Shown here: positions 1-41,750 of the stretch, in pieces | Layout: each line of letters starts with the position of its first letter | Numbering within the stretch: position 1 is the first letter of the stretch | Assembly (NCBI GenBank): GCA_004298115.1 | Contig: SCRJ01000093.1 | Coordinates: forward strand, 1 to 41,750 | Length of the DNA stretch: 41,750 nt | Direction: 5' to 3' | DNA from: Acidobacteriota bacterium | Lineage (GTDB): Bacteria; Acidobacteriota; Thermoanaerobaculia; Thermoanaerobaculales; Thermoanaerobaculaceae | Made by a program: the position numbers and the translations under genes | Notes under the pieces: generated by a model | What the model was told of the DNA's origin: nothing | Database searches by the model: none | Seen by the model: the letters and a program-made list of their open reading frames with translations, nothing else

Positions 1-802
1 GCGGGTCCGCATCGGCGAGCCCCGCCAGCAGCGCCGGCCACAGCGCCGCCGGCGGCAGGCGGCGCGCCCCCTCGAGCGCGGCCATGCGCACCAACGGGTC
101 GGCGTCGCGGCACGCGCGGTGCAGCCCGGCCAGCGCTTCGCCCCGGCCCGCGCGCGCCAGCGACCACGCCGCCGCAAGGCGCACGTCGCGGTCGCGGCTC
201 GTCAGTTGGCCGGTGGCGCGCTTGACCCAAAGGGTGCCGCGAAAGCGCCAGAGTTCCTGCAGGATCGCGGCCTGCACGGCGGGGCGCCTCTCCCGTCCCA
301 GCCGCTGCAGCAGCCAGAGGTCGCACTCGGGGCACAGCGCCCTCCCGGCCCCCCAGGCCGCGGCGGAACGGACGTCGGGCGCGGGGTCCTGCAGCAGGCG
401 GCGCAGCTCGCCGGCCAGGGCCTCGCGCTCGCGCGCCCCCGCGGGCAAGGTCGCGGCGAGGCGACCCGCGGCCGCGGCTGCCGCGGCGCGGACACCGGCG
501 TAACGGTCGCGGGCGAGCCCCGCGACCAGCGGCGCCGCACCCGGGTTCGCGAGCTGGCCGAGCACGCTGGCGGCTGCGGCCCGGACCGTGGGGTCGGCGT
601 CCGCCGCCAGCGCCGCGAGCGCCCCGGCGTCGAAACGGCGCGCGTCCGCCAACTCCAGCAGCCGCGCCCGCGCCTGCGAGCCGACCGCGGCCGGCTCCGT
701 CGCGAGGGCGGGCGACGCCCAGAAACCGGCCGCCACGAGGAGGACCGCCGCCGCCGATCCGCGCCGCGCGGCGCGCACGCTGCGCAGGGCCGCGCCGGTC
801 AT
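1..802 (-). CDS. HEAT-repeat secreted protein, C-terminus cut by window edge
   Basis: An open frame reads on the minus strand from an ATG at 802 to base 1 with no stop, so the C-terminus lies outside the window. The first 35 or so residues look like a signal peptide: a basic N-region (RSVRAARRGS), a hydrophobic core (AAAVLLVAAGFWA) and an ALA-T cleavage site. The rest is a run of short alpha-helical repeats with the HEAT/PBS-lyase signature, for example 'DADPTVRAAAASVLGQL', 'DRYAGVRAAAAAAAGRL', 'DPAPDVRSAAAWGAG', 'DRDVRLAAAWSLARAG' and 'DADPLVRMAALEGARRL', at least five units. HEAT solenoids are protein-binding scaffolds, so the protein is probably a periplasmic or surface scaffold. In some lineages such repeats precede an enzymatic domain such as a peptidyl-prolyl isomerase, which cannot be judged here. 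Its ATG overlaps the stop of the upstream zinc-ribbon gene (ATGA), so the two are probably co-translated. Confidence 0.8.
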   Translation of the reverse strand, partial: MTGAALRSVRAARRGSAAAVLLVAAGFWASPALATEPAAVGSQARARLLELADARRFDAGALAALAADADPTVRAAAASVLGQLANPGAAPLVAGLARDRYAGVRAAAAAAAGRLAATLPAGAREREALAGELRRLLQDPAPDVRSAAAWGAGRALCPECDLWLLQRLGRERRPAVQAAILQELWRFRGTLWVKRATGQLTSRDRDVRLAAAWSLARAGRGEALAGLHRACRDADPLVRMAALEGARRLPPAALWPALLAGLADADP

Positions 803-1029
803 CGCGGGCGCTCCGGGGCGCGCTCCTCCGCAGCGACCTCGTTGCTGCAGACGTAGCAGATCGGCCCCGCCGCGGTGTCCATCTTCTTCCACTCCCCGAG
901 CGGACCGAGATCGCGCCCGCAGCGGAAGCAGTGGCGTTCGTCCCTCGTCTCGACTCGGGTCTCGTCCCTCACGGCTGCGGCGCCCTCGCAATCGCCCTCA
1001 TTCTCGCCGATTCCCGCTCCCACCGCCAC
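799..1029 (-). CDS. Small zinc-ribbon-like protein (about 76 aa or shorter)
   Basis: This short minus-strand frame ends in a TGA that overlaps the ATG of the HEAT-repeat gene (ATGA), a strong sign of a real coupled gene. The C-terminal half carries two Cys pairs spaced as in a treble-clef or zinc ribbon: 'HCFRCGRDLG' and, about 20 residues on, 'CYVCSNE'. The sequence between them (LGEWKKMDTAAGPICYVC) resembles small conserved zinc-binding proteins, but I do not recognise a named family. The N-terminus is uncertain. A GTG at 1029 gives 76 residues but has no clear Shine-Dalgarno, and a GTG at 972 would give about 57 residues starting just before the Cys-rich part. Function unknown; zinc binding is inferred from the cysteines. 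Confidence 0.55.
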   Translation of the reverse strand: MAVGAGIGENEGDCEGAAAVRDETRVETRDERHCFRCGRDLGPLGEWKKMDTAAGPICYVCSNEVAAEERAPERPR

Positions 1030-1055
1030 TCATCGCGGCAGGGCTCGGGAGAGAC

Positions 1056-1226
1056 GTGGTCCGTGGCCCGTGGTCCGAGAGGGCTGACACCGGAACCGAA
1101 CACGGGAATGCCAACATGCGCGCCCGGCGGGCGCGCCCCACATTAGAACCAACGACACCGACAGGCAGGGCGCTGCAGATTGGGGCGTGCAGGGGCGCCG
1201 CCGGGGGTGATCCGCGATCGGCGGCG
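1056..1226 (-). repeat. Dispersed intergenic repeat, copy A, with heptamer array
   Basis: This fills most of the 200-bp gap between the zinc-ribbon gene and the metallophosphoesterase gene. Read on the minus strand it holds 'CACGCCCCAATCTGCAGCGC', then 'TAATGTGGGGCGCG' and a near-perfect palindrome (GCGCGCCCG-C-CGGGCGCGC, about 1117-1135). It ends in three tandem 7-bp units (GGACCAC, GGGCCAC, GGACCAC; plus-strand 1056-1076). The same blocks in the same order occur at 25600-25897, and in part at 17498-17749. No coding signal was seen. Confidence 0.7.
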
Positions 1227-1229
1227 CCC

Positions 1230-1988
1230 TCAGGCGCCGTGCTGCAGGCGCTCCGCCAAGATCGCCGGCAACCCGGCGCCGAGGATCCGCCGCCTGGCCC
1301 CTTCGACGTCGTACGCCACCCGGAACAGGGTGAAGCGGCGGGCGTCCGAGTCGTAGATCCCGTACGAGGCGCGCGGGTCGCGGTCGCGCGGCTGCCCCAC
1401 CGAGCCGGGGTTGATGAAGTAGCGGCGGGCGGGGTCGAGGTCGATGACGACGCGGGTGCCGCGCAGCAGGACGCCGACGACGCCCTCGCGGCCGTCCGCC
1501 TGGGTGCGCTCGAACATGCACGGCACGTGCGAGTGGCCGAAGAAGGTGACGGCCGCGGCGATGGCGGCGAACGCCTGCGCGGCCTCCGCCTCGCCGAACA
1601 GGTACTCGTCCTCGTCGCCCGGCGAGCCGTGGCAGATCGCGAGGTCCGCCTCCACCGTCCGCGGGCCCACCGGGAGCGCCTCGAGGTAGCGCCGGTTCAC
1701 CGCCGTCAGCACCTCCGCGGTCCACTGCGCGGCGCGGCGGGCGTGCGGGTTGAAGAACACCGCCCCCTGTTCGGGGTCGAGGACCACGCGGTCGTGGTTG
1801 CCGCGCACCGAGATCACCCCCGTGCCCATGCGCCGCAGGCGCTCGACCACCTGGTTCGGCGCCGCGCCGTAGCCGACCGCATCGCCGAGGAACAGGACGG
1901 CGTCCCGGCGTTTGCGGGCGGCGTGGGCGAGCACGGCCCGAAACGCCTCGACGTTGCCGTGGAGGTCCGAGATGACGAGGTACCTCAT
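1230..1988 (-). CDS. Metallophosphoesterase (calcineurin-like, YfcE/MJ0936 type)
   Basis: A protein of about 252 residues with the full set of calcineurin-like metallophosphoesterase motifs: 'SDLHGN' near the N-terminus (D-x-H), 'FLGDAVGYG' (GD), 'VRGNHDR' (GNHD), 'ICHGSP' (H) and 'FFGHSHVP' (GH-x-H). These residues hold a di-metal centre that hydrolyses phosphomono- or phosphodiesters. The short single-domain layout and the 'YFINPGSVGQPRDRDPRASY' segment match the YfcE/MJ0936 phosphodiesterase group. I chose the ATG at 1988 because it starts directly before the first beta strand (MRYLVISDLHG) and has a GGGGAG Shine-Dalgarno; an in-frame ATG at 2006 would add six residues. It lies 70 bp downstream of aroK on the same strand. 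The physiological substrate cannot be read from the sequence. Confidence 0.9.
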   Translation of the reverse strand: MRYLVISDLHGNVEAFRAVLAHAARKRRDAVLFLGDAVGYGAAPNQVVERLRRMGTGVISVRGNHDRVVLDPEQGAVFFNPHARRAAQWTAEVLTAVNRRYLEALPVGPRTVEADLAICHGSPGDEDEYLFGEAEAAQAFAAIAAAVTFFGHSHVPCMFERTQADGREGVVGVLLRGTRVVIDLDPARRYFINPGSVGQPRDRDPRASYGIYDSDARRFTLFRVAYDVEGARRRILGAGLPAILAERLQHGA

Positions 1989-2058
1989 GCCGCTCCCCGG
2001 ATCCATGGCCGTCGCGTCCCGGCGCAGGGGCGGCGTGTGCGGCCGCCCGCCAGCGGGG

Positions 2059-2562
2059 TCACTGGCGCGCCTCCAGCAGCAGCGCCAGCCGCCCGGCGAG
2101 CGCCTCGGCGTCCTCGCCCGCCTCGGGGCGGATGGTCACGTCGGCGGAGCGGTAGTGCGGCAGGCGCTCGGAGTAGAGCTCGAACGCGCGTTCGGGGGAG
2201 CCGAACAGCGGCCGTTCGCCGCGCTTGCCCGGCAGGCGGCGCGCGATCTCGCCCCAGGGCACGTCGAGGAACACCGAGACCCCGGCGCGGCGGATCAGCT
2301 CACGGTTGCCGGGCTGCACGAACGTGCCCCCCCCGGAGGCGACGACGCACGCCGCGAAGCGGGCGCACGCGGCAAGCTGGCGCGCCTCCTCGGCCCTGAA
2401 GACCACCTCGCCGTGCTCGGCGAAGACCCGCGCCACGCTCATCCGCAGGCTCGCCTCGACGCGGGCGTCGAGGTCGAGGAAGAGCGCCCCGCTGCGGCGG
2501 GCCAGCGCCCGGCCCGTCGTGGTCTTCCCCGCGCCCATGAAGCCGATGAGGAACACCCGCAC
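2059..2562 (-). CDS. aroK: Shikimate kinase
   Basis: A 167-residue protein of normal length for shikimate kinase, which phosphorylates the 3-OH of shikimate with ATP in the aromatic amino acid (chorismate) pathway. Visible motifs are the Walker A loop 'GFMGAGKTT' at residues 7-15, the shikimate-binding 'DLDARVE' (D-x-D), 'FRAEEARQL' (the FRxxE arginine), 'ASGGGT' (GGG) and 'GERPLF', the lid arginine. 'HYRSAD' near the C-terminus carries the adenine-side arginine. It sits 23 bp after accC, so it is probably transcribed with the TPR-roadblock-accBC run; that grouping links fatty-acid and aromatic biosynthesis only by position. Identification is firm. Confidence 0.95.
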   Translation of the reverse strand: MRVFLIGFMGAGKTTTGRALARRSGALFLDLDARVEASLRMSVARVFAEHGEVVFRAEEARQLAACARFAACVVASGGGTFVQPGNRELIRRAGVSVFLDVPWGEIARRLPGKRGERPLFGSPERAFELYSERLPHYRSADVTIRPEAGEDAEALAGRLALLLEARQ

Positions 2563-2585
2563 GCGCTCCGCCTCCCATGCCGGCG

Positions 2586-3923
2586 CTACTCGCGGGTCGC
2601 GAACCGCTCCATGAAGCGCGTCGAGAGCCTGCCCTCGACGAAGTCAGGCTCCTCGAGGATCCTGAGGTGGAGCGGGATCGACGTCCGCACCCCGCCGATG
2701 ACGAACATCGAGAGCGCCCGCTTCGCCCGCCGGATCGCCTCGCGCCGATCCGCGCCGTAGGCAATCACCTTGGCGAGGAGCGAGTCGTAGTTGGGCGGGA
2801 CGCGGTAGCCGCGGTAGATGTGGGTGTCGATCCGCACCCCGGGCCCGACCGGGAACGCCAGCTCCGTGATCTCGCCGGGGGACGGCGCGAACGTCACCGG
2901 GTCCTCGGCGTTGACGCGGAACTCGATCGCGTGGCCGCGGATCGCGGGCCGGCGGCGGAAGGAGAGCGGCTGCCCGTTCGCCACCCTGAGCTGCTCGAGC
3001 ACCAGGTCCACGCCCGTCACCGCCTCGGTCACCGGGTGCTCGACCTGGATGCGCGTGTTCATCTCCATGAAGTAGAACTCGCCGTCGTTGTAGAGGAACT
3101 CGACCGTGCCCGCGCTCGTGTAGCCGACCGCGACGGCCGCCTCGACCGCGGCGTCGCACATCCGCTCGCGCAAGAGGGCGTCGACGGCGACCGAAGGCGC
3201 CTCCTCGATCAGCTTCTGGTGGCGGCGCTGGATCGAGCACTCGCGCTCGCCGAGCGCGACCACGCGCCCTTGCGTGTCGCCGACCACCTGGATCTCGATG
3301 TGGCGGGGCTCGGTGAGGTACTTCTCGAGGTAGACGTCGGCCACGCCGAACGCCCGCTCGGCCTCGTGCCGCGCGGTGTCGAAGACCTGGCGCAGCTCGC
3401 GCGGGTCGCGCGCCACCCGCATCCCCTTGCCCCCGCCCCCCGCCGACGCCTTGAGGATCACCGGGAACCCCACGCTCTCGGCGAGCGCGACCGCCTCCTC
3501 GCGGGACGCGAGCGGCTCGGAGGAGCCCGGCAGCACCGGCACGCCGCGCGCGGTCACCGTCCGCCGGGCGTTGGCCTTGTCGCCCATCGACCGGATCGCC
3601 TCGGGCGGCGGGCCGATCCAGACCATGCCGCACTCCTGCACGACCTCCGCGAAGTGCGCGTTCTCGGCGAGGAAGCCGTAGCCGGGGTGGAGCGCGTCGG
3701 CGCCGGTGATCTCGGCCGCGGCGATCACCGCCGTGATGTTGAGGTACGAAGCGGCCGCGGACGGCGGCCCGATGCAGACCGACTCGTCGGCCATGCGCAC
3801 GTGCAGGGCGTCGCGATCCGCCTCGGAGTGCACCGCCACCGTCGCCACGCCCGCTTCGCGGCACGCGGCGATGATTCGCAGGGCGATCTCCCCGCGGTTC
3901 GCGATCAGGACTTTCGAGATCAT
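2586..3923 (-). CDS. accC: Acetyl-CoA carboxylase, biotin carboxylase subunit
   Basis: A protein of 445 residues, the usual length for AccC. It carboxylates the biotin of AccB using ATP and bicarbonate, the first half-reaction of malonyl-CoA synthesis. The N-terminus '[18 protein letters not shown]' is diagnostic. The ATP-grasp part has the glycine-rich loop '[15 protein letters not shown]' and the metal and bicarbonate site '[18 protein letters not shown]'. The C-terminal domain has '[13 protein letters not shown]' and the closing '[20 protein letters not shown]'. It follows accB by 6 bp, the usual accBC pair. The carboxyltransferase genes accA and accD are not in the window. Confidence 0.97.
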
Positions 3924-3929
3924 GGCGGG

Positions 3930-4433
<504 letters not shown>

Positions 4434-4443
4434 CCCCATCCTC

Positions 4444-4797
4444 TCAGACGAACTCGTGGCGCAGGCGGTGGGCCGCAAGGCGGCTCGCAAATCGTGCCTT
4501 ACCAGGGTTTCCGTCACGGCCCACGACGGCAAGCAGGAAATAGGTGTCGGTGATGCTGGTGATCAGCACGACCTTGCGCTCGGCCACCACGGCGACCTGA
4601 TCGAGGGCGCCGAGCTGGAGCTCGCGGTTCGCCGAGGTGACGTCGCGCAGGAACGTCGAGTACTCGGCGATCAGCTCCTCGACGTCCTCCGACCGCTCGC
4701 TCCAGCTGGTCACGGGGATCCCGTCGCGGTCGGAGATCACGGTCACCGATACGCCGGCACACTCCCTGACCCCGGTCAAGGCGTCTTCGAAGGTCAT
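4444..4797 (-). CDS. Roadblock/LC7 domain protein
   Basis: A 117-residue single-domain protein with the features of the Roadblock/LC7 (MglB-like) fold: '[30 protein letters not shown]' (helix, then beta strands around a D-G turn), a central helix '[23 protein letters not shown]', and '[48 protein letters not shown]'. Family members are dimers that act as GTPase-activating or regulatory partners of Ras-like small GTPases in polarity and motility. No GTPase gene is in the window. The start at 4797 overlaps the stop of the TPR gene (ATGA), and the stop lies about 10 bp before accB, so it is embedded in the TPR-accBC operon. Specific function unknown; family assignment fairly sure. Confidence 0.82.
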
Positions 4798-6164
4798 CGC
4801 TGCGCTCGTTCCTCGCCCAGTGTAAGGCACGCCAGCCAGCGCTGCAACGCGGCGATCTTCTGTTCGCGCGGCGGGAGCGGGGGCGGCGCCTCCGGCAGCG
4901 GCGTCATCATGTCGCGGACGAGAGCCAGCAGGTCGGCGGCCTCGACGTTGGCGGGCTCGCGCTCGAGCAGGAGCTCGAGGACTCCGACCGCCTCGCCGAG
5001 CGCCTGTTGTTGCACGTACAGCCGCGCCAGCGTCAGCGACGCCGGCCGCGGCACCGGCTCCGTCCCGGCGGCCGACGCCAGCAGCACCGCCTTGAGCAGC
5101 GCCGGCGCCTGGTCGGCGTCCGGTACGGTGAACAGGTCGGCATCGGACGACGGCGCCGGCTCCGCGGGCGGGGCGGCCGGCTCGGCCGCGAACGACTCGG
5201 CCGGCGGCGCCGCGGGCCAGTCCTCGGCCGGCTCCACCGGGAACGCGTCGGCCGGCGGCGCGGCCGCGAACGCGTCGGCGGCCGGCGGTGCGGCCCCGGC
5301 CGGCGCCGGGAACGCTTCCTCCAGCGCCGCCTCGGGCGCCGGCGGCTCCGCGGCGGGCGCGGCGACGGGAGGCGGCACGACGGCGACGGGGGCGGCCGCG
5401 ATCGCCGCAGGCGCCGCCTCAGGCTCGAATTCGAACCCCACCAGCGGCGTCAGCGCCGGCTCCACGTCCGCCGGAAGCCGCGCGGGTTCCGCGGCCGCGA
5501 TCGCCTCGGCCGGGCCCGCGGCGGGGCCGCTCCCGAGCGTCTCGGCCGCAGGCGCGGACACGGGCTCGGGCTCGGCGAACGGCGCGGGTGCCTCCGCCGC
5601 GGACTCCGGCGGAGGCGCGGCGAACGGCGCCGGCGCGCCCCCTTCGAACGGCGCCTCGGCGGGTTGCGGCGGCGCCTCGACCTCGGCGGCCGGCAAGGCG
5701 GCCATCGGCGCGGCGGGGAGCTCGGTGGGCGGGGGCTCGGGGGGCTCGGGGGGCGCGGCGTCGGCGGACAGGGCGTCCACCGCGGCCTGCAGCACGTCGT
5801 CGCCGGGGACCAGCTCGAGGCAGCGGGTCATCGCCTCCAGCGCGCGCGGCCGCTGGCCGAGCGCCAGGTACGCCTCGCCGAGCAGCCGCCAGGCGACCGG
5901 GTTGCCGGGGTCGAGCGCGAGCGCCTCGCGCAGGCCGCTCACCGCCTCGGTGGACTCCCCGGCCTCGATGCACGCGCGCCCGAGCGAGACCCAGGCGGCG
6001 ACGTAGCGCGGGTGGTGCGCCAGGCCGGCGCGGAGCACCGCGGCCGCCTCGGCGGCGCGCCCGTCGCGCCGCAGCAGCTCGCCGAGCTGGTAGAACTGCC
6101 GCGAGCCGGGGTTGGACGCCAGCTCCCGCTCCAGGTCGGCGATCCGGCGCGTGTACTCGGTCAT
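4794..6164 (-). CDS. TPR-repeat protein with long Ala/Pro/Glu-rich linker
   Basis: A 456-residue protein. Residues about 1-125 contain three to four tetratricopeptide repeats ('FYQLGELLRRDGRAAEAAAVLRAGLAHHPRYVAAWVSLGRAC...', with the typical W-LG-Y-A-F-A-P pattern and 'NPVAWRLLGEAYLALGQRPRALEAMTRCLEL'). Residues about 135-330 are a low-complexity Ala/Pro/Glu stretch, presumably disordered. The C-terminal 100 residues regain a TPR-like character ('LTLARLYVQQQALGEAVGVLELLLEREPANVEAADLLALV'). There is no signal peptide or membrane segment, so it is probably a cytoplasmic adaptor. It is the first gene of a run that continues with a Roadblock protein, accB, accC and aroK, and its stop overlaps the Roadblock start. 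A role as a scaffold with the Roadblock protein is inferred from the coupling only. Confidence 0.85.
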   Translation of the reverse strand: MTEYTRRIADLERELASNPGSRQFYQLGELLRRDGRAAEAAAVLRAGLAHHPRYVAAWVSLGRACIEAGESTEAVSGLREALALDPGNPVAWRLLGEAYLALGQRPRALEAMTRCLELVPGDDVLQAAVDALSADAAPPEPPEPPPTELPAAPMAALPAAEVEAPPQPAEAPFEGGAPAPFAAPPPESAAEAPAPFAEPEPVSAPAAETLGSGPAAGPAEAIAAAEPARLPADVEPALTPLVGFEFEPEAAPAAIAAAPVAVVPPPVAAPAAEPPAPEAALEEAFPAPAGAAPPAADAFAAAPPADAFPVEPAEDWPAAPPAESFAAEPAAPPAEPAPSSDADLFTVPDADQAPALLKAVLLASAAGTEPVPRPASLTLARLYVQQQALGEAVGVLELLLEREPANVEAADLLALVRDMMTPLPEAPPPLPPREQKIAALQRWLACLTLGEERAQR

Positions 6165-6172
6165 CGGGCCAT

Positions 6173-6178
6173 TTTATA
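6173..6178 (-). promoter_or_regulatory. Candidate -10 box (TATAAA) for the TPR-acc operon
   Basis: On the minus strand TATAAA ends 8 nt before the ATG at 6164. Transcription starting 6-8 nt downstream of a -10 box would begin at or next to the start codon, giving a leaderless mRNA. No good -35 box and no Shine-Dalgarno were seen. The neighbouring 6179-6330 holds nothing else that I can recognise. Confidence 0.45.
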
Positions 6179-6330
6179 CCGAAACCGGGTCCGGGGAACC
6201 AGCCGCCCCTGGGGTCGGGCGTGCGCTGGCGCGCGATGGCCCGCGAGGCGGCGGCGCGGATCCGCCGGCCGCGCCGGCTTGGGACGACCGTAGCCCCGGA
6301 TTGCGCCACGGCGCAGGCCGGACCCCAATG

Positions 6331-6358
6331 AAAAAGGGGCCGCGCTGAGCGCGGCCCC
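6331..6358 (-). terminator. Intrinsic terminator of the pil/TIG operon
   Basis: A perfect 10-bp GC stem (GGGGCCGCGC, 3-nt loop TCA, GCGCGGCCCC), followed on the minus strand by TTTTT, lies 25 bp after the stop of the IPT/TIG lipoprotein gene. This is a textbook Rho-independent terminator. It separates the pilus operon from the downstream TPR-acc operon. Confidence 0.93.
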
Positions 6359-6382
6359 GTGGTTGGCTGGGTTCGGCGCGGC

Positions 6383-8905
6383 CTACGGCGTCACGGTGAC
6401 CGTCGCCGGCGCCGAGTTGGCGCCGTTGAACGAGGCGATGATGGTTCCGATCTGGCCGCTCGTCGCGGTGTTCGACACCGTCACCTGGAGGACGCCGAGG
6501 CCGTTCGTGATCGGCACGGTCGCTGGGCTCGCGGAGAAGAAGCCCGCCGGAACCGCGTACGTGATCGTCGCGTTAACGGGCCCGGCAGGAGTAGGCGTGA
6601 CGGTGATCGTGAATTGGGTCGACTTGTCCGTGGCCGCGGCCGACACGTTCTGGTTGGTCGGCGCGAGCGTCACGGTGGTCGCCACCGGCGGAACGACGCA
6701 CGAGGTGTCGCTGGGAACGATGGTCAGCGCGCCCGGCAGCGTGTCGGTGCACTTGTTGCTGGTGTTGAGGACCTGCACGTCGATGGCCGTGGCCACCTTC
6801 TGGACCCCGGTCCCGCCCGTGCCGCACGCGGCCGTCCGGTAGTTGATGCCCGCTGCCTCGAAGCTCGTCGTCAGGGTGGCGGTGAGCTGGCCCGAGCTGA
6901 CGAAGGTGGCGGGCAGCGTCATCGGCGGGTTGGTGAAGATGATGCGCATCCCCGGCTCGAAGTTCGAGCCGGTCACGGTGATGGTGCAGCCGGTGCTGGC
7001 GCCGTTGGCGCACGTCGAGGTGACGCCGGTCATCAGCGGGTTCATCGGCGTGTAGGTCCAGGCACCGCCGGAGGCGGAGGTGCTCGAGTCGATGTTGGTG
7101 ACGGACACGGGGCCCTCGATCGGCGAGCACGAGCGCACCGTGACGGCGCCGCTCGTGGCGACGATCTGGGTGCCGGCGACGCTGAGGACCTGCGCCGGGG
7201 TGCCCGCGAGCGAAACGGCGAGCGGACCCACGAACCCCTGCCCGAAGATCGTGACCTGGGTGCCGCCGGTGTCTGGGCCCTGGCCGGGGGCGACCGAGGA
7301 GATGAACATCGCCTGGCCGTACTGGTACGGGAGCGAGTTCGAGACCTTGCCGCTCCCGACGTTGGTCACGGTGACGCCGACCGTGGTCGGGGTGCCGGGC
7401 TGACTCGCGGTGATGCTCGGGGCGATGCAGACGACCTGGTTGAAGTTGTTGGAGACGACCTGCGCCTGCTGCGCGCCGAAGAGCACCTGGACAGGGTACT
7501 GGAAGCCGGTGCCCGTGATGGTGACGCGGGTGCCGCCCTCGAGCGGGCCGAGGTTGGGGGTCAGGACGTAGAGCTGCGGCGTCTGGCCCTCGAGGTAGGT
7601 GAACGCCGACGGCAGCGTGGCGACGCCGAGGGCGGTCGTGACGGTCACGTCCACGGGCGCCGTCGGGACGGTGCCGGTCAGCGGCCGCGTCACCACGGTG
7701 ATCGCGGTGCCGTCGTCGGAGACGTTCTGCACGCTCTCGTTGATCGAACCGAACTGCACCGTGACCGGCTGGACGAAGTTCCGGCCGTAGATCACCACGG
7801 TCTCGTTCCCGGACGCCGAGCCGTAGGTCGGCGAGATGTAGAAGATCGTCGGCGGCGTGGTGACGTCGGGGACGTAGGTGAACACCCGCGGGAACGTGTT
7901 GGACTGGCTGTTGCCGCCGAGCTGGTTCTTGATCGTGAAATCGACCGGGATCGTCTGCGACACGGTGCCGGTCGAGGCGCGCGGCGTCTGCACGTGGGCG
8001 GTGTCGGTGCCGTCGGCGCCGTGCTGCACGTCGACGACGCGGGCCGCGATGTTCTTGCCCACGCCCCCGTTCGGGTCGGTGAAGACGAAGTCCACCTCGA
8101 TCGGCTCGGTGAAGTACTTGCCGGTGAGGGCGATGATGTCGCCGCCCGAGGCCGAGCCGGTGGCGGGCACGACGCTGTACAGGAGCGGGGCGCCGGTGTC
8201 GGCGGCGTAGGTGAAGACGCCGGTCGCGGTCACCGAGACGACCGCGCCCCCGGCCCCGGTGACGCCGCGCAGGGTGACGACCACGTCGGCGAGACGGTCG
8301 TTCGAGACCCCGCCCGGGATCTGCGGCGTGAGGACGGTGATCGAGCTGCCGTCGGCCGCGACCGCGGTGACGGTCGCCGGGTACGAGGTCCCCGAGACGA
8401 CGAACGCGACGTCGAGCGGCTGGAGGAAGCCCTGCCCGTGGATGACGACCTGGTCGCCGCCCTGGGGCTTGCCGCGGTTGGGCAGCACCGAGGTGATGGC
8501 GAGCTGCGCCGCGCTGCCGCCGCGGAAGTGCACGGCGGCGGTGGCGGAGCCGCTCCCCACGCGGGCGGTGACGAGGCCGTCGCCGCCGGCGAGCGACACG
8601 AGCGTCGCGGTGGCCCGCCCGCCGCTGGTGGTGCGCGTCTCCTCCTGCTTGCCGTTCTCGAACAGCCCGATGGTCGTGGTGAACGTGACCGCGGTGCCGT
8701 CGGCCACGGTGCCGCTGCCCGCGCCGATCTGGGCCACGAGCAGGATGTTCTCGTTGATCCCGGCGACGGAGGGGCTGGCGGTGAGGGAGACCGTGTTGGC
8801 CACCGGAGTGGGCACCTTGGGCGCCGTGGGGCTGCTCTGCGAGCAACTGACGAGCGTCACGGCGGTGCCGAGCGCCAAGCCGACGAGGAAAAGGTTTCGC
8901 TTCAT
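6383..8905 (-). CDS. Multi-IPT/TIG-domain lipoprotein
   Basis: A protein of about 840 residues. It starts 'MKRNLFLVGLALGTAVTLVSC', a lipoprotein signal with lipobox LVSC, so it should be lipidated and surface- or periplasm-facing. After an Ig-like/Big-type segment (about 30-130, 'NTVSLTASPSVAGINENILL') come six IPT/TIG units recognised by the repeated 'P..G...GG..V.I.G.GF..P..V.FG' pattern: 'PNRGKPQGGDQVVIHGQGF', 'PATGSASGGDIIALTGKYF', 'PTYGSASGNETVVIYGRNF', 'PNLGPLEGGTRVTITGTGF', 'PGQGPDTGGTQVTIFGQGF' and a divergent sixth. A final Big-like domain ends the protein. IPT/TIG beta-sandwiches are adhesive or structural modules. The ATG at 8905 has a GGGAG Shine-Dalgarno. It follows a small lipoprotein and pilQ and precedes the terminator, so it is probably the last gene of the pil operon. 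Confidence 0.88.
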   Translation of the reverse strand: MKRNLFLVGLALGTAVTLVSCSQSSPTAPKVPTPVANTVSLTASPSVAGINENILLVAQIGAGSGTVADGTAVTFTTTIGLFENGKQEETRTTSGGRATATLVSLAGGDGLVTARVGSGSATAAVHFRGGSAAQLAITSVLPNRGKPQGGDQVVIHGQGFLQPLDVAFVVSGTSYPATVTAVAADGSSITVLTPQIPGGVSNDRLADVVVTLRGVTGAGGAVVSVTATGVFTYAADTGAPLLYSVVPATGSASGGDIIALTGKYFTEPIEVDFVFTDPNGGVGKNIAARVVDVQHGADGTDTAHVQTPRASTGTVSQTIPVDFTIKNQLGGNSQSNTFPRVFTYVPDVTTPPTIFYISPTYGSASGNETVVIYGRNFVQPVTVQFGSINESVQNVSDDGTAITVVTRPLTGTVPTAPVDVTVTTALGVATLPSAFTYLEGQTPQLYVLTPNLGPLEGGTRVTITGTGFQYPVQVLFGAQQAQVVSNNFNQVVCIAPSITASQPGTPTTVGVTVTNVGSGKVSNSLPYQYGQAMFISSVAPGQGPDTGGTQVTIFGQGFVGPLAVSLAGTPAQVLSVAGTQIVATSGAVTVRSCSPIEGPVSVTNIDSSTSASGGAWTYTPMNPLMTGVTSTCANGASTGCTITVTGSNFEPGMRIIFTNPPMTLPATFVSSGQLTATLTTSFEAAGINYRTAACGTGGTGVQKVATAIDVQVLNTSNKCTDTLPGALTIVPSDTSCVVPPVATTVTLAPTNQNVSAAATDKSTQFTITVTPTPAGPVNATITYAVPAGFFSASPATVPITNGLGVLQVTVSNTATSGQIGTIIASFNGANSAPATVTVTP

Positions 8906-8929
8906 GGTCGTCTCCCGCATCTCCAACCT

Positions 8930-9487
8930 CTAGTACGTCACGTAAAAGAAGTTGAGGTTGACGTCGAACTCAAGGACGATGCTCTTGCCCGCGACGGTCT
9001 TGCCGTAGACCGCGATGTGCAGCCGCTCCCTGATGTTGTGCTTCCCCGTCTCGGTGTCCACGTTGCCGTTCTCGGGAAGCAGCTGGACCAGCGGCGCCAT
9101 CTTGTAGTACTCCGCCGGGAAGATCCGGTAGTTCTGCAACGACGCGGTGCCGCCGGCCGGCACGTAGACCTGGTAGTAGTTCCGCCACACCGGCGAGGCC
9201 ACGGTGCCGCCGTCGCTGCGCGACGGGGTCACGACCCAGTCGGTGAGGATCACGTCGTCCTGCTGCGAGAGCACGGTGGTCGTGGCCTTGGCGTGCGAGT
9301 TGATCGTCATGTTCGCAATCGACACGTCCGCCGGGACGGAGATGTCGACGTCCGCCGGCCCCTGCGTGATGTTCTGCGACAGGTAGACGTCGGCCTCGGT
9401 CTTGCTCGAGGTGTTATTGCCACAGCCGGCGATGCCGAGCACCGCCAGGGCGAAGGGCACGAAGAGCGCGAGCCGGTTCGATGTCAT
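8930..9487 (-). CDS. Small lipoprotein of unknown function, pilQ-linked
   Basis: A 185-residue protein beginning 'MTSNRLALFVPFALAVLGIAGC', a signal with lipobox IAGC. The mature part is rich in beta-strand and polar residues ('DVYLSQNITQGPADVDISVPADVSIANMTINS...', 'NYYQVYVPAGGTASLQNYRIFPAEYYKMAPLVQLLPENG', 'LHIAVYGKTVAGKSIVLEFDVNLNFFYVTY') and looks like a compact beta-sandwich. I do not recognise the family. It starts 9 bp after pilQ and lies 24 bp before the IPT/TIG gene, so it is very likely co-transcribed with the pilus genes. By position it could assist PilQ (pilotin-like), or it could be a surface factor; this is conjecture. Confidence 0.8.
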   Translation of the reverse strand: MTSNRLALFVPFALAVLGIAGCGNNTSSKTEADVYLSQNITQGPADVDISVPADVSIANMTINSHAKATTTVLSQQDDVILTDWVVTPSRSDGGTVASPVWRNYYQVYVPAGGTASLQNYRIFPAEYYKMAPLVQLLPENGNVDTETGKHNIRERLHIAVYGKTVAGKSIVLEFDVNLNFFYVTY

Positions 9488-9496
9488 GGCTTCCCC

Positions 9497-11911
9497 CTAG
9501 TACTTGATGATCCGCGGCGTGATGAAGATGAGCAGCTCGTCGTGCTTCGTGTCCATGGCGTGGTTGCGGAAGAGCGCACCGATGATCGGGATCTTGCTCA
9601 GCCCGGGAATGCCGTTCTGCTGGTCGTTGTCGGTGAGCTGGTAGATGCCGCCGATCACGGTCGTCCCGCCGTCGCGAACCATCACCCGCGTCTTGGCGTC
9701 GCGGGTCGAGATCGGAGCGTTCGTCCCCCCCTGCAGGTTGATGCCCGCCAGCGGCTCGCGCTTCTTCAGGTCGATGTCGAGCAGGACCGTGCCCTCGGCC
9801 GTGATCTGCGGCGTCACGTCGAGCGAGAGGGTGGCGTCGATGTACTGCACCGTCACGGTGTTGTTCGCCACCGTCTGGATCGGGATCATGATGCCGCTCT
9901 GGATGTGCGCCTTCTCGTTGTTCTGCGCGGTGACCTTCGGCGAGGAGACGATCTTGACGAGGCCGCTGGACTCCGCGGCCTGGAGGGCGAAGTTCAGGTT
10001 GAACGCGTCGAGGACGTCGGCGAAGCCCACGCTGATCACGCCGTTGTAGGGCTGCCCGAGGATGACCTGGCCGCTGCTGGTGATGCTGTTGGGGAACTTG
10101 AGGCCGGTCGAGGTGCCGTGCTGGGCGTCGGCCGCCGCGTTGTACCCCCACACGGTGCCGATCGCCTGCGAGAACGTGCGCGTCGTCTCGACCACCCGCG
10201 CCTCGATGACCACCTGCGGGTTGGGCTGGTCGAGCGAGTCGATCAGAGCGAGGATGCCCTCGATCTTGTCGGCGGCGTCGCGGATGATCAGCGTGTTGGT
10301 GCGCTCGTCGACCACCACCGAGCCGCGGTCGGAAAGGATGAAGCCCTGCGAGGTGAGCACGCCCTTGACCGCGGCGGCCTTGGCGTACGACAGGGTCTTG
10401 GTCACGGTGCGCATCGGCCGCGCGTTCTCGGACTCCTTGCGGAACGCCGCCATCTGCGCTTTCTCCTGCGTCAGCCGGTCGATCCTGGCGACGCGGAGGA
10501 CGTTGTTCTCGACCACGTAGTCGAGGCGGTTGATGCGCAGGATGATGTCGAGGCACTGGTCCCACGGCACGTTCTCGAGGTTGACGGTGACCGAGCCCGA
10601 CACGTCCGGGTCCACCACGACGTTCAAACCGGTGATCTTGGCGAAGGTGCGGAGGACGTCCTTGATGTCGGCGTCCTTCAGCTCGAGCGAGATCGGCTCG
10701 CCGGTGAAGCGCTTCTCCTGGCTCTCGACCTCGTGCGCGCTGGTCGAGACGGAGATCGGCGGCGCCGCCTGCTCGGCCATCGCGGCCGGCGTCGTCGTCC
10801 ACGGCGAGTCCGCGGGCGCCGGCGCGGCTGCGGCGGCGGCCGGCGGGGCCGTCAGCGAGCCGGCGGCGGCAGGCGCCGGCGGCGGCTCGTCCTTGATCGT
10901 GACCGGGGTCTGCGGGACCGGCGCGACCTCGACGGGCGCGGCCTCGGCGGCCGCCGGTTGCGGCGCGGGCGGCGCCGGGATCGGGGCGGGCTCCACGGCT
11001 GCCGGCGCGGGCGCCGGCTCGGCCTTGGTCACCGCGGGCTCCGCCGCAGCGGGCGGAGCGACCGCGGGCGCGGTCTCGGTCGCGGCGGCCATCGGCGCCG
11101 GGACCACCGGCGCGACGGCGGCGACGGTCGCGGGCGCGGCCGGCGCCTCGGCGACGAGCGCCGGCGCGCCGCCCAGCCGGAGCAGAGCGCCCTGCGCGGT
11201 GGGTTCGAGGTGGTACGGCATCGGCTTGTCGAGGTCGATGGCGATGCGCACGACCGGCTCGGGCGCGGTGGCGTGTTGCGCCACCCGCACGCGCTGCACG
11301 CCCGCGGCGCCGACCGGCTGAACGCGCCTCGCCACCCGGTTGACGACGCCCGGGAGGTCGATGACGACGCGCGGCGGGTTGTCCAGGGTGAACGTCTTGG
11401 CCGCGAACGGACCCTTCCCCGTCAACTGCACCGAGACGCCGGCGCTGTCGGCCACCGCCACGACGTCGTCGAGCTCGCCCGGCCGCGCGGCCGCCTCGGC
11501 CTGAGCGCCCTGCGCGATCCGCACCTCCACGCCGGAGGGCAGCGCGGCCACCGTGACGCGCGCCGTGGGATCGGACTCGATCCGCAGCCGCGCCCAGTGT
11601 TTGTCGCCCTCGTCGACGGCCGCGAGCGTGGCGCGGGTGAGCCCCGCCGCCGGCTGCTCGACCGCGGCCATCGCCCTGGCCGGGACGGCCTCCGGGAACT
11701 CCAGGATCGTCACACCCGGCTCGGGCTGCGCCTTGGTGAACGTCAGCGGTCCCGACGCGCTGATTACCAGCGCCGGCGCGGGCTTCGGAGTCCAGGCCAT
11801 CCCCAGAATCGAGACCGCCTCCTGCCCGGCCGCAAAGCCGGGGAACACGAGGCTCGCCAGGACTCCCACGGCCACCACCGCCATCAACGAGCGCTTAGCT
11901 GTCGCCATCAT
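9497..11911 (-). CDS. pilQ: Type IV pilus secretin PilQ
   Basis: A protein of about 804 residues with a signal peptide ('SLMAVVAVGVLASLVFPGFAAGQE'). The N-terminal region has one or two AMIN-like domains (about 30-215, including 'FTLDNPPRVVIDLPGVVNRVARRV'), which bind peptidoglycan. An Ala/Pro-rich low-complexity stretch (about 250-385) follows. Next are the secretin/TonB short domain ('ISLELKDADIKDVLRTFAKITGLNVVVDPDVSGSVTV'), the N1 domain ('LTSQGFILSDRGSVVVDERTNTLIIRD') and the secretin barrel ('SSPKVTAQNNEKAHIQSG' to 'PGLSKIPIIGALFRNHAMDTKHDELLIFITPRIIKY'). It forms the outer-membrane gate of the pilus. The chosen ATG (11911) has a G-rich stretch 5-6 nt upstream; a GTG at 11923 is an alternative. 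It is the last of pilMNOPQ, 16 bp after pilP. The linker is longer than in well-studied PilQ proteins. Confidence 0.95.
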   Translation of the reverse strand: MMATAKRSLMAVVAVGVLASLVFPGFAAGQEAVSILGMAWTPKPAPALVISASGPLTFTKAQPEPGVTILEFPEAVPARAMAAVEQPAAGLTRATLAAVDEGDKHWARLRIESDPTARVTVAALPSGVEVRIAQGAQAEAAARPGELDDVVAVADSAGVSVQLTGKGPFAAKTFTLDNPPRVVIDLPGVVNRVARRVQPVGAAGVQRVRVAQHATAPEPVVRIAIDLDKPMPYHLEPTAQGALLRLGGAPALVAEAPAAPATVAAVAPVVPAPMAAATETAPAVAPPAAAEPAVTKAEPAPAPAAVEPAPIPAPPAPQPAAAEAAPVEVAPVPQTPVTIKDEPPPAPAAAGSLTAPPAAAAAAPAPADSPWTTTPAAMAEQAAPPISVSTSAHEVESQEKRFTGEPISLELKDADIKDVLRTFAKITGLNVVVDPDVSGSVTVNLENVPWDQCLDIILRINRLDYVVENNVLRVARIDRLTQEKAQMAAFRKESENARPMRTVTKTLSYAKAAAVKGVLTSQGFILSDRGSVVVDERTNTLIIRDAADKIEGILALIDSLDQPNPQVVIEARVVETTRTFSQAIGTVWGYNAAADAQHGTSTGLKFPNSITSSGQVILGQPYNGVISVGFADVLDAFNLNFALQAAESSGLVKIVSSPKVTAQNNEKAHIQSGIMIPIQTVANNTVTVQYIDATLSLDVTPQITAEGTVLLDIDLKKREPLAGINLQGGTNAPISTRDAKTRVMVRDGGTTVIGGIYQLTDNDQQNGIPGLSKIPIIGALFRNHAMDTKHDELLIFITPRIIKY

Positions 11912-11927
11912 CGCAACCCCCACAGGA

Positions 11928-12419
11928 TCACTGAAGTGTCCGAACGACTTCGCGATAGGGCTTGAGGCTCTTCGGATCGGCCACTTGCGTTCGGAAGACC
12001 ACCCTGCCGGCGTCGATCGACTCGACGCTGCCGTCGTACAGCACCGTCCCCGGCCGGATCAGGTAGCTCATGTTGTCGGTGCCCTGGATCATCGCCACGT
12101 ACCCCTCGGGCAGCTTGATGATCCCCTGCAGCTTGATCTCGTCCACCCCCATGCCGCGCAGGCCCGGGGGCCGCTGGCCCTGGTCCTCCTTGGCCTGGCG
12201 CGAGAGCAGGGAGCGGAACGGGTCGCGGCGCCCCGCCGGGTCGTACGTGAAGCCCCCGCCGGCCTCCACGGCCTCGTCGCCGCTGAGGATCTTCTCGACC
12301 ATCGAGGTGTCGATCGGGCTCTCGGGCGGCGCCGGGGTGGGGCTCGGCTTCGGCGGCTGCTGCGCGAACGCGAGCGCGGCCACCAGGGAGGCAAGAACCG
12401 CCAGCGCTCCCTTTGTCAT
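11928..12419 (-). CDS. pilP: Type IV pilus assembly protein PilP
   Basis: A 163-residue protein with an N-terminal signal ('MTKGALAVLASLVAALAFAQ'), a Pro-rich spacer, the family motif 'YDPAGRRDPFRSLL' and a C-terminal beta domain ('VDEIKLQGIIKLPEGYVAMIQGTDNMSYLIRPGTVLYDGSVESIDAGRVVFRTQ'), as in PilP. PilP links the inner-membrane PilNO complex to the secretin PilQ. Many PilP proteins are lipoproteins, but here there is no cysteine near the cleavage site, so it is presumably soluble periplasmic or signal-anchored. Its ATG overlaps the TGA of pilO by one base (TGATG), showing translational coupling. Confidence 0.9.
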   Translation of the reverse strand: MTKGALAVLASLVAALAFAQQPPKPSPTPAPPESPIDTSMVEKILSGDEAVEAGGGFTYDPAGRRDPFRSLLSRQAKEDQGQRPPGLRGMGVDEIKLQGIIKLPEGYVAMIQGTDNMSYLIRPGTVLYDGSVESIDAGRVVFRTQVADPKSLKPYREVVRTLQ

Positions 12420-13012
12420 CACGGTGCTCCTTCCTGCTGGTTCTGATTCTGATTTTCGTCGTAGATGAACGTCTTCATGACGAACGTCGTGTCGATCGTG
12501 TACGCCGACCTCGTCCGGTTGTCCGCCGTGATCGCCAGGGTGTCGATGTTGATGATGCGCGAGAACCGGGACAGCCGGTCGAAGAACAGCGCGAGCTCGT
12601 GGTAGCTCGCCTCGAGCTGCACGCTGATCGGCCACTCCGAGTAGAAGTCCTTCTTGACGAACGGCTGCGGCTGGAACGTCACGAGGCGGAAGTTGCCGCG
12701 CTCGGTCAGCGACTTGATCTTCTTGATCAGCTCGTCGGTCTGCTTCGCGGTCGGAAGGATGCGGAGGAGGCGCTGCAGCTCGGTGTCGAGGCGCGCGAAC
12801 TCCTCGCGGAACTGCGGAAGACGGCCCTCGGCGATCTTGCCTTCGGTGACTTTCTTCTTCAGCGCCTCGAGGTCGCTCGTGCTCCGGTTGATGTCCTTCT
12901 GGATGTCCGAGAACAGGTAGTTCTCGAACGCGAAGATGAGCAAACCGGAGAGCACGAGCCCGACGATCAGCGCGAAGTACCAGGGCCGGTTGTCCAGATC
13001 GAGGCCTGCCAT
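12419..13012 (-). CDS. pilO: Type IV pilus assembly protein PilO
   Basis: A 197-residue protein with one N-terminal membrane helix ('YFALIVGLVLSGLLIFAFENYL'), then a predicted coiled coil ('DIQKDINRSTSDLEALKKKVTEGKIAEGRLPQF', continuing to about residue 95). A ferredoxin-like periplasmic domain follows ('FRLVTFQPQPFVKKDFYSEWPISVQLEASYHELALFFDRLSRFSRIINIDTLAI'), typical of PilO. With PilN it forms the inner-membrane alignment complex that connects PilM to PilP and PilQ. It sits 14 bp after pilN and overlaps pilP by one base. The C-terminal tail 'ENQNQNQQEGAP' is Gln/Asn-rich and probably unstructured. Confidence 0.93.
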   Translation of the reverse strand: MAGLDLDNRPWYFALIVGLVLSGLLIFAFENYLFSDIQKDINRSTSDLEALKKKVTEGKIAEGRLPQFREEFARLDTELQRLLRILPTAKQTDELIKKIKSLTERGNFRLVTFQPQPFVKKDFYSEWPISVQLEASYHELALFFDRLSRFSRIINIDTLAITADNRTRSAYTIDTTFVMKTFIYDENQNQNQQEGAP

Positions 13013-13026
13013 GACGCACAGCCCCC

Positions 13027-13620
13027 CTAACTCCGCCGGGGCGAGACGGGGTTCGCCTCGCGCGCGGTGCGCGTGAACTTACAGGAGAGATCGAAGGTGA
13101 AGATGCCCTTGTCGTCCTGCGACATGATCCCCAGACTCGGCTCGGCGAAGAACGGGCTCGCCGCCAGGTTCGAGATGAAGTTGGCCACCGCGTTCTCGTT
13201 GAGCGCCTGGCCGTGCAGCGTCAGCACGACGCCGTTGAGGTTCATGTTGGTCAGCCAGAGCAGGTCCGGCAGCGCCTTGCTGACCTCGTCCATGATGCGC
13301 ACCGGACCGTACTGGTTCTTCTTGAGCTCCTCGATCACCTCGATCTTGTGCTTGAGCTCGGCGTTCCGCTTCTTGAAGCTCTCGACCTCGGCGATGATCG
13401 GCTTCAGGCGCTCGTACTCGCGCTGGTTCGTCGCGATGTCGGCCTTGATCCCGGAGAGCTTGGACGTCAGGCTCCAGTAGCGCAGGCCGACGAACGCCAG
13501 CCCGGCGACGACGAGGCCCAGGAGGATGTAGTTGTTCAGATTGGCGGCACCGAAGGCGATCAACGGCGCGCGGGCGGCCCGTTGGGCCCGCGCTTCGACG
13601 ATGAGGTTGATCTTGATCAT
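13027..13620 (-). CDS. pilN: Type IV pilus assembly protein PilN
   Basis: A 197-residue protein. It starts 'MIKINLIVEAR', the conserved N-terminal INL peptide that docks PilN onto cytoplasmic PilM. One membrane helix ('NYILLGLVVAGLAFVGLRYW') and a coiled coil ('LKPIIAEVESFKKRNAELKHKIEVIEELKKNQ') follow. The periplasmic domain ('PDLLWLTNMNLNGVVLTLHGQALNENAVANFISNLAASPFFAEPSLGIM') matches PilN/GspL-type folds. I chose the ATG at 13620 because it gives the family N-terminus and lies 5 bp after the pilM stop. It is part of the pilMNOPQ operon. Confidence 0.93.
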   Translation of the reverse strand: MIKINLIVEARAQRAARAPLIAFGAANLNNYILLGLVVAGLAFVGLRYWSLTSKLSGIKADIATNQREYERLKPIIAEVESFKKRNAELKHKIEVIEELKKNQYGPVRIMDEVSKALPDLLWLTNMNLNGVVLTLHGQALNENAVANFISNLAASPFFAEPSLGIMSQDDKGIFTFDLSCKFTRTAREANPVSPRRS

Positions 13621-13625
13621 CGGCT

Positions 13626-14675
13626 TTAGTCTCCGGCGTTCCGCATCGCCATACCCACGGCGACGGCCATCGAGGGCGCATGGCGGTTCAGCCACTCGGG
13701 CGGGAACTGGCTCTCCGAGTACGTGATCTCGCGGAACGGGTTCATCACCTCGACGCGGGCGCCGAGCCGTTCGCGCAGGACGCCGTCGAGGTTGAGCACC
13801 TGGCACGCCCCGCCGGCGAGAACGATCTCCTCGACGTGGTCGTGGCTCGAGGTCGTGTAGAAGAACTCGAACGTCTTCTGCAGCTCGGCGGCGAGGTCCT
13901 CGCTCACGCCGTTGAGCACGCCGAGGATCGTCTGCGGGGTGTGATCGCCGAGTTGCTCGCCGGTCTTCACCGCCTCGGCCTGCTCGCGCGTCAGGTTCAG
14001 CTCGCGCTGGATCGCCTCGGTGTAGGCGTTGCCCCCGAAGACGATGTCGCGCCAGAACACCGACGCTCCGCGCGCCAGGATGTTCACGTTCATGATGTGC
14101 GCGCCGATGTTCACCAGCGCGACCACCTTGCCCGACGCCTCGCCGTAGTTGAGCTCGTACGCGTTCTGCAGCGCGAACACGTCCACGTCCACCAGCGCCG
14201 GGACCTTGCCGAGCTGCGTCAGGATCCCGGTGTAGTCGGCGATCCGGTCCTTCTTGGCCGCCACCAGGAGCACGTCCACCGTGTCCCCGTCGCCGCCCAG
14301 CGTCACGTAGTCGAGCTTGACCTCGTTCACGTCGAACGGGAGGTACTGCTCGGCCTCCCAGTGGATCGACTCGGCGAGCTCCGCCTCGGACATCGCCGGC
14401 ACCGAGATCTTCCGGATCGCCACCGAGATCCCGGACAACGAGACCCCGAAGCCGGGGTTCTTCACGTTCTGCTCCTGGATCAGCCGCTGGGCGACCTCCA
14501 CGACCAGCGAGGAGTCCATGACCGTGCCCTCGACGATCGCCTCCGGGGACAACGGGGCGTGACCGGCGTGCAGGAGGGAGAACCTGCCGCTCTTACCGGC
14601 CTTCAACTCGACGAGTTTGATTGCAGATGAACCGATGTCGAGCCCGACGATCCCTTTTTTCTTTCCTAGCCACAC
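13626..14675 (-). CDS. pilM: Type IV pilus assembly ATPase-like PilM
   Basis: A 349-residue actin-like protein. The phosphate-1 loop is 'GLDIGSSAIKLVEL' near the N-terminus. Further family segments are 'VSLSGISVAIRKISVPAMSEAELAESIHWEAEQYLPFDVNEVKLDYV', 'VALVNIGAHIMNVNIL' (second phosphate loop) and 'EEIVLAGGACQVLNLDGVLRERLGARVEVMNPF' (adenosine side). PilM is cytoplasmic, binds ATP and the PilN N-terminus, and couples the pilus motors to the alignment complex. The start is a GTG at 14675 next to AGGA. It is the first gene of the pil operon, driven by a good promoter at 14750-14778, about 75 bp upstream. The motor and pilin genes (pilB, pilT, pilC, pilA) are not in the window. Confidence 0.94.
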   Translation of the reverse strand: MWLGKKKGIVGLDIGSSAIKLVELKAGKSGRFSLLHAGHAPLSPEAIVEGTVMDSSLVVEVAQRLIQEQNVKNPGFGVSLSGISVAIRKISVPAMSEAELAESIHWEAEQYLPFDVNEVKLDYVTLGGDGDTVDVLLVAAKKDRIADYTGILTQLGKVPALVDVDVFALQNAYELNYGEASGKVVALVNIGAHIMNVNILARGASVFWRDIVFGGNAYTEAIQRELNLTREQAEAVKTGEQLGDHTPQTILGVLNGVSEDLAAELQKTFEFFYTTSSHDHVEEIVLAGGACQVLNLDGVLRERLGARVEVMNPFREITYSESQFPPEWLNRHAPSMAVAVGMAMRNAGD

Positions 14676-14749
14676 GTTTCCTAGCCCCCTCTGTACGTTT
14701 CTGCCTGTCCCCGCTAAGGTGGAAGCGTTCCTCTCATCCTTTTGAAGCC

Positions 14750-14778
14750 AATGTAGCCATGCTAAACCCCAATGTCAA
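14750..14778 (-). promoter_or_regulatory. Sigma-70-type promoter of the pilM operon
   Basis: On the minus strand a perfect -35 TTGACA (14778-14773) is followed by a 17-nt spacer and a -10 TACATT (14755-14750). It points at pilM, about 75 nt downstream. It lies back to back with the rpmB promoter. Confidence 0.75.
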
Positions 14779-14802
14779 GGACGTGCCATGAGCCTGCGGC
14801 CT

Positions 14803-14830
14803 TTGCAATCGCAGGGTCGGGTGGTAGAAT
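14803..14830 (+). promoter_or_regulatory. Promoter of rpmB
   Basis: A -35 TTGCAA (14803-14808), a 16-nt spacer and a -10 TAGAAT (14825-14830) on the plus strand, with start codon and Shine-Dalgarno (GGAGGGAGG) just downstream. It is divergent from the pilM promoter, 25 bp away. Confidence 0.7.
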
Positions 14831-14861
14831 ACCCAGCCCTCACGCGAGGGAGGGAGGTTGC

Positions 14862-15056
14862 ATGGCCCGGGTTTGCGAGATTTGCGGCAAGGGAAGCCAG
14901 ATCGGCAACAGAATCAGCCACGCCCACAACGTGTCGCGCCGCGAGTGGCGCCCGAACCTGCAAGAGGTGCGAGCGCTGGTCAACGGACGGACCGTCCGCC
15001 TCAAGGTGTGCACGCGCTGCCTGCGCTCCGGCAAGGTCGTCAAGTCCGTCAACTAG
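14862..15056 (+). CDS. rpmB: 50S ribosomal protein L28
   Basis: A 64-residue basic protein starting 'MARVCEICGKGSQIGNRISHAHNVSRR', the diagnostic L28 N-terminus. It ends with 'VRLKVCTRCLRSGKVVKSVN'. The two CxxC pairs (CEIC near residue 5, CTRC near residue 50) mark the zinc-binding (C+) form of L28. It is a component of the 50S subunit. The ATG at 14862 has a strong Shine-Dalgarno (GGGAGGGAGG) 4-6 nt upstream. It stands alone on the plus strand between two minus-strand operons, so it is a monocistronic unit with its own promoter and, probably, the inverted repeat at 15101-15158 as its end. Confidence 0.97.
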   Translation: MARVCEICGKGSQIGNRISHAHNVSRREWRPNLQEVRALVNGRTVRLKVCTRCLRSGKVVKSVN

Positions 15057-15100
15057 CCGCCCGCCGGCGCGGCTCCGGCCGAGCGGGGCAAGGTTCAAGA

Positions 15101-15158
15101 GGGCAAAGGGCAGAGGGAAGACGACCAGTGTCGTTCCTTGTCCCTTTGCCTTTTGCCG
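15101..15158. terminator. Long imperfect inverted repeat between rpmB and relA
   Basis: The left arm (15101-15118, GGGCAAAGGGCAGAGGGA) pairs imperfectly with the right arm (about 15142-15157, TCCCTTTGCCTTTTGCC). A short inner stem (ACGAC-CAGT-GTCGT, 15122-15135) sits in the middle. It lies between convergent rpmB (plus) and relA (minus), so a bidirectional terminator role is plausible. There is no long U-tract. Confidence 0.4.
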
Positions 15159-15174
15159 TCTTGTCGTCTCTGCG

Positions 15175-15232
15175 GACCCCGGACCCCTGACCCCGGTCTC
15201 TCCGGCCCACGAGCCACGATCCGCGATCCGCG
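15175..15232 (+). repeat. Heptanucleotide tandem arrays near the relA 3' end
   Basis: Two short 7-bp-period arrays are seen: GGACCCC, GGACCCC, TGACCCC at 15175-15195, and GATCCGC, GATCCGC at 15219-15232 with a degenerate unit before. The rest of 15057-15281 is GC-rich with no coding signal beyond the inverted repeat. Confidence 0.65.
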
Positions 15233-15281
15233 ACGAACGTCCCTTCTTCCCGGCTCCGCCGGCCGATGCGAGCATCGGCCG

Positions 15282-17453
15282 CTACAGCGCGCGCAGCCGC
15301 CGCTCGGGCGTCGTGAGGCTGACTTCCACCGAGGTGACGCCGGGGATGTGCCGCAGCGCCGTCAGCACCCGCTCGAGGTGGCCGCGGCCGTTCACGTCGA
15401 CGACGAGGTCCGCGGTGCCGAGCCTGTCCTCGTTGGTCGCGAGGTGGCAGCTGCGGATGTCGGCATTCTCGCCGGTGGCCGCCTGCGACAGCGCGGCCAG
15501 CATCCCCGGGCGGTCCTCGAAGCCGACGTGCAGCGGCACGGCGAACGCCCCGGTGACGCCGCCCCACTCGACCTCGACCTCCCGCTCGGAGGTGAACAGG
15601 AGCTTGCGGACGTTCGGGCAGTTCGCCGCGTGCACCGCGACGCCGCGGCCGCGCGTGACGTAGCCCACGATCTCGTCGCCCGGGAGCGGGTTGCAGCACT
15701 GCGCCCGGAAGGTGAGCAGGTCGCGCTGCCCGCGCACGGTGATGACCGAGCCGTCGGCGGCCGCGGCGCGGGCGCGGGCGGCGGGAGCGGCGGGCGGCGG
15801 CGGGGTCTTCGACCGCACCAGCGGCGCGAGCACGTCGCGCACCGAGAGCCGGCCGAACCCGATCGCGGCCAGGAGGTCCTCCTCCTTGCCGAAGCCGTGG
15901 TCGGAGGCGAGCTTCGCCATGCGGCCGTCGTCGCGGAACTCCTTGACCGTCAGACTCAGCTTGCGGCACTCGCGGTCGAAGAGGCGGCGGCCGACGTCGA
16001 CGGCCTGCTCCTTCTCGCCGCGGTTGAGCCAGCCGCGGATCTTGTTCTGCGCCCGGCCGCTGACCGCGATGTCGAGCCAGTCGCGGCTCGGGACCTGGTT
16101 GGCCGAGGTGAGGATCTCGACGATGTCGCCGTTGGCGAGGGCGGTGCGCAGCGGCACCAGCTTGCCGTTGATGCGGGCGCCGACGCAGTGGTGGCCGACC
16201 TCGGTGTGCACCCGATACGCGAAGTCGATCGGCGTCGCGCCGCGCGCGAACGCGAACACCTCCCCCTTCGGGGTGAACGTGTAGACCTCCTCGGGGTAGA
16301 GGTTGAGCTTGAGCGAGTTGAGGAAATCGCGCGGGTTCTCCTGGTGGCCCTCGACGAGGCTGTGCAGCCAGGACACCCGTTCGGCGTCGTGGCCGGGCTG
16401 GCGGCCCTCCTTGTAGAGCCAGTGGGCGGCGATGCCGCGCTCGGCGATCTCGTCCATGTCGCGGGTGCGGATCTGGACCTCGAACGGCTGCCCTTCCGGG
16501 CCGATCACGGAGGTGTGCAGCGACTGGTACGCGTTCGGCTTGGGCATCGCGATGTAGTCCTTGATGCGGCCGGGAACCGGGCGCCAGAGCTGGTGGATCA
16601 GGCCGAGTGCGGCGTAGCAGTGCGGGACGGTGTCGACGATCAGGCGGAACGCGAGGAAGTCGTAGACGCGGTCGAGGCCGATCCCCTGGCGGCGCAGCTT
16701 TGTCCAGATCGAGTACAGGTGCTTGATCCGCCCCCTCACCTCCGCCGACAGCGAGTTCTCCTCGAGGATGCCGGTGATCGTCTCCCGGATCTGGGCGATC
16801 AGCGAGGCCGCCATCTCCTCGCGCTGTTGCAGCTGCTCGGTCAGGCGCCGGTACTCGTCGGGGTGCTGGTAGGCGAGCGCCAGGTCCTCGAGCTCGGCCT
16901 TCAGCCGCCCCATGCCGAGACGGTGGGCGATCGGCGCGTAGATCTCCATCGTCTCGGCGGCGATGCGCTTGCGCCGGTCCTCGGGCAGGAACCCCAGGGT
17001 GCGCATGTTGTGCAGGCGGTCGGCGAGCTTGACCAGGATCACCCGCACGTCGGCGATCGAGGCCAGCAGCATCCGCCGCACGTTCTCGGCCTGGGCGGCC
17101 TCGCGCGCCGCGTACGACTGCTCCATCGTGGTGATCTTGGTGAGCGCCTTGACGAGGCCGGCGATGTGCTCGCCGAACTGCTTCTCCAGCTCCTCCTCGC
17201 TGACCCAGGTGTCCTCGAGGAGGTCGTGGAGCAGCCCGGCGGCGATCGCCACCTCGTCCAGGTGCATCTCGGCGAGGATCCGGGCCACCTCGAGCGGGTG
17301 GACCAGGTACGGCTCCCCGGAGACCCGCACCTGGCCGCGGTGCGCCATCGCGGAGTAGACGTAGGCGCGCCGCAGCAGGTCCTCGTCGCAGTCCGGGTTG
17401 TAGCCCGAGACCATTTCGAGGATGTCCTCGAAGCGGGGCAGGGTCTCCGTCAC
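15282..17453 (-). CDS. Bifunctional (p)ppGpp synthetase/hydrolase (Rel/SpoT)
   Basis: A 723-residue long RelA/SpoT homologue. The N-terminal HD hydrolase domain (about 25-190) keeps the H at 52, 'HDLLEDT' at 76-82 (HDxxED) and 'KLADRLHNMRTL' at 142-153, so hydrolase activity is expected. The synthetase domain (about 235-350) has 'GRIKHLYSIWTKL', 'YDFLAFRLIVDTVPHCYAALG', 'KDYIAMPKPNAYQSLHTSV' and 'FEVQIRT', and looks intact. The TGS domain follows ('VYTFTPKGEVFAFARGATPIDFAYRVHTEVGHHCVG', about 390-450), then a linker and a C-terminal ACT domain (about 650-723). It makes and degrades the alarmone ppGpp. It is alone on its transcript between repeat B and the rpmB region. The start is a GTG at 17453; a TAGAAT -10-like box 6 nt upstream suggests a leaderless mRNA. 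Confidence 0.95.
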   Translation of the reverse strand: MTETLPRFEDILEMVSGYNPDCDEDLLRRAYVYSAMAHRGQVRVSGEPYLVHPLEVARILAEMHLDEVAIAAGLLHDLLEDTWVSEEELEKQFGEHIAGLVKALTKITTMEQSYAAREAAQAENVRRMLLASIADVRVILVKLADRLHNMRTLGFLPEDRRKRIAAETMEIYAPIAHRLGMGRLKAELEDLALAYQHPDEYRRLTEQLQQREEMAASLIAQIRETITGILEENSLSAEVRGRIKHLYSIWTKLRRQGIGLDRVYDFLAFRLIVDTVPHCYAALGLIHQLWRPVPGRIKDYIAMPKPNAYQSLHTSVIGPEGQPFEVQIRTRDMDEIAERGIAAHWLYKEGRQPGHDAERVSWLHSLVEGHQENPRDFLNSLKLNLYPEEVYTFTPKGEVFAFARGATPIDFAYRVHTEVGHHCVGARINGKLVPLRTALANGDIVEILTSANQVPSRDWLDIAVSGRAQNKIRGWLNRGEKEQAVDVGRRLFDRECRKLSLTVKEFRDDGRMAKLASDHGFGKEEDLLAAIGFGRLSVRDVLAPLVRSKTPPPPAAPAARARAAAADGSVITVRGQRDLLTFRAQCCNPLPGDEIVGYVTRGRGVAVHAANCPNVRKLLFTSEREVEVEWGGVTGAFAVPLHVGFEDRPGMLAALSQAATGENADIRSCHLATNEDRLGTADLVVDVNGRGHLERVLTALRHIPGVTSVEVSLTTPERRLRAL

Positions 17454-17459
17454 CCATCT

Positions 17460-17465
17460 ATTCTA
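17460..17465 (-). promoter_or_regulatory. Candidate -10 box (TAGAAT) for relA, leaderless spacing
   Basis: On the minus strand TAGAAT ends 6 nt before the GTG at 17453. There is no -35 consensus and no Shine-Dalgarno before the GTG. The same hexamer is the -10 of the rpmB promoter. Confidence 0.45.
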
Positions 17466-17497
17466 CCCGCGGTCGGCGAGTCCCCCGCAGGGGCGAC

Positions 17498-17749
17498 GCC
17501 GGCGTCGGACCTCTCGCTGCGTTGCGCTGCGCCGGTTCGGCGGCCGAGAGATGTGGTTACCCCCTGGTCAGGCCACCGGCAGCAAAGTGTGATCACCGGC
17601 CCCTACCAACGGCGGCGTCGCGGCTGCACGCCCCAAGTGGCGAGGCGCTGCCTTCGATGGAGTGGTGGTCTTCGAGGGAGGGGCGGGAGGCCGCGCGGCC
17701 TGCGGCCGGCGCAGCCGGCTCGGACCACTGACCACGGACCACGGACCAC
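17498..17749 (+). repeat. Dispersed intergenic repeat, copy B, with heptamer array
   Basis: This occupies most of the 395-bp gene-free stretch between relA and secF. It opens with a 31-bp block (17498-17528, from GCCGGCGTCGGACCTCTCGC on) identical to 25600-25630. Further shared blocks are CGGCTGCACGCCCCAAG (about 17620), CTTCGAGGGAGG (about 17668) and GCGGCCTGCGGCCGGCGC (about 17695). It ends in four 7-bp units (GGACCAC, TGACCAC, GGACCAC, GGACCAC; 17722-17749). Block order and spacing match copy C. No gene was seen here. Confidence 0.75.
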
Positions 17750-17773
17750 GACTCTCCTGCCTCCGGATGCAGC

Positions 17774-17797
17774 AGGGGCCGGCGAGCGCCGGCCCCT
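17774..17797. other. Strong 11-bp hairpin between secF and relA
   Basis: A perfect inverted repeat AGGGGCCGGCG / CGCCGGCCCCT with a 2-nt centre lies downstream of secF. On the plus side it is followed by a T-rich but interrupted stretch. On the minus (secF) side there is no U-tract, so it is not a classical intrinsic terminator for secF. It could act as an RNA 3'-end stabiliser. Confidence 0.6.
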
Positions 17798-17815
17798 GGG
17801 TTGTTCGTTCTTTCC

Positions 17816-17843
17816 GGTGTCCGGCGCCCGGACCCCGGTCCCC
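17816..17843 (+). repeat. Heptamer array at the secF 3' end
   Basis: Four 7-bp units in a row (GGTGTCC, GGCGCCC, GGACCCC, GGTCCCC) end 5 bp before the secF stop codon. Confidence 0.65.
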
Positions 17844-17848
17844 CGCCT

Positions 17849-19015
17849 CTACCTGCGGCGGCGCGCCGCGGACTTGCGCTTCTCGATCCAGTTCGACATC
17901 CCGAGCGCGATCGGGGAGGCGATGTAGATCGAGGAGTAGGTGCCGACCACGATGCCGATCACGAGGACGAACGCGAACGTGTTGATCACGTCGCCGCCGA
18001 AGATGAAGAGCGCGAGGACGACGGCCCACGTCAGACCGGAGGTGATGATCGTCCGCGACAGCGTCGCGTTGATCGCCTCGTCCATGACCGTGATCAGCGG
18101 CTTGCCGCGCTCGAGCTTCAGGCGCTCGCGGATGCGGTCGAAGATCACGACGGTGTCGTTGGTCGAGTAGCCGACCAGGGTCAACAGCGCGGCGATCGTC
18201 GGCAGGTCGATCGGCCGCTGCGTGACGACGAGGGCGCCGAGGGTGATCAGCGTGTCGTGGAAGTTGGCGACGATGGCGCCGATGCCGTACTGGAGCTTGA
18301 AGCGGAACCAGATGTAAATGAGCATGCCGAGCAGCGAGAACGAGACGGCGTAGATCGCCTTCTGGCGGAGGTCCTTGCCGACGACCGGGCCGACGTTGTC
18401 GGCCGCGAGCACGGCGAAGTCGCCGAAGTGAGCGTTCTGCGCCAGGTAGGCCCGCGTCGCCGGGGACAGCGCCGCGAGGCCGGCGAGCTGGTCGGGACCG
18501 GTCACGACACCGACCTGCTTGCGCAGGCCGAGGATCGCGTCCGCCATCGCCTTGTAGTGCGCCCGGCGCTCGTCGACCGTGCCGCCGGCCTTGTCCGGGT
18601 CGGCCTGAGCGAGCGTGTCGCGCAGGGCGTCCGAGCCTTCGAGGTTGATCTCGATCGCCTGGGCGCCGCCGAACTCCTTCTCGAGCGCCGCGATCATCCG
18701 CGAGGTGTAGTCGCCCTCCTGGCCCTTGGGGTTCTGCATGTGGACGAGGATCTGGTGCGCCGAGGCCTCGTCGAACCGCTGGATGGTGACGTCACCGAGG
18801 CCGAGCGCTTCGAGCGCCTTCCGCACCCGTTTGAGGTCGGGTTCCGACTTGAACTTGAGGGTGAGCTGTGTGCCGCCGGCGAAATCGACGCCGAGCTTGA
18901 GGCCGGGCCCGAAGAAGATCAGGCCGATCGCCACCAGGTTCAGGACGGTGGACGCGATGATCCAGTGCCAGCGGTACTCCATGAAGCGGATCTTGGTGTT
19001 GTGGAAGAAACGCAT
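17849..19015 (-). CDS. secF: Protein translocase subunit SecF
   Basis: A 388-residue inner-membrane protein. The first membrane helix ('WHWIIASTVLNLVAIGLIFFGPGLKLGVDFAGGTQL') includes the SecF signature GVDFxGG. A periplasmic P1 domain of about 180 residues follows, longer than in E. coli SecF. Five C-terminal helices contain the family motifs 'VGYSTNDTVVIFDRIRERL' and 'INATLSRTIITSGLTWAVVLALFIFGGDVINTFAFVLVIGIVVGTYSSIYIASPI'. With SecD it uses the proton-motive force to help release proteins on the periplasmic side. It lies 9 bp after secD, in the tgt-yajC-secD-secF order common in bacteria. The basic tail 'EKRKSAARRRR' is cytoplasmic. Confidence 0.96.
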   Translation of the reverse strand: MRFFHNTKIRFMEYRWHWIIASTVLNLVAIGLIFFGPGLKLGVDFAGGTQLTLKFKSEPDLKRVRKALEALGLGDVTIQRFDEASAHQILVHMQNPKGQEGDYTSRMIAALEKEFGGAQAIEINLEGSDALRDTLAQADPDKAGGTVDERRAHYKAMADAILGLRKQVGVVTGPDQLAGLAALSPATRAYLAQNAHFGDFAVLAADNVGPVVGKDLRQKAIYAVSFSLLGMLIYIWFRFKLQYGIGAIVANFHDTLITLGALVVTQRPIDLPTIAALLTLVGYSTNDTVVIFDRIRERLKLERGKPLITVMDEAINATLSRTIITSGLTWAVVLALFIFGGDVINTFAFVLVIGIVVGTYSSIYIASPIALGMSNWIEKRKSAARRRR

Positions 19016-19024
19016 TGCGTCCCC

Positions 19025-20584
19025 CTAAATCGAAAGCGTCTTGGCCTGGGCGCGCCGAGACAGCTCCGTCTCGAAGATCGTTCGCGACACGAACACCGAG
19101 GTGAACATCGAGATCAGCAGGCCGACGGTGAGCGTGACGGCGAACCCCTTGATCGGGCCGGTCCCGAACTGGAAGAGGAAGAGCGCCGAGACGATCGTGG
19201 TGACGTGGGTGTCGATGATGGTGCCGAACGCGCGCGAGAAACCGAGCGAGATGGCGTTGCGCACCGTCTTGCCGAGTTCGAGCTCCTCGCGGATGCGCTC
19301 GAACACCAGCACGTTGGAGTCCACCGCCATGCCGATCGTGAGGATCACGCCGGCGATGCCCGGCAGCGTGAGGGTGGCGCCGAGCGCGCCGATCGCGCCC
19401 AGCAGCAGGACGGCGTTGAGCACGAGCGCGACGTTGGCGTTGATCCCGGCGCCCTTGTAGTAGACGAGCATGAACACCGCCACCAGGACGAGGCCGACGA
19501 TCCCCGCGGTGATGCCGCGGTTGATCGAGTCGCGCCCCAGGCTCGGGCCGACGGTCCGCTCCTCCAGGTAGGTGATCGAGGCGGGGAGGGCGCCGGCGCG
19601 CAGTACGAGCGCGAGGTCCTCGGCGCCCTGCACGGTGAAGTTGCCCTCGATGATCCCGGAGTCGGAGATGCGGCCGCGGATCGACGGCGCCGAGCGCACC
19701 TTGTTGTCGAGCACGATCGCCATGCGGTCGCCGATGTGCGCCGCGGTGTACGCGTCGAACTTCTTGGCGCCCTCCGGGTTGAGGGTGAAGCTCACCGCCG
19801 GCTGGCCGTACGAGTCCTGGGAGCGGCGCGCGTTGCGCAGGTCGCGGCCGGAGATCACCGACGCCCGCTTGACGAGGTAGTACTCCTTGCCGGAGACGCG
19901 GCCCTCGATGTCCTCGATGTCGCCCGACAGCACCTCGGAGTCCTCCGGCGCCTTGCCGCCGCTGGCGGCGAGCAGCGCCTCCTGCGTCGGCGCGACGCTC
20001 ACCACGGGCTTGATCTCGAGGAACGCGGTCGAGCTGATGAGGTCCTTCACGCGACCGGGGTCGTCCACGCCCGGGAGCTGCACCACGATGCGGTTGCCCT
20101 CGAGCCCCTGGCGCTGGATCACCGGCTCGGACACGCCGAACTGGTCGATGCGGTTGCGGATCGTCTCCAACCCCTGGCGCACCGCCATGTCGCGGATGTT
20201 GCGCGCGACATCGGCCTTGAGCGTCGCCGTGATCTCGACGCCGCGGTTGACGTTGAACTCGGGGAGCCGGTCGTCGATCACCTTGTTGAGCTCTTGCGCG
20301 GAGGTGTTGGCGGCCGGCTTGAGCAGGAACCCGTTCCCGTCCGGCAGGCGCTGCAGCGTCGTGGGCGCGAAGCCCTTCGCGGTCAGGTCGCCGCGCACCC
20401 GTTCCATCGCGTCGTCGACCTCCGCCCGCACCGCGTCCCCGGTGTTGACCTGCAGCACCAGGTGGATGCCGCCCTTGAGGTCGAGCCCGAGGTGGATCCT
20501 CTTGTCGAGCGGCAGCATGAAGAACACGGCGGCCGCCGTCACCGCGGCGATGAGCGCCCAGCGCCACGTCAGCTTGCGTTGCAT
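19025..20584 (-). CDS. secD: Protein translocase subunit SecD
   Basis: A 519-residue membrane protein. It has an N-terminal helix and the signature 'HLGLDLKGGIHLVLQV', then a large periplasmic domain ('GLETIRNRIDQFGVSEPVIQRQGLEGNRIVVQLPGVDDPGRVKDLI', residues about 145-185, and 'GQPAVSFTLNPEGAKKFDAYTAAHIGDRMAIVLDN'). The C-terminal six-helix RND-like domain has 'GVILTIGMAVDSNVLVFERIREEL' and 'FGTIIDTHVTTIVSALFLFQFGTGPIKGFAVTLTVGLLISMFTSVFVSRTIF'. It is the partner of SecF in preprotein export. It is 9 bp upstream of secF and 9 bp after yajC, so co-transcription is nearly certain. Confidence 0.97.
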   Translation of the reverse strand: MQRKLTWRWALIAAVTAAAVFFMLPLDKRIHLGLDLKGGIHLVLQVNTGDAVRAEVDDAMERVRGDLTAKGFAPTTLQRLPDGNGFLLKPAANTSAQELNKVIDDRLPEFNVNRGVEITATLKADVARNIRDMAVRQGLETIRNRIDQFGVSEPVIQRQGLEGNRIVVQLPGVDDPGRVKDLISSTAFLEIKPVVSVAPTQEALLAASGGKAPEDSEVLSGDIEDIEGRVSGKEYYLVKRASVISGRDLRNARRSQDSYGQPAVSFTLNPEGAKKFDAYTAAHIGDRMAIVLDNKVRSAPSIRGRISDSGIIEGNFTVQGAEDLALVLRAGALPASITYLEERTVGPSLGRDSINRGITAGIVGLVLVAVFMLVYYKGAGINANVALVLNAVLLLGAIGALGATLTLPGIAGVILTIGMAVDSNVLVFERIREELELGKTVRNAISLGFSRAFGTIIDTHVTTIVSALFLFQFGTGPIKGFAVTLTVGLLISMFTSVFVSRTIFETELSRRAQAKTLSI

Positions 20585-20593
20585 CGGACCTCC

Positions 20594-20899
20594 CTACTTG
20601 GGCTCGCTGGGAGTCAGATCGACGCTCCCGGCGTCCTTGGCGAGCCCGGCCACCGCCGAGCGCGCCACCTGGATCTTGACGTTGTCCGCGATGCGGATGG
20701 TGAGCACGTCGTTATCGGCCTCCACCACCGTGCCGAAGATCCCGCCGGTGGTGATCACACGGTCGCCCTTCGTGAGCTTGCTCAGCAGCTCCTGGTGCTT
20801 CTTCTGCCGCTTGCGCATCGGCATGATGAGCAGCAGGTAGAAGATCCCGAAGATGAGCAGGAAGGGAAGGAACTGGAAAAGCGGGTTCTTTGGGTTCAT
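20594..20899 (-). CDS. yajC: Sec translocon accessory protein YajC
   Basis: A 101-residue protein with one membrane helix ('LFQFLPFLLIFGIFYLLLIMPMRKRQKKHQELLSKL'), including the conserved 'PxRKRQKxHxELL' after the helix. A small beta-rich domain follows ('KGDRVITTGGIFGTVVEADNDVLTIRIADNVKIQVARSAV'), typical of YajC. It associates with SecDF-YidC at the inner membrane. It lies between tgt (12 bp) and secD (9 bp). Confidence 0.96.
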   Translation of the reverse strand: MNPKNPLFQFLPFLLIFGIFYLLLIMPMRKRQKKHQELLSKLTKGDRVITTGGIFGTVVEADNDVLTIRIADNVKIQVARSAVAGLAKDAGSVDLTPSEPK

Positions 20900-20911
20900 G
20901 GCTATCCGTCC

Positions 20912-22024
20912 TCAGCCGCCCGCAACCTCCGCCGCGAGCAACCCGTCGCGGAGCGCAGCAAAGCGGCCGGTCATGATAGCCCAACGGATGCGTCTCATCA
21001 AGGACAGGAAGAAATGGAGGTTGTGGACCGTGGCCAGCACCACCACGGCGGCCTCGCGCGCCAGGTACAGGTGGCGCAGGTACGCGACCGAGCAGCGCCG
21101 GCAGGTCGGGCAGTCGCAGGCCGGGTCGGGGGGCTCGTCCGCGCCCTTCCAGCGCGCGTTCTTGAGGACCACCGGCCCGCGGGAGGTGTGCAGCAGGCCG
21201 TTGCGGGCGTTGCGGGTCGGCATGACGCAGTCGAAGAGGTCGACGCCGGCGGCGACCGCGTGGACGATGTCGCGCGGCGTGCCGACCCCCATCAGGTAGC
21301 GCGGCCGGCGCTCCGGCAGCAGCGGGGCGGCTTCGGCCACCGCCCCCCACATCGCCGCCGGCGGCTCCCCGACGGAGAAGCCGCCGAGCGCATACCCCTC
21401 GAAGCCGACCGCCGCCAGCTCCTCGGCCGAGCGCCGCCTGAGGGCGAGGTCGAGGCCGCCCTGCACGATGCCGAAGAGCATCGTGTCCCCGCCGGGCGGC
21501 AGCGCCGCGCGGCAGCGGGCCGCCCAGCGCGAGGTCATCGCCACCGCCGCCTCGAGCTCCGCTTCCGACGCCGGCAGCGCGGGGCAGACGTCGAGCGCCA
21601 TCGCGACGTCCACGCCGAGACGGCGCTGCGTCTCGACGCACCCCTCGGGGGTGAGGGAGAGCTCGGCGCCGTCGATGTGGGAGCGGAAGGTGACCCCGCC
21701 GTCGTCGATTCGCCGGCGCGCGGCCAACGAGAACACCTGGAAACCGCCGGAGTCGGTGAGGATCGGCCCCGGCCACCCCATGAAGCGGTGCAGCCCGCCG
21801 AGCCGCTCGATCGTGTCCGCCCCGGGACGGAGCAGGAGGTGGTAGGTGTTGGCCAGCACCATCTCGGGGCCGAGCCGCTCCAGCTCCCACGGGGCGAGAC
21901 CCTTGACGCTCGCGGCCGTGCCGACCGGCATGAACGCGGGGGTGCGCACCACCCCGTGCGCGGTCGCGAGCTCCCCCGCCCGGGCGCCGCCGTCGCGGGC
22001 CACGACCGCGAACGCGCCGGTCAC
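20912..22024 (-). CDS. tgt: tRNA-guanine transglycosylase (queuine)
   Basis: A protein of about 370 residues that exchanges the wobble guanine of GUN-anticodon tRNAs for the queuosine precursor. Family motifs: 'TPAFMPVGTAASVKGL', 'ANTYHLLLRPGADTIERLGGLHRFMGW', 'ILTDSGGFQVFSL' (general acid/base Asp), 'GIVQGGLDLALR', 'MGVGTPRDIVHAVAAGVDLFDCVMPTRNARNG' (nucleophilic Asp) and the zinc site 'CDCPTCRRCSVAYLRHLY' with a later His (TVHNLHFF). I chose the GTG at 22024 (AGGGG just upstream) because the frame further upstream only translates an intergenic heptamer repeat. It leads the yajC-secD-secF run. Confidence 0.96.
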   Translation of the reverse strand: MTGAFAVVARDGGARAGELATAHGVVRTPAFMPVGTAASVKGLAPWELERLGPEMVLANTYHLLLRPGADTIERLGGLHRFMGWPGPILTDSGGFQVFSLAARRRIDDGGVTFRSHIDGAELSLTPEGCVETQRRLGVDVAMALDVCPALPASEAELEAAVAMTSRWAARCRAALPPGGDTMLFGIVQGGLDLALRRRSAEELAAVGFEGYALGGFSVGEPPAAMWGAVAEAAPLLPERRPRYLMGVGTPRDIVHAVAAGVDLFDCVMPTRNARNGLLHTSRGPVVLKNARWKGADEPPDPACDCPTCRRCSVAYLRHLYLAREAAVVVLATVHNLHFFLSLMRRIRWAIMTGRFAALRDGLLAAEVAGG

Positions 22025-22077
22025 ACCGCCCCTAGACTTCCAAGCCGCCCCACCGCTCACCGTCTCCGGTCTCTCTC

Positions 22078-22134
22078 GGACCACGGACCACGGACCACGT
22101 CGTCGCGGCGCCCGGTGCCCGGAGCCCGGTGCCC
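22078..22134 (+). repeat. Two heptamer arrays between the lolA-like gene and tgt
   Basis: Three GGACCAC units (22078-22098) are followed by four units GGCGCCC, GGTGCCC, GGAGCCC, GGTGCCC (22107-22134). They fill most of the 117-bp gap between the lolA-like stop and the tgt start. Confidence 0.75.
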
Positions 22135-22141
22135 TGCCTTC

Positions 22142-22840
22142 TCACTCGCCGCTTCCCAGCTTGAGCTGGACGACGTGGACGTCGGGCGGCAGCGTCAGGA
22201 CGAACCGCCCGGGGTCCTCGGGCTGGTTCATCTCGATCGCGGAGAACGAGTACTGCGTGCTGTCCCCGTCGGGCTCGGTGTAGGCGACGCGGATCGGCAG
22301 CAGCGATTGGCGGTCGATCTCGATCTCGACCGAGCGCAGGCGCTTCTTGATCATGTGCGCGGTCGGCTTGAGCAGCAGAGTGTAGTTCCCGCCCGCCCCG
22401 GGATCGCGGAACGTGAACGAGAAGTACGCCATCAGCTTGTCGAGCGGCTCCGCGGCGGAGATGAAACGGAACACGCGGCGCTGCGCGCGGCCGACCTCGA
22501 TACGCTCCGCCCGTTTCTCCAGCGGGCGGTACGTCGTCGCCACGCCCCCGGTCAGCAGGACCGTCATCGGCCGCGGCGAGGTGTAATCCCAGCGCACGCT
22601 GTCCGGCGCCTCGAAGTAGAACCTCCCGCGCGAGACCGACGGCTGGGCGAGCAGCCGGCTGGTGCGGCGCTGCTCGAAGTCCGCTCGCAGGGTCTTCAGG
22701 CTCGCCTGCACCTGACTCACCCGGCGCACGAGCGCTTCCAGCTTGTCGGCGCCGTGCAACCCCGGGGGCAACGGTTCCTGCGCCAGCGCCGCCGGGCACG
22801 CGAGCAGAGTCAGGGCCAAGGTGGCGATGGCGCGTCTCAT
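22142..22840 (-). CDS. LolA-like outer-membrane lipoprotein carrier
   Basis: A protein of about 232 residues with a signal peptide ('MRRAIATLALTLLACPAALAQ'). The mature sequence follows the LolA/LolA-like beta-barrel pattern: 'VQASLKTLRADFEQRRTSRLLAQPSVSRGRFYFEAPDSVRWDYTSPRPMTVLLTGGVATTYRPLEKRAERI', and a C-terminal segment with 'DRQSLLPIRVAYTEPDGDSTQYSFSAIEMNQPEDPGRFVLTLPPDVHVV'. LolA ferries lipoproteins from LolCDE to the outer membrane, and two lipoproteins are encoded in this window. A related carrier for other lipids cannot be excluded. I chose the ATG at 22840; a TTG six codons upstream is also open. It lies on the same strand as tgt but is separated by heptamer arrays. Confidence 0.82.
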   Translation of the reverse strand: MRRAIATLALTLLACPAALAQEPLPPGLHGADKLEALVRRVSQVQASLKTLRADFEQRRTSRLLAQPSVSRGRFYFEAPDSVRWDYTSPRPMTVLLTGGVATTYRPLEKRAERIEVGRAQRRVFRFISAAEPLDKLMAYFSFTFRDPGAGGNYTLLLKPTAHMIKKRLRSVEIEIDRQSLLPIRVAYTEPDGDSTQYSFSAIEMNQPEDPGRFVLTLPPDVHVVQLKLGSGE

Positions 22841-22874
22841 GGAGCGCCACCGTAGCAAACGCCATCGCCGCCGG

Positions 22875-23816
22875 TCAACGGGCGCCTTCGGGCTCGCGGG
22901 AGGAGATCTCGTACGCGATCTGATCGCGCGAGAGCGTCACCTTGGACCCGGCGGGCACCGAGGTGGTGAGCCACACGTTGCCGCCGATCACCGAACCGCG
23001 CCCGACGACCGTGTCGCCGCCGAGGATCGTGGCGCCGGCGTACACGATGACGTCGTCCTCGAGGGTCGGGTGGCGTTTGGTGCCCCGCACCAGGCCGCCG
23101 CGCGCATCGCGGGGGAAGGAGAGGGCCCCGAGCGTGACGCCCTGGTAGAGCTTGACCCTGTCTCCGATCACCGTGGTCTCCCCGACCACCACGCCGGTGC
23201 CGTGGTCGATGAAGAACTCCCGCCCGATCGTCGCGCCCGGGTGGATGTCCACGCCGGTCTCGTTGTGGGCGAACTCGGTCATGATCCGGGGAACGAGCGG
23301 CACGCCGAGCCGGCACAACAGGTTGGCGATGCGGTACGTGAAGACGGCCTTGACGCCGGGGTACGCGAGGATCACTTCCTCGAGACAGGTGGCGGCCGGG
23401 TCCCCCTCGTAGGCCGCCCCGACGTCGGCGGCGATGAGGTCCATGACGTCGGGGAGGCGCTCCAGGAACGCCGTCACCACCTCGCCCGGCTGCAGGCCCG
23501 GCCTCGGCGCCGCGCCCTCGCGCCGCCGGCCGCAGTCCGCGGCGAGCGCGCGGCACACCTCGCCTTCGAGCCGGCGGGAGAGCGCGTAGAGCTGGTCGCC
23601 GAGGTGCCCGTGCAGGTACTCCCGGTACAGCCCCTGGTCACCGAAATATCCCGGGTAGATGACCTCCTGCAGGCCGCGCAGGATCGCGATGACCTCGCCC
23701 TTCTGCGGCAGCGGCGCCTCGCCGCCGTGGAAGAGCGGCTCGCCGCGCTCCTCGACGCGCTTGGTGATCGCCCCGATCGCGCTGACGATCCTGGCGGTGT
23801 ACTCGCTTCGTGCCAC
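22875..23816 (-). CDS. cysE: Serine O-acetyltransferase
   Basis: A protein of about 313 residues that acetylates serine with acetyl-CoA, the first step of cysteine synthesis. The N-terminal helical domain includes 'DLIAADVGAAYEGDPAATCLEEVILAYPGVKAVFTYRIANLL', where D-x-x-A and the 'YPG..A...YR.A..L' pattern are typical. The left-handed beta-helix follows: 'TGVDIHPGATIGREFFIDHGTGVVVGETTVIGDRVKLYQGVTLGALSF', then 'KRHPTLEDDVIVYAGATILGGDTVVGRGSVIGGNVWLTTSVPAGSKV'. The catalytic His of 'DHGTG' is present. It is longer than E. coli CysE because of an extended N-terminal helical part, as in EpsC/SatA-type enzymes. The GTG at 23816 has a strong GAGGAG Shine-Dalgarno 5 nt upstream. It is divergent from the TGS/kinase gene. 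Confidence 0.93.
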   Translation of the reverse strand: MARSEYTARIVSAIGAITKRVEERGEPLFHGGEAPLPQKGEVIAILRGLQEVIYPGYFGDQGLYREYLHGHLGDQLYALSRRLEGEVCRALAADCGRRREGAAPRPGLQPGEVVTAFLERLPDVMDLIAADVGAAYEGDPAATCLEEVILAYPGVKAVFTYRIANLLCRLGVPLVPRIMTEFAHNETGVDIHPGATIGREFFIDHGTGVVVGETTVIGDRVKLYQGVTLGALSFPRDARGGLVRGTKRHPTLEDDVIVYAGATILGGDTVVGRGSVIGGNVWLTTSVPAGSKVTLSRDQIAYEISSREPEGAR

Positions 23817-23862
23817 GTTCGCTCCTCGCTGCCGGACCGACGGCCCGGCGGATCCCGTCCCG

Positions 23863-23904
23863 ATTCTACCTGCGGCCGCGCCGCGTCCCGAGCTGGCATA
23901 CAAT
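23863..23904. promoter_or_regulatory. Divergent candidate -10 boxes between cysE and the kinase gene
   Basis: TAGAAT on the minus strand (23868-23863) points to cysE. TACAAT on the plus strand (23899-23904) points to the TGS/kinase gene, whose GTG at 23923 has a GGAGG Shine-Dalgarno. No clear -35 boxes were seen. Confidence 0.35.
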
Positions 23905-23922
23905 CCGAAGACGGAGGCGCGT

Positions 23923-25593
23923 GTGTCTCACGAAAACGTTGTGGTGAGCTTCGCCGGTGAGCGGCGCCAGGTGGTCAGCGGTACGACCGTCGAGCAGTTC
24001 CTGGCGCAGTTCTTCGGCAAGATCCCCGACGACGTCCTCGCCTGCCTGGTGAACCGGCGCCTGGTGGCGCTCGATTTCCCGCTGCGCGGCTTCCAGGTCG
24101 CGCTCGAGGCGGTTCGCGTCTCCTCCCGCCAGGGCGAGGCGGTCGCCCGCCAGAGCGCCAGCTTCGTCCTGCTCGAAGCGGCGCGCGACCTCTACCCCGA
24201 GGCCCGGCTGGCCGTCGGTCAATCGCTGGGCGGCGGCTACTTCTTCACCTGGCAGGCGAGCACCCCGCTCACCCCCCAGGTGGTGGCGTCGCTCGAGCGC
24301 CGGATGCGGGAGATCTGCGCCGAGGACCGGCGTTTCGAGCGCCGGAGCGCAACGATCGAGGAAGCCGAGGCGATCTTCCGCGCCAGCAGCGACCAGTCGA
24401 AGCTGGCGCTGCTCGCCACCCACCGTTCCTCGACCGTGGCGCTGGTGAGCTGCGGCGCGTTCGTGGACATCGCGCACGGCACGGTCGCGCCCTCGACCGG
24501 GCGGGTGCGGGGGTTCGGGCTGGTGCCGTACGAGAGCGGCATGCTGTTGCGGTTCGGCCGCAACGGCGACCCGGCGCATCTGCCGCCGCTGCAACCGCAA
24601 CCCAAGCTTTTCGCCGCCTACCGCGAGACGCGGAGGTGGAACGAGGTGCTGGGCGTCGCCAACGTCGGGTCGCTGAACCGGATGTGCCTGTCGGGGGAGA
24701 TCTCCGACCTGATCCGCATCGCCGAGGGGTTTCAGGAGAAGAAGATCGCGGCGATCGCCGACGCCATCGCGTCGCAGGCCCAGCGCGTGCGGCTCGTGCT
24801 GGTCGCGGGACCCTCGTCCTCGGGCAAGACCACGTTCATCCGCCGGCTCGGGATCCAGCTCCGCGTCAACGGCATCGAGCCGGTGGGCCTCTCCCTCGAC
24901 AACTACTTCGTGGACCGCGACCGGACCCCCCTCGGCGAGGACGGCCAGCCGGACTACGAGGCGCTGGAGGCGCTCGACCTCGAGCTCTTCAACACCCACC
25001 TGGCGGCGCTGCTGCGCGGCGGGGAGGTCGAGATGCCGCGCTACGACTTCGTGCACGGCCGGCGCTCCGAGCCCGACCGCTGGACGCGTCACCACCTCTC
25101 CCCGAGCCAGGTCCTGCTCGTCGAGGGGATCCACGGGCTCAACCACCGCCTGACGACATCCGTCCCCGAGGCGGCGAAGTTCCGCGTGTTCATCTCGGCG
25201 CTCACCCAGCTCACGCTCGACGACCACAACCGCATCTTCACCTCCGACGCGCGCCTGTTGCGCCGCATCGTGCGCGACCGCCTCTTCCGCGGCCACCCGG
25301 CGACGCGCACGCTCGAGATGTGGGACAACGTGCGGCGCGGCGAGGCGCGCGGCATCTTTCCCTTCCAGGAGGAGGCCGACGTCATCTTCAACTCGGCGCT
25401 GGTGTACGAGCCCGCCGTGCTGCGGGTCTGGGCCGAACGCTTCCTGCTCGAAGTGCCGCGCGAGCACCCCGCCTACACCGAGGCGTACCGCCTGCTCAAG
25501 TTCCTCTCCTGGTTCGTGCCGGTAACGGAAAAGGGCGTGCCACAGATATCGCTGCTGCGGGAGTTCATCGGCGGCTCCGCCTTCCAGGAGTAA
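23923..25593 (+). CDS. TGS / degenerate ThrRS-editing-like / uridine-kinase-like fusion protein
   Basis: A protein of about 556 residues with three parts. Residues 1-65 resemble a TGS domain. Residues about 70-230 resemble the second additional (editing) domain of threonyl-tRNA synthetase: 'RQSASFVLLEAARDLYPEARLAVG' aligns with RHSxAHxLxxAxxxLYPxAxxxxG, and 'FVDIAHGTVAPSTG' with FxDLCRGPHVPxTG. The ThrRS zinc/editing residues are all replaced here (HxxxH is Q77/F81; Cys and His are A184/V188), so the domain is not expected to edit. The C-terminal half is a P-loop kinase of the uridine kinase/phosphoribulokinase family: Walker A 'GPSSSGKTT' at 296-304, 'LSLDNYFVDRDRTPLGEDGQPDYEALEALD' and 'LLVEGIHGL'. 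Such fusions are known in other bacteria; the substrate is not clear to me. The GTG start has GGAGG 5 nt upstream. Confidence 0.88.
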   Translation: MSHENVVVSFAGERRQVVSGTTVEQFLAQFFGKIPDDVLACLVNRRLVALDFPLRGFQVALEAVRVSSRQGEAVARQSASFVLLEAARDLYPEARLAVGQSLGGGYFFTWQASTPLTPQVVASLERRMREICAEDRRFERRSATIEEAEAIFRASSDQSKLALLATHRSSTVALVSCGAFVDIAHGTVAPSTGRVRGFGLVPYESGMLLRFGRNGDPAHLPPLQPQPKLFAAYRETRRWNEVLGVANVGSLNRMCLSGEISDLIRIAEGFQEKKIAAIADAIASQAQRVRLVLVAGPSSSGKTTFIRRLGIQLRVNGIEPVGLSLDNYFVDRDRTPLGEDGQPDYEALEALDLELFNTHLAALLRGGEVEMPRYDFVHGRRSEPDRWTRHHLSPSQVLLVEGIHGLNHRLTTSVPEAAKFRVFISALTQLTLDDHNRIFTSDARLLRRIVRDRLFRGHPATRTLEMWDNVRRGEARGIFPFQEEADVIFNSALVYEPAVLRVWAERFLLEVPREHPAYTEAYRLLKFLSWFVPVTEKGVPQISLLREFIGGSAFQE

Positions 25594-25599
25594 GGCGCC

Positions 25600-25897
25600 G
25601 CCGGCGTCGGACCTCTCGCTGCGTTGCGCTCGCCCCGCTCGCATCCTCACGTAGCCTCCGGCTACGCTCCGGTGCGGCGGGGTTCGCGCGCCTTGCGATA
25701 GGCCCAACGGCGGCGGCGCGGCTACACGCCCCAAGCTGCGACGCCCTGCGATCGGCATGGTCGTTGCTAATGTGGGGCGCGACCGCCGGGCGCGCTTCTT
25801 CGTCTTCGAGGGAGGCGGTCGAGGCGGCGCGGCCTGCGGCCGGCGCCGCCGGCCCGGACCACGGATCCCGGACCACGGACCACTGACCACTGACCAC
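25600..25897 (+). repeat. Dispersed intergenic repeat, copy C, with heptamer array
   Basis: This fills the 315-bp gene-free stretch between the kinase gene and pncA. It opens with the 31-bp block identical to copy B (25600-25630). A 7-bp hairpin (CGTAGCC-TCC-GGCTACG, 25650-25666) follows, then CGGCTACACGCCCCAAG, TAATGTGGGGCGCG and a CCGCCGGGCGCGC palindrome shared with copy A. Next come CTTCGAGGGAGG and GCGGCCTGCGGCCGGCGC shared with copy B. It ends in six 7-bp units (GGACCAC, GGATCCC, GGACCAC, GGACCAC, TGACCAC, TGACCAC; 25856-25897). It is the most complete of the three copies. Confidence 0.78.
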
Positions 25898-25908
25898 GTC
25901 TTTGGTTC

Positions 25909-26523
25909 CTACGGGAGGTCGTCGCGAAGCACGACCCCGAGGCTTCGCAGCTCCGCCAACGTGCGCTCCAGGTGCCCGGGCGGGGCGCCGACCGCCCGGG
26001 TGGCGGGGAGCCAGATCTCGGCGGCGAACCCCATCTCGACCGCGTCGCGCGCCGAGGCCGCGGCGCAGTAGTCGGTGGCGAGGCCGACGATCACGACGTG
26101 CGCGACGGCGAGCTCGCGCAGCAGGCCGGCGAGTCCGGTCGGATGCTCGCGGTGGTTGTCGCGAAACGCGGAGTAGCTGTCCACGCGGGGGTCCGTCCCC
26201 TTGCGGACGATCGCCCGGACCGGGCGGAGGTCGAGCCCGGCGTGAATCTCGGCGCCCGGCGTTCCCGCCACGCAGTGATCCGGCCACAGGACCTGCCGGA
26301 TGCCGTCCAGCTCGATGACCTCGAGCGGCTTCGTGCCCGGGTGCGACGATGCGAACGAGGCGTGCCCCGGGGGGTGCCAGTCCTGGGTCGCGACCACGAT
26401 CGGGAAACGCGGCGTCAGCGCGTTGATCAGCGACACCACCTCGTCGCCGCCGCGCACGGCGAGGGCGCCCGCGGGACAGAAGTCGTACTGCACGTCGACG
26501 ACGATGAGCGCTCGCTTCTCCAC
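25909..26523 (-). CDS. pncA: Nicotinamidase (isochorismatase family)
   Basis: A 204-residue protein that hydrolyses nicotinamide to nicotinate in NAD salvage. The catalytic triad is visible: Asp in 'IVVDVQYDFCPAGALAV', Lys in 'IVRKGTDP' and Cys in 'VGLATDYCAAASARDA'. The metal-binding motif is 'TQDWHPPGHASF' (D-x-H...H), followed by 'WPDHCVAGTPGAEI'. These point to nicotinamidase rather than other isochorismatase-like hydrolases. The start is a GTG at 26523 with GAGG 5 nt upstream; that Shine-Dalgarno overlaps the stop of the HU gene, so the two are translated from one mRNA. Confidence 0.93.
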   Translation of the reverse strand: MEKRALIVVDVQYDFCPAGALAVRGGDEVVSLINALTPRFPIVVATQDWHPPGHASFASSHPGTKPLEVIELDGIRQVLWPDHCVAGTPGAEIHAGLDLRPVRAIVRKGTDPRVDSYSAFRDNHREHPTGLAGLLRELAVAHVVIVGLATDYCAAASARDAVEMGFAAEIWLPATRAVGAPPGHLERTLAELRSLGVVLRDDLP

Positions 26524-26525
26524 GG

Positions 26526-26810
26526 CTACCTCTTCGCGTTCACGACGCCCTTGATCTCCTTGCCGGGACGGAAGCGCACCGTGCGCGACGCGCTCACCTT
26601 CACCGCCGCGCCGGTGCGGGGGTTGCGGACCTCGCGCGCCGGACGGTCCGAGGTGTAGAAACTGCCGAGCCCGGGGATCGCAACGCGCTCCCCGGCCTCG
26701 AGCCACTCCGCCATCGCGTCGATCATCACCTCGATGGCGCGTGCCGCGTGCGCCTTGGGCAACCCGGTCTCGAAGGCGATCCGCTCGACCAGCTCCGTCT
26801 TCCCTGCCAT
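26526..26810 (-). CDS. HU-family DNA-binding protein
   Basis: A 94-residue histone-like protein. The helical N-terminus is 'MAGKTELVERIAFETGLPKAHAARAIEVMIDAMAEWLEAGERVAIPGLGSF', with the IxGxGxF turn. The DNA-binding arm is 'REVRNPRTGAAVKVSASRTVRFRPGKEIKGVVN', with the RNPxTG signature and the intercalating Pro. It bends and compacts DNA. An IHF-like role cannot be separated from HU by sequence alone. A TACACT -10-like box lies 105-110 bp upstream on the minus strand (26915-26920). The stop is 2 bp before the pncA start. Confidence 0.95.
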   Translation of the reverse strand: MAGKTELVERIAFETGLPKAHAARAIEVMIDAMAEWLEAGERVAIPGLGSFYTSDRPAREVRNPRTGAAVKVSASRTVRFRPGKEIKGVVNAKR

Positions 26811-26943
26811 GCTCGTCCTCCCCCTGCCGACTGCCGGGCCGGGCCGCGACCGGCGGCAACGCCGCGGGGCGGTGAACCGAGCCCGCTCGAAGACCTTCCT
26901 GACCGGCCCGATCGAGTGTACGCCATGCTCCGCGCGCCGCCGC

Positions 26944-28206
26944 TCAGACCGGCCGGCGCAGCAGGTGCGCGGTGAAACCGTCGCCGCACGCTCCCGGCAC
27001 GATCACCGTCCCTCCGCTCGGGAGGTCGCGGCGCGGGAGTCCCGGTGGGAGCAGAGGGCCGACCGGGACCGTCGCGAGCGCCAGGCCGGCGAGCACGCCG
27101 GCGTTTTCCTCCGGCTCGAGCGAACAGGTGGCATAGAGCAGGAAGCCTCCCGGGGCCAGCAGCTCCGCCGCCGACTCGACGATCCGCTGCTGGGCCGCGG
27201 CGAGCGCGCCGAGGTCCGACTCGCGCAGCCGCCAGCGGATTTCGGGGTGGCGCCGCAGCGTGCCCGTTCCGGAGCACGGCGCGTCCACCAGCACGGCGTC
27301 ACAGCTCCCCGGCCGCAGCGGCGGCGCCGTCGCGTCCGCCACCGCCACCGCCGGCGCCGGGTCGGCCGCGGCCAGGTTCCGCTTCATCATGACGACGCGC
27401 CCGAGGTTGCGGTCGGCCGAGAGCAGGCGCGGATGCCGCCGCTCGCACGCGAGCACCAGGCTCTTCCCGCCGGGAGCGGCGGCGAGGTCCACCGTCGGGC
27501 CGGCGGCGGGCGGCAGCAGGCGCGCCACCGCGACCGCGCTCGGGTCGAGGGCGTACGCACGGCCGAGCCGCAACGCCGCCACGGCCGCCTCGGTCCCCGC
27601 CATCACGGTGACGACCCCGGCTACGGCGGCGTGGGGGGCGAGGAGGCACCCCGACGCCGCGAGTTCCTCGCACCGGCTCGCCGCCGCCAGCAGGCACAGC
27701 GGCGCCGGCTCCTGGTCCGCCGTCAGGGCGGCGAGGAGGTCGTCCTCGCCGAGCAGGCGCCGCCACCGCTCCACCAGCCACTCCGGGTGCGAGAAGCGGA
27801 CGGCGACGGGGGTTTCGCGGTCGCCCGGGTCGGGCCAGCGCTCGCCGGACGCGCGCCGCAGCACCGCGTTGACCAGGCCCGCCGCCCTCGGCGCCAGCCG
27901 CTTCGCGACCCGCACCGCCTCCGCCACCGCGACCGGCGCCGGCGTGCGCATCCGCAGGGCCTCGTACAGGCCGGCGCGCAGCACGGCCCGGACGGCGGGG
28001 TCGTGGTCGGCCACGGGCCGCTTCAGGTGGCGGAGGAGGAGGTGGTCGAGGGTGAGCTGCCAGCGCAGCACCCCGAGCACCAACTCGCGCTCGGCGGGAA
28101 CGGCGCCGCCGAGCAGGCGGGCGGCGTGCGCGCCGTCCGCGTCGACCCGCGCCAGCGCGGTCGCCGCCCGCAGGCGGGGGTCAGCGGAACCGTTCTCCGG
28201 GCGCAA
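26944..28206 (-). CDS. rsmB: 16S rRNA (cytosine-967 C5) methyltransferase
   Basis: A 420-residue protein. The N-terminal NusB-like RNA-binding domain (about 1-140) is followed by a Rossmann methyltransferase with 'VDLAAAPGGKSLVLAC' (SAM loop), 'AVLVDAPCSGTGTLRRHPEIRW' (motif IV with Cys) and 'GGFLLYATCSLEPEEN' (motif VI with the catalytic Cys). Both cysteines and the DAPC motif are those of m5C RNA methyltransferases, and the NusB fusion is specific to RsmB (Sun/Fmu). The start appears to be a TTG at 28206 with GGAGA 5 nt upstream, overlapping the 3' end of fmt by 26 nt; fmt-rsmB adjacency is widespread. There is no in-frame ATG nearby. Confidence 0.94.
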   Translation of the reverse strand: MRPENGSADPRLRAATALARVDADGAHAARLLGGAVPAERELVLGVLRWQLTLDHLLLRHLKRPVADHDPAVRAVLRAGLYEALRMRTPAPVAVAEAVRVAKRLAPRAAGLVNAVLRRASGERWPDPGDRETPVAVRFSHPEWLVERWRRLLGEDDLLAALTADQEPAPLCLLAAASRCEELAASGCLLAPHAAVAGVVTVMAGTEAAVAALRLGRAYALDPSAVAVARLLPPAAGPTVDLAAAPGGKSLVLACERRHPRLLSADRNLGRVVMMKRNLAAADPAPAVAVADATAPPLRPGSCDAVLVDAPCSGTGTLRRHPEIRWRLRESDLGALAAAQQRIVESAAELLAPGGFLLYATCSLEPEENAGVLAGLALATVPVGPLLPPGLPRRDLPSGGTVIVPGACGDGFTAHLLRRPV

Positions 28207-29116
28207 CCCGCTCTCCGATGATGAAGGCGTCGGCCGGCATGCGCCGCTTGCCCTCGCGCTGCACCTCGGTGAGCAGCGCGACCGTTCCTCCGCCGCAGCG
28301 CACCGCGATCCCGGCCGTCGAGACCGCGACGACCGTGCCCGGCGCCTCGTCGCCCGCCGGCGCCGCGGCGGCCTCGAGCCCGTGCACCTTCAGACGGGCG
28401 CCGCGGAAGTTCGTGAAGAGTCCCGGCCAGGGGTCGAACGCGCGGCAGCGGCACGCGAGCTCCCCGGCGCCCAGTTGCCAGTCGATGCGGCCGAGTTTGC
28501 GGTCGAGCTTGCCGGTCACCGTCGCGCGGCTCGGGTCCTGCGCCGTCGCGGTGAGCGTTCCGTCCGCCAGTTTGGCGAGCGTTTCCACGACCAGGTCCGC
28601 GCCCAGCGTCGCCAACCGGGCCTCGAGCTCCGGGGCGCGCTCCCGCGGTCCGATCGCGACCTCGCGCTGCAACAGGATCGGGCCCGTGTCCATCCCCTCG
28701 TCGAGGAGCATCGTCGTGACCCCGGTCGTCTCGTCGCCGGCGGCGATCGCCGACTCGATCGGCGACGGCCCGCGGTAACGCGGCAGCAGCGAAGGGTGCA
28801 GGTTGATGAAGCCGCGCCTGGGGACGCGCAGCACCCGCGGCGAGATCAACCTGCCGAACGCCACGACCACCGCGACCTCGGGCGCGAGCGCGCGCAACCG
28901 GGCGAGAAAGTCGTCCACGCCGAGCTTTTCGGGCTGCGCGAGCGGGAGGCCGAGGCGACGGGCGGCGGCGACCGCGGCCGGCGCAGTCATGTGCAGGTGG
29001 CGGCCGGAGGGCTGGTCGGGACGCGTGACCACGAGCAGCACCTCGTGCCGCGCCGCGACGATCGCCTCGAGCGTGGGGACCGCGAAGTCCGGGGTGCCGA
29101 AGAAAACGAGTCGCAC
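28181..29116 (-). CDS. fmt: Methionyl-tRNA formyltransferase
   Basis: A protein of about 311 residues that formylates initiator Met-tRNA with 10-formyl-THF. The start 'MRLVFFGTPDFAVPTLEAI' is diagnostic. The catalytic Asn/His/Asp set is seen in 'FINLHPSLLPRYRGPSPIESAI' and 'TGVTTMLLDEGMDTGPIL'. The C-terminal OB-like domain includes 'FDPWPGLFTNFRGARLKVHGLEA'. I chose the GTG at 29116, which gives the family N-terminus and has a TACACT box 6 nt upstream (leaderless); a GTG five codons upstream is possible. The usual neighbour def (peptide deformylase) is not adjacent here. It is followed by rsmB with overlap. Confidence 0.95.
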   Translation of the reverse strand: MRLVFFGTPDFAVPTLEAIVAARHEVLLVVTRPDQPSGRHLHMTAPAAVAAARRLGLPLAQPEKLGVDDFLARLRALAPEVAVVVAFGRLISPRVLRVPRRGFINLHPSLLPRYRGPSPIESAIAAGDETTGVTTMLLDEGMDTGPILLQREVAIGPRERAPELEARLATLGADLVVETLAKLADGTLTATAQDPSRATVTGKLDRKLGRIDWQLGAGELACRCRAFDPWPGLFTNFRGARLKVHGLEAAAAPAGDEAPGTVVAVSTAGIAVRCGGGTVALLTEVQREGKRRMPADAFIIGERVAPGERFR

Positions 29117-29122
29117 ACCCAG

Positions 29123-29128
29123 AGTGTA
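29123..29128 (-). promoter_or_regulatory. Candidate -10 box (TACACT) for fmt, leaderless spacing
   Basis: TACACT on the minus strand ends 6 nt before the GTG at 29116. There is no Shine-Dalgarno and no -35 consensus. Confidence 0.4.
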
Positions 29129-29256
29129 CACGGTCGGGAGCCGCGTCCTCCGCCGCGCGCGCGGCCGGAGGCGGTTCGTGTACGCTGTTCGCCGCGGCCG
29201 GCGGTCCGCGCGGAATTCGCGCGGCGGTGCGGTCGGTTGCCCCGCGAGGAGGTGCC

Positions 29257-30459
29257 ATGGCGTCCCCCCGCCGCACGCTGACGACCCTGTTCCTGATCGT
29301 GTTCGCCGACCTCGTCGGCTTCGGGATCGTCATCCCGCTCCTGCCGCTCTACGCGGAGCACTTCCACCCGACGCCGTGGGAGTTCGGCCTGCTCATGGCG
29401 TCGTACTCGGCGATGCAGTTCGTGTTCTCGCCGCTGCTCGGCCGCCTCTCCGACCGCGTCGGCCGGCGGCCGGTGCTGCTGATCTCGCTGCTCGGCTCGG
29501 TGGGCGGCTCGGTGCTCTTCGCCCTCTCCCACTCCCTGGGGTGGCTGTTCGCCTCGCGGCTGCTGGCGGGCGGCTGCGGCGGCAACATCGCCACGGCCCA
29601 GGCGGTGATCGCCGACACCACGCCCCCAGAGAAGCGGGCGCACGGGATGGGCATGATCGGCGCGGCGTTCGGGCTCGGTTTCATCGCCGGCCCCGCCATG
29701 GCGGGGCTCCTCGCGCCGATCGGCATGGGCGCGCCCGGGTGGGCCGCCGCGGCGTGCTCGTCCGCCGCCTGGGTGATGACGCTCCTGTTCCTGCCCGAAA
29801 CGCGCCCGCGCACCACGGCATCCGCGCCCGCCGCCCCCGCTTCCGGCTTCTCGCGCCTGGCGTTCGCCCTCGACCACCGCGAGCTCGCTCCGCTGCTGGC
29901 GATCGGCTTCTTCGTCGTCACCGGCTTCGCGGCGTTCGAGGTCACGTTCGCGCAGTTCCTCCACGACCGTCTCGCCCTCCCCCACTCCGGCGTGAGCTTC
30001 CTGTTCGTCTACGTCGGCGTGCTCGCCGCCACTGTCCAGGGTGGCCTGGTCGGGCGCGCGTCGCGCAGGTTCGGCGAACGTGCGTTGTTGCTCACCGGGC
30101 TGGTGGCGACCGCCGCGGGGCTCGTGCTGCTCGCGACCGCCCATCGGCTCGGCGCCGTCCTCGCGGTCCTGCCGCTGGTCGCGCTCGGGTCTGGCTTCGT
30201 GATGCCCTCGCTGTCGTCTCTGGTGTCGAAGAGCGCCCACGCCGACGAGCAGGGTGCGGCGCTCGGCGCGTTCCAGGGCCTCGGGTCGCTGGCCCGAGTC
30301 GTCGGGCCGTTTTCCGCCGAGCTGGCGCTCGGCGCGTGGGGGGTCGCGGCGCCCCAGCTGGGCGCGGCGGCACTGGCCGTGGCGGCGGCCGTGGGGGGGT
30401 CGATGTTGCTCCGGCGGCGTCCCGAACCGGTCGCGCCGAACCCGGAGGCGCTCAGCTAG
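29257..30459 (+). CDS. MFS transporter, TetA-like drug exporter family
   Basis: A protein of about 400 residues with 12 predicted membrane helices. The N-terminus 'TLFLIVFADLVGFGIVIPLLPLYAEHF' and the loop 2-3 motif A 'LGRLSDRVGRRPVLLISLLGSVGG' match the DHA1 drug:H+ antiporter group near TetA. 'GMIGAAFGLGFIAGPAMAGLL' in helix 5 carries the antiporter-type G-x-x-x-G-P-x-x-G motif C. Substrate unknown; tetracycline specificity should not be assumed. The ATG at 29257 has GAGGAGG 5 nt upstream. It is the first gene of a plus-strand run, 19 bp before the DUF3187 gene, and diverges from fmt. Confidence 0.9.
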   Translation: MASPRRTLTTLFLIVFADLVGFGIVIPLLPLYAEHFHPTPWEFGLLMASYSAMQFVFSPLLGRLSDRVGRRPVLLISLLGSVGGSVLFALSHSLGWLFASRLLAGGCGGNIATAQAVIADTTPPEKRAHGMGMIGAAFGLGFIAGPAMAGLLAPIGMGAPGWAAAACSSAAWVMTLLFLPETRPRTTASAPAAPASGFSRLAFALDHRELAPLLAIGFFVVTGFAAFEVTFAQFLHDRLALPHSGVSFLFVYVGVLAATVQGGLVGRASRRFGERALLLTGLVATAAGLVLLATAHRLGAVLAVLPLVALGSGFVMPSLSSLVSKSAHADEQGAALGAFQGLGSLARVVGPFSAELALGAWGVAAPQLGAAALAVAAAVGGSMLLRRRPEPVAPNPEALS

Positions 30460-30478
30460 AATTGCGGCGGAGGACCGC

Positions 30479-31510
30479 ATGACACGAGCACCGTGGGTGA
30501 CGGCGGCGGTGTTGCTCGTGGCCCGGCTCGCCGCGGGCCAGGTCGCGTCCGACTGGGCGGAGAGCCCCGCGGTCGGACTCGGGCCCTTGGAGCTTCGTTC
30601 CGAGTCGCCGCTGTCCATCCTGCGGCTGACGCCCACGCCCAGGACGCCCCGGACGCTGGACCAGGGCCAGTGGCGAGTCGAGTTCCTGACGAGCTGGAAC
30701 AACTACTTCGACTACGAGCCGCAGCTCTACACCATCGACGCGGAGGCGCTGCGCTTCACGACGAGCGCGGCGTACGGGGTGACCCCCCGCCTCGAGCTGG
30801 CGGTCGCCGTGCCGGTCTCGTACCGCGGCGGCGGGATCATGGACCGCTTCATCGAGAACTTCGAGGGGCTGCTCCACGTCGCCAACCAGGACCGCAAGCG
30901 CTTCCCGCGCAACCGTTACCTGGTGCAGATCCACGGTCCGGGCGGGCGCACCTTCGAGCTGACCGGGCGCGACGCCGGTTGGGGGATCGAGGATACGACC
31001 GTCGGCGCGCGCTACCAGCTCGCCCCGGGGACGGCGACGACGCCGGCGGTGATGGGTCTCCTCACGGTCAAGATCCCCACCGGCCGCGCGTCCTCCCTGT
31101 TCTCGAGCGGCGGGTACGACGTGGCCGCCGGCGTCTCCGCCGGGCAGCGCCTCGGACGCCGCTTCAACCTGTACGGCTCGCTGGTGGCGATGCACTACGC
31201 CGCGACCGACATGGTCGGGGTCAGGTTGAAGCCGAACCAGCTCTCGCTTTTCGCCGGCGTCGAGTACCGGCGCTCGCCGCGCATGTCGTGGCTGCTGCAG
31301 GCGCTCGTGACCTCCCCGGGGGCGGAGCACTTCGGCGGCTTCTCGAAGAACACCTACGAGATCACGGTCGGGCTGAAGCGCGTCCTCGGCCCGCACGTGC
31401 TCCTGGAAGCGTCCCTGCTCGAGAACCTCTTCATCTTCGACAACAGCCCCGACGTGGGCTTCCACGTCGGCCTGGTGTGGCGCTCCGCCCGGCCGCGGCC
31501 CAGGGCATGA
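30479..31510 (+). CDS. DUF3187-like outer-membrane protein
   Basis: A 343-residue protein with a signal peptide ('APWVTAAVLLVARLAAGQ'). The mature part has alternating beta-strand patterns with 'LDQGQWRVEFLTSWNNYFDYEPQLYTIDAEALRFTTSAAYGVTPRLELAVAVPVSYRGGGIMDRFIENFE', then 'GIEDTTVGARYQLAPG', 'LTVKIPTGRASSLFSSGGYDVAAGVSAGQRLGRRFNLYGSL', and ends in strands with 'VGFHVGLVWR'. This matches DUF3187, predicted beta-barrel or outer-membrane proteins without known function. The ATG at 30479 has GGAGG 6 nt upstream. The short gap to the MFS gene suggests co-transcription. Confidence 0.82.
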   Translation: MTRAPWVTAAVLLVARLAAGQVASDWAESPAVGLGPLELRSESPLSILRLTPTPRTPRTLDQGQWRVEFLTSWNNYFDYEPQLYTIDAEALRFTTSAAYGVTPRLELAVAVPVSYRGGGIMDRFIENFEGLLHVANQDRKRFPRNRYLVQIHGPGGRTFELTGRDAGWGIEDTTVGARYQLAPGTATTPAVMGLLTVKIPTGRASSLFSSGGYDVAAGVSAGQRLGRRFNLYGSLVAMHYAATDMVGVRLKPNQLSLFAGVEYRRSPRMSWLLQALVTSPGAEHFGGFSKNTYEITVGLKRVLGPHVLLEASLLENLFIFDNSPDVGFHVGLVWRSARPRPRA

Positions 31511-31555
31511 CCGGGGCGGCCCCCGGCCGGGCCGCGGCGAGCGCAGGAGGAAGGC

Positions 31556-32023
31556 ATGGCTGAACAGAGTTGCGAGTTTCCGCTCTCCAACGCGAGCGAC
31601 GCCGAGGTCGCCGCGATCCTGGCAACGGCCCGCACGATCGCGGTGGTCGGCCTCTCCGACAAGCCCGACCGCGAGTCGAACGTGGTCGCCGCCTACCTGC
31701 AGCGGCAGGGGTACCGCATCGTCCCGGTGAACCCCGCCGTGCGCGAGGTCCTGGGCGAGCGCAGCTACCCGGAGCTCGCCGCGATCCCGCCGGACGTCGC
31801 GATCGACGTCGTGGACGTCTTCCGCAAGCCGGAGTTCATCCCGGCGGTCGTCGACGACGCCATCGCCCGCGGCGCCCGGGCGGTCTGGATGCAGCTCGGT
31901 CTCGCGCACAACGCCGCCGCCGAGAAGGCGCGCGCGGCCGGACTGACGGTGGTCATGGACCGCTGCATCAAGGTCGAGCACGCGCGCTGGGCCGCGGCGG
32001 GAGGCGCCCGGCGCCAGGCGTGA
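31556..32023 (+). CDS. CoA-binding domain protein (YccU-like)
   Basis: A 155-residue single Rossmann domain with 'ILATARTIAVVGLSDKPDRESNVVAAYLQRQGYRIVPVNPAVREVLGERSYPELAAIP' and 'IDVVDVFRKPEFIPAVVDDAIARGARAVWMQLGLAHNAAAEKARAAGLTVVMDRCIKVEH'. This is the CoA_binding_2/YccU family, related to the CoA-binding domain of succinyl-CoA synthetase. 'MDRCIKVEH' near the C-terminus is strongly conserved in the family. Physiological role unknown. The ATG has a GGAGGAAGG Shine-Dalgarno. It is 45 bp after the DUF3187 gene and precedes infC's own promoter. Confidence 0.92.
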   Translation: MAEQSCEFPLSNASDAEVAAILATARTIAVVGLSDKPDRESNVVAAYLQRQGYRIVPVNPAVREVLGERSYPELAAIPPDVAIDVVDVFRKPEFIPAVVDDAIARGARAVWMQLGLAHNAAAEKARAAGLTVVMDRCIKVEHARWAAAGGARRQA

Positions 32024-32066
32024 GGCCACGGGCGGCCGACGCGCGGCGGCGCCGCTCACGCCGCTT

Positions 32067-32075
32067 TGCTATACT
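32067..32075 (+). promoter_or_regulatory. Extended -10 promoter of infC
   Basis: TGCTATACT is an extended -10 box (TGnTATACT), with the -10 hexamer at 32070-32075. There is no -35 consensus, as expected for extended -10 promoters. The predicted transcript start, about 32082, leaves a leader of about 60 nt before the AUC start codon at 32142. Confidence 0.65.
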
Positions 32076-32141
32076 CCCACCGTCCGGCATCAGCGCTTGG
32101 ACAACGGCGGGCCAGAAGTCCGCCCGATAGAGGAGGATGTC

Positions 32142-32672
32142 ATCGCCGACGAACGCGATCGCACACGCGTCAACGAGATGATCCGGCTTTCGCCGGTGCG
32201 TCTCGTCGATGCCGACGGCTCCCAGGTCGGCATCGTTCCCGTGGAAGAGGCTCTCGCGCTGGCCCGTACGCGCGGCCTCGACCTGGTGGAGGTCGCCCCT
32301 ACCGCCCGCCCCATCGTCTGCAAGATCATGGACTGGGGGAAGTACCGCTACGAGCAGGAGAAGAAGGCCCGGCAGGCGCGCCGCAAGGAACACCAGATCG
32401 AGGTCAAGGAGGTCAAGTTCCGGCCCGGCGTGGCGGACCACGACTTCCACACCAAGCTCTCCATGGTGAAGCGGTTCCTCGAACAGGGGAAGCACGTCAA
32501 GGTCACGATCATGTTCCGCCGCCGCGAGATGCGGCGGCCGGAAAACGGCTACGAGGTGCTCGAGCGGATCAAGGAAGAGCTCTCCGAGATCATCCGCCTC
32601 GAGCGCGACGCCGGCCCGCTGGAAGGGCGCGACCTCACGATGGTTCTCGCCCCCGGCCGCAAGCCCGCGTAA
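32142..32672 (+). CDS. infC: Translation initiation factor IF-3, probable AUC start
   Basis: A protein of about 176 residues. The N-domain is 'RTRVNEMIRLSPVRLVDADGSQVGIVPVEEALALARTRGLDLVEVAPTARPIVCKIMDWGKYRYEQEKKA'. The C-domain is 'KEHQIEVKEVKFRPGVADHDFHTKLSMVKRFLEQGKHVKVTIMFRRREM'. IF-3 prevents subunit joining and proofreads initiator tRNA and start codon. The start is most likely the ATC at 32142: it gives the family-like N-terminus '(M)ADERDRTRVNE', and AGGAGG at 32131-32136 lies 5 nt upstream. The ATG at 32137 is out of frame, and an upstream TTG (32097) has no Shine-Dalgarno. Non-canonical AUU/AUC starts in infC are known to mediate autorepression by IF-3. The usual followers rpmI and rplT are not here; the next gene is lysine aminotransferase. 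Confidence 0.93.
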   Translation: MADERDRTRVNEMIRLSPVRLVDADGSQVGIVPVEEALALARTRGLDLVEVAPTARPIVCKIMDWGKYRYEQEKKARQARRKEHQIEVKEVKFRPGVADHDFHTKLSMVKRFLEQGKHVKVTIMFRRREMRRPENGYEVLERIKEELSEIIRLERDAGPLEGRDLTMVLAPGRKPA

Positions 32673-32716
32673 CCCGTTCGGCTGTCCCGTCCTCCAGCGA
32701 GGAAAGGAGTCCCGCG

Positions 32717-34060
32717 ATGAAGACCCAGGTGGGCGGCTTCCGTGTGGCCGCGAACGAGGTCCACGAGGTGCTCGGCGATCACATGCTGGTGGACGGCTTC
32801 CACATCGTGCCCGACCTCGAGCGCTCGCACGGCTCGTTCCTCATCGACGAGCGGGACGGCAAGGCGTATCTCGACCTCTTCTCGAACTTCGCCTCGCAGG
32901 CCCTGGGTTGGAACCACCCCGGGCTCGCCGACCCCGAGTTCCGCGAGCGCCTGCTGCTCGCGGCGATCCACAAGCCGGCGAACTCCGACCTGTACACCCG
33001 GTTCTTCGCCGATTTCATCGAGACGTTCTCCCACGTCGCCCTGCCCGCCAGCCACACGAGCCACGTCTTCGTCGTGGAGGGCGGATCGCTCGCGGTCGAG
33101 AACGCCCTGAAGACCGCGTTCGACTGGAAGGCCAAGAGGAACCGGGCGGCCGGCCTCGCCGGCGAGTCCGGCCTGAAAGTGCTCCACTTCCGCCAGGCGT
33201 TCCACGGCCGCTCCGGCTACACGCTCTCCCTCACGAACACGTTCGACCCGCGCAAGACCGCGCTTTTCCCCAAGTTCGACTGGCCGCGGATCTCCAACCC
33301 GAAGGTCGTCTTCCCCCTCGCCGCGAACGAAGCCGAGGTGGAGCGCGCCGAGGCGCACGCCGTGGCCGAGATCGAGGAAGCCGTCGCCCGGTACGGCTCC
33401 GCGATCGCCTGCCTGATCATCGAGCCGATCCAGGCGGAAGGGGGCGACAACCACTTCCGGCCCGAGTTCCTGCGCTCGCTGCGCGAACTCGCCGACCGCC
33501 ACGACTTCCTCCTCGTCTTCGACGAGGTCCAGACCGGCCTCGGGATCACCGGCGACATGTGGGCGTGGCAGGGGCTCGGCGTCGAGCCGGACATCTTCGC
33601 CTTCGGCAAGAAGGTCCAGACCTGCGGCATCGCCTGCAACACGCGCATCGACAACGTCGCCGACAACGTCTTCAAGGTCTCCTCGCGGATCAACTCGACC
33701 TGGGGCGGCAACCTCACGGACATGGTGCGCGCCACCCGGGTGCTGGAGGTGCTGGCGCAGGAGAACCTGGTGGACAACGCGCGCCGTCAGGGCGCGTTCC
33801 TCCTCGACGGCCTGCTCGCGCTCCAGCGCGAGTTCCCCCGCCTCCTGTCGCAGGCGCGCGGCCGCGGCCTCATGATCGCGTTCGACTTCCCCGACGCGGA
33901 GGTCCGCAGCAAGGCGATCGTCGCCTGCCGCCAGCAGGGCCTTCTGGTGCTGCCCTGCGGCGCGAAGTCGGTCCGCTTCCGGCCGTTCCTCGACATCACC
34001 CGCGAGGACGCCGGCAAGGCGATCGAACGCCTCGGCGGCGCGCTGTGCTCCATGGCGTAG
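32717..34060 (+). CDS. lat: L-lysine 6-transaminase
   Basis: A 447-residue class-III aminotransferase that moves the epsilon-amino group of lysine to 2-oxoglutarate, giving alpha-aminoadipate semialdehyde. The N-terminus 'VHEVLGDHMLVDGFHIVPDLERSHGSFLIDERDGKAYLDLFSNFASQALGWNHP' is typical of Lat. PLP-site residues are seen in 'EGGSLAVENALKTAFDWK' (about 121-138), 'LVFDEVQTGLGITG' (D269, pyridine N) and 'DIFAFGKKVQTCGI' (Schiff-base lysine K299 by alignment with the FGKK of mycobacterial Lat). It could feed lysine breakdown or make aminoadipate. The ATG has GGAAAGGAG upstream. It lies 44 bp after infC. Confidence 0.92.
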   Translation: MKTQVGGFRVAANEVHEVLGDHMLVDGFHIVPDLERSHGSFLIDERDGKAYLDLFSNFASQALGWNHPGLADPEFRERLLLAAIHKPANSDLYTRFFADFIETFSHVALPASHTSHVFVVEGGSLAVENALKTAFDWKAKRNRAAGLAGESGLKVLHFRQAFHGRSGYTLSLTNTFDPRKTALFPKFDWPRISNPKVVFPLAANEAEVERAEAHAVAEIEEAVARYGSAIACLIIEPIQAEGGDNHFRPEFLRSLRELADRHDFLLVFDEVQTGLGITGDMWAWQGLGVEPDIFAFGKKVQTCGIACNTRIDNVADNVFKVSSRINSTWGGNLTDMVRATRVLEVLAQENLVDNARRQGAFLLDGLLALQREFPRLLSQARGRGLMIAFDFPDAEVRSKAIVACRQQGLLVLPCGAKSVRFRPFLDITREDAGKAIERLGGALCSMA

Positions 34061-34065
34061 AGACC

Positions 34066-34195
34066 GGGGTCCGGGGTCCGGGGCCCGGGCACCGGAGAAG
34101 CAACGGCGTGGATCGTGGGTCGAAGAGGCGTGACCGGGGACCGGTGGCCGATAGAAACTGTGGTCCGCGATCCGTGATCCGTTCCGCGATCGGCT
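34066..34195 (+). repeat. Heptamer arrays after lat
   Basis: GGGGTCC, GGGGTCC, GGGGCCC, GGGCACC run at 34066-34093. A second array, GTGGTCC, GCGATCC, GTGATCC, is at 34160-34180, trailing into GTTCCGCGATCGG. The remainder of the 292-bp gap up to 34352 shows no gene, terminator or repeat that I can recognise. Confidence 0.65.
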
Positions 34196-34352
34196 CAAAA
34201 CTGAGGACGGCCCAATTTCCGGCCCAACCCTTGCCAACTGCAGTGCGGCCGGAACGGGATCGAGGGCCCGAGCGCGGTTGGTTTGTCAACTTCGCCGGAC
34301 CTGGAGGTACCGATCCGGAGGCCCGTCCGCGGCAGGCGCTGCTTGCGCGCCG

Positions 34353-34832
34353 TCACAGCCACCGGCGGACCCGGCGGCAGTACTGCCCGTAGGCACTGCC
34401 GTACAGCTCGGCCAGGTAGCGTTCCTCCGGCGTGATGGCGAGGCGCTGGACGACCACGACGACGGGCACCAGCAACGCGAGGGGCCAGAAAGAGTTGACG
34501 AGAGCACTGACGCCGGCGATGAGGATCATCAGGCTCAGGTACATGGGGTTGCGGGTCAACCGAAACGGCCCGGAGGTGACGAGAGCGGAGACCGGCCGGT
34601 CGGTCCGGAACGTGGTGCGATGACGGTCGAGGGTGACGAAGGAAGCGGCGGCGAGCACGCCGCTGCAGACGAAAAGGGCGAGTCCAGCAAGGCGAAGCAA
34701 CGGGACTGCCGGGGGCGGGGCCGCGGCGACCGGCACGATGCGGTGAACAACGACACCGAGCAGGAGTGCCGCCACGAAGAGAACGGGCGGCGGGATGAGC
34801 ACCCGCGGGGCCTTGGGCCCGGAACTGGTCAC
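34353..34832 (-). CDS. Isoprenylcysteine carboxyl methyltransferase (ICMT/PEMT) family protein
   Basis: A 159-residue integral membrane protein with about four hydrophobic segments ('VLIPPPVLFVAALLLGVVVHRIV', 'LLRLAGLALFVCSGVLAAASFVTL', then helices around 'SLMILIAGVSALVNSFWPLALLVPVVVVV'). The SAM-binding hallmark of the ICMT/NnrU-like family is clear: 'LVTSGPFRLTRNPMYLSL' and 'EERYLAELYGSAYGQYCRRVRRWL' (E-E-x-L...G..Y..Y...V.R..). The substrate of the bacterial members is generally unknown (isoprenoid, phospholipid or protein methylation). The GTG at 34832 has GGAGG 5 nt upstream. It lies just beyond the attC-like element, convergent with lat. Confidence 0.85.
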   Translation of the reverse strand: MTSSGPKAPRVLIPPPVLFVAALLLGVVVHRIVPVAAAPPPAVPLLRLAGLALFVCSGVLAAASFVTLDRHRTTFRTDRPVSALVTSGPFRLTRNPMYLSLMILIAGVSALVNSFWPLALLVPVVVVVQRLAITPEERYLAELYGSAYGQYCRRVRRWL

Positions 34833-34866
34833 GCCAACCTCCGACGCCGGACGATACGGCTGCTGC

Positions 34867-34930
34867 GCCGAACGCTCCGGCTCAGCGGCGGGCCACGCAG
34901 CGGGCCGTCCGCTGCAACCGGTTGTTATGC
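34867..34930 (-). repeat. attC-like imperfect palindrome at the end of the hsd operon
   Basis: On the minus strand it starts GCATAACAACCGG and ends GAGCGTTCGGC. The outer heptamers GCATAAC and GTTCGGC are partly complementary (GC..AAC / GTT..GC), as are the R boxes of integron attC sites. Inside, TTGCAGCGGACGGCC and GGCCCGCCGCTGAGC form a stem with unpaired bases and a short loop. The TAA stop of the preceding gene (34927-34925) lies within the first heptamer, as is usual in gene cassettes. It does not match the attC core consensus perfectly, and no integrase gene is in the window. Confidence 0.6.
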
Positions 34931-35668
34931 TGCGCTGCTCGTGACATCGGTCTTGTACTCCTCGGAGAGCGCCTTGTGCAGTTCTCGAATGCCGTCGATG
35001 CCCTCGTGCCTATCGAGGGTCTCCACGTCGAAGCCCCGGCAGATGTCGATGTCGCACTGTGACATGTAGTTGCCATGGATGAGCACCTCTCGGATCTGGT
35101 CGGCCGGGTCGGGGTATTCGCGCTCCTCGGGGTCGGCACTTCGGACCAGGAACTCGCCGTAGCAGCGCTCGATGATCGGCTTCGAGTGGGTCTGGATCTC
35201 GTCCACGACGCGCAGGATCTCTGTGATCTTGGTGTCGAGCGCCGCCTGGGTGCTGAAAAAGATGTTGCCGTTGGGGTGGGCGGTGTCGTTGCGGTCGTCC
35301 ACCAGCTTGGCGTAGGTGCCGATACGGCCGTTGTCGCAGGCGATGAGCTTGAGGAAGCGCAGGATGGTGCGCTCGTTGACGGTGCTGAAGACGAAGGGCG
35401 AAGTTGCTTCGAGCAGGTTCTTCTCCACGTCCTTGCTGAAGCCGATCAGTCCCTTGGCGAAGTCGTCGGGCTCCGTCTGCTTGATCTGCCAGATGTTGAA
35501 GTAGACGAAGCTCATCGTGAGCATGTGGTAGGCGAGGAAGGCAAACTGGTACTTGCCGTGGGTGTAGTTGGTATCAAAGGCGTCCCACAGGAAGGCGATG
35601 TACTCCTGCTCCTTCGGGCTCTTGAAGGAGAGCGGGAGGTAGTTGCCAAGTTCCGCGGCTTCTTCCAT
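34925..35668 (-). CDS. HEPN-motif protein in the type I RM operon
   Basis: A 247-residue protein with no signal or membrane segment and a mainly alpha-helical pattern. It contains 'LVDDRNDTAHPNG' with R126-N-D-T-A-H131, which fits the HEPN ribonuclease signature (R-[N/D/H]-x3-H, the Rx4-6H class). Acidic and aromatic helices surround it ('EQEYIAFLWDAFDTNYTHGKYQFAFLAYHMLTMSFVYFNIW'). The N-terminus (MEEAAELGNYLPLSFKSPKEQEYI) and C-terminus (GFDVETLDRHEGIDGIRELHKALSEEYK) match nothing I know. It starts 3 bp after the hsdM-hsdS stop, so it is co-transcribed, and its stop lies in the attC-like element. A role as an RM-guarded RNase, like PrrC/RloC in other type I operons, is inferred; the sequence is not homologous to those as far as I can see. 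Confidence 0.72.
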   Translation of the reverse strand: MEEAAELGNYLPLSFKSPKEQEYIAFLWDAFDTNYTHGKYQFAFLAYHMLTMSFVYFNIWQIKQTEPDDFAKGLIGFSKDVEKNLLEATSPFVFSTVNERTILRFLKLIACDNGRIGTYAKLVDDRNDTAHPNGNIFFSTQAALDTKITEILRVVDEIQTHSKPIIERCYGEFLVRSADPEEREYPDPADQIREVLIHGNYMSQCDIDICRGFDVETLDRHEGIDGIRELHKALSEEYKTDVTSSAA

Positions 35669-35671
35669 GGC

Positions 35672-38200
35672 TCACGCCTCCGCCGCGGCTGGCTTGTCCT
35701 CGCACCAGACGCGGGCGAGGGTGGCCTGGACCTTCTGCTCCATGCGCGCGATGAGCTCGCGGTTGGCGTTGACCAGCGCCTGCTCGGCTTCGAGCTCGGC
35801 GACGATGGCGCGCTGGGTGTCGACGGACGGAAGAGGAATCTTCATCTGCTTCAGGTGCATCGGCCCGAAGTGCCGAATGCTGGAGCCGGTGGCGAGCGCT
35901 TCCCCTTGGTCAAGGAACGCTGGGCTGCCGAGAAAAGTCTCTAGGTACTTTGCGTCAAGGCGGGTGTCTAGAGGCCGAAAGCGTATGAGGCCCGTGTAGA
36001 ACACCGCGCCTTCGGCTTGCGAGGTCACGATCGCCGGCCTGCCGAAGGACGCGCTTGTTGAGACGAGGATGTCGCCAATCTGAAGGCGGAAGTGATTCCA
36101 TTTCTGGGCGACCGTCTCGGGATCAAGGTAGTTGCCACCATCGAGTGTCACAGTGGCACCGCCCAATCCCGCTAGCCTCACAAGTGGTATGCCGTCCTTG
36201 CGAAAGTCCTTGGCGAGGATGCCCGGACCTTCCTGAAATCGTACAACGCTCGCCAACTCCACCAACGGCCAGTCGGGGTTGATGGGGATGTGTGGGCGGT
36301 AGTTGTCCAGGACGGCGCGGGCGCCGTCGATGACCTTCTGGTAGCCCTCGATCTCTGCTACGATCTCACTCTGGACCTGCAACGGTGGGAGGGGGATTTG
36401 GAGCTCGCAGAACTTTGACTTTGATATTTCAGCAAACGTCCCACCCGTTGCCCAAGCCTTCATCGTCGGAACCAGCTTGGTCAGGGCCAACGCGACGTAC
36501 TCTGGCATCGCCCGCTGTGCGTCTTCGATCACGACGCTCTTGAACCCTTGATTCGTCGCGATGGGTGCGCGGTTGATCGCGATGCGACCAATAGTCGCGC
36601 GGGTCGAAACGATTACCGAGTTCGCCGGGATCAGTTTCGCAGATGACTCACGAAGACCCTTCTCTGAGATTGTTCGCTGCGTCATAGTGATGTGGCTGAT
36701 GAAATCGGATGGCGGCAGGTCGGCAAGCGTTGCCCAAGGAATGCCGCCACCCCAATACTCTTCAATGTCGGATTTCGGAGTACCCCCGCCTTCAACGCGA
36801 AAGAGGTTCGAGTCGCCGAGAGAGACTAGAGGGAAGGAGTGATTGTTCGCCGCTCCCTCGCGGTACCGCTCCCCGTAGAGGTTGTAATCGCCATTCCCGG
36901 CGATCCTATCTTTCGGGACGACCAGCCCAAGCGTCAGCTCGAGTCCCTCCACCGATTCCCGCGCCCGCAGGCGGCGCAGGTACTCGGCGATTTCGGCGCG
37001 GGCCTGGGGCAGGTTGTCCTTGTCGATGGGGCGACGCTGGGCGCCGAGGTTGAAGCCGTCGTTCTCGATCTTGAGGAAGGCGATGCTGCTGGTCTGCTTC
37101 GCCAGCGCCTTGTCGAGAATGAGGATCGAGGTCTTGACGCCGGAGTACGGGTTGAACACACCCGCCGGTAGCGAGACCACGGCAACCAGGCAGTCCTCCA
37201 CCAGCATCCTGCGGAGCTGGGTGTAGGCGGTCTGGCTCTGGAAGATGACGCCCTCGGGCACGATGATGCCGGCCCGGCCGCCTGGTTTGAGGTGTTCGGC
37301 CATGTAGTCTACAAAGAGCACCTCGCTGCGCTTGCTCTGCACCGAGAAGCGGTTGTGGGGCCTGATACCGCCCTTCGGTGACATAAAGGGCGGGTTGGCG
37401 AGGATCACGTCGGCGCACTCATTCCAGCGGTCCTCCCGGCTGAGCGTGTCGTACTCAACGATGTGCGGGTCGGTGAAACCGTGCAGGTACATGTTCACCA
37501 GCGACAGGCGCACCATGTCAGGCGAGATGTCGTAGCCCTTGAAGTTGGCGGCCAGCCGTCCGCGCTCGTCGGGGGTCAGCGTGCTGTTGCCGTCTGCGTC
37601 GGTGTTGGTCTTGAGGATGTGCTTGAAGGACGAGATCAGGAAGCCCGCGGTGCCGCAGGCCGGGTCGAGCACGGTGTCGGTCTTCTTTGGATCGATGATG
37701 GCGACGATGAAGTCGATGATATGGCGCGGGGTGCGGAACTGGCCGGCGTCGCCCTGGCTTCCGAGGACCGACAGCAGGTATTCGAAGGCGTCGCCCAGCC
37801 GCTCGGAGTGGTCGTACTCGAACTCGTCGATGACCTTGAGGAACATCCGCAAGGTCTCAGGATCGCGATACGGCAGGAAGGCGTTCTTGAAAATGTCGCG
37901 AAAGAGCGGCGGGATGCCAGGGTTCTCCGGCATTTTGGCGATCGCCTCGGCGTAAAGGTTGAGGGTCTCGTGGCCGCCCAGCCCGGAACGCATGAGCCTC
38001 GCCCAACCGTAGCGGCCGTACTCACCGGCGAAGAACTTCCGCTTGCCGCCCAGCTCTTCGCTCTCCGCGTCCATGTCGTCCATGAACTTGTAAATCAGCG
38101 CGATGGTGATCTGCTCGACCTGGCTCTTGGGGTCGGGCACTTTGCCCACGAGGATGTCGCGAGCGGTGTCGATGCGGCGTTTGGTGCTGGTGTCGAGCAT
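35672..38200 (-). CDS. Type I RM fused modification-specificity protein (HsdM-HsdS)
   Basis: An 842-residue protein joining two normally separate subunits. Residues 1 to about 450 are HsdM: N-terminal helical domain, SAM motif 'VLDPACGTAGFLISSFKHIL' (D179-G183) and N6-adenine catalytic motif 'ILANPPFMSP' (NPPF 269-272). Residues about 455-842 are HsdS with two target-recognition domains. TRD1 starts 'FPLVSLGDSNLFRVEGGGTPKSDIEEYWGGGIPWATLADL' and ends in the conserved helix 'IPLPPLQVQSEIVAEIEGYQKVIDGARAVLDNY'. TRD2 starts 'WPLVELASVVRFQEGPGIL' and ends 'IPLPSVDTQRAIVAELEAEQALVNANRELIARMEQK'. The whole reads as one frame with no internal stop. The TRD-coding part (about 35.7-36.8 kb) is less GC-rich than the rest. 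The ATG has AGAGGAG 4 nt upstream. Motif IV indicates methylation of adenine. Confidence 0.93.
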   Translation of the reverse strand: MLDTSTKRRIDTARDILVGKVPDPKSQVEQITIALIYKFMDDMDAESEELGGKRKFFAGEYGRYGWARLMRSGLGGHETLNLYAEAIAKMPENPGIPPLFRDIFKNAFLPYRDPETLRMFLKVIDEFEYDHSERLGDAFEYLLSVLGSQGDAGQFRTPRHIIDFIVAIIDPKKTDTVLDPACGTAGFLISSFKHILKTNTDADGNSTLTPDERGRLAANFKGYDISPDMVRLSLVNMYLHGFTDPHIVEYDTLSREDRWNECADVILANPPFMSPKGGIRPHNRFSVQSKRSEVLFVDYMAEHLKPGGRAGIIVPEGVIFQSQTAYTQLRRMLVEDCLVAVVSLPAGVFNPYSGVKTSILILDKALAKQTSSIAFLKIENDGFNLGAQRRPIDKDNLPQARAEIAEYLRRLRARESVEGLELTLGLVVPKDRIAGNGDYNLYGERYREGAANNHSFPLVSLGDSNLFRVEGGGTPKSDIEEYWGGGIPWATLADLPPSDFISHITMTQRTISEKGLRESSAKLIPANSVIVSTRATIGRIAINRAPIATNQGFKSVVIEDAQRAMPEYVALALTKLVPTMKAWATGGTFAEISKSKFCELQIPLPPLQVQSEIVAEIEGYQKVIDGARAVLDNYRPHIPINPDWPLVELASVVRFQEGPGILAKDFRKDGIPLVRLAGLGGATVTLDGGNYLDPETVAQKWNHFRLQIGDILVSTSASFGRPAIVTSQAEGAVFYTGLIRFRPLDTRLDAKYLETFLGSPAFLDQGEALATGSSIRHFGPMHLKQMKIPLPSVDTQRAIVAELEAEQALVNANRELIARMEQKVQATLARVWCEDKPAAAEA

Positions 38201-38209
38201 GCTTCTCCT

Positions 38210-40750
38210 CTAGGTGGCGAACTGGTTCAAGGAGACGTAGTCCTTGATGTATTCCGGCACGAGCGTGCGGAACCTCTCGGGCACGGCCCGGAAGTCCCGC
38301 GTCGAGAACACAGGGTTGGTCGCGAGATCGGTAAACTGGCGCTGGTCGATGATGTCGCGCACCCGCCCGCTGGTGATATAGGCCTTGAAGTAGTGCTTGA
38401 TTGCAGGGATCGCCGAGGGCCGCTCGGGGACGTAGTCGGCCACGAACTTGGCGAACTCCTCTTCGAGTAGCTCGTCCTCGCTCTTGAAGCGTGGGATCAG
38501 GCCGAAAACCCTCTCCAGGATCTCGCGCAGGGTGATGCGCCGGTCCACAGCGGCGGCCTTCCGCAACTTGTCGAGGCTGTAATACTCCTCAGGCTTGTCG
38601 AAGACCTCGCGGTTGACGTAGTCGATCACGCGGTCCCATTGGCCTGAATCGACGGCGGCGACGATGACCGGATCTTCGCGGACGGCGTCTTCGAACCGCT
38701 CGAAGAACATGCGGTCGATCTTCATGCCCTCGTGGCCGATTGCCTCTTCTCGAACCGAGGCTAGGATGTCGGCGCCGAGGTGTTCGTACGTTCCCTGGTA
38801 CACGACCGGTCCGGTTCCGCCGCCTTCGTCGCGGGGTCTGCCGGTTGGGCGCGGCAGCTCGAGCACCTCGTCGTAGTTGAACTCGGTCTCGAAGTACTCG
38901 CAGTTGGCGAAGAAGTCCAAGAGCTTGAAAGCGGTCTTTTGGGGGTGGGTGACACCCGCTCGGATCTCGTCGTCGAAGAGCTGCTCCAGGAAGTCGTGCT
39001 TGCGCGTGCCGCGGCCCTTGATCTGGATGAAGTCCGTGGGCGAGAAGATGGGACGGAAGAGGCCCAGGTTGAGGAGGTCCGTGCAGTCGTAGCCTGTGGT
39101 CATCATTCCCACGGTGACGCAGACGCGCGCCTTGCTGGTCTTGTAGGACGGGATGACGTTGCCCGAGCCGAGCAGGTTGTTGTTGGCGAAATTGATGGTG
39201 AACTGCTGGGCATCGAGAACCGAGGAAGTAACCTGCACCGCGAAGTCCGATTGGTACCGGCCCGGGAACATGCGGTCGGCGATCTGGTTGAAGACCTGCG
39301 CCAGCTTGGCGGCATGGTTCTGGCTGACGGCATAGACGATGGACTTGCCGATCTCGCCGCTGACCGGATCGCGCAGGGCGTTGTCGAGGAAGGTCTTGCA
39401 GAAGAGCTGGTTGGTGGCCTCGGAGAAGAAGCGCTTCTCGAACTCCCGCTGCTTGAAGGTTTCCTGCTGGTCCTCACCGGTATCGTCGGTGAAGGAGACG
39501 ATAAAGCCCTCTTCCGAGAGCAGCTCCGTGGTGATCTCCGTCCGGGCGTCCACCACGGTCGGGTTGACCAGGTAGCCGTCCTTCACGCCGTCGAGCAGCG
39601 AGTAGCGGAAGGTGGGCTGGCCGCTTTCGCAACCGAAGGTGCGATAAGTGTCGAGCAGCAAGCGGCGTTCGGCCTCACGCGGGTCGCGGGTGCTCGGGCT
39701 GTCGATGTCGAACCGGCGCAGGTAATTCCGCGGTGTGGCGGTCAGACCCAGCTTGTAGCCGATGAAGTAGTCGAACACCGCGCGGGCGTTGCCGCCGATG
39801 GAACGATGGGCCTCGTCCGAGATCACCAGATCGAAGTCGGTCGGCGAAAAAAGGCGCTGGTACTTGTTGCTGAAAAGAAGCGATTGTACCGTGGTGACGA
39901 CGATTTCGACCCGTCGCCAGTCGTCGCGGTTCTCCTTGTAGATCACCGTCTCGAAGTCGGCGGAAAGCAAGCCAGCAAACGCCTTCCTGGCCTGCTCCTC
40001 CAGCTCCAGCCGGTCCACCAGAAACAGCACCCGTCGGGCGTTACCGGAACGCAGGAACAGCTTCACCACGGCGGCGGCGGTCAGCGTCTTGCCAGTGCCC
40101 GTCGCCATCTCGAGGAGAAAACGATCCTTGCCGTCCCGCACCGCGGCCTGCAACTGATGGATGGCTTTGAGCTGGTAGGGGCGCAGGAACCGCAGGTTAT
40201 TGGTCTGGATGTACGCGGCTCGCTCCGCCTCGTTCTTCCAGCCGGCCTCGGATTGGTACATCGGGCGCTGGGTCAGGACGATGTAGTCGTCGCCGACGCG
40301 CTCGTCGATTAGCCGCTGGGGGTTCGGCATGACCTGTTTGTAGCCAGTGACCGAGTCAGGGGTCGGGAACGAGGTGATGACGTAGGGGTTGCCGCGCTCC
40401 AGATCCCAGAAGTAGTGCAGGTTACCGTTCGAGAGGATGACGAAGCGGCAGCTCTGGGAGCGGGCGTACTTGCGGGCCTGTTCCTTGCCGACAAGGGGGT
40501 TCTTGCCCTCAGCCTTGGCCTCCAGGACGATCAGCGGGAATCCGCGGGCGTCGAGGAGCAGGAAATCGACGAAGCCGCGTGCGGCCTTCTCGAAGTCCTC
40601 GCCAAGCGAGTCGAGCTCCGCGCGCTTGATGGCAACGGTCGGCTCGAGCCGGATGTTTGCAGGGGCGTCACCCTCAGGAAAGAATCGCCAGCCTGCTGTT
40701 TCGAGCAGCCTATTGATCTTGATTCGGGCTGTGGCTTCTTTCCCGGACAC
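38210..40750 (-). CDS. hsdR: Type I restriction enzyme R subunit
   Basis: An 846-residue restriction/translocation subunit. The N-terminal nuclease domain has the PD-(D/E)xK residues D62 ('FVDFLLLDARG') and E77-x-K79 ('VLEAKAEGKNP') with Q91 (QARKYA). The SF2 helicase motor follows: Walker A 'ATGTGKT' (216-222), DEAH 'SDEAHRS' (311-317) and motif III 'LTATP' (336-340), plus 'VGMMTTGYDC' and 'QIKGRGTRKHD' (motifs V-VI). The C-terminal part ('ERPSAIPAIKHYFKAYITSGRVRDIIDQRQFTDLA') resembles the EcoEI-type (type IB) HsdR C-terminal domain. With the M-S protein it cuts unmodified DNA after ATP-driven translocation. The GTG at 40750 has GAGGAG 5 nt upstream. It is the first gene of the operon, 9 bp before hsdM-hsdS. 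Confidence 0.95.
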   Translation of the reverse strand: MSGKEATARIKINRLLETAGWRFFPEGDAPANIRLEPTVAIKRAELDSLGEDFEKAARGFVDFLLLDARGFPLIVLEAKAEGKNPLVGKEQARKYARSQSCRFVILSNGNLHYFWDLERGNPYVITSFPTPDSVTGYKQVMPNPQRLIDERVGDDYIVLTQRPMYQSEAGWKNEAERAAYIQTNNLRFLRPYQLKAIHQLQAAVRDGKDRFLLEMATGTGKTLTAAAVVKLFLRSGNARRVLFLVDRLELEEQARKAFAGLLSADFETVIYKENRDDWRRVEIVVTTVQSLLFSNKYQRLFSPTDFDLVISDEAHRSIGGNARAVFDYFIGYKLGLTATPRNYLRRFDIDSPSTRDPREAERRLLLDTYRTFGCESGQPTFRYSLLDGVKDGYLVNPTVVDARTEITTELLSEEGFIVSFTDDTGEDQQETFKQREFEKRFFSEATNQLFCKTFLDNALRDPVSGEIGKSIVYAVSQNHAAKLAQVFNQIADRMFPGRYQSDFAVQVTSSVLDAQQFTINFANNNLLGSGNVIPSYKTSKARVCVTVGMMTTGYDCTDLLNLGLFRPIFSPTDFIQIKGRGTRKHDFLEQLFDDEIRAGVTHPQKTAFKLLDFFANCEYFETEFNYDEVLELPRPTGRPRDEGGGTGPVVYQGTYEHLGADILASVREEAIGHEGMKIDRMFFERFEDAVREDPVIVAAVDSGQWDRVIDYVNREVFDKPEEYYSLDKLRKAAAVDRRITLREILERVFGLIPRFKSEDELLEEEFAKFVADYVPERPSAIPAIKHYFKAYITSGRVRDIIDQRQFTDLATNPVFSTRDFRAVPERFRTLVPEYIKDYVSLNQFAT

Positions 40751-40891
40751 TCAGGCTCCTCGTTCAGCGGCACTCATCGAGCGATATTACGCTGCGCTTC
40801 AGCCATGCGCCGGCTTGTGAGCGAGTTGCGCACGCCAGCGCCGCGACGGCCGATTCGGATAGCTGTAACGACCGCTCGGGTGCCGGGGCCG
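40751..40891. other. Gap upstream of hsdR
   Basis: A 141-bp gap between hsdR and the membrane-protein gene. A TAATAT hexamer on the minus strand (40789-40784), about 35 nt before the hsdR start, could be a -10 box, but no -35 was seen. There is no terminator or attC-like element here. Confidence 0.3.
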
Positions 40892-41722
40892 TCACTTCCC
40901 CTTCCAGACGGCCAGGAGGGCCATCGTAGCCTCCAAGCTGAACTTCCGGTAGAACTTGATGAAATCGATGTAGAGAACAAAGGCACCCAACGCGCTCATG
41001 ACCGCGAGAGAGGTGCCGACACGCCAAGGAACGAGACCAAAGACCGAACCAGTCACTGCAAGCCAGAACAGGAGAACACCCTCCAAGACGAGCGTCCGCG
41101 TGAAGCCATACAGTGCGACATAGTTCTGCATCTTCGGGACGTGAGCGGGAGCGTTCTCCAGCGCGTAGTGATACACCAACCGGAAGAAGTCACGCTCCTC
41201 GTCGGGCTTGGCCAGAGGCAACCCGCTGAGGTCGTACATCGTTGATGCGAACCCGTTCACCTTCTGCTTTATACAGTGGCGAAGGAGGGGATCAAGCGGC
41301 TTGGCGTAGAGAGGACGAAACCCGAGCCACGCCGCTATGCCCTCGATGCCCGACGCTGGGGCCAGGAGAACGGCCGTGAAGATTCTGATTGCGGCACGAG
41401 CCTTGCGCGCTTTCAGGGGACAGAGGAATCGGCCCGGGCGGTTACCGAGCAAATATCGCGATGGATATCCGAGTGTCCAGATCGCGTATCTCTCGACCGT
41501 GATGGACGAAATGAAGCTAAGAAGGTGGCCAACGACGTAGGCCAGGAGCACGAGCGGAACGAAAAACTGCACCTTTCCGAGAACATCAAATGGTACGAGG
41601 AGAGCGGACCAGCTCACGGGCTGCTGCGCAATCCGCCGAAGGACAACTACTGCACACAGAAAGACCGCCCCTGGGACTAGGTAACCAAGAAAATCATAGA
41701 GGGAAAAAGGGTTTTGCTTCAT
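40892..41722 (-). CDS. Membrane protein of unknown function next to the RM operon
   Basis: A 276-residue protein starting 'MKQNPFSLYDFLGYLVPGAVFLCAVVVLRRI', an N-terminal helix with a 'YDFLGYLVPG' motif. Further helices are predicted at 'VQFFVPLVLLAYVVGHLLSFISSITVERYAIW', 'LVLEGVLLFWLAVTGSVFGLVPW' and 'AVMSALGAFVLYIDFIKFYRKF'. The middle is a soluble, charged region ('KPDEERDFFRLVYHYALENAPAHVPKMQNYVALYGF'). I do not recognise a named family. The ATG at 41722 is preferred because it gives the compact N-terminus; an ATG at 41737 (15 nt upstream) is possible. GC content is clearly below that of the left half of the window. It lies 141 bp upstream of hsdR on the same strand and could belong to the same acquired region; whether its N-terminus is complete depends on the start choice near the right edge. 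Confidence 0.7.
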   Translation of the reverse strand: MKQNPFSLYDFLGYLVPGAVFLCAVVVLRRIAQQPVSWSALLVPFDVLGKVQFFVPLVLLAYVVGHLLSFISSITVERYAIWTLGYPSRYLLGNRPGRFLCPLKARKARAAIRIFTAVLLAPASGIEGIAAWLGFRPLYAKPLDPLLRHCIKQKVNGFASTMYDLSGLPLAKPDEERDFFRLVYHYALENAPAHVPKMQNYVALYGFTRTLVLEGVLLFWLAVTGSVFGLVPWRVGTSLAVMSALGAFVLYIDFIKFYRKFSLEATMALLAVWKGK

Positions 41723-41750
41723 ACGTTCATCACCCATCGAGACAATTCAC

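Follow-up and report, generated by a model that had tools for sequence, protein, structure and literature searches.

The third gene of a type I restriction-modification (R-M) operon in a 41,750-nucleotide stretch of Acidobacteriota DNA (hereafter the window) probably encodes a stand-alone HEPN endoribonuclease, which would act as a second-line RNase in the manner of PrrC and be restrained by the fused HsdM-HsdS (M-S) protein of the same operon. We estimate the probability of this reading at roughly 55%. PrrC, itself an RNase of the HEPN type, has its gene in a type I hsd operon; the R-M enzyme keeps it silent until phage attack sets it free (PMC3710099, PMC2610378). The gene, here designated hepn, carries a strictly conserved HEPN motif at the expected place of an all-helical predicted fold, and intact copies of it were found only on the 3' side of hsdM/hsdS.

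Operon and genomic setting of hepn

The operon lies on the minus strand in the order hsdR, fused hsdM-hsdS and hepn, with gaps of 9 and 3 nt between the genes. The first gene, hsdR (38210-40750), encodes an 846-aa type I restriction/translocase subunit with an HSDR_N nuclease region and a ResIII/SF2 helicase. The second, hsdMS (35672-38200), encodes an 842-aa protein in which domain matches identified N6_Mtase at residues 133-451 and two Methylase_S stretches. The presence of an HsdR translocase/nuclease, an N6 methylase and a two-stretch specificity region thus identified a type I R-M system, with M and S joined in a single protein. The hepn open reading frame (34925-35668, minus strand) starts with ATG 3 nt past the stop codon of hsdMS and encodes 247 aa, and the open reading frames confirmed the coordinates and gene order given in the initial annotation, which had described a 247-aa protein as the third product of the hsd operon. 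The gene is flanked on its other side by a phospholipid methyltransferase-type gene; as neither of the two neighbors in the window is an MNT nucleotidyltransferase antitoxin gene, the locus does not correspond to a HEPN-MNT toxin-antitoxin pair.

The G+C contents of the three operon genes were 61-64%, as against 65-78% elsewhere in the window. The search for hepn in eight congeners was negative in all of them, and of 396 genomes sampled from the phylum, the window's own was the only one in which the gene was detected. The low G+C content of the operon, together with this absence from the congeners and the rest of the sampled phylum, indicated that hepn was very probably acquired horizontally.

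A further open reading frame located 5' of hsdR (40892-41737, minus strand) encodes a 281-aa membrane protein with weak similarity to Csx27 (E 1e-4 to 1e-3), an accessory protein of type VI-B CRISPR systems, and with a strong match to phrog_12528 (E 1e-44), a phrog of unknown function. It was ruled out as a component of the system, as a homologue was found in 0 of the 62 hepn loci described below.

Conserved motif, predicted fold and family assignment

The hepn product contains the motif R126-N127-D-T-A-H131 (codons of the predicted catalytic Arg and His at 35291-35293 and 35276-35278 on the minus strand, respectively), in which the N following R occupies the polar position of the HEPN Rx4-6H motif. 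Random shuffling of the window protein generated Rx4-6H in 65% of cases and R-N-x3-H in 1.4%, and the former value ruled out the motif alone as proof of a HEPN domain. The motif was considered meaningful on the basis of its invariance across homologues. An alignment of 45 full-length sequences, consisting of the window protein and 44 homologues 45-81% identical to it, contained 29 invariant columns; R126, N127 and H131 were conserved in 45/45 sequences, R126 being the sole invariant Arg, and H48 was the only invariant His besides H131. The initial annotation had recognized the match to the HEPN signature and named conservation of R126 and H131 in homologues as the check on it, and both points held. 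A distant relative, 30% identical (locus L084), carries RNDMAH. Mean column identity was 72% in the HEPN core, defined by predicted models and column identity as residues 15-180 (35129-35626), compared with 64% over the whole protein, and the C-terminal helical tail (residues 181-247; 34925-35128) was less conserved, with its end disordered in the model.

AlphaFold2 single-chain modeling, one of the checks proposed at the outset, gave confident models of the full protein (pLDDT 92.5) and of the core alone (pLDDT 91.5), and did not clearly indicate an unrelated fold. The model is all-helical, with helices at residues 18-36, 40-65, 113-129 and 141-176 and an insert (67-109) separating the second and third core helices. 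R126 is located at the end of the third helix and H131 in the next loop, followed by the long helix 141-176. This layout agrees with the description of the HEPN domain in PMC3710099.

The Foldseek search of the PDB with the full-length model was swamped by helical matches, mostly meaningless apart from 2q00 (probability 0.44), which is a HEPN protein (PMC3710099), and the core was therefore re-modeled alone. The core model matched the HEPN protein AbiA (8oz7) with a probability of 0.77, a large and mostly helical protein whose matched part is not given in the Foldseek output, and the HEPN protein 2hsb with 0.35, while the remaining PDB matches among those listed had probabilities of 0.16 or lower. 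The E-values of the HEPN matches ranged from 1.8 to 4.3, with no match at E <= 0.001. A sequence search of the PDB detected no relative of the protein.

Among curated families, profile comparison favored HEPN_RiboL-PSP (PF18735), with its AbiD/AbiF-like relatives, as the nearest. The window protein scored 14.5 bits, under the curated cut-off of 28.4, and 29 of the 45 family members matched PF18735 (best E 3e-4). Alignment by hhalign matched the two motifs position by position at P 4.6e-4, whereas reversed controls gave 0.4-0.6; its probability was just 33%, and the similarity extended over only some 50 residues surrounding the motif. When the profile of the hepn family was searched against 385 genomes of another class, only a known member and one other protein (E 4e-4) were detected, and the latter turned out to be a HEPN_RiboL-PSP protein (E 2e-19) encoded beside a GmrSD_N gene. 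The hepn product shares with HEPN_RiboL-PSP the RNxxAH motif and the long helix following it, but differs in its score below the cut-off, the lack of a fusion to endoRNase L-PSP and its different operon partners. Membership in PF18735 or PF18737 was rejected because the scores were under the cut-offs. Kinship with DUF4145 (PF13643), a HEPN-like domain in longer HsdR proteins, was weak and likewise not retained (hhalign P 0.01, probability 4%; R of the motif missing from most sampled members), and DUF86/HepT (PF01934) showed no profile similarity.

The HMMs of Pfam, NCBIfam and PADLOC contained none covering the family, in line with the initial description of the protein as being of unknown family. 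PHROGs gave only a marginal match, and an example member, WP_101754819.1, is annotated as 'hypothetical protein'. The same three HMM collections revealed no ATPase/NTPase motif or second domain in the 247 aa, and the earlier remark that the protein lacks an ATPase motif and is much shorter than RloC was thus upheld.

These comparisons of sequences and models indicate with high confidence that the hepn product belongs to the HEPN superfamily, and it is likely, with its conserved R/N/H residues, to be a catalytically active, metal-independent RNase. The alternative that it adopts an unrelated all-helical fold, in which the R..H pair was conserved for other reasons, would accord with the high Foldseek E-values, the Pfam score under the cut-off and the frequent occurrence of Rx4-6H by chance. 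We regard it as very improbable, since every clearly elevated PDB match was a HEPN protein, the profile alignment brought the motifs into register and its reversed controls were clean, the sole outside match of the family profile was a HEPN protein, and the motif occupies the helix end where HEPN domains carry it.

Linkage of hepn to hsdM/hsdS and its variable neighbors

The homologue search, performed with one genome per species, collected 62 loci from Proteobacteria, Nitrospirota, Verrucomicrobiota, Planctomycetota, Spirochaetes and other groups. hsdM and/or hsdS was located upstream of hepn in 53 of them, including L037, L038 and L041. Five others start at a contig edge, and in L012 an Mrr-like gene lies upstream of hepn, with the contig ending beyond it. 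The three loci in which hepn occurs without hsd genes (L044, L055 and L062) all encode N-terminally truncated proteins. Five further contigs, namely three IMG/VR contigs, a Paracoccus plasmid and the unverified gut scaffold L084, showed the same gene order. Intact hepn was accordingly found only 3' of hsdM/hsdS, in 58 loci from many phyla and down to 30% identity. HEPN distances also tracked those of HsdM (Mantel r 0.69) and HsdR (r 0.60), with p 1e-4 by permutation; this correlation of sequence distances supports co-inheritance, not contact.

The most divergent case was informative about the partner of hepn. On L084 (3871-7586), the gene of a single 976-aa protein, in which an HSDR_N nuclease region is fused to methylase and specificity regions, precedes the 30%-identical HEPN gene. 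As the order was kept although the partner M is just 26% identical and a helicase gene was not seen on the scaffold, the constant and essential partner looks like M-S and not the motor, as judged from this one case. No further relatives of this branch turned up when viral contigs, phages and plasmids were searched. The flanks of L084 contain two open reading frames that appear RhuM-like by eye, along with a serine recombinase gene.

The reverse searches, starting from the hsd genes, gave a different picture. A related hsdR was present in 9 of 396 genomes of the window's phylum, and of the seven related hsd operons that could be read, only that of the window contained hepn. Downstream of the six others stood HNH or GmrSD_N genes, DarT with a macro-domain gene, or nothing recognized. 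A related hsdR was also present on 56 plasmids (52 from E. coli), among which only the Paracoccus plasmid carried hepn; in one E. coli plasmid, a TrlF-family ATPase gene takes the place of hepn. These searches ruled out that hepn belongs universally to this hsd type. It seems that hepn needs M-S and that M-S does not need hepn, and such one-way linkage fits an effector dependent on the R-M system. That most of the close hsd operons lack hepn, so that the R-M enzyme does not depend on it, was at the same time counted against an RNase guarded by this enzyme.

A TrlF-like ATPase encoded on an E. coli conjugative plasmid (L146:11679-14540) was 90% identical to the products of genes standing 3' of hepn in Novispirillum and in an Anaerolinea MAG (L048:3233-6130 and L053:9686-12583), reflecting either recent transfer between phyla or contamination of a MAG.

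The same distribution bears on the possibility that HEPN is a non-suicidal accessory, tuning the restriction enzyme or the operon mRNA without killing, for instance by delaying restriction until methylation is complete. That hepn consistently lies at, or close to, the 3' end of the operon and is co-inherited with M-S would suit such a role, and PMC3710099 describes some HEPN domains as non-catalytic binders. According to the same paper, however, it is HEPN domains lacking the motif that are thought to be non-catalytic, and the R-N-H triplet is strictly conserved here; the gene is moreover absent from most of the sampled related hsd operons. We consider this role distinctly unlikely.

hepn abuts hsdS in 28 of 50 loci and is separated from it by a 120-nt gap in one, and in the other 21 loci the two genes stand 0.8-3 kb apart, with other genes in between, many of which run straight into hepn. 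The initial annotation had proposed to search whether homologues always sit 3' of fused hsdM-hsdS genes. Intact hepn was found only 3' of hsdM/hsdS, but direct contact with hsdS is not required, and many related hsd operons do without the gene. The inserted genes encode PHP/SMC ATPases, AAA_13 proteins (PDC-S06, RloC-like), Mrr (PDC-S02), putAbiC, ABC-three-component proteins (PDC-M68), SIR2-HerA, DUF4917 (PDC-S21) and reverse transcriptase; L005, L008, L036 and L051 also share a protein that matches no Pfam family. Known or candidate defence genes of at least eight unrelated classes thus occur in the slot (for example, L002:5964-8594, L017:6374-8980, L023:6261-8990 and L042:7604-8989), and the AAA_13 genes of L007, L017, L019 and L061 stand next to hepn as cargo of their own. 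Defence genes embedded in type I operons were already known (PMC12255303), also from guilt-by-embedding work as far as it is cited there. The present comparison adds the finding that the slot has a constant far edge, formed by hepn.

Several other genes were observed around these operons. A second slot at the hsdR-hsdM junction contains a recurrent related protein in L005, L008, L020, L028, L042, L049, L058 and L060, with a KilA-N domain in that of L005. A Fic-related protein occupies this junction in L150, and a Fic protein is encoded downstream of hepn in L005. Directly 3' of hepn in L015 (9696-12920) lies a gene for a 1075-aa reverse-transcriptase-like protein (PF00078, E 6e-5), possibly an Abi-type RT. 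A protein of about 370-395 aa with a NucS_C-like nuclease region is encoded 3' of hepn in L026:5944-7125, L032:9663-10787, L039:9675-10784 and L059:9624-10808, and is possibly another accessory gene of the hepn-hsd system.

Decay affected hepn in some loci and hsd genes in others. hepn has decayed beside intact hsdR and hsdM in six loci (L036, L037, L041, L042, L049 and L058), which would be expected if the effector were costly and dispensable to the system, with the reservation that decay observed in MAGs may be sequencing error in part. Decay of hepn showed no clear difference by eye with the presence of cargo. Conversely, hepn is intact beside damaged hsdM and/or hsdR in L004, L008, L016 and L020, L004 being cut by an apparent IS21-type transposase pair. 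Loci of the latter kind should not persist if HEPN killed cells that lack the enzyme; all four are from MAGs and may be unexpressed, silent or misassembled.

These four loci agree with another possibility, in which hepn encodes an autonomous abortive-infection RNase resembling AbiD, AbiF or AbiU2. Such a protein would sense phage by itself and sit in the 3' slot for co-expression or co-transfer, with R-M neither holding nor triggering it. The 3' region is certainly a general defence slot, with TrlF, HNH, GmrSD_N and DarTG in operons of the same core, and unrelated cargo is found in the 21 hepn loci as well. The position and presence of the other slot genes vary, however, while across the 58 loci intact hepn was not found away from hsdM/hsdS and its product diverged in step with HsdM and HsdR. 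A self-sufficient module would be expected to occur alone too, and we thus regard this explanation as rather unlikely.

Proposed restraint by the M-S protein and relation to known systems

For the reading preferred here, an RNase restrained by M-S, the following course can be proposed. HEPN would be translated from the hsdRMS mRNA close behind hsdMS, which would allow it to associate with the fused M-S protein, or with the assembling R2M2S holoenzyme, and to be kept inactive there. Once a phage put the enzyme out of action or titrated it, by an anti-restriction protein, overwhelming unmodified DNA or degradation of subunits, HEPN would be freed or activated and the R126/H131 sites would pair in a dimer. 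The dimer would then cut tRNA or another essential RNA, and the infected cell would be stopped. Control of HEPN by the R-M complex is in our judgment somewhat better than an even bet. As HEPN has no NTPase, sensing would have to reside in the M-S complex.

The proposed system resembles PrrC/EcoprrI, an anticodon nuclease with a type Ic R-M system, in having the gene of a HEPN-type RNase within a type I hsd operon. It differs in that PrrC has an N-terminal ABC-NTPase domain, whereas the hepn product is a single 247-aa unit, and in the fusion of hsdM and hsdS; PrrC is a tRNA anticodon nuclease, while the target RNA of HEPN is only putative. RloC is likewise a HEPN RNase, and the genes of some RloC-like proteins accompany those of R-M systems (PMC3710099), but it is a large Rad50-like ATPase-HEPN protein. 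The toxic defence gene inserted after hsdS in the hsd operon of an E. coli type I system (PMC12255303) is similar in position, but there it belongs to an embedded toxin-antitoxin pair, and here a single HEPN gene is present with no antitoxin gene.

Among the papers found on HEPN genes in hsd operons, only the 2013 survey (PMC3710099) deals directly with the subject. It linked 16 HEPN clades to R-M, including AbiU2 and AbiJ solos, and already proposed a PrrC-like role. The hepn gene shares with these the R-M neighborhood and the proposed logic, and differs in its uncatalogued family, its constant partner, the fused hsdM-hsdS, and an operon end shared with a variable cargo slot. The initial annotation had raised a 'new minimal RM-guarded RNase'. 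The family is new in that Pfam, NCBIfam and PADLOC do not catalogue it, and it could be one of the 16 clades; the kind is not, coupling of HEPN with R-M having been put forward in 2013 (PMC3710099).

More tentatively, hepn may represent an ATPase-free suicide RNase guarded by R-M, in which the M-S protein doubles as the restriction core and as the antitoxin and trigger of a one-domain HEPN; we consider this possible, with the balance tilted against it. If true, an M-S-guarded HEPN could have seeded an operon whose hsdS-hepn junction gathers defence genes. PrrC is the textbook case of an RNase under the control of a type I restriction enzyme, and its own ATPase complicates how the restraint works. 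A one-domain HEPN tied to fused M-S would be a much simpler model of a DNA-recognition complex leashing an RNase. As hepn marks the end of a slot rich in known and candidate defence genes, it also helps to find new ones.
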